DNA of 46,512 nt, taken from Lachnospiraceae bacterium (lineage in GTDB: Bacteria > Bacillota > Clostridia > Lachnospirales > Lachnospiraceae). Within the stretch, counting starts at the first letter, position 1. Each line of letters starts with the position of its first letter. Shown here piece by piece: positions 1 to 46,512 of this stretch. The DNA is taken from contig JAFUPV010000040.1 in the NCBI GenBank assembly GCA_017472605.1, positions 1 through 46,512 of the forward strand, written 5' to 3'. The translations under genes and the position numbers were made by a program. The notes beneath the pieces are model-generated. The model made no database searches and was not told where the DNA came from. It saw only the letters and a list, made by a program, of their open reading frames with translations.

Positions 1-28
1 AAGTGACTAAAGGTAAAGAAAGCCGCGA

Positions 29-116
29 GGAAGACGAAGTCTTCTGAGTGAAGGAGCGCCAAAACCGAAGGTTTTGTGTGCATCTGCTCGATAGAGCAGC
101 GGCGACCGGAGGTCGC
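29..116. repeat. Array of four tandem short hairpins
   Basis: Four perfect inverted repeats follow one another: 30-35/39-44 (GAAGAC, loop GAA), 60-66/70-76 (CAAAACC, loop GAA), 84-89/94-99 (CTGCTC, loop GATA) and 102-107/111-116 (GCGACC, loop GGA). All have 6-7 bp stems and 3-4 nt purine-rich loops. No open frame of note covers bases 1-212 and no T-run follows the stems, so these are not ordinary terminators. They lie just before a tRNA cluster and may belong to a structured transcribed spacer or an intergenic repeat family. The function is unknown. Confidence 0.6.
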
Positions 117-212
117 AGGTTTAATGGATAGGAAAAAGAGGTAGTTATCGTTAAGGTAACAATGGATGAAAAATGATTTCTGTGTGTAGTTTTGAAGGTA
201 CATGACCTTTAT

Positions 213-286
213 GGCCCGGTGGCTCAGCTGGTTAGAGCGCCGCCCTGTCACGGCGGAGGTCAGGGGTTCGAACCCCCTTCGGGTCG
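213..286 (+). tRNA. tRNA-Asp (GTC)
   Basis: A 74-nt cloverleaf. The acceptor stem pairs 213-219 with 279-285 (two G-U wobbles) and the discriminator base is G286. The anticodon loop CTGTCAC carries GTC, and GGTTCGAACC forms the T arm. No CCA is encoded. It is the first of four closely spaced tRNA genes in one apparent transcript. Confidence 0.95.
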
Positions 287-318
287 CTGTTGGTGAAAAT
301 CAACAAACAATTAAATAT

Positions 319-391
319 GGGGTCTTAGCTCAGCTGGGAGAGCATCTGCCTTACAAGCAGAGGGTCATAGGTTCGAGCCCTATAGGCCCCA
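319..391 (+). tRNA. tRNA-Val (TAC)
   Basis: A 73-nt cloverleaf. The acceptor stem GGGGTCT (319-325) pairs with AGGCCCC (384-390) and the discriminator is A391. The anticodon TAC lies in the loop between CTGCC and its partner. The T arm has GGTTCGAGCC. No CCA is encoded. Confidence 0.95.
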
Positions 392-414
392 TTTATCATT
401 GAAAAATGATATAT

Positions 415-496
415 GGATGGATTCCCGAGTGGCCAAAGGGGACAGACTGTAAATCTGCTGCAACTTGCTTCGGTGGTTCGAATCCACCTCCATCCA
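415..496 (+). tRNA. tRNA-Tyr (GTA)
   Basis: An 82-nt class II tRNA with a long variable arm. The acceptor stem GGATGGA (415-421) pairs with TCCATCC (489-495) and the discriminator is A496. The anticodon GTA lies in GACTGTAAATC. The long extra arm together with GTA separates it from Leu and Ser isoacceptors. Confidence 0.95.
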
Positions 497-526
497 TTTG
501 AGTTCTAAACTCACCTAATTTAATAT

Positions 527-600
<74 letters not shown>

Positions 601-605
601 CTCGT

Positions 606-635
606 ACAGATAACGTTTTCGTTATCTGTTTTTTT
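606..635 (+). terminator. Rho-independent terminator of the tRNA cluster
   Basis: A perfect 10-bp stem ACAGATAACG / CGTTATCTGT (606-615 and 620-629) has a TTTT loop and is followed by T630-T635. It sits directly after the last tRNA. Confidence 0.9.
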
Positions 636-660
636 GTGTTACAATTTTGTGTTATAAGCA

Positions 661-688
661 TGGACAGATCTGCATATCATAATAGTAT
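661..688 (+). promoter_or_regulatory. Possible sigma-A promoter for the LCP gene
   Basis: TGGACA (661-666), a 16-nt spacer and TAGTAT (683-688) lie about 100 bases upstream of the chosen LCP start and downstream of the tRNA terminator. The match is by eye; one mismatch in the -35 element and two in the -10. Confidence 0.4.
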
Positions 689-789
689 GATGAATGTTTT
701 TGAGGATTGCGGGAGCACATTGTGCGGAGTAATCCGGTATCATAGGGTCAGATGAAATGACTTTGAAAACAGAAAAGCGAGGTGTGTGG

Positions 790-2028
790 ATGATGGGCCA
801 GCGAGAAGGGAAAAGCCGTAAGCAGATGATACGGCTTTTTGTATTTGAAGTAGTTTTTGTTGCAATTCTATGTATCAGTGCTTATTTTATCAGCTTGTCT
901 CATAAAATCGGATATGAGAAATTGGATGATGATATCTATGTGGCAAATTATGGAGATAATGGGCAGGAGGGAGCGGATCTGGACGGAGAGGAGAAGTTGG
1001 ATTTTACTGTCTTTTCAGCTTCAATTGAAAATGAAGAATCTGCGGATTCCAGCTTTTTCGTGAATGAAGGAGTTCTGGAAGTCGGGGCTCTGGGTTACGG
1101 AGAAAACATTTCAAAATACAGAAATATTTTGCTGGTAGGTGTGGACGCAAGAGATCAGTCTGTGATGACAAGAGGTGCCAATGCGGATGTGATGATGATT
1201 GTGAGCATTAATAAGGAGTCGGGGGAGATTCGGCTGGTATCTGTTTTGAGGGACACGCTTCTGCGCCTGTTTGACGGAGGCGTTTATTACCCGGACCGAC
1301 TTTATGATAAGGCGAATGCACAGAACTGCTATACGGGAATCTCGGATACGGTAAGTATGCTGAACATGAATCTGGATTTGAATATCAGAGAATATGCGGT
1401 TGTAAACTGGGCAGCTGCAGCTGAAATTGTGGACACGATTGGCGGAATTGAAATGAACATTGAGAATGAAGAAATTCTTTCCTATCTGAACGGATATCTG
1501 ACCGAGGTAAATCAGGAGACGGGACTGTTTGCGCCACAGCTGAAGGAGACAGGCGTTCAGATGCTTACGGGAACGCAGGCGGTTTCGTTCTGTCGGATTC
1601 GATATGCCGGACTGGAGGATTCCGGAAGGACGAATAACCAGCGGGAAGTGATTGTGAAAATCCTGGATAAAATGAAGCAGCTGTTGTTTGAGAAACCGGC
1701 TCTTGTGATGACGGCGGTGAATCAGGCGGCTCAGAGTGTTGTGACAAACCTTACCCTGAAAGAGATTGGAGCGCTGGCCTTTGATGCGGTTGATTTTCAG
1801 ATAGCCGGTCATTGTTCGTTTCCGTTTCAATATCAACCGGGGGACAGCAGCGGAAGGATTGGGGAATTGACTGGAGGGGTGACTGATTTTCTCGTGGCAA
1901 CGGATCTGGAAACCAATGTGAAGCAGCTGCATCAGTTTTTATACGGAGATGCCGCCAGTTCCTATGTGCCTTCTGACTATGTGAAGGCAATCAGCGAGGA
2001 TATCCGGTGGATGGCCGGGGATAACTGA
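790..2028 (+). CDS. LytR-CpsA-Psr (LCP) family cell-wall ligase/regulator
   Basis: LCP proteins transfer glycopolymers such as teichoic acids or capsule from undecaprenyl lipid carriers to peptidoglycan, outside the membrane. With the start chosen here the protein has 412 residues: a short basic cytoplasmic tail, one membrane helix (about 16-36), an acidic linker to about 110, then the LCP domain. Visible family motifs are GVDARD (117-122), RGANAD (128-133), SVLRD (R154, D155) and the later Arg-rich stretch R269/R271/D277/R280/R285 that binds the lipid pyrophosphate in characterised members. The frame is open from 757, but GAGG at 779-782 lies 7 bases before ATG 790, so that start is preferred. 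It stands alone, transcribed away from the tRNA cluster. Which polymer it attaches cannot be told from the sequence. Confidence 0.9.
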   Translation: MMGQREGKSRKQMIRLFVFEVVFVAILCISAYFISLSHKIGYEKLDDDIYVANYGDNGQEGADLDGEEKLDFTVFSASIENEESADSSFFVNEGVLEVGALGYGENISKYRNILLVGVDARDQSVMTRGANADVMMIVSINKESGEIRLVSVLRDTLLRLFDGGVYYPDRLYDKANAQNCYTGISDTVSMLNMNLDLNIREYAVVNWAAAAEIVDTIGGIEMNIENEEILSYLNGYLTEVNQETGLFAPQLKETGVQMLTGTQAVSFCRIRYAGLEDSGRTNNQREVIVKILDKMKQLLFEKPALVMTAVNQAAQSVVTNLTLKEIGALAFDAVDFQIAGHCSFPFQYQPGDSSGRIGELTGGVTDFLVATDLETNVKQLHQFLYGDAASSYVPSDYVKAISEDIRWMAGDN

Positions 2029-2160
2029 CGGAATCGGATTGGTTTCCGGGGATGGTACATGGGATCGTGAATAAAGTGATTTACAGATAATCCGATTTAT
2101 ATTAAAATAAGTAAATGCGGCAGATATGCGGAAGGTTATGATCAGAGAGGATGAAGTCTG

Positions 2161-3141
2161 GTGAAGATTGTTATTGCGATTCCTAAAATGGAAGAATATC
2201 GGGATTTATTTGTGGAGGCTGCTCAGGGGAGGGCAGAGCTGGTGTTTTTGGAACCGTCAGCACTTTGTGCAGAATCACTGGCGGATGCAGACGCGGTGAT
2301 TGGAAACGCGCCGGTGGAAGCAATCCGGACGGCAAAGGAGTTGAAATGGCTGCAGATTATTTATGCAGGTGTGGAGACCTATACAGGGAACCCGACGTTT
2401 CCAGGACAGGTGATGCTGACGAATGCAACCGGGGCCTTTGGCGGGATTATTGCGGAATATGTGCTGGCGGGGATTCTCGCCAGTTATCGCAGGCTGTTTC
2501 AGTATAAGGATCAGCAGAGAATGCAGTTGTGGAAGGATGCAGGCAGTGAAAGCATGCTGATGGCGAAGCAGGCTTTGATTCTTGGCGCGGGAGATATCGG
2601 GGAGCAGACGGCGAGGCGATTGAAGGCTTTTGAGGCTTCTGTTACAGGGATTCGGCGTGTAGTAAGGGAAAAACCGGAATGTTTTGACCGGATGGCAGTT
2701 CTGGATGAACTGGATGAGCTGCTTCCTGAAATGGATCTTGTAATTGGATGTCTTCCGAAAACGCCGGAAACGATACATATTCTGGATGAGAGAAGACTGC
2801 GCCGGATGAAGAAAGGCGCGTTGATTGTGAATGTGGGAAGAGGAAGTCTGATTGAGACAGAGGGACTGGTCCGCGTTTTGGAAGAGGGGCATCTGAGCGG
2901 TGCGGTTCTGGATGTGACAGAGGTGGAGCCGCTGCCGCAGGATCATCCGCTCTGGAAGATGGATCAGGTACTGATAACGCCCCATGTTTCGGGGAAGAGT
3001 TTTGGGCATGTAAAGCAGGTAGAGCAGAAAATTATTTCTATTTGCTGCGAAAATCTGAAGCGTTTTCTGGAAGGAAAGCCGCTTTGCAACCGCATTGATT
3101 TTGAAAGCGGGTATGCTGCGGTTGAGAATCGCGGAAGATAA
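2161..3141 (+). CDS. D-isomer-specific 2-hydroxyacid dehydrogenase
   Basis: An NAD(P)-dependent oxidoreductase interconverting 2-oxoacids and D-2-hydroxyacids; 326 residues, normal family size. The Rossmann fingerprint GAGDIG is at 142-147. The catalytic triad of the family can be placed: Arg227 in NVGRGS, Glu256 in EVEPLP and His275 in ITPHVSG. The start is GTG, preceded by AGAGAGG. The substrate is not evident: this is the general branch of the family (glyoxylate/hydroxypyruvate-like), without the ACT domain of long SerA proteins. It lies between the LCP gene and helD with short gaps and no clear terminator, so it may be cotranscribed with helD. Confidence 0.88.
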   Translation: MKIVIAIPKMEEYRDLFVEAAQGRAELVFLEPSALCAESLADADAVIGNAPVEAIRTAKELKWLQIIYAGVETYTGNPTFPGQVMLTNATGAFGGIIAEYVLAGILASYRRLFQYKDQQRMQLWKDAGSESMLMAKQALILGAGDIGEQTARRLKAFEASVTGIRRVVREKPECFDRMAVLDELDELLPEMDLVIGCLPKTPETIHILDERRLRRMKKGALIVNVGRGSLIETEGLVRVLEEGHLSGAVLDVTEVEPLPQDHPLWKMDQVLITPHVSGKSFGHVKQVEQKIISICCENLKRFLEGKPLCNRIDFESGYAAVENRGR

Positions 3142-3197
3142 AAGCTAAGGATGTGATTACAGATAAATGGAACTTTTACAGATAGAGGTGTGTTTGA

Positions 3198-5534
3198 ATG
3201 ACAGAGTTGGAAATGCAGCAGGAACAGCAGAGATATCTGGATCTGGTGGAGGAGAAACTGGAGAAGCGGATTTGCGGGATTAACAGTGAGCTGGAAGAAG
3301 GCGCAAAAGAAGTGGAAGAGATGCATGATTATTACTGGGAGAACTATACGGAGATGGATGAGTATGGTTATGAGAATTTTGATAACCAGCAGGCTCTTCT
3401 GCAGCAGGTGTCCAGTAATAATGCGAAGCTGGATCTGAAACGTCGGCTGCGCAAAATGCAGGATTCCCCCTATTTTGGAAGGGTGGATTTTCAGTATGAC
3501 GGAGATTCCTTTTCTGAGGCGCATTACATTGGAATTGGAAATTTTGCAGAGCGGGATGGAGCGATGCCTCTGATCTTTGACTGGCGTGCGCCTGTTTCCG
3601 GTCTGTTCTATGATTTTGAGAAGGGACCGGCTTCCTATGAGGCGCCAAGAGGGGCGATTGAGGGGGAAGTGACGGCAAAGTGGCAGTATAAGATCCGGCA
3701 TGGGAAGATGGTCTATGCGGTAGAGAGTGATCTGAAGATTGATGATGATATTCTGAAGCAGGAGCTTTCCTCCAATGGAGATGTACATCTGAAAAACATT
3801 GTGCGCACGATCCAGAAGGAGCAGAATCAGATTATTCGAAATACGAAGGATAAGATTCTGGTAGTTCAGGGAGCGGCAGGAAGCGGAAAGACTTCCATTG
3901 CGCTGCACCGGATTGCCTATCTGCTTTATCATGACAGGAAATATCTGAAGGCAAGTGAGATTTTGATTCTTTCTCCGAATCGGGTGTTCTCCAACTACAT
4001 TTCGCATATCCTGCCGGAACTGGGTGAAGAAAATATCCGGGAAATGAGCTTCGACTATTTTTCCTGGAAAGAATTGAAGGGAATTGCAGCGGACTGTGAG
4101 GATTGTTATGACCAGATGGAGCGGATTCTGAAGCAGGCCGATGAGAAGGCTGCGCGAAGAAACGCGGATCAGATCAATCCGCAGGGGCAGGGAACGGTTG
4201 ATAAGCAGTCAAAGGCGTTTGCGCAGGAGATTCATGCCTTTCTTCTGATGCAGGAGGATGAGCTGGTGACGATCCGGGATATCAGCTACAAAAAGCTTCA
4301 GAAGACTGCATCGGAGCTGAATCAGCTGTTTTATTATAAGTTTCCGGATATCCCGCTGCTGCGGCGCATGGATGCGGTGATGGATTATGTGGTGGATGAG
4401 ACGGAAACGCTTCTTGACCGGGATTTCAGTGAGGATGAGAAGATTGCGGTGAAGGAAAAATTTGACCGCATGTACGAAACGAAGGATATTTACTGCATTT
4501 ATAATAAATTTCTGGAGGAACAGGGCTTGCCGAAGCTGCCGGATGCGGAGGTGAAGGATCGGGTGATTCCCTATGAAGATGTGTATCCGCTTCTTTACAT
4601 GAAGTATCTGCTGGAAGGGACGGGAGGCAGAAAAAGGGTCAGACATCTGGTGATTGATGAGATGCAGGATTATTCCTATATTCAGTACCAGATTCTGGCA
4701 AAGCTGTTTCCGTGTAAGATGACAATTGTTGGAGACCGCTGCCAGACGATGAAAGACAGCAGGCAGGATGTGATGAAGTTTTTGCCGTCAATCCTTGGAA
4801 AGGAGATCCGGATGCTTTCAATACAGAAGAGCTATCGGAACACGACAGAGATTGCGGAGTATGCACAGAATATCATTGGAGAACATTCGATTGAAAATCT
4901 TGGACGGCATGGAAAGGAGCCGGAGGTAATTTTTGCCGCTGGTCTGGATGAGGCGGCAGTGCGGATTGCCGCAGACCTGAAGCTGGCAGGGGATGGAGGA
5001 AGGACAGAGAAGCAGCCGGAGCCGGAGTTGGATGGAAGGGCAGAGAAGCAGTTGCAGCCGGGATCGGATGAAAGGGTAGAGAAGCAGTTGCAGCCGGAGC
5101 CGGATGGAAGGGCAGAGAAGCAGTCGCAGCCGGGACCGGATGGAAGGACAGAGAAGCAATCGCAGCCGGGACCGGATGGGAAGATAGAAAATCCGGAGAA
5201 GAATGGGTCTGGACAAGAAGAGCGGCAGTATGAAACGGCTGCGGTGATCTGCATGACCATGGCTGAGGCAAAAGCGGTTTATGAGAAGCTGAAAGCTGTT
5301 CTGGAAGAGAAGGGTATGGACTGGAAGCGCTGTCTGTCGCTGATCGATAAGAACAGCGAGGAGTTTAAGCCGGGACTGGCGGTGACGACATTCTATCTGG
5401 CGAAGGGACTGGAGTTTGATCAGGTGTTCCATGTGTATCGGCAGGAGCAGGATGAGCCGATTCATCGTCAGGCGAAATACATTGCAGCAACGAGAGCGCT
5501 GCATGAGCTGTATGTACTGGAGATTGGTGAATGA
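3198..5534 (+). CDS. helD: HelD-like UvrD/Rep-family ATPase (RNA polymerase recycling factor)
   Basis: A superfamily 1 helicase-like ATPase of 778 residues, close in length to Bacillus HelD, which removes stalled RNA polymerase from DNA. The N-terminus (about 1-60) is a Glu/Lys-rich predicted coiled coil, as in the HelD arm that enters the polymerase secondary channel. Walker A GAAGSGKT is at 225-232, Walker B IDEMQD at 486-491, and the C-terminal motifs GDRCQT, SYRN and KGLEFDQV follow. Unusually, residues 602-661 between helicase subdomains are five tandem 12-residue repeats rich in Glu, Lys, Gln and Pro. The 3' end overlaps the start of the decarboxylase gene by 4 bases (ATGA), which suggests translational coupling. 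Confidence 0.88.
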   Translation: MTELEMQQEQQRYLDLVEEKLEKRICGINSELEEGAKEVEEMHDYYWENYTEMDEYGYENFDNQQALLQQVSSNNAKLDLKRRLRKMQDSPYFGRVDFQYDGDSFSEAHYIGIGNFAERDGAMPLIFDWRAPVSGLFYDFEKGPASYEAPRGAIEGEVTAKWQYKIRHGKMVYAVESDLKIDDDILKQELSSNGDVHLKNIVRTIQKEQNQIIRNTKDKILVVQGAAGSGKTSIALHRIAYLLYHDRKYLKASEILILSPNRVFSNYISHILPELGEENIREMSFDYFSWKELKGIAADCEDCYDQMERILKQADEKAARRNADQINPQGQGTVDKQSKAFAQEIHAFLLMQEDELVTIRDISYKKLQKTASELNQLFYYKFPDIPLLRRMDAVMDYVVDETETLLDRDFSEDEKIAVKEKFDRMYETKDIYCIYNKFLEEQGLPKLPDAEVKDRVIPYEDVYPLLYMKYLLEGTGGRKRVRHLVIDEMQDYSYIQYQILAKLFPCKMTIVGDRCQTMKDSRQDVMKFLPSILGKEIRMLSIQKSYRNTTEIAEYAQNIIGEHSIENLGRHGKEPEVIFAAGLDEAAVRIAADLKLAGDGGRTEKQPEPELDGRAEKQLQPGSDERVEKQLQPEPDGRAEKQSQPGPDGRTEKQSQPGPDGKIENPEKNGSGQEERQYETAAVICMTMAEAKAVYEKLKAVLEEKGMDWKRCLSLIDKNSEEFKPGLAVTTFYLAKGLEFDQVFHVYRQEQDEPIHRQAKYIAATRALHELYVLEIGE
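5001..5180 (+). repeat. Five tandem 36-bp repeats inside helD
   Basis: Five in-frame 36-bp units encode a 12-residue motif of the form R-x-E-K-Q-x-Q/E-P-x-x-D-G. The last two units are almost identical and the first two most diverged. The tract lies in a linker between conserved helicase motifs, so changes in copy number would keep the frame. Confidence 0.9.
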
Positions 5535-6991
5535 GTTTGTTTGAACAGTTGAAGCAGCTTCAGAATTCGGACCGGTATCCGTTTCATATGCCGGGGCACA
5601 AGCGGAATCTGGAGCTGATGGAACAGATTTATGGCCGGGATTTTGGAAATCCGTTTGGGATTGATATTACGGAGATTGACGGCTTTGATGATCTGCATCA
5701 TGCGGAAGGAATCATTAAAGACGGGATGGAGCAGATGGCGGCGGCTGTTGGCGCACGGCATTCCTACTTTGTTGTGAATGGTTCTTCCGGTGGAATTCTG
5801 GCTGCTTTGTATGCGGCGTGTAAACCGGGAAGCAGGGTTGCAGTTGCCAGAAATTGTCATAGAAGTATTGCACATGGAATTATCCTCAGACAACTGGTTC
5901 CTTGTTACTTTTATCCACAGGTATCCACAAAGTTGGGGATAAGTATGGGGATAACCTGTGGGTTAGTAGAGGATATATTGGGGAAAAATGGGGATATCTC
6001 GGCAGTAATCCTTACTTCACCGACCTATGAAGGGGCTGTTTCGGACATTTTGAGGATTTCTGAGGTGGTCCACCGCCATGGAGCGGTTTTGATTGTGGAT
6101 GAAGCACACGGTGCGCATCTGCCGTTTGGTGAGGCTTGTGGATTACCGCGCAGTGCAGTTGCCATGGGGGCGGATCTGGTGATTCAGAGTCTGCATAAAA
6201 CACTTCCGGCCATGACTCAGTCTGCTGCGCTGCATATCTGCAGTGACCGGATTGATCAAAAAAAGGTGGAGCAGGGACTTCGGATCTTTGAAACTTCCAG
6301 TCCGTCTTATGTGATGATGGCGGGAATGGATGCCTGTATGCGGTTTATGGAGCAGAAGGGGAGAGAGAAGCTGAAGCAGCTTTGCGGCTGGCTGGATTGT
6401 TTTTATGAGAAAGCGAAGGATTGGGATCAGCTGCATGTTTTAACCGAGGACGAAATCTGCCGGGCAGGAAGTTTTGGTTTTGACCGGACAAAGCTTGTTT
6501 TTTCCGCAGAAAATCTGCCGGGGATGGGAGAGACGCTGCACCGCTGGCTGGCTGAGGAGTATCATCTGCAGCCGGAGATGTCCACACCGGAATATGTGGT
6601 GCTGATGACAACGATTGGAGACACGCCGGAGGGATTTTTACGGCTGACCAGGGCGATGGAGGAGATCAACCGAAAGTTGGCTGAAATGACAGAGACAGGT
6701 TATGGGAGCCGGTCGGAGAACGCTGAAATGAAGAAGGCGGATGTGAGAATGCTTCCTCACCTGGCGGTGGAAGCGGAGCAGGAGATGATTGAAGCTGCTG
6801 ATGCGGAGGGAAGGATTTCAGTGGAAATGGCGTACATCTATCCGCCGGGAATTCCGTTTCTGATGCCGGGAGAGAGAATCAGCCGGGAGCATGTGGAGAT
6901 GCTTCGCTATTATCGGAGTTTTGGCCGGGAGATTCACGGCATGGAAGACGAGACGGGGCAGCGGATCCGGGTTGTGAGAGGATGCAGCTGA
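5531..6991 (+). CDS. Orn/Lys/Arg decarboxylase-type PLP enzyme
   Basis: A fold-type I PLP decarboxylase of 486 residues, the compact Gram-positive form (SpeA/YaaO-like) lacking the N-terminal wing domain of the E. coli inducible enzymes. It would decarboxylate arginine, lysine or ornithine to the corresponding polyamine precursor in the cytoplasm. The N-terminal FHMPGHKR motif, GSSGG, VDEAHGAH (D190, H193) and the PLP-binding Lys223 in SLHKT are visible. It is followed 52 bases later by a guanylate-kinase-like gene, as is common in Clostridia. Bases 5880-5997 within it use rare codons (ATA, GGG, TTA) and contain many DnaA-box-like nonamers. The exact substrate cannot be assigned. Confidence 0.88.
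   Translation: MSLFEQLKQLQNSDRYPFHMPGHKRNLELMEQIYGRDFGNPFGIDITEIDGFDDLHHAEGIIKDGMEQMAAAVGARHSYFVVNGSSGGILAALYAACKPGSRVAVARNCHRSIAHGIILRQLVPCYFYPQVSTKLGISMGITCGLVEDILGKNGDISAVILTSPTYEGAVSDILRISEVVHRHGAVLIVDEAHGAHLPFGEACGLPRSAVAMGADLVIQSLHKTLPAMTQSAALHICSDRIDQKKVEQGLRIFETSSPSYVMMAGMDACMRFMEQKGREKLKQLCGWLDCFYEKAKDWDQLHVLTEDEICRAGSFGFDRTKLVFSAENLPGMGETLHRWLAEEYHLQPEMSTPEYVVLMTTIGDTPEGFLRLTRAMEEINRKLAEMTETGYGSRSENAEMKKADVRMLPHLAVEAEQEMIEAADAEGRISVEMAYIYPPGIPFLMPGERISREHVEMLRYYRSFGREIHGMEDETGQRIRVVRGCS
5880..5997. promoter_or_regulatory. DnaA-box-like cluster inside the decarboxylase gene
   Basis: One perfect consensus box, TTATCCACA, is at 5911-5919. Four single-mismatch copies lie around it: 5880-5888 and 5921-5929 on the plus strand, 5934-5942 and 5946-5954 on the minus strand. 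Two-mismatch copies are at 5957-5965 and 5989-5997. The underlying codons are unusual for this gene, which suggests a constraint on the DNA beyond the protein. It could be a DnaA titration or regulatory site. Binding is not shown. Confidence 0.5.
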
Positions 6992-7043
6992 TTTTTGTGC
7001 GGGAAGCCGTAATTGCGTTTGGCTGCAGGAGGGGAAAAGGAAG

Positions 7044-7622
7044 ATGAAGATTGTATATTTACTTGGAAAGAGTGCTTCCGGGAAGGACACGGTTTACCAT
7101 GTGCTGAAGGAAGATGAAACACTGGGGCTGCAGAAGATTGTGATTTATACGACCAGACCGATGAGGGACGGAGAGAAGCAGGGAGAACAGTATCATTTCA
7201 TTTCCATGGAGCAGGCAAAGGAACTGGAGGAAGAGGGAAAGGTGATCGAATCAAGAACCTATCAGTCGGTTTATGGGCCCTGGATCTATATGACGGTGAA
7301 TGATGGACAGTTTGCTGCGGACGGCAGATATCTGATGATCGGTACGCTGGAATCTTATAATAAAATGAAGGCATATTTCGGGGAGGAATGTATGATTCCT
7401 GTTTACCTGGAAGTGGACGAAGGACTGCGGCTGGAGCGCGCAATGGCGCGGGAACGGACGCAGAAGGTGCCGAAATATGCGGAAATGTGCCGGCGGTTCC
7501 TGGCGGATGAAGCGGATTTTACCGAAGAGAAGCTTCAGGAAGCGGGAATTGGCGTGCGATTTGATAATGGGAATCTGGAGACGTGTCTGGAGGAAATCAG
7601 ACGGTATCTGGGTGGAAAGTAA
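7044..7622 (+). CDS. Guanylate-kinase-like nucleotide kinase
   Basis: A P-loop kinase of 192 residues that would phosphorylate GMP (or a related substrate) with ATP. The P-loop GKSASGKDT is at 8-16, followed by the guanylate kinase TTRPMRDGE motif and the conserved YHF segment of the GMP-binding region. The start follows a strong AGGAGGGG site. In many Clostridia a gene of this type sits between the speA-like decarboxylase and holB. Here the pst operon separates it from holB. It is more diverged than housekeeping Gmk, so it may not be the only or main guanylate kinase. Confidence 0.78.
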   Translation: MKIVYLLGKSASGKDTVYHVLKEDETLGLQKIVIYTTRPMRDGEKQGEQYHFISMEQAKELEEEGKVIESRTYQSVYGPWIYMTVNDGQFAADGRYLMIGTLESYNKMKAYFGEECMIPVYLEVDEGLRLERAMARERTQKVPKYAEMCRRFLADEADFTEEKLQEAGIGVRFDNGNLETCLEEIRRYLGGK

Positions 7623-7634
7623 TAGCAATGATGG

Positions 7635-7669
7635 AGGAGGCAAAAGGTATTTTGCCCCCTCTTTTTTTC
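7635..7669 (+). terminator. Rho-independent terminator after the kinase gene
   Basis: A 12-bp stem with one mismatch (7635-7646 against 7651-7662) has loop GGTA and is followed by seven T (7663-7669). It ends the helD-decarboxylase-kinase unit. Confidence 0.85.
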
Positions 7670-7681
7670 ACAGGAAAAAGT

Positions 7682-7739
7682 TTGACATAAACTTTACACA
7701 AAAAATCTTTTGCATTTTACATTGCGGTTTTATGATAAT
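7682..7739 (+). promoter_or_regulatory. Probable phosphate-regulated promoter of the pst operon
   Basis: TTTACA/TTGACA-like elements occur at 7682, 7693 and 7715, that is at multiples of 11 bases, as in PhoP boxes of Bacillus (TTAACA-type direct repeats with 11-bp period). A -10-like TATGAT/GATAAT follows at 7731-7739. The position, after a terminator and about 40 bases before pstS, fits a PhoP-activated promoter that lacks a standard -35. Inference from spacing only. Confidence 0.5.
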
Positions 7740-7779
7740 ACTCGTAAACACAAAGGTGAGTTTGAAAGGAGATCTTAGA

Positions 7780-8586
7780 ATGAAGAAGAAGATCATGAGT
7801 ATTATGTTGACTGCTGCAATTGCAGGTACTGTTTTAGCCGGATGCGGTGAGAAGAAGGCGACTGTAACGACCGATGGTTCTACTTCCATGGAGAAGGTAA
7901 TCGGTGCGCTTGGTGAGTCATTCTCTGCTGATAATAAGAATATTACTGTTACATATAACCCGAACGGTTCCAGTTCCGGTATTAAGGCTGTTGCTGCCGG
8001 AACCTGCGATATCGGACTTTCCAGCCGCAACCTGAAGGATGAGGAAAAGGCACAGGGACTGACCGGTACCGTTCTTGCATATGACGGTATTGCAATTATT
8101 GTAAATAATGAGAATCCGGTAACCGATCTGGATACCGAGACAATTGCTGATATTTATACTGGTGAGATTACCAACTGGAGTGAAGTTGGCGGTGAGGATG
8201 AGGAGATCGTTCTGATCGGACGTGAGGCAGGAAGCGGTACCCGTGATGGTTTTGAGTCCATTACCGGAACTGAGGATCTTTGCAAATATCGTCAGGAGCT
8301 GACTTCCACCGGTGATGTTATTACAACGGTTTCCCAGAATCCGGGAGCAATCGGATATGCTTCTCTGGCTTCTGTAAAGGACAGCGTAAAGCTGGTTGAT
8401 GTGGAAGGAGTAACTCCGTCTGAGGAGACCATTAAGGATGGAAGCTATGTGATCCAGCGTCCGTTTGTACTGGTAACAAAGGATGACAAGAAGCTTTCCG
8501 ATGCAGCTCAGAAGTTCTTTGATTACATCACATCCGATGCGGCAGAGGCAGTAATCTCCGCAGCAGGTGTGGTAGCTGCAAACTGA
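7780..8586 (+). CDS. pstS: Phosphate ABC transporter substrate-binding lipoprotein
   Basis: PstS captures inorganic phosphate outside the membrane and delivers it to PstCA. The 268-residue protein starts with a lipoprotein signal peptide whose lipobox is LAGC, with the lipidated Cys22. The mature part has the PstS signatures DGSTSM near the N-terminus, GSSSGIKAV, and REAGSGTRDGFE, which supplies phosphate-binding Ser, Arg and Asp. The start ATG 7780 follows AAAGGAG at proper distance; the upstream in-frame extension of the frame runs through a terminator and promoter and is not coding. First gene of the pst-pho operon. Confidence 0.95.
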   Translation: MKKKIMSIMLTAAIAGTVLAGCGEKKATVTTDGSTSMEKVIGALGESFSADNKNITVTYNPNGSSSGIKAVAAGTCDIGLSSRNLKDEEKAQGLTGTVLAYDGIAIIVNNENPVTDLDTETIADIYTGEITNWSEVGGEDEEIVLIGREAGSGTRDGFESITGTEDLCKYRQELTSTGDVITTVSQNPGAIGYASLASVKDSVKLVDVEGVTPSEETIKDGSYVIQRPFVLVTKDDKKLSDAAQKFFDYITSDAAEAVISAAGVVAAN

Positions 8587-8680
8587 GAATGAAAGAATGC
8601 AGTGTTCGTCAGATGGATACGACGGAATAGAGCGATTGACAGATTAGAAAGTATAACAGATGACGAAGACTGAAGGATGA

Positions 8681-8707
8681 AAGCGACGACTGACTGGGCC
8701 GTCGCTT
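8681..8707 (+). other. Intercistronic hairpin between pstS and pstC
   Basis: A perfect 8-bp inverted repeat AAGCGACG / CGTCGCTT (8681-8688, 8700-8707) with an 11-nt loop lies in the 159-bp gap between pstS and pstC. No T-run follows. Such a stem could protect pstS mRNA or reduce read-through, so that the binding protein is made in excess over the permeases. Confidence 0.6.
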
Positions 8708-8745
8708 AATCCCGTGTATAAAATATTTGTGAGGTTGAATCATTT

Positions 8746-9615
8746 ATGAAGAAAAAAAATCAGGTTCTGGAACATGTGATTCATGGAATGTTTCTGATTC
8801 TTGGACTGATTACCATCGGCTGCGTGCTGCTGATCACGGTGTATCTGGTGATTTCCGGTATTCCGGCAATTCGGGAAATTGGTCTCCTGGATTTCCTGTT
8901 TGGAGCAAAATGGGAACCGACGGTGGCAGAGCCTTCCTATGGAATCCTTCCTTTTATTCTGACGAGCGTCTATGGAACAGCAGGTGCAATTCTGATCGGT
9001 GTTCCCATCGGATTTATGACTGCTGTATATCTTGCAAAGATTGCGTCTCCGAAAGTAAAGTCGCTGATGTCTGCGGCGGTCAGCCTTCTGGCCGGAATTC
9101 CGTCTGTTGTCTATGGTCTTGTCGGCATGCTGGTGCTGGTGCCGGGAATCCGAAAGCTGTTTGATGTTCCGGACGGAGCAAGTCTGCTGGCGGCGATTAT
9201 TGTTCTGGCAATCATGATCCTTCCGTCCATCATCAATGTTTCGATCACAGCTCTTGAGGCTGTGCCAAAGGAATATGAGGACGCGTCGCTTGCGCTGGGA
9301 GCAACACCGGTTGAAACTTATTTTAAAGTATCGGTTCCGGCGGCAAAAAGCGGAATTGCAGCAGCGGTTGTTCTTGGTGTGGGACGTGCAATTGGTGAGG
9401 CGATGGCTGTCATGATGGTATCCGGAAATGTGGCCAACATGCCGTCTCTGTTCCAGAGTGTCCGTTTCCTGACAACGGCGGTTGCCAGTGAGATGGCTTA
9501 TTCCAGCGGACTGCAGCAGCAGGCGCTGTTCTCAATCGCACTGGTTCTGTTCCTGTTTATCATGATGATCAATGCGACGCTGAATTTCTTCCTGAAGAAA
9601 GAAAAGGAGAACTGA
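8746..9615 (+). CDS. pstC: Phosphate ABC transporter permease PstC
   Basis: One of the two membrane subunits of the high-affinity phosphate importer; 289 residues with about six hydrophobic helices. The EAA-type cytoplasmic loop that contacts PstB is visible around the segment ending LGATPVETYFK (EDASLALGA). The start follows GTGAGG. It is separated from pstS by 159 bases holding a hairpin, and from pstA by only 2 bases, so pstC and pstA are tightly coupled. Confidence 0.94.
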   Translation: MKKKNQVLEHVIHGMFLILGLITIGCVLLITVYLVISGIPAIREIGLLDFLFGAKWEPTVAEPSYGILPFILTSVYGTAGAILIGVPIGFMTAVYLAKIASPKVKSLMSAAVSLLAGIPSVVYGLVGMLVLVPGIRKLFDVPDGASLLAAIIVLAIMILPSIINVSITALEAVPKEYEDASLALGATPVETYFKVSVPAAKSGIAAAVVLGVGRAIGEAMAVMMVSGNVANMPSLFQSVRFLTTAVASEMAYSSGLQQQALFSIALVLFLFIMMINATLNFFLKKEKEN

Positions 9616-9617
9616 GA

Positions 9618-10481
9618 ATGGTTACAAGTCAGATTAGTGGAAAGAGAAAAACATATATTGGTATGATGCGCCTTCTGATGTGGATCTGTGTCGGTCTGAC
9701 CGGAGCGCTGGTACTGTTTCTTCTGGCATATGTGCTGATCAAAGGAATTCCGAACATTACCTGGGAGTTGGTATCCACGAAGCCAAGTTACCTGACAGAG
9801 CATATTGGAATTCTGCCGGATATTTTGAATACGGTTTATATTGTAATTATCACGCTGGTGATCGTGATTCCGCTGGGAGTCGGAGCGGCGATTTACCTGA
9901 CGGAATATGCGTCGAATAAAAAGCTGGTTGGAGTGATTGAATATGCGGCGGAGACGCTGTCCGGCATTCCTTCCATTATTTACGGTCTGGTCGGTATGCT
10001 GTTTTTCTGCCAGTTCCTGAACATGCAGACCTCTCTTCTGGCCGGTTCCCTGACGCTGGTGATCATGAATCTTCCGACAATCATGCGCACTACACAGGAG
10101 AGTCTGAAGACGGTGCCTCAGAGCTATCGCGAGGGTGCATTCGGTCTTGGAGCGGGAAAGTGGCGTGTGATCCGGACCGTCGTTCTTCCGGGATGTGTGG
10201 ACGGCGTCATTACCGGATGCATTCTTTCCATCGGACGAATCATTGGTGAATCGGCAGCTCTGCTGTTTACGGCAGGCTTTGCCCATGCCCTCTATGATCC
10301 GGTGACCGGACTGACAAGCCCGGGTGCTACACTGACGGTTGCGCTTTATGTATATGCAAAGGAGAACGGTGAGTTTGAGGTTGCCTTTGCCATTGCGGCA
10401 ATTCTGATGATCCTGTCGCTTCTGATCAATTTCGCGGCGTCCTCGGTCGGTAAGGTGTTTCATAAGAAGAGAGCAATTTGA
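9618..10481 (+). CDS. pstA: Phosphate ABC transporter permease PstA
   Basis: The second membrane subunit of the phosphate importer; 287 residues with six predicted helices. The EAA loop (REGAFGLGAGKW) that docks on PstB is present, as is the conserved GESAALLFTAG stretch near the C-terminus. The ribosome site AAAAGGAG overlaps the end of pstC. Confidence 0.94.
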   Translation: MVTSQISGKRKTYIGMMRLLMWICVGLTGALVLFLLAYVLIKGIPNITWELVSTKPSYLTEHIGILPDILNTVYIVIITLVIVIPLGVGAAIYLTEYASNKKLVGVIEYAAETLSGIPSIIYGLVGMLFFCQFLNMQTSLLAGSLTLVIMNLPTIMRTTQESLKTVPQSYREGAFGLGAGKWRVIRTVVLPGCVDGVITGCILSIGRIIGESAALLFTAGFAHALYDPVTGLTSPGATLTVALYVYAKENGEFEVAFAIAAILMILSLLINFAASSVGKVFHKKRAI

Positions 10482-10513
10482 GAAGAACGAAAAGAAATAT
10501 GTGAGGAAAATTT

Positions 10514-11269
10514 ATGAGTGATATCATTACAGTAAAGGATCTCTGCCTGTGGTACGGACAGTCTCAGGCACTGAAAAACATTAACATTTCCATTCCGGAG
10601 AAGAGCATTACCGCGCTGATCGGTCCGTCCGGCTGCGGAAAATCCACCTTTTTGAAGACATTGAACCGGATGAATGATCTGGTTCCGGGCGTGAAGATTA
10701 CCGGTAAGGTGTGCTATCAGGATACCGATATTTTTGACAAGTCTGTTGATGTAAATGGTCTGAGAAAAGAGATTGGTATGGTGTTCCAGAAACCGAATCC
10801 GTTTCCGATGAGCATCTATGACAACATTGCCTACGGACCGCGTACCCATGGAATTACTTCCAAGGCAAAGCTGGACGATATTGTGGAGCGGGCGCTTCAG
10901 GATGCGGCAATCTGGGATGAGGTCAAGGACCGGCTGAAGAAAAACGCGCTTGGTCTTTCCGGCGGTCAGCAACAGCGACTCTGCATTGCCCGTGCGCTGG
11001 CTGTGGAGCCGCAGGTGCTGCTGATGGATGAGCCGACCAGTGCGCTGGATCCGATTTCCACGTCACGCATTGAGGAGCTGGCGATGCAGCTGAAGGAGAA
11101 GTATACCATTGTAATTGTTACCCACAACATGCAGCAGGCGGTCCGCATTTCGGATTATACGGCGTTTTTCCTGCTTGGTGATCTGGTTGAAGTTGGAAAG
11201 ACAGAGGAAATGTTCTCTCAGCCTCGTGACAAGAGAACGGAAGATTATATTACAGGAAGGTTTGGATGA
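10514..11269 (+). CDS. pstB: Phosphate ABC transporter ATP-binding protein
   Basis: The cytoplasmic ATPase that powers PstCA; 251 residues. Walker [10 protein letters not shown] is at 37-45, signature LSGGQQQR starts at about 148, Walker [13 protein letters not shown] follows, and the switch His is in VTHNMQQA. These are the PstB-subfamily sequences (LNRMNDL after the P-loop). It overlaps phoU by 4 bases (ATGA). Confidence 0.96.
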
Positions 11270-11913
11270 TGAGAAGCAGATTTGATGAGCAGCTTGCTCT
11301 TTTGAATAAGGAAATGATTGAGATGGGATCTCTTTGTGAGGAGATTATTTCCAACGTATCAAAGGCGCTGGAACATGGAAGCAGGGACATTGCGAATGAG
11401 GTTGCTCCCTGCGCGGCTGAGATTGATCAGATGGAGCGGGATATTGAGAACCGCTGCATGAAGCTTCTTCTTCAGCAGCAGCCGGTGGCAAAGGATCTGC
11501 GTCAGATTTCAGCGGCACTGAAGATGATCACGGACATGGAGCGGATTGGCGATCAGGCAGAGGATATTGCGGAGATTATCACGTTTCTGAATGGACGTCC
11601 GGTGGCAGGGGTTGTTCCGGTAGGTGACATGGCAAAGGCGACGATTCAGATGGTTACGGACAGTGTGGATGCCTATGTAAAGAAGGATGTGGAGCTGGCG
11701 AAGGCTGTGATCGCCCATGACGATGTTGTGGATAACTATTTTGCCAGCATTAAGAAAAAACTGATCCAGCTGATCGCGAACAATCCGCAGGACGGCGAAT
11801 ATGCGCTGGATCTTCTGATGATCAGCAAGTATTTTGAACGCATCGGTGATCATGCGACGAACATTGCGGAATGGGTCATTTTCTCTGTGACTGGAATTCA
11901 TAAGGGGGAATAA
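11266..11913 (+). CDS. phoU: Phosphate signalling protein PhoU
   Basis: PhoU connects the transporter to the PhoR kinase and represses the Pho response when phosphate is abundant. The 215-residue protein has the two PhoU three-helix repeats; the metal-binding E/DxxxD-type signatures are seen in [10 protein letters not shown] and [10 protein letters not shown]. It is translationally coupled to pstB and ends 3 bases before the response regulator gene. Confidence 0.94.
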
Positions 11914-11916
11914 CAT

Positions 11917-12591
11917 ATGATATGGTGTGTTGAGGATGACGCGGGAATCCGCGATATTGAGATCTATACGCTGAATTCAACCGGTTTGGAAGCGAGAGGA
12001 TTTGAGGATGGTCTGTCGTTCTGGAATGCACTGAAAAAAGAGAAGCCGGATCTGGTGATCCTTGATGTGATGCTGCCCGGCATGGATGGTGTGGAGCTGC
12101 TTCGCAGGATGAAGGAATCTGCCATGTACAGTGAAATCCCTGTGATCATGGCAACGGCAAAGGGTTCGGAATATGAAAAGATTCAGAGTCTGGATCTGGG
12201 TGCGGATGATTATCTGGTGAAGCCGTTCGGCATTATGGAAATGGTTTCCCGGGTAAAGGCTGTGCTGCGCCGCTGTCAGCCAAGAGAGGCTGCTCATCTG
12301 CTTCAGGTGGGCGGTCTTGTTGTGAATCTGGACGAACGCTCGGTGACGGCAGACAGTGAACGGGTGATGCTGACCTATAAGGAGTTTGAGCTGCTGAAGC
12401 TGTTTATGTCCAATCTGCGGATTGCGTTTACCAGGGATCAGCTGTTTTCCCAGGTCTGGGGCGCGGATTACTGCGGAGAAACGCGGACGCTGGACATGCA
12501 TATCCGGACGCTTCGGCAGAAGCTTGGAGCATATGGAAGTCTGATTGAGACGGTAAGAAATGTTGGATACCGGATGGAGGGGAAAGAATGA
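11917..12591 (+). CDS. PhoB/PhoP-type response regulator
   Basis: An OmpR/PhoB-family DNA-binding regulator of 224 residues. The receiver has the acidic pocket E6-D7-D8 and the phosphoacceptor Asp50 in VILDVMLPG, the Thr/Ala switch (ATAKG) and Lys in LVKPFG. The C-terminal winged helix starts near 130 and contains the typical YKEFELLKLF and LDMHIRTLRQKL segments. The position between phoU and a kinase gene indicates control of the Pho regulon, including its own operon. It overlaps the kinase gene by 4 bases. Confidence 0.93.
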   Translation: MIWCVEDDAGIRDIEIYTLNSTGLEARGFEDGLSFWNALKKEKPDLVILDVMLPGMDGVELLRRMKESAMYSEIPVIMATAKGSEYEKIQSLDLGADDYLVKPFGIMEMVSRVKAVLRRCQPREAAHLLQVGGLVVNLDERSVTADSERVMLTYKEFELLKLFMSNLRIAFTRDQLFSQVWGADYCGETRTLDMHIRTLRQKLGAYGSLIETVRNVGYRMEGKE

Positions 12592-14255
12592 CAAGGAAAA
12601 TTTTTCGTTCAATCCTGGCAGTGGTGATTCCTGTTTTGCTGATCAGCTTTCTGGTCATCACCTGCTGGATGTACAATTACTTTGGAACAATTCAGGAGGA
12701 GCAGCTGCGGGATGAGCTGAATCTGGCGGCTGCGGCAGTTAATAACATCGGTGAAGACTATCTGCAGGCGGTAAGTGAGAAGTCTGACGGCGATCACTAT
12801 CGCCTGACATGGATCGGGGCAGATGGTACGGTTCTGCTGGATACGGAGGCGGATGCCGGTGAGATGGAAAATCATTCCAACCGGGAAGAGATTCAGGAGG
12901 CACTGATCTATGGAACAGGAAGCAGCTCCAGACATTCGTCCACGCTGATGGAAAAGACATTGTATGAGGCGAAGAAGCTGGATGACGGAACGGTGCTTCG
13001 AATTTCTGTCAGTCATGCGGCAATTGCCGGTCTTGTTCTTGGTCTTGTTGCTCCGATTCTGGTGATCGCCGTTCTGGCAGCTGTTCTGGCAGCGTTTCTT
13101 GCAAAGCGGATGGCGAAGCGCGTGGTGGAGCCGTTAAATGAACTGAATCTGGAGCAGCCGCTGGAAAACGATACCTATGAGGAACTGTCTCCGCTTCTGC
13201 ACCGGATCCACGCCCAGCATCAGCAGATCAGCGAGCAGCTGCATGTGCTGAGACAGAAGACGGATGAGTTTGATCAGATTACCGGAAGCATGAAGGAAGG
13301 ACTTGTCCTTTTGGACCGGAAGGGAATGGTGCTGACGATGAACCCGGCTGCAAAGGAGCTGTTTGCCGTTGGGGCGGTTTCATCTGGAATGGATTTCATG
13401 ACGATTGACCGCAGACATGATATGAATGCGGCGATTGAAAAGGCGATGCGAACCGGTCACAGCGAAATCCGCGCGGTGAGAAACGGACGGGAGTATCAGT
13501 TCGACATCAGCCGGATTGAATCGGACGGCGCCGCTGCCGGTGCGGTTCTGCTGGCTTTTGATGTAACAGAGCAGGCAAACGCGGAGAAGAACCGCCGTGA
13601 GTTTTCAGCGAATGTTTCCCATGAGCTGAAGACGCCGCTGCAGTCGATCATTGGAAGCGCGGAGCTTCTGGGAAGCGGGCTGGTGAAGAAGGAGGATGTG
13701 CCGCGGTTCATCGGTCACATTCGGACAGAGGCATCCAGGCTGGTTACACTTGTGGATGATATTATCCGGCTGTCTCAGCTGGATGAGGGCGGCGAGATGA
13801 AGAAGGAGGAATGCTCGCTTCATAGTGTGGCAGCGGAGGTGATCTCAGCTCTGGAACCGATGGCATCGGAGAAGCATGTAACGGTTTCGCTGGAAGGGGA
13901 TCAGGGAAGAATCCATGGCGTCAGCAGACTGTTTCATGAGATTCTGATTAATCTCTGCGAGAATGCCATTAAGTATAATGTGGACGGCGGAACGGTGAAG
14001 GTGACGATTGCGGATCGGGAGAAGGAAACCGTGCTTACGGTTGCGGATTCCGGTATCGGCATTGCGCCGGAGCATCACAGCCGTGTGTTTGAGCGCTTTT
14101 ACCGGGTGGATAAGAGCCATTCCAGACAGTCGGGCGGAACCGGTCTCGGTCTGTCCATCGTGAAACATGCAGTGTTGTATCATCAGGGGAAAATTTCCCT
14201 GCAGAGCAAGGAAGGAAAGGGAACTGTGGTTGAAGTGGTTCTGCCACGGCAGTAA
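12588..14255 (+). CDS. PhoR-type sensor histidine kinase
   Basis: The membrane kinase paired with the preceding regulator; 555 residues. An N-terminal helix (about 9-29) and a second one (about 145-170) enclose an extracytoplasmic region of about 115 residues. A linker and a PAS-like domain (about 220-330) follow, then the HisKA dimerisation domain with phosphoacceptor His345 in SHELKTPL. The HATPase domain has the N box (NLCENAIKYN), G1 (DSGIGI), F box (FERFYRVD) and G2 (GTGLGLSIV). In Firmicutes PhoR responds to phosphate status through PstSCAB-PhoU or to cell-wall intermediates; which one applies here is not visible. Confidence 0.92.
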   Translation: MTRKIFRSILAVVIPVLLISFLVITCWMYNYFGTIQEEQLRDELNLAAAAVNNIGEDYLQAVSEKSDGDHYRLTWIGADGTVLLDTEADAGEMENHSNREEIQEALIYGTGSSSRHSSTLMEKTLYEAKKLDDGTVLRISVSHAAIAGLVLGLVAPILVIAVLAAVLAAFLAKRMAKRVVEPLNELNLEQPLENDTYEELSPLLHRIHAQHQQISEQLHVLRQKTDEFDQITGSMKEGLVLLDRKGMVLTMNPAAKELFAVGAVSSGMDFMTIDRRHDMNAAIEKAMRTGHSEIRAVRNGREYQFDISRIESDGAAAGAVLLAFDVTEQANAEKNRREFSANVSHELKTPLQSIIGSAELLGSGLVKKEDVPRFIGHIRTEASRLVTLVDDIIRLSQLDEGGEMKKEECSLHSVAAEVISALEPMASEKHVTVSLEGDQGRIHGVSRLFHEILINLCENAIKYNVDGGTVKVTIADREKETVLTVADSGIGIAPEHHSRVFERFYRVDKSHSRQSGGTGLGLSIVKHAVLYHQGKISLQSKEGKGTVVEVVLPRQ

Positions 14256-14334
14256 CCGTTGAAGAAAAACAGGGGAAACGGCAGTATACGCAGCGTAGAA
14301 TTCATTTTTTTACTGGAATCTACGGATTGTGGGT

Positions 14335-14362
14335 TTGCCGGGGACCCTGTTTTTGTTATACT
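14335..14362 (+). promoter_or_regulatory. Probable sigma-A promoter upstream of the XRE remnant
   Basis: TTGCCG (14335-14340), a 16-base spacer and TATACT (14357-14362) lie about 115 bases before the remnant's ATG. The 220 bases between the kinase gene and the remnant hold nothing else recognisable. Confidence 0.5.
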
Positions 14363-14478
14363 TGATTTGCAGATGGTACCAGGGGAAAACGTGCAGGGAT
14401 CCGATGCTGGCCTGTTTGTGAGAGGAGTTTTGGTTCCTGCATCTTCGCAGGTCGAAGGAGGAAGAGAAGGAGATTGCT

Positions 14479-14687
14479 ATGGATCAGGTGAGGATTGGAA
14501 GGTTTATCGCGGAACTGAGAAAAGAAAGAGGATTGACACAGAAGCAGCTGGCGGAGCAGCTTGGGATTAGTGATAAGACGGTTTCGAAATGGGAATGCGG
14601 AAGAAAGTGGTTTTCATTGGAATCAGCCTTCTGTTTCTTCTGGGGATTCTGATTTATCTTTTCGTAATAATGATTCTGGTGATGTAG
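14479..14687 (+). pseudogene. XRE-family HTH/membrane regulator, internally deleted
   Basis: ATG 14479 has a good site (AGGAG) and opens a typical XRE helix-turn-helix (RKERGLTQKQLAEQLG then ISDKTVSKWECG). After that motif the frame gives a short nonsense tail ending at TGA 14650. In the next frame, from 14595 to TAG 14687, a 30-residue hydrophobic helix with a basic start (MRKKVVFIGISLLFLLG) is encoded, which looks like the C-terminal membrane segment common in Clostridia XRE/TM proteins. The simplest reading is that the middle of one gene was deleted, fusing its two ends out of frame. The 57-residue HTH peptide could still be made and might bind DNA. Confidence 0.65.
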
Positions 14688-14778
14688 CCAGCCTTAAAAT
14701 GTGAGAATCAATCATCAATTTCCTGTATGTCCGGTCATATACTATTATGATGTCTGCATTATTCGCGGAGGGATAGTC

Positions 14779-15738
14779 ATGGATCAGTATGTAACAGGAT
14801 CGCTGGAGCTGCATTTGTTTTTCGGACGCATCATGAAGGAACATGCGCTGTTTCTGAAAGCCGGTTTTACACCGGTGAATCTGGCTTTCATGAACCGGGC
14901 GGAGTTTTTCAAGCGGGAGTTTGAGAAGCTGTTAAGCTGGGCTGTGATGACAGGAGACGGGATTGTCGGTGAAACGGTGCTCTGTTCCGGTGAGGTGGTG
15001 ACGGAGTTTACGCTGGTGGCGGAGAAGAAGACGGAAGGGTTTACGGGGATTTCCATCAATAAGGAGATTACGGAGCGGGAGCTGCGGATGAAATCGGGGA
15101 TGAAATCGGGGATGGAAGACGGTGAGGATGCCGGCGGATGTTCCAGGCAGAACAACGCTCAGCTGCGCAGTCAGGTTCAGCGGATGAACTGCAGGGCACT
15201 GGAACTTCTGGATGGGCTGATTTCGTTTAAGGAACTGATTCTGGAGAAGGTTCTGAAGTGTGAGATGTTTACCATGAACTATCCGCTGCTGCTTGAACAT
15301 ATTTTGCGGGAGGCGAAGCTGTATCGGAGCTATGTGGAGACGATGGAGAAGAAGGGATGTCTGACGGAGCAGTCGATGCAGGAGGTGGAATGCTTCTGGA
15401 ACCAGATTATGATGGAGCATGCCCTCTTTATCCGCGGTCTGCTGGATCCGGAGGAGATTGATCTGATCTGTTCCGCAGACGGATTTGCCAATGAATTTGA
15501 GGAATTGCTTGAAACGTGCCGCTGTGCCCATGATCGGACGATGACACGGGCGGCACTGGAAGAAATGGTAAAGTTCAGGGACTTTAAAAGGGCGGGAACA
15601 GAAGGAATCGAGCAGTGCAAGATCCGGTCACTGATTTTGCCGCTGCTGGCGGATCATGTGCTGAGGGAGGCGAATCATTATGTGAGACTTCTGGAAGGCG
15701 CAGATGACGGCTGTGAGATGAAATCAGGGAAATGTTGA
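14779..15738 (+). CDS. DUF2935 domain protein (tandem four-helix bundle)
   Basis: 319 residues with two copies of a helical module: the first has RIMKEHALFLKAGF near the N-terminus, the second QIMMEHALFIRGLL from about residue 210. The family (DUF2935) is ferritin- or hemerythrin-like in appearance, with conserved EH pairs suggesting metal binding, but no function has been assigned. The start chosen is ATG 14779, 6 bases after GGAGGG; the frame extends upstream to 14701 without a ribosome site. The central linker has a duplicated MKSG tract. It is monocistronic with its own downstream hairpin. Confidence 0.8.
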   Translation: MDQYVTGSLELHLFFGRIMKEHALFLKAGFTPVNLAFMNRAEFFKREFEKLLSWAVMTGDGIVGETVLCSGEVVTEFTLVAEKKTEGFTGISINKEITERELRMKSGMKSGMEDGEDAGGCSRQNNAQLRSQVQRMNCRALELLDGLISFKELILEKVLKCEMFTMNYPLLLEHILREAKLYRSYVETMEKKGCLTEQSMQEVECFWNQIMMEHALFIRGLLDPEEIDLICSADGFANEFEELLETCRCAHDRTMTRAALEEMVKFRDFKRAGTEGIEQCKIRSLILPLLADHVLREANHYVRLLEGADDGCEMKSGKC

Positions 15739-15748
15739 GTGGGAGAAT

Positions 15749-15777
15749 GCAGGGGCGGCATGACATGTCGCCCCTGC
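15749..15777 (+). terminator. Hairpin terminator after the DUF2935 gene
   Basis: A perfect 9-bp GC-rich stem GCAGGGGCG / CGCCCCTGC (15749-15757 and 15769-15777) with an 11-base loop starts 11 bases after the stop. The T-rich tail is weak (TGTTT). Confidence 0.6.
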
Positions 15778-15826
15778 TGTTTACGTGCATGTTACGTTTT
15801 AACCTTCTTGTATTATTCTTTTTAAG

Positions 15827-15855
15827 TTGATATCTATCTTGATATTTGATATAAT
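15827..15855 (+). promoter_or_regulatory. Sigma-A promoter of the AAA-ATPase gene
   Basis: TTGATA (15827-15832), a 17-base spacer and a perfect TATAAT (15850-15855) lie 32 bases before the chosen start codon. The surrounding DNA is AT-rich. Confidence 0.75.
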
Positions 15856-15887
15856 ATGGTCATGACAGCAACGAAATGGAGGTATCC

Positions 15888-17768
15888 ATGATGAAGTATA
15901 TGGATGTTAGAACTGCTTCGAGCCTTTGGAACCTTACAGAGAGAAGAATCACTGCTCTTTGCCGGGATGGACGAATAGAAGGTGCAAAGAAAGAAGGCGG
16001 TATATGGTTTCTTCCAGACAATGCAGAGAAACCTGTGGATGGACGAACAAATAAGTTTTCCAGAGCTGTGAAGAAAACAGATAATCTGCCATTGCCCATC
16101 GGTGTATCGAATTATAAAGAATTGGTTGACAGCTATTACTATGTCGATAAAACACTGATGATCCGGGAGTTTATTGATTCCCGTCCTAAGGTTTCTCTCT
16201 TTACGCGTCCGAGACGTTTTGGAAAAACGCTTGCTATGGATATGATAAAAACTTTTTTTGAACGATCGGAAAACGACAATACTGCTTATTTTAAAGATAA
16301 AAAGATTTGGTCGTGCGGAGAAAAGTATCGCAGCGAACAGGGAAAATATCCTGTTATTTCCGTAACGTTCAAGGATATCAAATATCCGACCTGGGAGAAG
16401 TCTCTTGAAGCAATTCGTGATGTGATTGCAGCTGAATATCGCAGACATATCTATTTGCTTGACAGTGAAATGTGTAATGAATATGACAAAAAATATTTCC
16501 GCAGTATCGTTGAAGGCACTGTATCGGAAGTGGGGTTGGCAAGTGCTCTTCGTAATCTGTCTGGTATGCTTCATGTTCATTATGGGAAGCCGACTGTCAT
16601 AATTATTGATGAATACGATACACCGATTCAGCAGGGCTACATGGCTGAGTATTATAAACAGATTATCAGTTTTATGCGAAATCTTTTGTCCGGTGCTTTT
16701 AAGGATAATCAGGATCTTGCATTCGGATTTATGACAGGAATTTTGCGTGTCGCAAAAGAAAGTATTTTCAGTGGGTTAAACAACCTTGCAATCCATTCGA
16801 TTCTGGATGAAAAATACTGTGAATACTTTGGCTTTACTGCGGATGAAGTACGGGAAATGGCAGAATACTATGGCGTTTCCAACAAGTATAACGATATCTG
16901 TGAATGGTATGACGGTTATCATTTTGGAGACATTGACATTTTTAATCCATGGTCTGTGATTAATTATTTTTATAATCGTTATTTTTCGAAGGCTTATTGG
17001 CTGTCTACCGGAGATAACAGCATTATTCGGCAAATTGTTTCGGAAGCGGATGATGAAACTGCAGACAATCTGCATAAGCTGATGCAGGGACAGATGATTT
17101 CTTCTTATGTGGATACATCTGTTATTTATCCGGAGATCAAAAGCAATCCGACTACCATCTACAGTTTTCTTCTTGCTGCCGGCTATTTGAAAGTGATGAA
17201 AAAGGATGACCTGCACGACGGCAATTCCATCTGTGATCTTGCAATCCCGAATAAAGAAATTTTTTATGTATATGAAAAAGAAATTCTTTCTGCCCTTTCG
17301 GATGTGATTCCTCAGTCGGCAGCAATTGCAATTCAGCAGGCTATTATGAAACAGGATGTTCCGAAGCTTCAGGAAAGTTTGCAAAACATGCTGCTTAACA
17401 CAATCAGCTCATTTGATTATGCGCATGAGAATTTTTACCATGGATTAATTCTTGGCATTTGCGCAATCATGAACAACCGGTATCATGTGGATTCAAACAG
17501 GGAATCGGGGCATGGAAGATATGATATTCAACTGAAACCAATGAACAAAAAACTTCCGGGAATTATAATAGAGCTTAAAGTGTTAAAGAAAGATGTGGAA
17601 GAGGACAGTATTGAGAGCGAACTGAAGAAATCAGCCCAGGATGCTTTGAATCAGATTGAGAGAAAGCAGTATGCTGCTGCAATGAAAAAGGAAGGCATTA
17701 CCCGGTTCTTTAAAATTGGAGTATCTTTCTATAAGAAACATGTTAAGTTGGCAAGTATAAGCGAATAG
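15888..17768 (+). CDS. AAA-ATPase-like / PD-(D/E)XK nuclease-like protein with N-terminal HTH
   Basis: 626 residues. Residues 1-60 resemble an excisionase/MerR-type winged HTH (ASSLWNLTERRITALCRDGRI). The AAA-ATPase_like domain follows, with the family's Walker A variant RPRRFGKT (107-114, Lys113) and Walker B IIIDEYD (Asp241, Glu242). The C-terminus is a PD-(D/E)XK module with GRYD (Asp546) and IIELK (Glu562, Lys564). This family is abundant in gut Bacteroidetes and Clostridia and has no settled function; defence or mobile-element roles have been proposed. ATG 15888 or 15891 both lie after GGAGG (15878-15882); ATG 15876 overlaps that site and is less likely. Its own promoter and its position between conserved blocks suggest an acquired gene. 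Confidence 0.83.
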   Translation: MMKYMDVRTASSLWNLTERRITALCRDGRIEGAKKEGGIWFLPDNAEKPVDGRTNKFSRAVKKTDNLPLPIGVSNYKELVDSYYYVDKTLMIREFIDSRPKVSLFTRPRRFGKTLAMDMIKTFFERSENDNTAYFKDKKIWSCGEKYRSEQGKYPVISVTFKDIKYPTWEKSLEAIRDVIAAEYRRHIYLLDSEMCNEYDKKYFRSIVEGTVSEVGLASALRNLSGMLHVHYGKPTVIIIDEYDTPIQQGYMAEYYKQIISFMRNLLSGAFKDNQDLAFGFMTGILRVAKESIFSGLNNLAIHSILDEKYCEYFGFTADEVREMAEYYGVSNKYNDICEWYDGYHFGDIDIFNPWSVINYFYNRYFSKAYWLSTGDNSIIRQIVSEADDETADNLHKLMQGQMISSYVDTSVIYPEIKSNPTTIYSFLLAAGYLKVMKKDDLHDGNSICDLAIPNKEIFYVYEKEILSALSDVIPQSAAIAIQQAIMKQDVPKLQESLQNMLLNTISSFDYAHENFYHGLILGICAIMNNRYHVDSNRESGHGRYDIQLKPMNKKLPGIIIELKVLKKDVEEDSIESELKKSAQDALNQIERKQYAAAMKKEGITRFFKIGVSFYKKHVKLASISE

Positions 17769-17883
17769 TTATATGTTCGACCGGAATGGTTCGATATCCA
17801 TGCAAATGTGACAGAATCCCTGTATTGAAACAAAAACCGGAAAAGTCTGTACAATTTACGCAAAAATAAAATGAACGCTTGTT

Positions 17884-17912
17884 TTGTTGCCTGAAATATG
17901 TTACTATATAAT
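17884..17912 (+). promoter_or_regulatory. Promoter of the holB operon
   Basis: TTGTTG (17884-17889), a 17-base spacer and a perfect TATAAT (17907-17912) lie about 115 bases upstream of holB. This argues against the longer in-frame start at 17884. Confidence 0.65.
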
Positions 17913-18027
17913 CAGCCAGATGTGTTCAGCTATCGGAATTCCGGAATGGAAGGAGACGTTCAAAAACATGGCCTGTTTCCGGTCGGAAGGACGATACAGA
18001 CAAGCAGAAAGAAAGGGGTGCGTAGGA

Positions 18028-19023
18028 ATGGCTAGTTTCGAAAAAATTATTGGCAACGATCAGGTGCGTGCATATTTCAGACATGCAATCAGTTCAGGAA
18101 AGATTTCTCATTGCTACGTGCTGAGCGGTGAGGATGGAATCGGTAAGAAGATGATGGCGAAGGCGTTTGCCCAGACACTTCTTTGCGAGTCTCAGGTGGG
18201 ACGTCCCTGTCAGACCTGTCACTCCTGTGTTCAGTTTATGAGCAACAACCATCCGGATGTGATCTATGTGACTCATGAGAAGCCAACGGTAATCGGTGTG
18301 GATGATGTGCGGAAAGGAATTGTTGAGGACATTCAGATTCGTCCGTACAGCAGTGATTACAAGATCTATATTGTGGACGAGGCCCAGAAGCTGTCGGTTC
18401 AGGCGCAGAACGCGCTGTTAAAGACCATTGAGGAGCCGCCGGCCTATGGGATTCTGATCCTGCTGACAACCAATGCTTCCGCGCTGCTGGACACGATCCG
18501 TTCCAGAAGCATCATTCTTTCCATGCGCCCGATTTCCGATGAGGAACTGATTCGTGTGCTTCACAGAGAGAATGTGGATGCGGACAAGATTCCGTCTCTG
18601 GTGAAGTTTGCCCAGGGAAACATCGGTAAGGCGATGAAGCTTTCGGCTTCGGAAAATTTCTCTGCAATGGTGAATCAGATCATGGATCTGCTGAAGATGG
18701 CGGATTCCCTCAGCTTTGATGCGCTGCTGACGGGAATTGAGAATCTGGAGAAATACCGGATCGATATCAAGGACTGTCTGACCTTCATCCGCATGTGGTT
18801 CCGCGATGTTTTGATGTACAAGGCGACAAGCGATCCGAATCTGCTTGTGTTTGGAGAGGAAATGATGGCAATCCGCAAATATTCGTCCCGCTGCAGCTAC
18901 AACGGAATTAACCGGATTCTGGAGCAGATCGATTCAACGGAGCGCCGTCTGGATGCAAACGTAAACTTTACGCTTTCCATGGAGCTTCTGTGGATGACAA
19001 TCCGGGATGGAAGCAAGGCGTAA
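18028..19023 (+). CDS. holB: DNA polymerase III delta' subunit
   Basis: The delta' subunit of the clamp loader that places the sliding clamp on primed DNA. The 331-residue protein has an AAA+ fold with a degenerate P-loop (GEDGIGKK), a four-cysteine zinc module (CESQVGRPCQTCHSC), the DEAQKL Walker B-like segment, and a RSRS sequence at the place of the SRC motif. ATG 18028 follows AAAGGGG. In Firmicutes holB is regularly next to ricT, as here, and near the speA-like gene and a nucleotide kinase, which here are 10 kb upstream. Confidence 0.92.
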   Translation: MASFEKIIGNDQVRAYFRHAISSGKISHCYVLSGEDGIGKKMMAKAFAQTLLCESQVGRPCQTCHSCVQFMSNNHPDVIYVTHEKPTVIGVDDVRKGIVEDIQIRPYSSDYKIYIVDEAQKLSVQAQNALLKTIEEPPAYGILILLTTNASALLDTIRSRSIILSMRPISDEELIRVLHRENVDADKIPSLVKFAQGNIGKAMKLSASENFSAMVNQIMDLLKMADSLSFDALLTGIENLEKYRIDIKDCLTFIRMWFRDVLMYKATSDPNLLVFGEEMMAIRKYSSRCSYNGINRILEQIDSTERRLDANVNFTLSMELLWMTIRDGSKA

Positions 19024-19123
19024 AAACGGAAACGAATGCGTAAGTCCGAAAGACCTGCGCGGGCAGGTGAGTCCTGTTGATGGGGATGTAAGAAGCATCA
19101 TTTGGTAATAGATTGGAGTAGCA

Positions 19124-20029
19124 ATGATTAAAGTAATTGGTGTCAGATTTCGAAGAGCCGGAAAGATCTACTATTTTGATCCAATGGGTCTGGAAATCGA
19201 GGAAGGAATGCATGTCATTGTCGAGACTGCAAGAGGAATCGAGTATGGCTATGTGGTACTGGGAATCCGGGAGATGGATGACGAGAAGGTGATCCAGCCG
19301 CTGAAGCCGGTTCTTCGGATCGCAACGGAAAACGACGACAGGATCGCAGACGAGAATAAGCGCAAGGAAAAGGATGCGTTTAAGGTATGTCTGGAAAAGA
19401 TCCGAAAACATAATCTGGAAATGAAACTGATTGATGTGGAATATACCTTTGACAACAACAAGGTACTGTTCTACTTCACGGCAGACGGCCGTGTGGATTT
19501 CAGAGAGCTGGTCAAGGATCTGGCTTCTGTCTTCCGCACCAGAATTGAGCTTCGCCAGATCGGTGTCAGAGATGAGACAAAGATCCTGGGCGGAATCGGT
19601 ATCTGCGGACGTCCGCTTTGCTGCAACACGTTTTTGCCGGAATTTATTCCTGTTTCCATTAAGATGGCGAAGGAACAGAATCTGTCTTTGAATCCGGTGA
19701 AGATTTCCGGTGTCTGCGGAAGGCTGATGTGCTGTCTGAAGAACGAGGAAGAAACCTACGAATACCTGAACAGCAAGCTGCCGAACATCGGTGACCAGGT
19801 AACGACAGACGATGGCCTGAAGGGTGAGGTTCACAGCGTCAGCGTTCTCCGTCAGCAGGTTAAGGTGGTTGTTACGGTTGGCAAGGATGATAAGGAAATC
19901 CGCGATTATAAGGTTTCCCAGCTGAAGTTCAAGCCCCGCAGGAAGAAAGATAAGGGCCCGATTTCGGATAATGAGCTGAAGGCTTTGGAAGCACTGGAAA
20001 AGAAGGAAGGAAAATCAAAACTTCAATGA
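19124..20029 (+). CDS. ricT: PSP1-domain protein RicT (YaaT)
   Basis: In Bacillus, RicT works with RicA and RicF in a complex carrying 4Fe-4S clusters that promotes mRNA maturation by RNase Y and affects sporulation and competence. The 301-residue protein has the PSP1 domain with conserved cysteines in GICGRPLCC and GVCGRLMCC. The C-terminus is a basic Lys-rich tail. The ribosome site is TTGGAG. It overlaps trmN6 by 4 bases (ATGA). Confidence 0.9.
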   Translation: MIKVIGVRFRRAGKIYYFDPMGLEIEEGMHVIVETARGIEYGYVVLGIREMDDEKVIQPLKPVLRIATENDDRIADENKRKEKDAFKVCLEKIRKHNLEMKLIDVEYTFDNNKVLFYFTADGRVDFRELVKDLASVFRTRIELRQIGVRDETKILGGIGICGRPLCCNTFLPEFIPVSIKMAKEQNLSLNPVKISGVCGRLMCCLKNEEETYEYLNSKLPNIGDQVTTDDGLKGEVHSVSVLRQQVKVVVTVGKDDKEIRDYKVSQLKFKPRRKKDKGPISDNELKALEALEKKEGKSKLQ

Positions 20030-20781
20030 TTGACAAGCAAATGACAATTTCGTTAAATCCGGACGAACGAGTGGATGACCTGGAGAGGGACGGGCTTGTT
20101 CTGATCCAGAATAAAAAGCTCTTCCGCTACGGCGTGGATGCGGTGCTGTTGTCATGGTTTGCCAGAGCGAAGGAAGGAGAAACGGTTCTGGATCTTTGTA
20201 CCGGAACCGGTGTGATACCGATTCTGATGACGGCGAAGACGTCAGCCAGACATTTTACCGGACTGGAAATCCAGCCGGAGGTTGCCGGGATGGCTTCCAG
20301 AAGTGTGAAACTGAATGGCCTGGAGGATCGGGTATCCATTGTGACAGGTGATGTTAAGGAAGCTTCTCAGTTGTTCGGGGGAGCTTCTTTTGACGTTGTG
20401 ACGGTGAATCCGCCCTATCTGGCAGGAAATGGCGGTCTTCATAATGAAGACGAAAGCAAGGCAATTTCGAGACATGAGATTCTCTGTTCTCTGGATGATG
20501 TGGTGAGGGAAAGCAGTAAGGTTCTGAAACCGGGCGGAAGAATTTATATGGTTCACCGGCCGTTTCGGCTGACGGACATTCTGGTGGCAATGACGAAGTA
20601 CCGGATCTCTCCGCGCAGACTGTGCATGGTTTATCCCCGTGTGTCCAGAGAGGCGAATCTGGTTCTGGTGGAAGGAGTCAGAGGCGGACGGACACAGATC
20701 AAGGCGGAAGCGCCGGTAATCCTGCAGGAAGAGAATGGAGAAGAAACGCTTCTGATCCGGCAGATTCACGGCCGGGCGTGA
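20026..20781 (+). CDS. tRNA1(Val) adenine-N6 methyltransferase-like
   Basis: A class I SAM-dependent methyltransferase of 251 residues, TrmN6/YfiC family, which in characterised members methylates A37 of tRNA-Val. The SAM motif LDLCTGTGVIP (motif I) and the N6-adenine catalytic motif NPPY (128-131) are present. It is coupled to ricT and lies 124 bases before rsmI, the usual Firmicutes order. The exact substrate is inferred from the family and neighbours. Confidence 0.87.
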   Translation: MIDKQMTISLNPDERVDDLERDGLVLIQNKKLFRYGVDAVLLSWFARAKEGETVLDLCTGTGVIPILMTAKTSARHFTGLEIQPEVAGMASRSVKLNGLEDRVSIVTGDVKEASQLFGGASFDVVTVNPPYLAGNGGLHNEDESKAISRHEILCSLDDVVRESSKVLKPGGRIYMVHRPFRLTDILVAMTKYRISPRRLCMVYPRVSREANLVLVEGVRGGRTQIKAEAPVILQEENGEETLLIRQIHGRA

Positions 20782-20905
20782 GTCAGCGGATCGTAAGGAG
20801 CGGAAGCGGGAGTGTCTGCAAAGCAGATGAGGAAGCCGGTTAACAGGAGCTTTTGTCTGCCTGTGAAGAACGGTTTGAAAAATCAGACAGCAGGAGTATA
20901 GAAGG

Positions 20906-21769
20906 ATGGAATATATGGAACAGCAGGAAAAGGGAATGTTGTATCTGTGCGCAACGCCCATTGGGAATCTGGAGGACATTACTTACCGGGTGCTGCGGAC
21001 GCTGAAGGAAGTGGATCTGATTGCGGCGGAGGATACCAGAAACAGCATCAAGCTTCTGAATCACTTCGAAATCGATACGCCGATGACCAGCTACCATGAA
21101 TACAATAAATATGATAAGGCGGATTATCTGGTGCAGCAGATGCTTGCCGGTAAGAAGATTGCCTGCATTACCGATGCGGGAACACCTGGAATTTCCGATC
21201 CGGGTGAGGAACTGGTGAAGAAGTGCTATGAAGCCGGAATTCCGGTGACTTCGCTGCCGGGACCGGCTGCCTGTGTGACGGCACTGACCATGTCCGGCCT
21301 GTCTACAAGACGGTTCTGCTTTGAGGCGTTTCTGCCTGCGGATAAGAAGGAGAGACGGGAGATTCTGGAGGAGCTGAAGCGGGAGACGAGGACGATCATT
21401 GTCTATGAAGCGCCGCATCATCTGGTGAAGACGCTGGAACAGCTTTATGAGGCACTGGGCGACCGGAAAATCAGTGTGTGCCGGGAACTGACCAAGCGCT
21501 ATGAAACGGTTTTCCGCAGCACGCTGGCGGAGGCGCTGGCATATTATCAGGCGAATGATCCCAAGGGCGAGTGCGTCATGGTGATCGAGGGTCTGGATCC
21601 GAAGCAGGTGAAGGCAGACGCGCAGAAGGCGTGGGAGGAGATTTCGCTGGAAGAACACATGAAGCAGTACGAGGATCAGGGAATCGACCGGAAGGAAGCA
21701 ATGAAGCTGGTGGCGAAGGACCGCGGAATCAGCAAGCGTGACGTGTATCAGGCGTTGAATAAGGGATAA
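20906..21769 (+). CDS. rsmI: 16S rRNA (cytidine-1402-2'-O)-methyltransferase
   Basis: RsmI methylates the ribose of C1402 in the ribosomal P-site decoding region. The 287-residue protein has the tetrapyrrole-methylase fold with family motifs CATPIGNLEDITYR, AAEDTRN and ITDAGTPGISDPG. The start follows AGGAG. It closes the holB-ricT-trmN6-rsmI unit and is followed by a terminator. Confidence 0.95.
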   Translation: MEYMEQQEKGMLYLCATPIGNLEDITYRVLRTLKEVDLIAAEDTRNSIKLLNHFEIDTPMTSYHEYNKYDKADYLVQQMLAGKKIACITDAGTPGISDPGEELVKKCYEAGIPVTSLPGPAACVTALTMSGLSTRRFCFEAFLPADKKERREILEELKRETRTIIVYEAPHHLVKTLEQLYEALGDRKISVCRELTKRYETVFRSTLAEALAYYQANDPKGECVMVIEGLDPKQVKADAQKAWEEISLEEHMKQYEDQGIDRKEAMKLVAKDRGISKRDVYQALNKG

Positions 21770-21782
21770 GAGACGATAAGAG

Positions 21783-21815
21783 AATTCCGGCAGACCAGTA
21801 ATCTGCCGGAATTTT
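21783..21815 (+). terminator. Rho-independent terminator after rsmI
   Basis: A perfect 12-bp stem AATTCCGGCAGA / TCTGCCGGAATT (21783-21794, 21802-21813) with a 7-base loop is followed by a T-rich stretch. Confidence 0.85.
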
Positions 21816-21884
21816 GATATTTTATACATACGGCCGAACGCTGCAAAACCGATTTTTTGAAATCGAAATAAATTTGAAACATGT

Positions 21885-21913
21885 TGTAACCGTTGGATAA
21901 AAATTCCCTCTGA
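21885..21913 (+). promoter_or_regulatory. Candidate ECF-type promoter of the sigma/serpin operon
   Basis: TGTAAC (21885-21890), 16 bases, then CCTCTGA (21907-21913) resemble the TGTAACC and CGTCTA elements of extracytoplasmic-function promoters. A TGAAAC at 21875 is an alternative -35. No sigma-A promoter is evident in the same gap, so autoregulation is plausible. By-eye match only. Confidence 0.35.
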
Positions 21914-22049
21914 CAGAGTGAAGGGCGAAAACAGATCTGTCTGCATGGGTGCAGGACATGGGAGACAGGGAAAAATGCAGATGACCGCAGATACTTAGCG
22001 AAAGGCAGGCGGAGCGGTTAAGGAAATGGAATGGCAAGGGGGTGAGCAG

Positions 22050-22604
22050 ATGGAAGACGAGGAGATTGTCAGATTGTATTTCAGACGAGATGAGGAGGCA
22101 ATCCGGGAAACGGATCAAAGCTATGGAGTGAAGCTGAATCGTCTTGCGCTGAGGATTCTGAATAACAGGGAGGATGCGGAAGAATGTGTTAATGACACGT
22201 ACCTGAAGGCCTGGGATACGATTCCGCCTCAGCGTCCCCGTTTTCTGTATGCTTACCTGGCAAAGATCTGCCGGTTCTTTTCCTTTGGAAAGCTGGACTG
22301 GAAAAATGCGGCGAAGAGAAAGGCGGAAGTGGTGGAATTGACTGCGGAAATGGAAAGCTGCATTCCGGATGGAAGAGTGGAGCGGCAGCTGGAGGGAGAG
22401 GAAATCGGCCGGCTGGTCAGCCGCTTCCTTTACAGCATTCCCCAGGAAAACCGTCTCCTGTTCATGCGCCGCTACTGGTACATGGAATCAATCCAGGAGA
22501 TTGCGCTCCGGTTTGGCATCAGTGAAAGCAATGCAAAGATAAAACTGTTTCGCATTCGGAATCAATTGAAAGAGTTTCTGGAAAGAGAGGGAATTCATTT
22601 ATGA
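22050..22604 (+). CDS. ECF-like sigma-70 family RNA polymerase sigma factor
   Basis: A small sigma factor of 184 residues with region 2 (LALRILNNREDAEECVNDTYLKAW) and region 4 (ESIQEIALRFGISESNAKIKLFRIR, its HTH) and nothing else. It would direct RNA polymerase to promoters of a small regulon, likely its own operon. ATG 22050 follows AAGGGGG at good distance; an in-frame ATG at 22026 is possible. It overlaps the next gene by 4 bases; that product carries an anti-sigma-like N-terminus, the usual arrangement for a sigma and its inhibitor. Confidence 0.9.
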   Translation: MEDEEIVRLYFRRDEEAIRETDQSYGVKLNRLALRILNNREDAEECVNDTYLKAWDTIPPQRPRFLYAYLAKICRFFSFGKLDWKNAAKRKAEVVELTAEMESCIPDGRVERQLEGEEIGRLVSRFLYSIPQENRLLFMRRYWYMESIQEIALRFGISESNAKIKLFRIRNQLKEFLEREGIHL

Positions 22605-24475
22605 CAGGTAATGAACTTCTGGAAGGAATCAGCTTTGTGGATGAACGGCTGGTGATGGAAGCAGAAGAGACGATTGTGAAGAAGAAAAAAGTAAAACGGA
22701 TTCCCTGGAATTCGTTTGCAGCGGCAGCAGCCGGGATTGTTGTTGTGACGGGAGCAGCGGCGGCCTGGAGTCTGCAGTCAGGAAATGGAATCCGGATGAC
22801 AGGTTCGCCTCATGGAAATCCCATCTCGCTGTTGTTTTCCTCGTCGGAAGAAAAGGAAGATGAGACAAATGAGGTTGAACTGTACGGGGCGGCAAACGCG
22901 TCAACGAAAGGATTGGAGATTGCGGAGAAACCGGAGGCAACAGTAGAACAAGAGACAACGATAGAAACAGGAATGAATTCGGCAATTCCGACCAAACCGG
23001 CGGATTCCGAAGCGACACTGTCAGGAACGATAGAACTGGCACAGCCTGAAATTTCGTCCTCTGCAGCCGGATCGACAGCTGCAGCGGAAGTGATTGCACT
23101 GGAAATGGAACCGACCAAACAGGCGGTTCTGGGAACCGGGGACAGGAATGAAACGGTGGGCGAGACAAGTCCGATCAGTGTGGCTGCGGTTCAGAAAACG
23201 GAGGAAGAATGCATAGCGGAGGCTGAAAATGAAAATGCGGCAGAAACGTCTGTTGTGGCTACTGCGGAAACGGAAGTGAGCAATCAGGTGAAGCAGATTG
23301 CTTCTTCCACCAATGAACTGGGCAAGAAGCTGATGGCCGAACTGATCAAAGAAAGTGATGGGGATAATGTGCTGATTTCTTCTTACAGCATTGAAACAGC
23401 ACTGTCGCTGCTGAGTCACTGTTCACAGGAAGGAGAGGCAATCGACCAGCTGCGTGGTTTTCTCGGTACAGACCAGATGACGGAGTCGGAGCTTCTGGCG
23501 GCACAGGCAGAGCTGATGGCGATTCTGTGCGGGGATATGGAAAAGACGGAGAAGCAGAGTCCGGATTCGGGAGAGAATGCGGAGGAAAGCGCCAATGAGC
23601 GAACGGAAAGAGCCTGTGTGGTGGAGATTGCCAATGCCGTCTATGTGAATGAGGATCTTCCGCTGGTACCGGCTTTTGAACAGATGCCGAAGCTGCTGGA
23701 AAGCTATCAGAGTGAGATTGCGGTAAAGGATCTGTCAGCAGTGGATACGATGAATGAAATCAATGACTGGGTGAATGAGAAGACCCATGAAATGATTCCG
23801 TCTGTCCTGGATGAGCCGTTTGATGAGATGATGCAGATGGTTCTGATGAACACGGTATATTTTTATGGCAGCTGGCTCCATGATTTCCGGGGAACGCCGG
23901 TGGAAAATCAGCCGTTCTATGGCGCGGATCGGGAAACGGAAGTGCCGATGATGAGACAAAAGAATACGTTCCTTTACGCGGAGACGGAGGACTATCAGAT
24001 CATTCAGCTGCCGTATCAGGCAGATTACCGGATGGACGTTTATCTGCCGAAGGATGTGGAGCTGACGGGACAGTGGAGTCAGGAGGGATATCTGCAGCAG
24101 CTGACGGAGGAAGCATATCCGTTTGAGGAAACAAGAGTGATTCTGCAGATGCCTCAGTTTGAAATGGAATTTGGTGTGGAGCTGAGCCAGGTGCTGGAAT
24201 CCATGGGATTGGAATCTGTTTTTGAACCACAGATCTATGACCGGATCAGTGAGACGGAACTTGGTGTCGGTCAGATTCTTCACAAGACGGCACTCCGGAA
24301 TGATGTGGAGGGAACAGAAGCGGCAGCTTTGACCATGGTGACCATGTACGGTGCAGCAATGGAAACGGTAATTCCGGTGGAGATGACGATTGACCGACCA
24401 TTTTATTTTACAATTACCCATGAAGAAACCGGATTGGATCTGTTTGAGGGATGTATTCTGAATCTGGAGGAATAA
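22601..24475 (+). CDS. Membrane-anchored serpin with anti-sigma-like N-terminus
   Basis: 624 residues. Residues 1-36 are cytoplasmic and of the short ELLEGISFVDE...KKKK type found on transmembrane partners of clostridial ECF factors. A membrane helix spans about 37-57. An acidic Thr/Ala/Ser/Glu-rich stalk runs to about 225, and a complete serpin domain covers about 228-624. Serpin landmarks are the NDWVNEKTHEMIPS segment, LMNTVYF, the hinge GTEAAALT (571-578) and the IDRPFYF strand. Counting from G571 as P15 puts P1 near Ala585, so an elastase-type target is possible. Serpins trap serine or cysteine proteases by cleavage-driven refolding. Gene order and the N-terminus suggest this one also holds the sigma factor at the membrane. 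That dual role is inference. Confidence 0.82.
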   Translation: MTGNELLEGISFVDERLVMEAEETIVKKKKVKRIPWNSFAAAAAGIVVVTGAAAAWSLQSGNGIRMTGSPHGNPISLLFSSSEEKEDETNEVELYGAANASTKGLEIAEKPEATVEQETTIETGMNSAIPTKPADSEATLSGTIELAQPEISSSAAGSTAAAEVIALEMEPTKQAVLGTGDRNETVGETSPISVAAVQKTEEECIAEAENENAAETSVVATAETEVSNQVKQIASSTNELGKKLMAELIKESDGDNVLISSYSIETALSLLSHCSQEGEAIDQLRGFLGTDQMTESELLAAQAELMAILCGDMEKTEKQSPDSGENAEESANERTERACVVEIANAVYVNEDLPLVPAFEQMPKLLESYQSEIAVKDLSAVDTMNEINDWVNEKTHEMIPSVLDEPFDEMMQMVLMNTVYFYGSWLHDFRGTPVENQPFYGADRETEVPMMRQKNTFLYAETEDYQIIQLPYQADYRMDVYLPKDVELTGQWSQEGYLQQLTEEAYPFEETRVILQMPQFEMEFGVELSQVLESMGLESVFEPQIYDRISETELGVGQILHKTALRNDVEGTEAAALTMVTMYGAAMETVIPVEMTIDRPFYFTITHEETGLDLFEGCILNLEE

Positions 24476-24528
24476 ACTGGGATTCGGTTCATTGGGACGT
24501 CAGAATGGAAGAAAGGGGGTATATCCTT

Positions 24529-26025
24529 ATGAAGAAAAAACGGGTTCATGGATTTCTTTTGATGGGAGCTGTTTTGCTGGCGCAGATGGGGAGCGGTTCA
24601 GGGGCAGCGCAGGATGTCTGCGCAGAGGAGCTGGTCGTGGAAGTGTTCAGTTCGGCAGCTAATGATGGCAATTCGGTTTCTGATCTGGAAGTAGAAGTAT
24701 CAGGAGCTGCGGCGGATTCGTTTGAAGTGAGCGGCATTGTCGTGGAAGTCAGTTCGGTAGCGGATGCAGGTACGGGAGTCGGTTCTGCAACGGAGACGGA
24801 TGGAGGTGCGGGAGCAGGTTCGGTCAGTGATGCGGTGTGCGGCGTTGCTCCTGCGGAACCGATGGAGATTCTTGTAGATGGAAATAACTGGCTGGGAAAC
24901 CGGTTGATGGCAGAGCTTGCCGAAGACGGGGAAAATGTTTTTATCTCTCCATACAGCATTGCATCGGCACTGTCGATGCTGAGACATTGTTCCGAGGAGG
25001 GAGATCAGATCGAGGAGCTCATAAGTCTGCTTGCCTATGATGCGCTGACGGAGGATGAGATTCTGATGGCACAGGCAGAGCTGCTGGTGCAGCTTCGCCC
25101 GGACTATGGGATGGACTGGATGACGCAGGAGGAGAAAGAGTGGTCGGGAATCGGCACACTGGAAATCGCCAACGCGATTTATGTGGATGATCAGCTTCCT
25201 CTGCTGTCGGATTTTGAGATTTTTAAGGCACTTCTGTCGGGCTATGAGGCAAAAGTGGCGTTTCGGCCTCTGGAAACGGTGGAGACGATGAATGAGATTA
25301 ATGACTGGGTCAATGAGAAGACGCATGAGATGATTCCGTCTCTGTTTGAGGAGCCGCTGAGCACCGATGATGTGATGGTGCTGCTGAACGCGGTGTATTT
25401 TCTGGGAAGCTGGGAAAGTGCGTTTCCGGAACAGAACACGGATGTGCAGACCTTCCATGGACTGCATGGAAATTCGCAGGTTTCGATGATGCATCAGACC
25501 TGTGACTATCGGTATGCGGAAACGGATTCTTATCAGATGGTTCAGATTCCGTACAGCAGCCGGTATCAGATGACCGTTTATCTGCCGAAGGAGATTTCGG
25601 AGACGGAGAACTGGACGGACGCGGAATATCTGCAGAAGCTGACCGGACAGGAATATTCCTGGGAACAGGCGGAAGTGACGCTTTCCATGCCGAAGTTTGA
25701 ACTGGCATATGAAGCGGAGCTGGTTCCGGAGCTGGAGGCGTTTGGTCTGGAAGCGATTTTTGAGAAGCGGGTCTATGACCGGATTTCAATCGAGCCGATG
25801 TACATGAGCCGGATGATCCACAAGACAGCCATTTCCAACAACGAAACGGGAACGGAAGCGGCGGCTGTGACAGCGATTGTGATGACCAATGAATCGGCGA
25901 TGATCTTGAATCGAACGGCTGAAATGACGATTGACCGCCCGTTCTATTTTACCATTACCCATGAAGGAACCGGTACCAATCTGTTTGAAGGATGTGTTTT
26001 TGATCTGGAGGGGCAGGAAAAATAG
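24529..26025 (+). CDS. Secreted serpin (second of three)
   Basis: 498 residues from ATG 24529, which follows AAAGGGGG; an in-frame ATG at 24451 lies inside the previous gene and lacks a site. A signal peptide with basic start and hydrophobic core likely ends at VCA-EE near residue 33. A Val/Ser/Gly/Ala-rich linker to about 115 is followed by the serpin domain. The DWVNEKTHEMIPS segment, the hinge GTEAAAVT (441-448) and IDRPFYF are intact, so inhibition rather than a storage role is expected. With G441 as P15, P1 falls near Glu455 and P1' Ser456, a rare acidic P1 that would suit a glutamyl endopeptidase. The gap from the first serpin is 53 bases with no terminator. Confidence 0.85.
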   Translation: MKKKRVHGFLLMGAVLLAQMGSGSGAAQDVCAEELVVEVFSSAANDGNSVSDLEVEVSGAAADSFEVSGIVVEVSSVADAGTGVGSATETDGGAGAGSVSDAVCGVAPAEPMEILVDGNNWLGNRLMAELAEDGENVFISPYSIASALSMLRHCSEEGDQIEELISLLAYDALTEDEILMAQAELLVQLRPDYGMDWMTQEEKEWSGIGTLEIANAIYVDDQLPLLSDFEIFKALLSGYEAKVAFRPLETVETMNEINDWVNEKTHEMIPSLFEEPLSTDDVMVLLNAVYFLGSWESAFPEQNTDVQTFHGLHGNSQVSMMHQTCDYRYAETDSYQMVQIPYSSRYQMTVYLPKEISETENWTDAEYLQKLTGQEYSWEQAEVTLSMPKFELAYEAELVPELEAFGLEAIFEKRVYDRISIEPMYMSRMIHKTAISNNETGTEAAAVTAIVMTNESAMILNRTAEMTIDRPFYFTITHEGTGTNLFEGCVFDLEGQEK

Positions 26026-26060
26026 AAAAAAGAAGAATCGGAAAGGAAGGAAACAGGCAT

Positions 26061-27473
26061 ATGAGAACAAACAGGCGAATGAAAGGAATGGCTCTGACGG
26101 CGATGGTTCTGGCAGCGAATGTGGGAGCTGTGGTCAGTCAGACAGGGGCTGTTCTTGCAGAGGAAACGGTGACAATGACATCGCAGGCAGCGGTGCTGCC
26201 GACGGATAATACCGGATATGTGCCGATGGAGGAAGTGATGGAGATGGAACAGAGTCCGATTGATGTGATCGTAGAAGGAAATAATCAGTTTGGAACGGAG
26301 CTGGTGATGATGCTGGCGAAGGAGGGGAAGAATGTTTTCATTTCTCCCTACAGCATTACATCGGCGCTGTCCCTGCTGAATCACTGCTCCGAGACAGGCG
26401 AGCAGGTGGAGGAGCTGCGCAGCTTTCTTGGCTATGACTCGTTAAGTGAGGAGGAGCTTCTGGCGGCGCAGGCCGATCTGCTGGAACAGCTTCGCCCGGA
26501 TTATGGGCTGGATGGTCTGACCGTTGAGGAGAAGCAGGAGCTGGGAATCGGCTCGGTGGAGATCGCCAATGCGGTTTTTGTGGATGATGATCTGGCTCTG
26601 ATTCCGACGGACCTGACGAAGAATACGCTGAGTGATGTGCTGGCGGCTTACCAGGCGGAAATTGCAAGTAAGGAACTGTCCAGTGAGGAGACAAAGGATG
26701 AAATCAATGCGTGGGTGAAGGAGAAGACCCATGAAATGATTGATTCGCTGCTCAATGAGCCGTTAAGCGAGGATACGGCGATGCTTCTGATGAATACCGT
26801 GTATTTCATGGGCAACTGGACCAACAGCTTCCCGGAAGAGGCGACCGATGAGCAGACGTTCCACGGCGCAAATGGGGATACGCAGGTTTCGATGATGCAC
26901 CAGCAGGACCGGTTTGGCTATGCGGAGACGGAAAGCTATCAGCAGATCATGCTTCCTTACAATTCCGGATATGTGATGAACGTCTATCTTCCGAAGGACG
27001 GTGTGAGTGTCGAGGACGTCAGCAGCGAACTTTATCAGAATGCGCTGAATGGTCAGGAAATTTCTTATCAGTCGAAAGAGATGATCCTGTCCATGCCGAA
27101 GTTTGAGATGGAATACAGCGCTCAGCTGAAGGATGTTCTGATGGAGATGGGTCTGGAGAAGATTTTTGATTATGCGGTTTATGACCGTGTTTCTGAGGCG
27201 GAGATGGGTGTGAGCCAGATCCTTCACAAGACCGCGCTGAAGAATGACGAGCACGGTACGGAAGCTGCTGCTGTGACGGCAATCATGGTTGAGACCATGG
27301 CACTGATGGAGCCGGAAACGCCGATTGAGGTGACGATTGACCGCCCGTTCTATTTCACTATCACTCACAGAGGAACCGGAGTGAATCTGTTTGAGGGCTG
27401 TATTTTTGATTTGGAACCGGAGCAGTCGGGGGAAACCGTGTCTTCGACGGAGGCGCCGACAGGATTAAGATAA
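26061..27473 (+). CDS. Secreted serpin (third of three)
   Basis: 470 residues. The signal peptide likely ends at VLA-EE near residue 34, a short linker follows and the serpin domain begins near 73. Landmarks are as in its neighbours: AWVKEKTHEMIDS, LLMNTVYF, hinge GTEAAAVT (399-406), IDRPFYF. With G399 as P15, P1 falls near Met413 with P1' Ala414, as in elastase-type inhibitors such as alpha-1-antitrypsin (P1 Met). The C-terminus has a 15-residue Ser/Thr/Glu tail absent from the other two. It starts 35 bases after the second serpin and is the last gene of the operon. Confidence 0.86.
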   Translation: MRTNRRMKGMALTAMVLAANVGAVVSQTGAVLAEETVTMTSQAAVLPTDNTGYVPMEEVMEMEQSPIDVIVEGNNQFGTELVMMLAKEGKNVFISPYSITSALSLLNHCSETGEQVEELRSFLGYDSLSEEELLAAQADLLEQLRPDYGLDGLTVEEKQELGIGSVEIANAVFVDDDLALIPTDLTKNTLSDVLAAYQAEIASKELSSEETKDEINAWVKEKTHEMIDSLLNEPLSEDTAMLLMNTVYFMGNWTNSFPEEATDEQTFHGANGDTQVSMMHQQDRFGYAETESYQQIMLPYNSGYVMNVYLPKDGVSVEDVSSELYQNALNGQEISYQSKEMILSMPKFEMEYSAQLKDVLMEMGLEKIFDYAVYDRVSEAEMGVSQILHKTALKNDEHGTEAAAVTAIMVETMALMEPETPIEVTIDRPFYFTITHRGTGVNLFEGCIFDLEPEQSGETVSSTEAPTGLR

Positions 27474-27493
27474 CAAGGAAGAGTTGTATCAGG

Positions 27494-27563
27494 AAAAGGG
27501 AGTGCTCTCCTGGAGACGGACAGAGATGTGGAATCTGTTGTCTCGGGGGGAGTGCTCCCTTTT
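27494..27563. terminator. Long hairpin terminator after the serpin operon
   Basis: AAAAGGGAG (27494-27502) pairs with CTCCCTTTT (27555-27563), and an inner imperfect stem (GAGAC..ACAGA with TCTGT..GTCTC) fills the loop. T-rich sequence follows on the plus strand and A/T pairs flank both sides, so it may work in both directions and also end the minus-strand remnant. Confidence 0.65.
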
Positions 27564-27625
27564 ATTTACGCGCGCAGCGTGTTTCTTCTCGCTGTTTGTA
27601 TATTCATGAGAATGGAATCTCGGTT

Positions 27626-27816
27626 TCAGTGAAAGTAAGCTTCGTTTTCGAATCCCTTTTCTGCTGATGGATCAAGGAGTTCCAGTATTTCTGCCAAAGT
27701 GATTTCACCATCCGATGCCGTTTGCGGCGCGGACAGATCATAAGAAGACTGCGTAACATTCAGCAGGGTTGGAAGATACGTTTCGTAGGGCGATGTCAGA
27801 CAGAAACGATTTTCAT
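27626..27816 (-). pseudogene. Small frameshifted gene on the minus strand
   Basis: A perfect AGGAGG-type site (27822-27830, minus strand) stands before ATG 27816-27814, but that frame stops after six codons. One base off, a frame stays open for about 60 codons to TGA 27628-27626, with an acidic, protein-like composition (SPYETYLPTLLNV, LAEILELLDPSAEKG). One extra A in the run after the ATG would join them into a 63-residue protein. No family was recognised. It could be a recent pseudogene or a sequencing error. Apart from it, the 550 bases between the serpin terminator and the next promoter hold nothing recognisable. Confidence 0.5.
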
Positions 27817-28062
27817 GGATTGGTCCTCCTGGTATGCGTTGTGATTTGGCAGATTACAGTTCAGGTTTCATCTTACCATGAAAAGGATGGTATGACAAGG
27901 GATCTGTTGGTTGTGTGGAATTCAGGATGTGGTTCAAAAGAGGATGTAGAAGGACAAATATTATGCCAATGTATGCCCCGCTAACTAAAATGGTTGGTGG
28001 GGTATGCGGCGCAAAATGAACTTGAAAACATCGTCTAAATGAGAAATAATCACATTTGGTGG

Positions 28063-28090
28063 TTGATTTTTAAAGAAAACTGAATATAAT
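28063..28090 (+). promoter_or_regulatory. Sigma-A promoter of the RloA/RloB pair
   Basis: TTGATT (28063-28068), a 16-base spacer and a perfect TATAAT (28085-28090) lie 30 bases before the ATPase start codon. Confidence 0.75.
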
Positions 28091-28120
28091 AGAAGTAGAA
28101 AAGAAGGTGAGGCAGCAATC

Positions 28121-29434
28121 ATGTTAATTCAATTTAATTTCAAAAATTTCAAATCATTCAGAGAAGAGGCTACGTTGGATTTATCAGCAATGAAGATGAC
28201 AGAGTTTTCAGAGAGAGTAGTGACTGTTGGCAGCGAGAAAATTTTACCGGTTGCTGCTATTTATGGTGCAAATGCAAGCGGAAAGTCCAACATATACAAT
28301 GCTTTTGAATATATGTCCAATTATGTTGTGGATTCATTTAAGTATGGAGATGAAGAGGAAAAGTTTGAGGAATTCAGACCAACTCCATTTTTGTTTGACT
28401 CCACATCTGCCAATGAGGAATCCAGTTTTGAGGTATATTTCACATTGCCCGGCGATAAGTCTGAGAGAACCTATAACTATGGTTTTTGCATTAATAGGGA
28501 TGGTGTAACCGAAGAGTGGCTTAATTCAAAGGCAAAGACGGCCAGAAAATACAGCACAGTATTTTATCGCGGAACTGCTGACGAGGAGCTTGACTTGTCC
28601 GGATTTCCCAAGAGCAGCAGGGATAATATTCAGGTGGCATTGGAAAAGCAGGTGCTTATCATTTCTTTGGGAGCAAAATTGAAGATTGGTAAGTGTAAGG
28701 CAATCAGAGATTGGTTCCTTGCTAATGAGTTTGCTGATTTTGGTAATCCGTTTACTAATTTCTTTCTGTCACATAGATTGCCGAAGGGATTTGTGGAGGA
28801 TAAAAGTGTGCAGCAGAAGGTTGTGGAGTATTTTGCATCCTTTGATGAACACATTAAGGATTTTAGAATCGAAAGGGTTCCTCAGGAGGCGGAAAGCAAG
28901 GAAGAGAGATATAAGATCAACGCACTTCACAAAATGATTGATGCTGATGAAATGGCAGAAATTCCTTTGGGACAGGAGTCTGCCGGAACTTTGAAGATGT
29001 TTGCGTTATATCCGGAATTGCAGGAAGTTCTGGAGAAGGGCAGCGTATTTTTCATTGATGAATTAAATGCTCGTCTGCACCCGTTACTTGTAAGAAATTT
29101 CCTGCTTACCTTCTTAAATCCGGAAATCAACATCAATCATGCTCAGCTTGTATTCACAACTCATGACACGTGGCAGTTATCCAACCAGTTGCTGCGCCGT
29201 GATGAAATCTGGTTTGTAGAAAAGGATGACAGGGGAGTATCTACTTTGTATTCATTAGCTGATTTCGTGGATGAGGACGGATCTCATATTCGTAAGGATG
29301 AAAGCTATGAGAAGAATTACCTGGTTGGAAAGTATGGTGCGATTCCTATGCTTAAGGCACTGGACATCTTTAAGGACGCTCTGATACAAGTGTCTAAGGA
29401 AGCAGACTTATCACCTCGGAAAGAGGAGGATTAA
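28121..29434 (+). CDS. AAA-family ATPase, RloA/AbiLi-like defence component
   Basis: 437 residues of the SMC/RecF-like AAA_15/AAA_21 type. The N-terminal strand-loop FKNFKSFRE precedes Walker A GANASGKSN (about 50-58). The C-terminal half has Walker B FFIDELNARLHP and the switch FTTHDT. Paired with an RloB-type gene 2 bases downstream it matches the AbiL abortive-infection arrangement (AbiLi ATPase, AbiLii RloB). The ATPase is expected to sense phage infection and regulate its partner. Codon use is more AT-rich than the neighbouring operons, in line with transfer. Confidence 0.82.
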   Translation: MLIQFNFKNFKSFREEATLDLSAMKMTEFSERVVTVGSEKILPVAAIYGANASGKSNIYNAFEYMSNYVVDSFKYGDEEEKFEEFRPTPFLFDSTSANEESSFEVYFTLPGDKSERTYNYGFCINRDGVTEEWLNSKAKTARKYSTVFYRGTADEELDLSGFPKSSRDNIQVALEKQVLIISLGAKLKIGKCKAIRDWFLANEFADFGNPFTNFFLSHRLPKGFVEDKSVQQKVVEYFASFDEHIKDFRIERVPQEAESKEERYKINALHKMIDADEMAEIPLGQESAGTLKMFALYPELQEVLEKGSVFFIDELNARLHPLLVRNFLLTFLNPEININHAQLVFTTHDTWQLSNQLLRRDEIWFVEKDDRGVSTLYSLADFVDEDGSHIRKDESYEKNYLVGKYGAIPMLKALDIFKDALIQVSKEADLSPRKEED

Positions 29435-29436
29435 GT

Positions 29437-30105
29437 ATGGCTAAAAAGGACAGAACAGGTAACAGAAAATTCCGTGAACAAAGAAAACAGTACAAGGTAC
29501 CGGAATTAGGCTACTACTTAGTTGTTACGGATACAGAGGCTACGGAGCGCTGTTTCTTCAATGGGCTTCATCAGGCATTGCCGAATGATGTGAGAAACAA
29601 GCTTGTGATAAAGGTGGTAGAGACGAAAACTCGCACTATGATTGATAAATGTCTGGAACTCACTGCTTATGATGCACAATATCGGATTCCCTGGATTGTA
29701 TTTGACAGAGACCAGGTACAGGGGTTTGATGAGATTATAAAAGAGGCAGAGGAGAAAGGAATACAAGTAGGCTGGTCCAATCCATGCTTTGAGATATGGA
29801 TGTATGCCTACTTTGGTTCCATGCCGGCAATCCAGGACTCTTGGACTTGTTGCTCTGAGTTTGGACGGGTATATGAAACTAAGACTGGGCAGAAGTATTC
29901 CAAAGCAGATGAGCAGATGTATGGAAAAATCTGTAAAGCTGGTGACGAGGAAAAAGCAATTCGGATAGCACATAAGAAGTTGGAGCAGTGTATCAGAGAA
30001 GGAAAAACAAAGCCATCAGATATGTGCCCGTGTACGACGGTGCATAAGTTCGTAGGGGAGATTAAGGCAAAACGGAAAGCGTATGAAGAAACGGGTATTG
30101 TTTAG
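29437..30105 (+). CDS. RloB/AbiLii-like effector protein
   Basis: 222 residues. RloB family marks are the basic N-terminus, the strand with TDTEATE (the family usually has EGExTE at this place), the DRD motif in IVFDRDQ, and SNPCFEIWMYAYF. These positions resemble a TOPRIM-like nuclease core. The first acidic residue is Asp instead of the usual Glu. It follows its ATPase after 2 bases with site GAGGAGG. The presumed role is a toxic nuclease released or activated by the ATPase during infection. Confidence 0.8.
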   Translation: MAKKDRTGNRKFREQRKQYKVPELGYYLVVTDTEATERCFFNGLHQALPNDVRNKLVIKVVETKTRTMIDKCLELTAYDAQYRIPWIVFDRDQVQGFDEIIKEAEEKGIQVGWSNPCFEIWMYAYFGSMPAIQDSWTCCSEFGRVYETKTGQKYSKADEQMYGKICKAGDEEKAIRIAHKKLEQCIREGKTKPSDMCPCTTVHKFVGEIKAKRKAYEETGIV

Positions 30106-30288
30106 GTCGTTTTTCCTGCTGGAATCAAAGTTTCCTGTGTGAAATTAACAAAATAGAAACAAACCAGAAACGCATCCGAAACATTGACATTTTATCATAC
30201 AGATGGTAAATGGGAACATTTTTGTTGTTCCCGAACGAAAGCGCAGCATGGAAACCGGTTCACTGCTGCAGGTTTGTGAGGTCAATGT

Positions 30289-31854
30289 ATGAAAGAAAAA
30301 ATCCGTTATCAGGTAAACAACAAGACCGTGGAACGGGAAGTGAACTACGTTCCGGTCCGGTACATTCTGGCGATTGCGCTGACTGTCCTGGAAGTGGCTG
30401 CCATTCTGGGCATGGTGACTGCCTGTTGCTATTACATTCCATATTTCTATCTTGCGGCGTGGCTGACGGAGATTGCCTGTGTGGTTCGGATTATTGCATC
30501 GGATGACAATCCGGATTACAAGGTGCCGTGGCTTCTGATCGTTCTTGTGGTTCCGGTTGCCGGATTTATGCTGTATTTTCTGTTCTATTCAAGAATGCTG
30601 CAGAAGAAATTCATCCGGCGGCTGAACAGGCTGAAGAGTCAGGGGTATCAGAAGGAGGATGGGGAACTGTTTGAGAAGCTGCAAAAGGAGGATCCGGCAG
30701 CCTGTTCCCAGGCAAAAATGCTGTGTAACATTGCGGAAACCCATCTGTTTACCAATACAAAACAGGAATATTTTCCTCTTGGCGAGAAGATGTTTGCTGC
30801 CATGCTGGCAGATCTGGAAAACGCAGAGAAATTCATTTACATGGAATACTTCATTATTGAAGAGGGAACGTTCTGGAATTCCATTCTGGATGTGCTGAAG
30901 CGGAAGGCAGAAAGCGGCGTGGAAGTTAAGGTGTTATATGATGACATTGGCTGCATGATGACGCTTCCGGGCGACTATCACAGAAAACTGCGGGCCTTTG
31001 GCATTGAAGCAACACCGTTTTCCAGATTGAGAGGAAATGCGGACAGCGAGTTTAACAACCGGAGCCACCGGAAAATTCTGGTGATTGACGGAAGAGTCGG
31101 CTATACGGGCGGCGTGAATCTGGCGGACGAGTACATCAACGAGGTTGAAAAATTCGGCCATTGGAAGGACACTGCGATCCGGCTGGAGGGTGAGGCAGTC
31201 TGGGAGCTGACAAAGCTGTTTCTTGTGGATTTCGGCATTAATGTGCGAAAGATGCCGGAAGCGAGGGCAGATCTGTATCCGGTGCGGAATGATTTGACGG
31301 AAAGCGGATATCTGATTCCGTTTGGTGACGGCCCCCATCCCATCTATAACCGGAGAGTCGGCAAGAGCGTGATTCAGAACATGCTCAACGGCGCGAATCA
31401 ATATGTTTACATGACGTCGCCCTATCTGATTATTGATAACGGGATGTGTCAGAGCATTGAAAATGCGGCTCTGCGCGGTGTGGATGTGCGCATCATGGTT
31501 CCCCATATCCCGGACAAGAAGCTGATTTTTGCAATGACCAGGAGTTTTTATCACCGTCTGATGGCTGCCGGTGTGAGGATTTATGAATATGAGCCGGGAT
31601 TTATCCATGCAAAGAGCTATCTGGCCGATGATACGTATGCAATGATCGGTACCATTAATCTGGATTACCGCAGTCTTGTCCATCACTTTGAAAACGGCAT
31701 GTGGATGTATCGCTGTCAGGCAGTCATGGATCTGAAAGCGGACATGGAAGAGACGCTGGGGAAGTGCATTGAGGTGACGCCGGATATGCTGAAGACGAAT
31801 CTGCTGCAGCGGGCAATCCGGTCAGTGGTGCGGATTTTTGCGCCGATGCTGTAG
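30289..31854 (+). CDS. cls: Cardiolipin synthase (phospholipase D type)
   Basis: Joins two phosphatidylglycerol molecules to cardiolipin at the membrane. 521 residues with two to three N-terminal hydrophobic segments (about 24-44, 46-66, 77-98) and two HKD motifs: His260-x-Lys262-x4-Asp267 in HRKILVIDG and His440-x-Lys442-x4-Asp447 in HAKSYLADD. The length and layout match Gram-positive ClsA. The start follows GTGAGG. It seems monocistronic. The 183 bases upstream hold a TTGACA at 30184 but no convincing -10. Confidence 0.93.
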   Translation: MKEKIRYQVNNKTVEREVNYVPVRYILAIALTVLEVAAILGMVTACCYYIPYFYLAAWLTEIACVVRIIASDDNPDYKVPWLLIVLVVPVAGFMLYFLFYSRMLQKKFIRRLNRLKSQGYQKEDGELFEKLQKEDPAACSQAKMLCNIAETHLFTNTKQEYFPLGEKMFAAMLADLENAEKFIYMEYFIIEEGTFWNSILDVLKRKAESGVEVKVLYDDIGCMMTLPGDYHRKLRAFGIEATPFSRLRGNADSEFNNRSHRKILVIDGRVGYTGGVNLADEYINEVEKFGHWKDTAIRLEGEAVWELTKLFLVDFGINVRKMPEARADLYPVRNDLTESGYLIPFGDGPHPIYNRRVGKSVIQNMLNGANQYVYMTSPYLIIDNGMCQSIENAALRGVDVRIMVPHIPDKKLIFAMTRSFYHRLMAAGVRIYEYEPGFIHAKSYLADDTYAMIGTINLDYRSLVHHFENGMWMYRCQAVMDLKADMEETLGKCIEVTPDMLKTNLLQRAIRSVVRIFAPML

Positions 31855-31904
31855 GGGATGGTGTTTGGTGAGGGAGATTGAAGTCTTTTTATTTTGTGAG
31901 AAAA

Positions 31905-31933
31905 TTGACGTGAATTCGAAACTATGCTATTAT
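31905..31933 (+). promoter_or_regulatory. Promoter of the RiPP cassette
   Basis: TTGACG (31905-31910), a 17-base spacer and TATTAT (31928-31933) lie before the radical SAM gene. The spacing is ideal. A short hairpin (GGCAA/TTGCC near 31946-31960) lies in the predicted leader. Confidence 0.75.
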
Positions 31934-31966
31934 ATATAAGCAGAGGGCAAGACGTTTGCCATCTGA

Positions 31967-32044
31967 ATGACCACCGAAGAGTACCTGACCTCCATCAAAG
32001 AACAGGCAGATGCTTTCCAAGGTATATGGAAATGTAAGGAATGA
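31967..32044 (+). CDS. Possible 25-residue leader ORF before the maturase
   Basis: ATG 31967 opens a 25-codon frame ending at TGA 32042, 7 bases before the maturase start chosen here. The peptide starts MTTEEYLTSIKEQADAF and ends WKCKE. It lies in a different frame from the maturase and has no clear ribosome site. It could be a coupling leader peptide, a remnant of a longer gene, or chance. Confidence 0.3.
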   Translation: MTTEEYLTSIKEQADAFQGIWKCKE

Positions 32045-32051
32045 TTATTTG

Positions 32052-33446
32052 ATGTTTTACAAACTGACTGAGAATTACCTCCTGCGTGGCTGGCAGAAGC
32101 TGCCCTATGCGGTGGTGGACAAGTGCAGACGGCAGCCCATCTTCATCAGCGCAAAGGAAATGCATGCGCTGGAATTGTGCAATGGACAGATTGACCTGTC
32201 CCTGCCGCTGATCCCGCAGGAAATCCGTGATATGATCCCGCAGATCGAGAAGAATGGCTTTATTCGTGCCTGCGAATCTGGCGATGCCATTGCCCCGGAA
32301 CAGGCGTACAGGCTCTATCCAGCCCGGTACATCCGCACAGCCCACTGGTCCATCACCGGGCACTGCAACTATCGCTGCAGGCACTGCTACATGTCAGCGC
32401 CCGACGCAAAGTATGGCGAGCTTTCCCATGAACAGATCATGTCCATCGTACAGCAGCTGATTGACTGCGGCGTGATGGAGGTATCCCTTACCGGCGGCGA
32501 ACCTCTTGTCCGCAGGGATTTCATTGAAATTGTGGATGCACTGCTGGCGGGGGGCATCCACATTACCACCATTTATTCCAACGGTAAGCTCGTCACCGAC
32601 AAGCTGCTGGATGCACTGGCGGAGCGCGGTATCCACCCGGAGTTCAACATGAGCTACGACGGCGTGGACGGCTGGCACGACTGGCTGCGGGGCGTCCCCA
32701 ATGCCGGGAAGATCGTCGAGGAGGCTTTCCTGCGCTGCAGGGAAAAGGGCTTCCCCACAGGCGCGGAAATGTGCATCCACAGCGGCAACAGGCATTTGCT
32801 GCGTCAGACCGTCAACCGTCTGGCAGAGCTGGGCTGTCGGAGCCTGAAGACGAACCCCATTTCCAATGTGGGTGCGTGGAAAGAGGGCGGCTATGGCGAA
32901 AGCATCTCCATGCAGGAGCTGTATCAACTCTACTTTGACTACATCCCGCATTATTATGAAGATGGGATGCCCTTGTCTCTGCAGCTGGGCGGCTTCTTCT
33001 CCGCATCACCCCGCAGACCGGACCACTACGATATTCCCTGCATGAAGCACTGCACCAGGCCGGAAAACACCTGCGTGTGCGGCCATGCCCGGATGGTCAT
33101 GTACATCTCCGCCGAGGGACGCGCGCTGCCCTGCATGGCACTCTCCGGTATGGACATTCAGCAGGAATTCCCGCTGATTCCGGAATTGGGTCTTGCCAGG
33201 TGCATCACCGATTCCCGCTACATGGAGCTGATCGACACCCGCGCCTCCGAGGTGCTCAGGCACAACCCGGAATGTGTTAAGTGTGAATATGCCCTGCAAT
33301 GCCTTGCAGGCTGCCGTGCCAGCGCGCTGGAAACTTCACCCACGGATATTCTCGCCCCGGATATGGCCATCTGCGGCATCTTTAAGGGCGGATGGACGGA
33401 GAAGATCGCGGAGCTGATCGAACGGCTGAAGGCGGCGAAGGCGTGA
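32052..33446 (+). CDS. Radical SAM/SPASM peptide maturase (Nif11-associated type)
   Basis: 464 residues. The radical SAM cluster motif CNYRCRHC (Cys105, Cys109, Cys112) is followed by the SAM-binding GGEPL segment. The C-terminal SPASM region is cysteine-rich (PCMKHC, CVCGH, LPCMALSG, PECVKCEYALQCLAGC, AICG), which fits two auxiliary 4Fe-4S clusters. Such enzymes make thioether or carbon-carbon links in ribosomal peptides. Two Nif11-type precursors lie directly downstream and are the obvious substrates. The frame is open from ATG 32010; ATG 32052 was preferred because AAGGA precedes it and the conserved start appears to be FYKLTENYLLRGWQKLP. Codon use (GGC, CTG, GCG) differs sharply from neighbours outside the cassette. 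Confidence 0.87.
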   Translation: MFYKLTENYLLRGWQKLPYAVVDKCRRQPIFISAKEMHALELCNGQIDLSLPLIPQEIRDMIPQIEKNGFIRACESGDAIAPEQAYRLYPARYIRTAHWSITGHCNYRCRHCYMSAPDAKYGELSHEQIMSIVQQLIDCGVMEVSLTGGEPLVRRDFIEIVDALLAGGIHITTIYSNGKLVTDKLLDALAERGIHPEFNMSYDGVDGWHDWLRGVPNAGKIVEEAFLRCREKGFPTGAEMCIHSGNRHLLRQTVNRLAELGCRSLKTNPISNVGAWKEGGYGESISMQELYQLYFDYIPHYYEDGMPLSLQLGGFFSASPRRPDHYDIPCMKHCTRPENTCVCGHARMVMYISAEGRALPCMALSGMDIQQEFPLIPELGLARCITDSRYMELIDTRASEVLRHNPECVKCEYALQCLAGCRASALETSPTDILAPDMAICGIFKGGWTEKIAELIERLKAAKA

Positions 33447-33504
33447 TTGATGTCATGCCGGATAAACTCATTTGAAATCATTGCATTGAATAGAGGTTTC
33501 TACC

Positions 33505-33858
33505 ATGACTGAAAACATGAAGAATTTCTTGACAAAGGTATCCAGGGACGAGGCGCTGGCGGAGAAGATTGGCAAGCTGGAAAAGCCAGAGCTGATCGCC
33601 CTGGCGAAGGAACTGGGCTTTGAACTGACTGAGTCCGACTTTGTACAGCCCGAGGGCGAGATCTCTGAGAGCGAGATGGACGCTGTGGTTGGCGGTTATC
33701 AGCCTTGTTTATGCGTTTTAGCCGGCATTGGAGATGAAGACTCCAAGGGTGATAGATGTGCGTGTCTGGCTGCTGGTATGGGCTTGAGCAAGGTGGATGG
33801 AGAGGCACGCTGTGCCTGTGCTGCGGGAGGCTACGGTGATGAAAGCTTCCGGGAATAG
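33505..33858 (+). CDS. Nif11-type RiPP precursor 1 with triple CxC core
   Basis: 117 residues. Residues 1-64 are a Nif11-like leader (MTENMKNFLTKVS, then a Leu/Ala/Lys/Glu helix) ending in VVGG, the double-Gly site cut by C39 peptidase exporters. The 53-residue core has exactly six cysteines in three CxC pairs: 68/70, 85/87 and 103/105. Each pair is followed by a small-residue run of the form AGxG, giving a 17-18 residue repeat. The enzyme 58 bases upstream likely modifies these Cys pairs. The ribosome site is GAGG. The leader is nearly identical to that of the next gene. Confidence 0.88.
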   Translation: MTENMKNFLTKVSRDEALAEKIGKLEKPELIALAKELGFELTESDFVQPEGEISESEMDAVVGGYQPCLCVLAGIGDEDSKGDRCACLAAGMGLSKVDGEARCACAAGGYGDESFRE

Positions 33859-33902
33859 TAAGATAAAGCGGGCGACATCATGGAATGGTCAGTTTTGCAG
33901 GA

Positions 33903-33968
33903 CAGCCTGCCACGGAAACAGGCTGAGTGTGTAAGATCAGGAACGGTGATAACAGCGTAAGCTGTTGT
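33903..33968 (+). other. Two hairpins between the precursor genes
   Basis: CAGCCTG / CAGGCTG (33903-33909, 33919-33925) and AACAGC / GCTGTT extended by wobble pairs (33949-33956, 33961-33968) form two stems in the 153-bp gap. Neither has a T-run, so they may stabilise or process the mRNA rather than end it. Confidence 0.45.
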
Positions 33969-34011
33969 TATATGCAAAATATCCCCAAGAAAAGAAAGGA
34001 GACTCAAAAAA

Positions 34012-34410
34012 ATGACTGAGAACATGAAGAACTTCCTCAAGAAGGTATCCGAGGACAAGACGCTGGCTGAGAAGGTCGGTAAGCTGGAAAAGGCAGAGCT
34101 GATCGCCCTGGCGAAAGAGCTGGGCATTGAGCTGACGGAGGCAGACCTTGCGCAGGAGGAGGGCGAAATCTCCGAGAACGAGATGGATGCAGTGGTCGGC
34201 GGCTATAAGCGCTGCGTATGCATCGCGGGCGGCGGCGGAAAAAAAGATTCGGAAGGCGATGTATGCGCGTGTGTAGGCGCGGGCGTGGGACTGAGCAAGG
34301 TAGACGGTGAGGCCCGCTGTGTCTGTGCTACAGCCGGTACCGGTTATGAGAGCTTACGTGAGCTGCCGGACAACGTTCGGGAACTGGTGGACGATATTAA
34401 GAACAACTAA
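34012..34410 (+). CDS. Nif11-type RiPP precursor 2 with triple CxC core
   Basis: 132 residues. The 64-residue leader matches precursor 1 at most positions and ends in the same VVGG. The core keeps six cysteines at identical positions (68/70, 85/87, 103/105) and the AGxG runs after them, while the residues between vary. After residue 117 it has a 15-residue acidic tail that precursor 1 lacks. A strong AAAGGAG site precedes it. The pair could act as a two-component product or as parallel variants. Cys spacing that is fixed while other residues drift indicates that the cysteines are the modified positions. Confidence 0.88.
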   Translation: MTENMKNFLKKVSEDKTLAEKVGKLEKAELIALAKELGIELTEADLAQEEGEISENEMDAVVGGYKRCVCIAGGGGKKDSEGDVCACVGAGVGLSKVDGEARCVCATAGTGYESLRELPDNVRELVDDIKNN

Positions 34411-34415
34411 GCATC

Positions 34416-34437
34416 AGCGGAGAATCTTTCGCTTTTT
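34416..34437 (+). terminator. Weak terminator between precursors and exporter genes
   Basis: A 6-bp stem AGCGGA / TTCGCT class (34416-34421, 34428-34433) is followed by five T. It would allow partial read-through, so that precursors are made in excess over the exporter. Confidence 0.5.
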
Positions 34438-34479
34438 CTGCACAAGTGAATGCAAACCGATGACCAAGGAGAGATGACC

Positions 34480-34959
34480 ATGCCAACAACCAACAACCGC
34501 AATGCAAACCCAGGTGGGCCTGAGCTGACCCATTACCTCAAGGCTGCCCGGCCCGGCAGCTGGCTGATTCTGTCGCTGACGCTGCTGATTGTGGCGATGG
34601 TGCTGGTCTGGTCCTTTCTTGGCACGATGAAAACCACCATTGCCGTCACCGGCATCAAGGAGGGTGCTCACTTCACCGGCTACCTGATGCCGAAAGATTC
34701 GCTGTCCCTGCAAAGCGGGATGAGCGTGGATTATCAGGGCGAAAAGGCGGGCATGCTGGTCAGTCGCGGCACTGCCAGCATCGATGCGGCGGAGATTGTC
34801 GCGTCCATTGACAATGCCTACTACAGCGATCAGCTGCTGCTGAACCCCTACAATGTGGAGATCAGGATCGACCTTGACCCGAATCTCTGCCCGGATGGCG
34901 TCATCACTCTGGAAATCGTGCTGACAGAAACCAGTCCCTTTGATTTCCTGACGAACTGA
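34480..34959 (+). CDS. Small HlyD-like membrane protein of the peptide exporter
   Basis: 159 residues from ATG 34480, which follows AAGGAGAG; the in-frame ATG 34450 has no site. One membrane helix (about 28-50: SWLILSLTLLIVAMVLVWSF) is followed by an extracytoplasmic beta-rich part with a GYLMPKDSLSLQSGM stretch resembling the barrel of NHLM/HlyD-type adaptor proteins. It is much shorter than usual adaptor proteins and lacks the coiled-coil hairpin, which is reasonable in a cell without an outer membrane. The position directly before the two ABC genes supports a role in the exporter. Confidence 0.65.
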   Translation: MPTTNNRNANPGGPELTHYLKAARPGSWLILSLTLLIVAMVLVWSFLGTMKTTIAVTGIKEGAHFTGYLMPKDSLSLQSGMSVDYQGEKAGMLVSRGTASIDAAEIVASIDNAYYSDQLLLNPYNVEIRIDLDPNLCPDGVITLEIVLTETSPFDFLTN

Positions 34960-34970
34960 GGTGACGACAG

Positions 34971-37136
34971 ATGAAGAAATTAAGGGAGGGGCGTAAAGCC
35001 CCCAAAAAGGTTCCGGTGGTCATGCAGATGGAAGCGCTGGAATGCGGCGCTGCCAGCCTGAGCATGATCCTGGCCTATTACGGCAAGTGGCTGCCCCTGC
35101 CACTGGTGCGCACGGAGCTGGGCGTTTCCCGCGACGGCGTGAGCGCCATGAGCATCATCCGGGGCGCGCGCAGCTTTGGCATGGAGGGCAAGGGCTTCCG
35201 CTATGGCGTGGAGAGTCTGAAAACGAAAATCACCCTGCCATGCATCCTGTTCTGGAACAGCTGCCACTTTGTGGTGCTGACGGGCTTTAGCAGGAAGGGC
35301 GCACACATCAATGATCCTGCCAGCGGCCCTGTGATCCTGCCGATGGACAAGTTTGAAAAGCAGTACAGCGGCATTGTGTTGGAGATCGTCCCCGGCGAGC
35401 ATTTTGAACCAGGCGGACGGCCTACCAGCGTATGGCCTTTTGTGAAGCAGCGGCTCAAAGGTGCAGGCGGTGCGCTGGCTTTTCTGTCGTTGGCGGGATT
35501 GGCTTCGGCGGTTTTCGGCATCGCCCAGCCTGCGCTGTCCTCCAGCTTTGTGGACAAGATCCTCACCGGAGCGAACACCGCATGGCTCATGCCGCTGCTG
35601 GCGATTCTGACAGGCATGGCGGTTTTGCAGTTCCTGCTGCTGGCGGCCACGGCCTCCTACCAGAATTCGGTGCAGGGACGTTTTGCCGTGTCGGCCAACT
35701 GCTCCTATCTGATGCATGTGCTGCATCTGCCCATGCAGTTTTTCTCCCAGCGCATGGCGGGCGATATAGCAGGCCGTCAGCGGGATAATGCTGCTGTTGC
35801 AAGCACCCTCATGAATACCCTTGCGCCGGTGGGGGTGGGGCTGATTACCATGGCGGTGTACCTTGTCATGATGCTCTCCATCAGCCCGGTGCTGACGCTC
35901 ATTGGCGTGTCGGCGTTGGCAATCAACCTGTTTGTGGCGCAGTACATTTCAAAAAAACGAGTGGAGATCACGCGGGTCATTGCCCGTGACTCCGGCGTGC
36001 TGTCCGGCTCCACGGCGGGCATCCTGAACGTGATGGAGACCATCAAGGCCAGCGGCGCGGAGGAGGGCGTGTTTGCCCAGTGGACGGGCATGCAGGCTGC
36101 TGTGATGGCGGGTCAGGCGAAAATATCGAAGGTCAACACCTACCTGGGCACCATTCCCAGTCTGCTGCTGAATATCGCTAATGTGGTGCTGGTGGCGCTG
36201 GGTGCGCTGCTGATTATCGACGGCGAGCTGACCACCGGTACGCTGCTGGCACTGCAAAGCCTTCTGCAATCCTTCATGACCCCGGCGTCGCAGCTGATTG
36301 CCGCCGGGCAGGAGATGACGGAAATGCGTTCCGGCATGGAGCGCATTGAGGATGTGACCAACTACGAGGAGGATGCAGTCTTCGCTGCGGGCGATGACGG
36401 GAAGATCACCGCGCCCATGACGGGGAATGTCAGCATCCGCAATGTGACTTTCGGCTATTCCAGGCAGGGCGCACCGGTTTTGAAGGACTTCTCCCTCGAA
36501 TTGACCCCAGGCCGCAAGGTGGCGCTGGTGGGCTCCTCCGGCTGCGGCAAGTCTACCATTGCAAGGCTGGTGGCGGGCTTGTACCAGCCTTGGGAGGGCG
36601 AAATCCTCTTTGACGGCAAGCCTATGTCCGCCTATGACAGGGCGGCGTTCACTTCCTCTGTGGCGGTGGTGGATCAGGACATTTTCCTGTTTTCCGGCAC
36701 GGTGAAGGACAATTTCCGCTTTGCCGACGGTACCATTACCGACAGCGATATGATCCGTGCTGCCCGGGATGCGCAGGTACATGAGGCAATTCTCAAGCAT
36801 GAGGGCGGCTATGATGCACGCATTGCCGAGGGCGGCGGCAACTTCTCCGGCGGCCAGCGTCAGCAGCTGGAGATCGCCCGGGCACTGGCGGGGAATCCGT
36901 CTATTCTCATTCTGGATGAGGCTACCTCCGCACTGGATGCGCAGACCGAGGCGCTGGTCATGGACGCTGTCAAAGCCAGGGGTATGACCATGCTGCTGGT
37001 GGCGCATCGGCTGTCCACCATCCGGGATGCAGATGAGATTTTGCTGTTGAAGAACGGCGTTGTCACCGAGCGCGGCACCCATGACGAACTGCTTGCGCGA
37101 AACGGCGACTATGCTGCGCTGGTCAACGCATCGTAA
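34971..37136 (+). CDS. C39 peptidase / ABC exporter for Nif11-type peptides
   Basis: 721 residues of the NHLM bacteriocin ABC1 type. The N-terminal C39 peptidase has Cys25 (ECGAAS), His99 (SCHFVVL) and Asp115 (INDPASG), so it should cut the precursor leaders after GG. The membrane domain has about six helices between 160 and 440. The ATPase has GSSGCGKST, signature FSGGQRQQ and Walker B ILILDEATSALD. It would remove the leader and export the modified core in one step. Confidence 0.92.
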   Translation: MKKLREGRKAPKKVPVVMQMEALECGAASLSMILAYYGKWLPLPLVRTELGVSRDGVSAMSIIRGARSFGMEGKGFRYGVESLKTKITLPCILFWNSCHFVVLTGFSRKGAHINDPASGPVILPMDKFEKQYSGIVLEIVPGEHFEPGGRPTSVWPFVKQRLKGAGGALAFLSLAGLASAVFGIAQPALSSSFVDKILTGANTAWLMPLLAILTGMAVLQFLLLAATASYQNSVQGRFAVSANCSYLMHVLHLPMQFFSQRMAGDIAGRQRDNAAVASTLMNTLAPVGVGLITMAVYLVMMLSISPVLTLIGVSALAINLFVAQYISKKRVEITRVIARDSGVLSGSTAGILNVMETIKASGAEEGVFAQWTGMQAAVMAGQAKISKVNTYLGTIPSLLLNIANVVLVALGALLIIDGELTTGTLLALQSLLQSFMTPASQLIAAGQEMTEMRSGMERIEDVTNYEEDAVFAAGDDGKITAPMTGNVSIRNVTFGYSRQGAPVLKDFSLELTPGRKVALVGSSGCGKSTIARLVAGLYQPWEGEILFDGKPMSAYDRAAFTSSVAVVDQDIFLFSGTVKDNFRFADGTITDSDMIRAARDAQVHEAILKHEGGYDARIAEGGGNFSGGQRQQLEIARALAGNPSILILDEATSALDAQTEALVMDAVKARGMTMLLVAHRLSTIRDADEILLLKNGVVTERGTHDELLARNGDYAALVNAS

Positions 37137-37152
37137 GAAGGAGGCACAGCGA

Positions 37153-39312
37153 ATGAATGTCAACGAAAAGAGCATCCAGCGCGCCCAGCTTGACGATGCG
37201 ATGCTGGACGCTGCTTACCGCGATCTCGCTTCTGCCGTCACAGGCAATGCCGGGCTGCAGGCGGCGCGGTCTGACCGTGCGCAAACGACGGACGCGATCA
37301 GTGAAATCCTTGGATTCTACCACCGCAAGGCGGAGATTCCTGACAGCATGGAACCGGTCAGCTATGTGACCGAGACCATGAACATTTCCTGCCGCACGGT
37401 GTATCTGGAGGGCGACTGGTACAAAGACGCCATTGGTCCCTATCTGGGTCGAACGACCGATGGACAGAATGTCGCCATCCTGCCCAAACGAAACCACTAT
37501 GAATACTACGACAAAAACGCAGGCAGACACGTCCGTGTCAACCGTCAGACGGCAGAGAATCTGGAGGCAGAGGCACAGTATTTCTACCTGCCCCTGCCCG
37601 CTGGGAAGCTCACGCTGCGTGATTTGTATCGCTATATGCTCAAATCCCTGACGGTGTGGGACTACGCCCAGCTCATCGGCGCCACGGCGCTGGCCAGTGT
37701 GCTGGCGATGACCCTTCCTGCCATGACGCAGCTGGTGTTCTCCGGGCTGATTCCCTCGGGACAGCTGAATCTGGTGCTGCCCATCCTGTTCCTGCTGGTG
37801 TTCTCCGTGACCTCCACCCATCTGGTAAACGTGCTCAGGACGCTGGCGGTGGGCGTGGTGAACATCCGGGCGGGCGCATCGCTGCAATCGGCGGCGATGG
37901 CGCGGGTGATGGCGATGCCTGCGGGCTTCTTCAGGCAGCATGCCTCCGGTGAGGTGGCTTCCCAGCTGAACTCCATCGACAACCTGACTGCCGCCACAGT
38001 GAAGGCGGTGTTCTCCTCCGGTCTGACGGGATTGTTCTCGCTGATCTATATTGCGCAGATCTCCGCCTTCGCCCCGGCGCTGACAGTTCCTGCGGTGATT
38101 GTGCTGGTGCTGAAAACGGCGCTGTCCCTGGCCTGCGTGGTCATCGGCGTGAAGCGCACCAATGTGCGGATGCAGAAGCAGGCAAAGCTCTCCGGCAGGA
38201 TGCTGACCATCATCAATGGCATCCAGAAGATTCGCCTTTCCGGCGCAGAAAAGCGGATTTTCGCCAAGTGGGCCAGCGAATACAGGGATGTGGCTGACCT
38301 GACCTACCGCCAGCCCAAAATTCTTCTCTACCGGCAGGCATTGATGGGATTCATCAGCCTGACAGGCCTTGTGGTGATTTACTATGCGGCGGCTTCCAGC
38401 GGTGTTTCAGCAGCCAACTACATGGCGTTCAGTTCAGCTTACGGTCTGGTTTCCGGTGCATTCACGGCGCTGATCGGCATTGTGTCCATCCTGACAGAGT
38501 TTGGGCCGATGCTGAACATGATGAAGCCTGTCCTTGAAACGGAACCGGAGATCGAGCCGGGCAAGCTGATTCCTGAGCAGCTCACCGGAAAAATCAGCGT
38601 GAGCCACGTCAGCTTCCGCTACAACAAGGACGGCCCCATGCTGCTGGACGATGTGTCGCTGGACATTACACCCGGCGAGTACGTTGCCATCGTGGGTGCG
38701 ACAGGCTGCGGCAAATCCACCCTGATGCGGCTGATGCTGGGCTTTGAAAAGCCGGAGCAGGGCGCTGTCTATTACGATGATCATGATCTGAAATCCCTGA
38801 GTCTGCGCGGTTTGCGCCGAAAGATCGGTACGGTGCTTCAGAACGGCCAGCTGATGCAGGGTTCCATCTTCAGCAATCTCTCCATCATAAAACCTGACAT
38901 GACGGAGCGAGAGGCGTGGGAAGCCCTTGAAAAGGCGGGGCTTGCTGAGGATGTGCGCCGTATGCCCATGAGGCTGCAAACCATACTGGGGGAAAATGGC
39001 GCAGGCATCTCCGGCGGACAGCGCCAGCGGCTGCTGATCGCCCGGGCAATGGTGGGCAGCCCGAAGGTGGTATTCATGGACGAGGCTACTTCCGCGCTGG
39101 ATAATGTGGCACAGGCCCATGCAGTTCGTTCGCTGGATGCACTGAACTGCACGCGCGTGGTGATTGCCCATCGTCTTTCGACCATTCAGAACTGCAGCCG
39201 CATTGTAATGCTGGATGGAGGACGGATTGTTGAAGATGGCACTTATGAGGAACTGATTGCACAGAATGGGAGGTTTGCAGCACTGGTGGCAAGGCAACGG
39301 CTGGATACGTAA
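37153..39312 (+). CDS. Second exporter ABC protein (NHLM ABC2 type)
   Basis: 719 residues from ATG 37153, preceded by AGAAGGAGG. It has no C39 domain; residues 1-165 are a soluble N-terminal region typical of the NHLM ABC2 family, followed by a transmembrane domain and an ATPase (GATGCGKST, ISGGQRQR, VFMDEATSALD). It likely forms a heterodimeric exporter with the preceding protein. It lies 16 bases downstream and is the last gene of the cassette. Confidence 0.88.
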   Translation: MNVNEKSIQRAQLDDAMLDAAYRDLASAVTGNAGLQAARSDRAQTTDAISEILGFYHRKAEIPDSMEPVSYVTETMNISCRTVYLEGDWYKDAIGPYLGRTTDGQNVAILPKRNHYEYYDKNAGRHVRVNRQTAENLEAEAQYFYLPLPAGKLTLRDLYRYMLKSLTVWDYAQLIGATALASVLAMTLPAMTQLVFSGLIPSGQLNLVLPILFLLVFSVTSTHLVNVLRTLAVGVVNIRAGASLQSAAMARVMAMPAGFFRQHASGEVASQLNSIDNLTAATVKAVFSSGLTGLFSLIYIAQISAFAPALTVPAVIVLVLKTALSLACVVIGVKRTNVRMQKQAKLSGRMLTIINGIQKIRLSGAEKRIFAKWASEYRDVADLTYRQPKILLYRQALMGFISLTGLVVIYYAAASSGVSAANYMAFSSAYGLVSGAFTALIGIVSILTEFGPMLNMMKPVLETEPEIEPGKLIPEQLTGKISVSHVSFRYNKDGPMLLDDVSLDITPGEYVAIVGATGCGKSTLMRLMLGFEKPEQGAVYYDDHDLKSLSLRGLRRKIGTVLQNGQLMQGSIFSNLSIIKPDMTEREAWEALEKAGLAEDVRRMPMRLQTILGENGAGISGGQRQRLLIARAMVGSPKVVFMDEATSALDNVAQAHAVRSLDALNCTRVVIAHRLSTIQNCSRIVMLDGGRIVEDGTYEELIAQNGRFAALVARQRLDT

Positions 39313-39365
39313 AGTTCCGCCATCCAACCAGATGTGCATGAAAGAAATAAACAGTCAAACAAGAA

Positions 39366-39411
39366 ACACCCCGGCACTTGATATCTCAGTTGATATCAGG
39401 TGCCGGGGTGT
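39366..39411. terminator. Strong bidirectional terminator
   Basis: A stem of about 20 bp (12 perfect pairs ACACCCCGGCAC / GTGCCGGGGTGT, one G-T, then 7 more) with a 6-base loop lies between convergent genes. T-rich tails are seen on the minus strand (TTTCTTGTTT) and less so on the plus strand. It ends both the RiPP cassette and the chromate transporter operon. Confidence 0.8.
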
Positions 39412-39511
39412 ATTCAGTTGGTGCTTCGCGCTTTGCCGGATCGTTTCATCCAGATGACTTTTCGGCATTTCTGCAATGCGCATGTGCAGATCATACAGTG
39501 CCAGTGCCGCA

Positions 39512-40114
39512 TTATCCCATGGAGAACAGGATGCCAATAACAGCGGAGAAGCCGATGAAAACGATGGGATGAAGTCCCTTTGTCTGTTTCACCTTATTGG
39601 TCAGCAGCCAGAGAACAACGGCCAGAATCCAGCCCTTCCAGTTGATGAATGCCAGGCTGAATCCGTCCTTTAATGCGTCAAGGGAGAACAGGTTGGAGAT
39701 TACAACGGTAATTCCGGCAGCGGCAATCAGTCCGGTTGAAGCAGGGCGAAGGCCGTAGAACGCATTGTTGACGTAGGGGTTGTTGCGGAAGCTCTTTAAG
39801 ATTGCCGCAATGATCAGGATGACAATGATGGATGGGGCAATCAGGCCGAGGGTGGCAACCACTGCGCCGAGGATGGCAGTCGGTACGCCACAGACCTTCA
39901 TGCCGGAGATGAATCCGACATAGGTTGCCATGTTAATGCCGATGGGACCCGGTGTGGATTCGCTGACGGCGATCATGTTTGCCAGGTCGGTGTGAGTGAA
40001 CCAGCCGGTGGCATCTGCCATGTCATAGAGGAACGGAATGGTAGCCATTCCGCCGCCGATGGCGAAGAGGCCGGTTTTGAAAAATTCGTAGAATAAACGG
40101 AGAAACAGCATCAT
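39512..40114 (-). CDS. Chromate transporter, half-size subunit B
   Basis: 200 residues of the short-chain CHR family: FKTGLFAIGGGMATIPFL near the N-terminus and the STPGPIGINMATYVG motif after it, followed by three to four hydrophobic segments. Short CHR proteins work in pairs as antiporters of chromate or, in anaerobes, more probably another oxyanion. Its start overlaps the end of the upstream partner by 4 bases. Confidence 0.9.
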   Translation of the reverse strand: MMLFLRLFYEFFKTGLFAIGGGMATIPFLYDMADATGWFTHTDLANMIAVSESTPGPIGINMATYVGFISGMKVCGVPTAILGAVVATLGLIAPSIIVILIIAAILKSFRNNPYVNNAFYGLRPASTGLIAAAGITVVISNLFSLDALKDGFSLAFINWKGWILAVVLWLLTNKVKQTKGLHPIVFIGFSAVIGILFSMG

Positions 40115-40653
40115 GACTTCTTACCTCCCAGTGACTTTAAGATGATTCCTGCAGCGGCAGCCAGAACAACGAAAACGACCGGGCTGAGCGGCGTGAAGTA
40201 GCTGCAGAGGGTAACAAGCAGGAAGATGATCAGGGTTGGTTTGTCCACAACTGCCTTTTTGTACAGCTTAACAACTGCGTTTAAGATCAGGATGCAGACA
40301 CAGACGCGGATGCCGCCGAAGGCATTCTGAACCCAGACCAGGTGGGAGAAGGCTTCGATGACGCCTGCCAGCAGGGAGATGATGATCAGGGAGGGGAACG
40401 CTACACCGAGGGTTGCGAAGATTCCTCCTAATGTACCTTTCTTTTTCTGACCGATGAAGGTCGCTGTGTTGACGGCGATGATTCCCGGCGTGCACTGGCC
40501 GATGGCGAAGTAATCCATCAGCTCTTCTTCCGTCGCCCAGCCTTTTTTCTCAACAACTTCCCGCTGGAGAATCGGAAGCATGGCATAGCCGCCGCCGAAC
40601 GTCATGACTCCGATTTTGGCAAAGGTCAGGAACAAATCTGCAAAAATATTCAT
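40111..40653 (-). CDS. Chromate transporter, half-size subunit A
   Basis: 180 residues of the short-chain CHR family, the partner of the next gene. FAKIGVMTFGGGYAMLPIL and the QCTPGIIAVNTATFIG motif are visible. The site AAAGGAG precedes the start. The pair is oriented toward the RiPP cassette and shares its terminator. The true substrate in this organism is unknown. Confidence 0.9.
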   Translation of the reverse strand: MNIFADLFLTFAKIGVMTFGGGYAMLPILQREVVEKKGWATEEELMDYFAIGQCTPGIIAVNTATFIGQKKKGTLGGIFATLGVAFPSLIIISLLAGVIEAFSHLVWVQNAFGGIRVCVCILILNAVVKLYKKAVVDKPTLIIFLLVTLCSYFTPLSPVVFVVLAAAAGIILKSLGGKKS

Positions 40654-40684
40654 GATGAACTCCTTTCAATGATGCGATAGGAAT

Positions 40685-40712
40685 AGTATAGCGCATAAAG
40701 TCGGATTTGAAA
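40685..40712 (-). promoter_or_regulatory. Promoter of the chromate transporter pair
   Basis: On the minus strand TTTCAA (40712-40707), a 16-base spacer and TATACT (40690-40685) lie about 32 bases before the start codon. The rest of the 300-base gap toward the divergent Com gene is purine-rich with no gene. Confidence 0.5.
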
Positions 40713-40890
40713 AGGTGAGGATTGGCGGAGGAGGAAAATTTGTGCAGATTTTGCCGGGAAGGAAAGGAAAAGGGGGCGCATGGAAAGTGGCGGGAGAGAC
40801 GGAAGGCGAATACAGTGGAGAGGAAGAAGAGAAACGATTTCATGTAAGAAATAAGTAAAAGATAAAATAGAAAATATGTTCGAAAATCGC

Positions 40891-40919
40891 TTGACAAGAT
40901 TTGGGAGAAGTGCTATAAC
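40891..40919 (+). promoter_or_regulatory. Strong sigma-A promoter of the Com/holin/Rhs region
   Basis: A perfect TTGACA (40891-40896), a 17-base spacer and TATAAC (40914-40919) lie 47 bases upstream of the Com-like gene. Confidence 0.8.
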
Positions 40920-40926
40920 AATATCA

Positions 40927-40940
40927 CGAACACGTATTCG
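40927..40940. promoter_or_regulatory. LexA-like operator next to the promoter
   Basis: CGAACACGTATTCG departs from the Gram-positive LexA box CGAAC-N4-GTTCG at one base. It sits 7 bases after the -10 element, where a repressor would block initiation. This suggests SOS control of the downstream genes. Binding is not shown. Confidence 0.45.
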
Positions 40941-40966
40941 AAAAGAAAGCATAAGGAGTGAGGGAT

Positions 40967-41146
40967 TTGACAGAACAAAAGATAACCTTTCGATGCCAGA
41001 AGTGTAAGCATCGGCTGTTCGACTGGATCGAAGGGGATTTTACGTTGGTTGTAAAGTGCGTAAAGTGCAAGCGTGTTCTTCGCGCCCACGGTGTAAAACA
41101 CCGGGAAGTGAAAGAAGGAAACACACCGGAAGAGATTTATCTGTAA
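40967..41146 (+). CDS. Com-family zinc-ribbon protein
   Basis: 59 residues with two CxxC pairs (CQKC and CVKC) separated by about 20 residues and the KITFRC...CKHRLFD pattern of Com proteins. Phage Mu Com is a zinc-binding translational activator of the mom gene; homologues are common in clostridial prophages, mostly without mom. TTG 40967 follows AAGGAG at 8 bases and is preferred over GTG 40958, which overlaps that site. It is the first gene after the LexA-like operator. Confidence 0.72.
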   Translation: MTEQKITFRCQKCKHRLFDWIEGDFTLVVKCVKCKRVLRAHGVKHREVKEGNTPEEIYL

Positions 41147-41209
41147 GTTTGGCTGAAAAAAAGAAAGGACCACCTGCAAGGGCGGTACGGAAACGTACTC
41201 TGACACCAG

Positions 41210-41269
41210 GACGCAGGGGACAGATCAGTTTTGAAATTGGAAACTGGTCTTCCCCTGCGTCTTTTTTTT
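41210..41269 (+). terminator. Rho-independent terminator after the Com-like gene
   Basis: An 11-bp stem GACGCAGGGGA / TCCCCTGCGTC (41210-41220, 41251-41261) encloses a second imperfect stem and is followed by eight T. A GNRA-type mini-hairpin (GTACG-GAAA-CGTAC, 41185-41198) lies just before it. Confidence 0.85.
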
Positions 41270-41319
41270 GTTTACATGTTCGGTCGGATTTTTGTTGAAA
41301 AGAGAGTAGGGAATGAAAC

Positions 41320-41640
41320 ATGATTTGTTACAACCTGGAAGAATGCGGAAAACGGATTAAGGAATTAAGAAAGAAAAAGGGCTATACACAGGCGGTTTTA
41401 TCGGAGCGCGTCGGAATCAGTCTGGATTCCATGAAGCGGATTGAGCGCGGGGCAAAGGGAGGAAGCATTGACACGCTTCTTGTTTTGATGGTGGAGCTGG
41501 ATTCCTCAATGGACTATCTGCTGGTTGGAAGGGAGCCTGTTTCCCGGCTGGATTGCCTGATGGAGGGCTTTAATGAGGCGGAACGAAGAATGGTTGAGTG
41601 TACGGCGGAGACGATCCGCCAGATGAAGAAAGGTGCGTGA
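41320..41640 (+). CDS. XRE-family transcriptional regulator
   Basis: 106 residues. The HTH is at about 9-64 (RIKELRKKKGYTQAVLSERV then ISLDSMKRIERG). The C-terminal part is helical and probably serves for dimerisation. It lies between the Com terminator and the hydrolase-holin-Rhs genes and may repress them. The ribosome site is weak (GTAGGG). Confidence 0.82.
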   Translation: MICYNLEECGKRIKELRKKKGYTQAVLSERVGISLDSMKRIERGAKGGSIDTLLVLMVELDSSMDYLLVGREPVSRLDCLMEGFNEAERRMVECTAETIRQMKKGA

Positions 41641-41651
41641 GAACCGGAATC

Positions 41652-41672
41652 AGGGGACCTGAAAGGTCCCCT
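41652..41672 (+). other. Hairpin in the leader of the hydrolase gene
   Basis: A perfect 8-bp stem AGGGGACC / GGTCCCCT with loop TGAAA follows the XRE gene by 11 bases. No T-run follows. It may be a weak terminator or an mRNA structure. Confidence 0.5.
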
Positions 41673-41784
41673 CGGGGAGACTACTGGTGCACTCTGAAAG
41701 CGAACAGAAATGCGGTACGATAGGGTTGCCGGCAGGAAAGGTACAAAAAAGGAACAGAACAATAGAAAGGAGTAACAGAGAACA

Positions 41785-42435
41785 ATGAAAGCAAAGGAAC
41801 TGAACCTGATTGCGCGGACGCTGTTTGCGGAAGCAGCGACGGAAGGTCTGGACGGCCAGATGGCGGTTGCCCAGACCATGTTTGACCAGCTGCACCACAA
41901 CATCATCGGCGCAGACGGAACTGCGTTTGGCACTGATGTGGAGTCCGTGATCCGAAACGCATATACAAAACCGACCGATCAGGACATCCGGGGAACGACA
42001 TGCATGGAGGCCGCGATCCGCGTCTTTCTGGACCATGAGCGGGTCTTCCCCAACCACTATGTTTACTTTTTCATGTCTGACCGTGGAAGTGCATATTGGA
42101 GAAATTACTGGAACAGTCACTATGTGAAGGTGGCGAAGTTGAAGAATCACACCTTCTGGGGTGTGGAGATCCCGGAGAGTGAGAGATGGGCTGGGCCGTT
42201 TCCGCGTTGGGTGGCCAGTGTGAGCCATCCGGACGGCTGGACATTTGTCTATGAGGAGCCGGGAACGGATCAGGGGCTGATGGAGCATTATCCGCGGCTC
42301 AATAACGGAAATCTGGTGGAGGTGATCGGCCGGGAATATGCCGGGGACGGAAGCCTCTGGTATCTGATCAGCATTGCTGCCGCCTATACGGGATATGTGA
42401 AGGCGGACTGGCTGGAGAGGCAGGTGGCGTCATGA
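41785..42435 (+). CDS. SleB-type cell-wall hydrolase with SH3-like domain (endolysin-like)
   Basis: 216 residues. The N-terminal domain matches the Hydrolase_2/SleB lytic transglycosylase family, with the expected catalytic Glu16 in RTLFAEA and conserved aromatic stretch YVYFFMSDRGSAYW. Residues about 172-212 form a bacterial SH3-like wall-binding domain ending GYVKADWLE. There is no signal peptide, unlike spore SleB, so it must reach the wall by another route. It overlaps the holin gene by 4 bases. That pairing indicates a phage-type lysis module. Confidence 0.82.
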   Translation: MKAKELNLIARTLFAEAATEGLDGQMAVAQTMFDQLHHNIIGADGTAFGTDVESVIRNAYTKPTDQDIRGTTCMEAAIRVFLDHERVFPNHYVYFFMSDRGSAYWRNYWNSHYVKVAKLKNHTFWGVEIPESERWAGPFPRWVASVSHPDGWTFVYEEPGTDQGLMEHYPRLNNGNLVEVIGREYAGDGSLWYLISIAAAYTGYVKADWLERQVAS

Positions 42436-42977
42436 ACCTGTTGGGAACACTGGTGCTGTTCATGGCTGTGGATTATGTCACCGGATTTGCGGCGGCTGTC
42501 TTTGGCAGGAGCCGGAAGTCACAAAGCGGCGGGCTGGAGAGTCATGTCGGCTGGAAGGGACTGTGCCGGAAGGGAATCTCTCTGCTGGTTGTCCTGGTAG
42601 CCTGTCAGCTGGATCTGGTGGCACAGACGGATTTCATCGGTGAAACGGTCATGATCGCCTACCTGGTGAATGAACTGATCTCCATCGTGGAGAACGCCGG
42701 ACTGATCGGCGTGCCAATCCCGGGGATTCTTGTCCGGGTGATTGGTGTGCTGAAGAGGAAGGAAGAAGAGAATGACTCAGCGGAGCAGGAGTCGGAAATG
42801 ATCTGCCTGCCGGGAGAAGCGCAAATGGCTGTGCAGTCTTGTGCACAGCAGGAAAAGGAAGACGCAGGACGCGTCGAAATGGAAAACGAAGCACCGGAAG
42901 TATTTCGGTGCGGGAAACCGAATGAAAATCGAAAGAAGAATGATGATGAAAGAGAGGAATGGAACAATGAACAATAA
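42432..42977 (+). CDS. Holin, TcdE/phage class family
   Basis: 181 residues. The first 105 match small clostridial holins: helices at about 3-25 and 45-65, and a third hydrophobic part around 70-105 (IAYLVNELISIVENAGLIGVPIP, the typical motif). About 75 charged residues follow, an unusually long cytoplasmic tail. TcdE, of the same family, serves toxin release in Clostridioides difficile. It overlaps both the hydrolase gene (4 bases) and the Rhs gene (11 bases), so the three are translationally coupled. Confidence 0.85.
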   Translation: MNLLGTLVLFMAVDYVTGFAAAVFGRSRKSQSGGLESHVGWKGLCRKGISLLVVLVACQLDLVAQTDFIGETVMIAYLVNELISIVENAGLIGVPIPGILVRVIGVLKRKEEENDSAEQESEMICLPGEAQMAVQSCAQQEKEDAGRVEMENEAPEVFRCGKPNENRKKNDDEREEWNNEQ

Positions 42978-45900
42978 GAAACATTCAAAAATGATCCGTG
43001 AGCGTGCCGAAAAGAGAGGGCGCTATGAAAAGCATTATGAGACAGAGGATCACGGCTGCGCCGTTGCTGTGTACCCGGAGGCGGTCCACTTTTTTGAGGA
43101 CGGCGAATGGAAGGAGATTGATAACACCCTTGTGGAGGATGGAAGCGGCGGCTATGTGAACCGTGCGTCTGACATGAAGGTGCGTTTTGCCGGGGAGACC
43201 GGGGACGGTGCGCTGGTGTCGATCCGAAAGGACGGGTATGAAATCCGGTGGGAACTGTTAAAGGACGCAGAGAAAGCAGAGAATGCGGAGAAGGCAGAGC
43301 ATGCAGGGAAGGCAGAGCATGCGGAGAAGGCGGAAAGACCAGAGGGCGCAGAGGCTGCAGAGCTTGCGGAGGACTTAAAGATCGAAGCGGTGAATGTGGC
43401 AGCGGAGGAAACGAGACACCATTTTGAACCGGCTGCGATAATCCGCCGGTTTAAGGACAGGGATGAGGCTGCGGATACTTCTGCAGACCCGAAGCAGACC
43501 ACAGATCCAGAGGATACAGATTCGAAGCAGACTGCAAAGAGCGTCAATGGAGACATGGATGAGGACGTGGAACTTCACAACTTAAAGCGCATGACCCTCG
43601 GCGGCGGACGCAGCGGCGGTACCTACCATGAGATTTTTCCCGGCGTTGACCTGGAATACCGTCTGGAGGGCGACCGGCTGAAGGAAAACATCATCCTGAA
43701 AACAGCGGAAGCACTGAAGGAGCGTGTGTCCTTTGTGCTGACCCATCCGGGTCTGCAGCTGGGCAGGGAGCAGGACGGAAGCCTGATCCTGTACCCGGAA
43801 GGAAAGGAGCAGGAGCCGGTATTCTTTCTGGATGCGCCGTATCTGTATGACGTGGCAGGCGCAGTGTCTGCGGCCGTGCAGTACCGGGTGGAAGAGATGG
43901 AGCAGGGCGAGGGAGCCAAAACCGGCAAGACCATCGTGACTCTGGTTTCGGACCGTGTCTGGCTGGAGAGCCCGGAACGCGTTCTTCCGGTGACCATTGA
44001 TCCCAACGTGAAGGCAAGTAAGAAGTCAACGACAATTGATGACGCGTTTGTCTGCTCGGCACGACCGGACAGTGCGGAAGCGGCGAATTATCGGGAACTG
44101 GAAGTGGGAAGGAATTCTGTCAACCAGTATTGCAGAAGTTTTCTGAAATTCAACCAGCTTCCGGAGCTGGAAAAGGGAGCTGTTGTTGTTGGGGCATACT
44201 TTAATCTCTGGCAGTATAAGTATTCCGCCAACAGCGGAGCCGCAATCAACATCGCCGCCCATCGTGTGACAGGAAGCTGGAGTGAAGCCAGTGTGACCTG
44301 GAATACCCAGCCATCCTTTGAATCAGCGGCAATGGACTATAAGAGCATTGGGGCGCTTGGAACAAACCAGTGGATGGGCTATGGATTTGATGTGACAAAG
44401 GCAGTCCGCGGCTGGTACAACGACAGTTCCAGCAATTACGGAATCGTTTTGAAATCGGCAACGGAATCCACCTATGCCTATGGAACCTTTGCATCATCGG
44501 AGACACCGGTAGCCGATTATGGTCTGACCGATGAGCAGTATCCGACCGGTGTAATCTATTACCGCAACACCAACGGTCTGGAAAGCTATTACAGCTACCA
44601 TGAGCAGAGCCTTGGTCGTACCGGAACCGGCTATGTCAACGACTTCAACGGAAACCTGGTCTTTGTCCATCCGGACGAGGGAACCAGTGGCTGTCTGCTC
44701 CCGTTATCCTTCAGCCATGTCTACAACCTCAATGAATGTGACCGGACCAGCCGGTTCGGAAAGGGATGGCGTCTGAGCTTCAAGCAGGAACTGAAAGCAA
44801 CCGGCGATACCGATTATCCCTATGTGCTGATCGACGGCGACGGAACCAGCCACTATTTCTATCAGGATACATCCGATGGCAATAAGCTGAAGGACGAGGA
44901 CGGCCTTGGCCTGGTGATCACTCAGACCAGTTCATCCAACTATGATGCGTATTCTATCATCGAGGACAAGCAGGGCATGAAATACATCTTCGGCCAGGAC
45001 AATTTCCTGCGTCAGATCAAGGACTTGAACGGCAACGCCCAGAAAGCACAGTACAGTCCCCATGCCGACGGCAACCACATCGACTACATTGATGACCCGA
45101 CCGGGGCAAGGGCGCTGTTTACCTACAACACAGACAAGACACGTCTGGACACGCTCATGGTGAATAACCGGGTGACACGCTTCGCCTACGACTCGGATGG
45201 ACATCTGACCGGGATCACCTATCCGGATGGCAAGGTGAGCACCTTTACCTATGATGGTGACCTGCTTGTGAGCGCAGCGACGATTGACGGAATCAAGATG
45301 GAATATCAGTACACGACCGACTGTAACCAGACCCGTGTCTCTCAGATCAGGGAGGTGGGCAGCAGCGGAACCACCGGCCAGTGTGTGAACATCACCTATC
45401 TGGACGGCAGCCGTACCCGGTTCGAGGAGGCGGGACTGGACGGTTCCATCAGCAGCACCGCGGATAACCGCACATTTACTTACCACTTCAACCGCTATGG
45501 AAACCCGGTCAGTGTTTCCGACGATGAGGGACATACCAGCAGCTACCAGCACTATCAGGAGGGCATGAGCCGCAACAAGCTGAAGCAGAGCGGTTCCATG
45601 GGAGCCTGTGTCTATAACTATCTGAAGAATCCGGGTTTTGATTCCACCGATGAGTTTGCGGATGCCTGGGGAAATGAGAATACCAGCGGCGGAGCCTGGG
45701 GCGTGACAAGAAAGACAGACCGTGGTTACTTTGGCGATACCAGCATCAAAGTATCAACCGATGCAGCGGACGGATATGCCGCTGTGATCCAGAATGTATC
45801 ACTGGAAGCCGGTACCTATACCCTTTCCGCTTACGCGTATGCAGAGGAGATTGTCCCGGCATCCGGCGGACTGGGAGCCGTTCTTGGAGTCCTGCCTTCC

Positions 45901-46512
45901 GGAAGCACCACACCGACCCTGGGAACAGAAACCTTCACCGGAACCAGCGATCCGGACATCGACCGCGGCTGGAAACGTCTGAAAATGACCTTTACCATTT
46001 CCAGCGCGCAGACCGTGAAGATTTACGGTCTGATGTGGAAGGCGACCGGCTCCGTCTGGTTCGACTGTTTCCAGCTGGAGAAAGGAAGCAGGGCAAACCG
46101 TTATAACATGGTCTATAACTCCCGCTTTGCAAGGGGAAGCGGAACTGCGGCAGAAGACTGGAGAATCCAGAATGCCCAGACCGGCGACGGTGTGACAACG
46201 GATCCGGAGAAGGGAACCTGCCTGAAGCTGACCGGTGATCCGTCCCTGGAAAAGTATGCAGTCCATGCCGTTTATACATCCGGTGAGGAAGGTGATGTGT
46301 ACAGCTTCGGCTGTTACGTGAAAGCGGACGCGATTCCGGAAAAGCGGTTCCAGATCGGTGCAGCGGTTATTTATGACAGCGGCGATCCCAAGTGGGAGCT
46401 GATCGACTGTGACGCATATGGGGAGGGCTGGCAGTATGTCAGCGGTATCGTCTCCACCGATGACGAAAACTCCGTGACCACACGTACCTACAACGCGATC
46501 CACTTCTATGTG
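42967..46512 (+). CDS. Giant Rhs/YD-repeat protein, 3' end beyond the window
   Basis: At least 1182 residues, open to the last base of the window. There is no signal peptide. In order: a basic start; a KAEHAEKAE-type low-complexity tract (about 100-138); a region with FPGVDLEYRL; a DNRLRE-type domain (about 350-500: SFLKFNQLPEL, VTWNTQPSF, FDVTKAVRGWYND); an Rhs shell with YD repeats (FAYDSDGHLTGITYPDG, FTYDGD); then a carbohydrate-binding-like insert (about 885 onward). Such proteins form a hollow cage around a C-terminal toxin, which would lie past the window end with an immunity gene. The start overlaps the holin gene. Site AGAGAGG precedes ATG 42967. Confidence 0.87.
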   Translation, partial: MNNKKHSKMIRERAEKRGRYEKHYETEDHGCAVAVYPEAVHFFEDGEWKEIDNTLVEDGSGGYVNRASDMKVRFAGETGDGALVSIRKDGYEIRWELLKDAEKAENAEKAEHAGKAEHAEKAERPEGAEAAELAEDLKIEAVNVAAEETRHHFEPAAIIRRFKDRDEAADTSADPKQTTDPEDTDSKQTAKSVNGDMDEDVELHNLKRMTLGGGRSGGTYHEIFPGVDLEYRLEGDRLKENIILKTAEALKERVSFVLTHPGLQLGREQDGSLILYPEGKEQEPVFFLDAPYLYDVAGAVSAAVQYRVEEMEQGEGAKTGKTIVTLVSDRVWLESPERVLPVTIDPNVKASKKSTTIDDAFVCSARPDSAEAANYRELEVGRNSVNQYCRSFLKFNQLPELEKGAVVVGAYFNLWQYKYSANSGAAINIAAHRVTGSWSEASVTWNTQPSFESAAMDYKSIGALGTNQWMGYGFDVTKAVRGWYNDSSSNYGIVLKSATESTYAYGTFASSETPVADYGLTDEQYPTGVIYYRNTNGLESYYSYHEQSLGRTGTGYVNDFNGNLVFVHPDEGTSGCLLPLSFSHVYNLNECDRTSRFGKGWRLSFKQELKATGDTDYPYVLIDGDGTSHYFYQDTSDGNKLKDEDGLGLVITQTSSSNYDAYSIIEDKQGMKYIFGQDNFLRQIKDLNGNAQKAQYSPHADGNHIDYIDDPTGARALFTYNTDKTRLDTLMVNNRVTRFAYDSDGHLTGITYPDGKVSTFTYDGDLLVSAATIDGIKMEYQYTTDCNQTRVSQIREVGSSGTTGQCVNITYLDGSRTRFEEAGLDGSISSTADNRTFTYHFNRYGNPVSVSDDEGHTSSYQHYQEGMSRNKLKQSGSMGACVYNYLKNPGFDSTDEFADAWGNENTSGGAWGVTRKTDRGYFGDTSIKVSTDAADGYAAVIQNVSLEAGTYTLSAYAYAEEIVPASGGLGAVLGVLPSGSTTPTLGTETFTGTSDPDIDRGWKRLKMTFTISSAQTVKIYGLMWKATGSVWFDCFQLEKGSRANRYNMVYNSRFARGSGTAAEDWRIQNAQTGDGVTTDPEKGTCLKLTGDPSLEKYAVHAVYTSGEEGDVYSFGCYVKADAIPEKRFQIGAAVIYDSGDPKWELIDCDAYGEGWQYVSGIVSTDDENSVTTRTYNAIHFYV
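43267..43350 (+). repeat. 15-bp imperfect repeats in the Rhs gene
   Basis: About five units of 15-18 bp encode Glu-Lys-Ala-Glu-His/Asn-Ala. The result is a highly charged helical linker of about 30 residues between the N-terminal and DNRLRE-type parts. Confidence 0.75.

Follow-up and report, generated by a model that had tools for sequence, protein, structure and literature searches.

A serpin joined to a predicted membrane anti-sigma factor beside an ECF sigma factor gene: a candidate protease sensor in Lachnospiraceae

Can an inhibitor that works only once serve a bacterium as the receptor for its attackers? This question is raised by a locus in the 46,512-nucleotide stretch of Lachnospiraceae DNA that we analyzed (the window), where the gene of an ECF sigma factor overlaps the gene of a membrane protein bearing a serpin. 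The detection of extracellular proteases by bacteria is little described, and one protease-inducible two-component system is named in the literature passages covered (PMC8012564). An earlier note on this DNA proposed that a protease attack is sensed by the anchored serpin, which then releases the sigma factor and raises the expression of two secreted serpins encoded downstream. On balance, we favor the core of this proposal, namely that the product of 22601-24475 is a serpin on a predicted one-pass anti-sigma factor of the upstream ECF sigma factor, and that the serpin acts as the protease sensor that frees sigma. If this is true, a suicide inhibitor would have been turned into a receptor: a single protein would detect the attack, defend against it and bring about its own renewal, and the irreversible chemistry of serpins would have become a signalling device.

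A sigma factor gene followed by three serpin genes

The features of the locus are listed in Table 1. The open reading frame of the sigma factor extends from 22026 to 22604, and by reading, the ATG at 22050 is the better-placed start, with the sequence GGGGG a few bases 5' of it. The product contains Sigma70_r2 and Sigma70_r4_2, both scoring above the Pfam cut-off, and consists of Sigma70 regions 2 and 4 alone in fewer than 200 residues, which is the composition of an ECF sigma factor. Its stop codon and the start codon of the next gene share the sequence ATGA (22601), and the Pfam domains of both genes agree with the description of the locus as a sigma gene overlapping a serpin-bearing gene. 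The Pfam Serpin domain was found in all three genes 3' of the sigma gene, which are separated by gaps of 53 and 35 bases. By reading, the second and third serpins start with signal-peptide-like sequences, in agreement with the two secreted serpins named in the earlier note.

Table 1. Features of the sigma factor/serpin locus (positions in the window; residues are those of the 624-residue fused protein)
Feature	Position	Strand	Basis
Terminator-like hairpin of the preceding gene	21781..21815	+	14-pair stem, T-rich tail
Predicted promoter of this sigma factor, TGTAACC-N26-GTGAAGG (-35 box, -10 region, start region)	21885..21924	+	Pattern search, recurrence
ECF sigma factor gene	22050..22604	+	Pfam matches; longer ORF from 22026
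Gene of the serpin-bearing anti-sigma-like membrane protein, 624 aa	22601..24475	+	ORF, Pfam, N-terminal profile, AlphaFold2
Cytoplasmic anti-sigma-like segment, residues 1-39	22601..22717	+	19.8 bits against a profile from which serpins and this protein were left out
Predicted membrane helix, residues 40-58	22718..22774	+	Mean hydropathy 1.78; more positive charge before than after
Acidic low-complexity linker, residues 59-235	22775..23305	+	Sequence; mostly pLDDT <50
Serpin domain, residues 236-621	23306..24463	+	Pfam, AlphaFold2, Foldseek
Hinge and reactive loop, GTEAAALTMVTMYGA then AMETV, the P1-P1' bond (Ala-Ala) lying between them; canonical 15-residue count	24311..24370	+	Alignment columns
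Second serpin gene, secreted type, signal-peptide-like N-terminus (by reading)	24529..26025	+	ORF, Pfam Serpin
Third serpin gene, secreted type, signal-peptide-like N-terminus (by reading)	26061..27473	+	ORF, Pfam Serpin
Terminator-like hairpin closing the unit	27494..27563	+	-48.6 kcal/mol, z -7.4, 0/200 shuffles equal; T-rich tail

The regions upstream of related sigma genes were then compared. The 7-mer TGTAACC was present in 11 of 60 such regions, against a mean of about one in shuffled sequences, and led to the bipartite element TGTAACC-N25-28-GTGAA. In the 3.68-Mb genome to which the window belongs (95% complete), this element has a single match, at 21885-21924, and its reversed form, used as a control, has none. 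A scan of the + strand from 21700 to 27900 reported no sigma70-like sites. The element also occurs 5' of related sigma genes in other genomes, where its -10 region is frequently CTATATAG- or CGTC-like, and the exact pattern of the window was found at five other fetched loci, aside from copies of the window itself. For a scoring matrix, 10 of these 60 regions were used as training data; among the 50 non-training regions, 18 (three of them near-identical) exceeded the 99% null score, against an expectation of 0.5. The upstream regions of fused genes like that of the window passed the threshold in nine of the 16 scored cases, two of which were training rows, and the other seven fell below it. A search for promoter dyads returned mainly A/T-rich pairs.

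Flanked by the two terminator-like hairpins, the four genes likely make up a single transcription unit, served by one promoter-like element of ECF type. This element is single in its genome and is shared with related sigma genes, and the unit is therefore probably controlled by its own sigma factor. It may even constitute nearly the whole regulon of that sigma factor.

The fused protein and its relatives

The membrane protein encoded directly behind the sigma gene was described in the earlier note as having a short N-terminus of anti-sigma type, one membrane helix, a long acidic stalk and a full serpin domain. Residues 40-58 are the most hydrophobic 19-residue stretch of the protein, and the more positive charge on their N-terminal side is as proposed for a single helix with a cytoplasmic N-terminus. 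The serpin domain is complete: it matches Pfam Serpin (PF00079) with 245.6 bits (E 1.3e-72; gathering score 27), and its AlphaFold2 model has pLDDT values mostly above 90. All structural matches listed for the models were serpins (Foldseek, 50 matches for the window protein; VIA). The acidic stalk is present and long in the window protein (177 residues) but it is atypical: linkers of 37-121 residues were measured in the 16 fused serpins from other genomes, and one of 660 residues in a second copy in the same genome.

The outer domain of RsiV is DUF3298, the RsgI family is marked by the RsgI N-terminal domain, and SigI is a different type of sigma factor. Neither domain was found here: Serpin is the sole Pfam domain of the window protein at E values up to 0.1, and residues 1-100, at E values up to 1, gave no Pfam match. 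The N-terminal segment itself matched no Pfam or NCBIfam family. In the AlphaFold2 model, it forms two short helices (residues 3-10 and 15-26) of low confidence (block pLDDT 57-68), and in the model of the fused protein L183, a single helix (residues 4-21; pLDDT <50).

Is this segment more than an anchor? Five sigma genes of the window type are present in the same genome (a sixth match is weak). All five are followed by an overlapping gene for a protein with a hydrophobic stretch and a similar N-terminal start, of which NELLEGISFVDERLVMEAE, EKLYLEIGNIDDDLIEEAA and KKWMEAFSEIDDAYLKEAM are examples; the outer parts of these proteins differ. One of the pairs, on another contig, is a second sigma factor/fused serpin pair. 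Among 37 further sigma loci that were read, the next gene had the same kind of start in 30; four (L022, L056, L059 and L065) were without a gene with this motif, and L011, L021 and L023 had another kind or a misread strand. Loci L019, L070 and L071, which have stops in the sigma gene, were left out of this reading.

A 30-residue profile was built from the N-termini of 29 proteins whose genes lie beside related sigma genes and which have no serpin match in the part covered; L075 was set aside as a duplicate, and in three of the 29 (L018, L024 and L078) the locus ends within the gene, so that any distal outer domain lies beyond view. Against this profile, the segment of the window protein scores 19.8 bits. 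By this measure its N-terminus is of the same kind as that of the non-serpin sigma neighbours, in line with the anti-sigma type assigned to it. A further possibility is that the N-terminus is just a membrane anchor and that the sigma factor has a different regulator. The lack of a Pfam or NCBIfam family for the segment would suit such an anchor, but the same segment stands directly after sigma genes in the 29 non-serpin proteins with other outer parts, and lipoprotein serpins are anchored without it; we therefore consider a mere anchor very improbable.

The same profile was applied to 154 serpin ORFs from 133 fetched regions, the second locus of the same genome and the window. This set was drawn from 150 of about 209 serpin matches in the family, plus two from another search. 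The profile picks 18 of the 154, all with at least 11.9 bits, and the next best score among the matches listed is 3.8. These 18 fused serpins are found in 16 genomes with 16 genus codes, i.e., in at least 16 genera, and at least 16 of them belong to family genomes other than that of the window. A complete sigma gene lies upstream in 16 of the 18, directly adjacent in 15; upstream sequence was shorter than 1.5 kb for eight of the 154 serpins. In L163, a secreted-type serpin gene is located between the sigma gene and the fused gene. The upstream gene of L122 encodes a 168-residue HTH protein with a sigma-region-4-like end (a hybrid), and upstream of L206, the sigma frame is broken into pieces. 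Net charge is predicted to be higher before the helix than after it in all 18. The fused gene of the window directly follows and overlaps a sigma gene, and its product has a predicted cytoplasmic N-terminus and one helix, as in transmembrane ECF anti-sigma factors. The genome search that the earlier note had suggested, for sigma genes beside serpins with an N-terminal membrane helix, thus revealed a conserved pairing, and homologues lacking an adjacent sigma gene, which would have spoken against the proposal, are few.

In nine other regions, the sigma gene is followed by a separate anti-sigma-like gene, whose product on visual inspection starts in the same way, and then by the gene of an anchored serpin. 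The anchor is a lipobox in eight cases, again judged visually, and in L147 it is a membrane stretch. For the 79 other genomes of the family that contain both genes, about 0.15 adjacencies would be expected by chance, whereas 24 regions were seen (a rough comparison, as the cut-offs differ): 15 fused, one of them with the hybrid gene, and the nine with a separate anti-sigma-like gene. Among 245 genomes drawn from the class, four loci outside the genome of the window were located by coordinates and then read. One is a fused pair in another Clostridia family (G445) and three have the separate layout; the fusion is therefore spread over at least 16 genera of one family and was met once in another.

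As a control, 80 loci of a genome collection were screened, most of them from other phyla or unplaced and some from Clostridia. None of their 118 serpin ORFs carried the N-terminal profile (best score, 2.9 bits), and none had a sigma gene upstream, although 14 of the 80 loci hold less than 1.3 kb before the match, where a sigma gene could be missed. The recurrence across the family and the absence among these 118 ORFs rule out chance or artefact.

The fused serpins are scattered in a tree of 152 serpin domains, from which two short fragments were excluded, with 14 changes of label, of which at least nine are forced by well-supported branches. This rules out a single origin of the fusion and, on the evidence of the tree, serpin/anti-sigma fusions have repeatedly arisen or been lost. 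In this tree, the closest companions of the window's fused serpin are the two secreted-type serpins encoded beside it and one serpin from the same genus, in a group with support 100. The fused label is scattered in the sigma tree as well, with 13 changes and at least three forced; this tree is weakly resolved, and 100 of 500 shuffles gave values as low. The sigma factor nearest to that of the window (59%) has a non-serpin partner. The distances between sigma factors correlate with those between N-termini (r 0.41, p 0.0002, 55 pairs, shared ancestry not removed; r 0.43 among 17 fused proteins) and more weakly with those between serpin domains (r 0.29, p 0.014). Both the distance test and the sigma tree include the hybrid gene of L122 among the sigma genes. 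These data fit an anti-sigma segment that remains paired with its sigma factor while the outer domains are exchanged.

Such exchange also bears on the idea that the anti-sigma factor is released by another signal, for instance envelope stress acting through a site-1 protease, and that the serpin has no role other than that of a surface-bound effector. The anti-sigma-like partners of the sigma paralogues in the same genome have quite different outer parts, which may have been chosen to suit different tasks, and at the nine loci with the separate layout, the serpin is a protein of its own. On the other hand, serpins have been fused repeatedly to this very segment, though a lipoprotein would be enough for a mere effector, and we regard a passive effector as distinctly improbable. 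Since the fusion recurs across at least 16 genera, we consider it likely that these cells sense a protease through the inhibitor that it uses up.

The reactive loop and the passage of the signal

An inhibitory serpin has a long reactive loop with a hinge in which P15 is Gly, P14 is Thr or Ser and P12-P10 are small. The hinge of the window serpin, GTEAAALT, follows this rule and is by sequence of the inhibitory type. P15 is Gly in 148 of the 152 serpins, including all 18 fused ones. At P14, Thr or Ser is present in six of the fused serpins, and the other 12 fail the strict rule; Tyr or Phe occupies P9 in 12 of the 18, unlike in the textbook hinge. These values were read from alignment columns, which replaced a simple regular expression: this had scored five of 18 fused serpins and 85 of 136 others as inhibitory, but missed Cys or Val at P14 and set some loops wrongly.

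At the predicted cleavage site, P1' is Ala or Gly in all 18 fused serpins (69 of 130 others) and P1 is Ala, Gly or Ser in 13 (53 of 130 others), while Lys or Arg is found at P1 in none of the fused serpins (11 of 130 others). Small residues at these positions and the lack of Lys or Arg at P1 suggest that the attackers are elastase- or subtilisin-like proteases rather than trypsin-like ones. Of the bacterial serpins called siropins, it has been reported that they inhibit neutrophil elastase and proteinase 3, but not subtilisin (PMC5127057). At P1-P1' (canonical count), Glu-Ser and Met-Ala are found in the two secreted-type serpins of the window; together with the Ala-Ala of the fused serpin, the three loops might cover different proteases.

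According to the reading that we favor, the short inner end of the fused protein would hold the ECF sigma factor. A protease attacking the reactive loop would cause the loss of the anti-sigma protein, probably through a cleavage beside the membrane followed by the action of an M50-family site-2 protease like RseP or RasP, and sigma would be freed. An M50 protease gene is present in the same genome. Acting at the element at 21885-21924, the freed sigma factor would drive transcription of its own operon, yielding more of the anchored serpin, which would also restore the brake, and, in the genome of the window, the two secreted serpins as well. A serpin can act only a single time, and expression of the operon would thus make up for the spent sensor. 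The conserved pairing, the kind of N-terminus and the likely single transcription unit agree with the proposal of the earlier note, in which the serpin would be an inhibitor used as a receptor; the downstream secreted serpins are not general. A further serpin gene was seen in the fetched stretch of only two of the 18 fused units, those of the window and L163 (downstream sequence of the 16 from other genomes, about 0.7-1 kb). In the others, the fused serpin is hence the only serpin seen under the likely control of the sigma factor and would mainly renew itself.

How could the state of the serpin reach the membrane? The motif AxA is present within 45 residues after the helix in 12 of the 18 fused serpins, many of them in one serpin clade, against a mean of 6.1 in shuffled sequences (0/500 as high); in the other six, it is absent from this stretch. 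The non-serpin anti-sigma-like proteins have no excess of the motif (6 of 30; shuffled mean, 7.8). In the window protein, the sole AxA of the stretch lies about 40 residues from the helix. A sounder comparison is the one within a single clade: among the best 120 of 4984 relatives of L183, AxA precedes a conserved YP-rich segment in 51 of 53 fused proteins and in 33 of 59 lipoprotein cousins, and a stricter form of the motif does so in 41 of 53 and 14 of 59, respectively; the rows of this comparison are related, and with two grey-zone proteins merged into it, the fused class comprises 56 of the 120. As a general feature of fused serpins, a signal-peptidase site is only suggestive.

In the model of L183, the segment near the membrane is ordered from about residue 62 together with the body of the serpin, and a strand (residues 65-68) lies over the AxA. 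L183 matches native tengpin (2pee) from residue 62, latent tengpin from residue 113, and most other structures from near 113, these ranges being given as first and last residue only. The N-terminal tail of tengpin is described to dock near strand s1A and to stabilise the native state (PMC8233489). Given this ordered segment and the tengpin precedent, loop insertion might free the AxA in L183-type proteins. In a fuller version, the metastable serpin would clasp the membrane-near AxA segment as tengpin clasps its tail, loop insertion would open the clasp, signal peptidase and a RasP-like protease would destroy the anti-sigma factor, and sigma would rebuild the sensor. An attack would then be read as an irreversible, single-shot event. 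We put this mechanism forward tentatively and think it unlikely to hold in full.

The linker of the window protein is 177 residues long and disordered, so that mechanical transmission of loop insertion is hardly possible there. For this protein, a serious rival is that the serpin is not read through a change of shape but protects the stalk of its own anti-sigma factor, which is cut after the inhibitor is spent; sigma would then be freed in response to an excess of protease. Such an arrangement works without mechanical coupling, and the long unstructured linkers of the window protein and of the 660-residue copy are possible protease targets. The short linkers (37-121 residues) of the 16 fused proteins from other genomes and the predicted order of the L183 linker from about residue 62 speak against it, and as an account of fused serpins at large, we find a guarded stalk rather doubtful.

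Relation to known systems

By analogy, the window most likely encodes a receptor-type anti-sigma factor with a serpin as its sensor, which would work like RsiV with an unrelated outer domain. RsiV is described as a membrane anti-sigma factor that binds lysozyme, whereupon signal peptidase cleaves it at an AxA just outside the membrane and RasP makes the next cut; in the RsiV/SigV systems of Bacillus subtilis and Clostridioides difficile, the outer part binds a host enzyme and the operon protects against that enzyme (PMC4183432, PMC9044953). In the window protein, the outer domain is a serpin instead, and enzyme binding and the site-1 and site-2 steps are proposed after the RsiV model. The fused system thus appears to belong with the receptor-type ECF anti-sigma systems, without being RsiV itself.

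The RsgI/SigI carbohydrate sensors of cellulosome clostridia are similar in that one genome has several sigma/anti-sigma pairs with exchangeable outer sensors; these sensors bind polysaccharide, and no serpin is among those described in the parts covered (PMC3413522, PMC12484212). CnrY, a class II ECF anti-sigma factor, has a short two-helix part that touches sigma4 and sigma2 (PMC7406223); by its length and its low-confidence model, the window segment may be similar. In Bifidobacterium breve, serpin production is raised by protease, but through a two-component system beside the serpin operon, and the passages covered do not describe the serpin as the sensor (PMC8012564).

Siropins and miropin of human-associated bacteria belong to the same domain family, and siropin targets fit small P1 residues; the parts covered describe them as inhibitors and mention no anti-sigma part (PMC5127057, PMC8233489). 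Tengpin (PDB 2pee) has an N-terminal tail docked on the serpin body, and the match of L183 to 2pee starts in the linker of L183; tengpin is described as a thermostable serpin and not as a membrane sensor (PMC8233489). An analysis of the superfamily notes membrane-anchored prokaryotic serpins, and the word sigma is absent from its main text (PMC8233489). Among the papers listed by searches of an open library with few subscription papers, none presents, by title, abstract or the passages covered, a serpin as an anti-sigma factor or as a sensor of this kind.

Proteins of this type are present in the protein database. Among the best 120 relatives of the window protein, the N-terminal segment occurs in its own entry alone, and among the best 120 of the 4984 relatives of L183, it occurs in 54. 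One of its carriers is Hominifimenecus sp. rT4P-3 (Lachnospiraceae), for which the NCBI name is only serpin family protein.

Reactive loops of the fused serpins

Alignment columns revealed a Gly-Ala-Ala/Gly-Met-Pro pattern around the presumed scissile bond that is common to the loops of many fused serpins, i.e., those joined to an anti-sigma-like N-terminus and a predicted membrane helix, and that is also present in some non-fused cousins. Judged by sequence, these recurrent loops look as though they target one common protease.

Gene order and sigma partners

The positions of the features are listed in the table below. In the family locus L163, a secreted-type serpin gene lies between the sigma gene and the fused serpin, the likely anti-sigma, and in L204 another sigma gene of this type is located 274 bases past the fused serpin gene. 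The gene preceding the fused serpin in L122 does not encode an ordinary sigma factor; its product reads as an XRE-type HTH followed by a sigma-region-4-like end, and this hybrid transcription factor may be what the serpin anti-sigma restrains. In L206, the fused serpin frame is open and the upstream sigma gene is apparently split into several frames, which appears to reflect either decay or an assembly error.

Positions of the features
Feature	Location	Remarks
Gene preceding fused serpin	L122:2689-3193	reverse strand
Sigma, secreted-type serpin, fused serpin (in this order)	L163:3311-6473	
Second sigma/serpin-anti-sigma pair	L005:3518-7392	own genome, contig C18
Anti-sigma-like partner of related sigma factor	L013:2094-5735	own genome; 1213 aa, with repeats
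Anti-sigma-like partner of related sigma factor	L012:2599-4380	own genome; 171 aa
AAA ATPase (AbiLi-like) and RloB protein (AbiLii-like)	window 28121-30105	downstream of serpin unit

Other loci of the same genome

The serpin-anti-sigma protein of L005 has 1098 aa, with the serpin at its C-terminal end separated from the membrane helix by stretches that, by reading, are apparently repeated; no further serpin was seen adjoining this pair. The anti-sigma-like partner in L012 is followed by transporter-like genes. In the window, the AAA ATPase and RloB genes constitute a candidate anti-phage AbiL pair.
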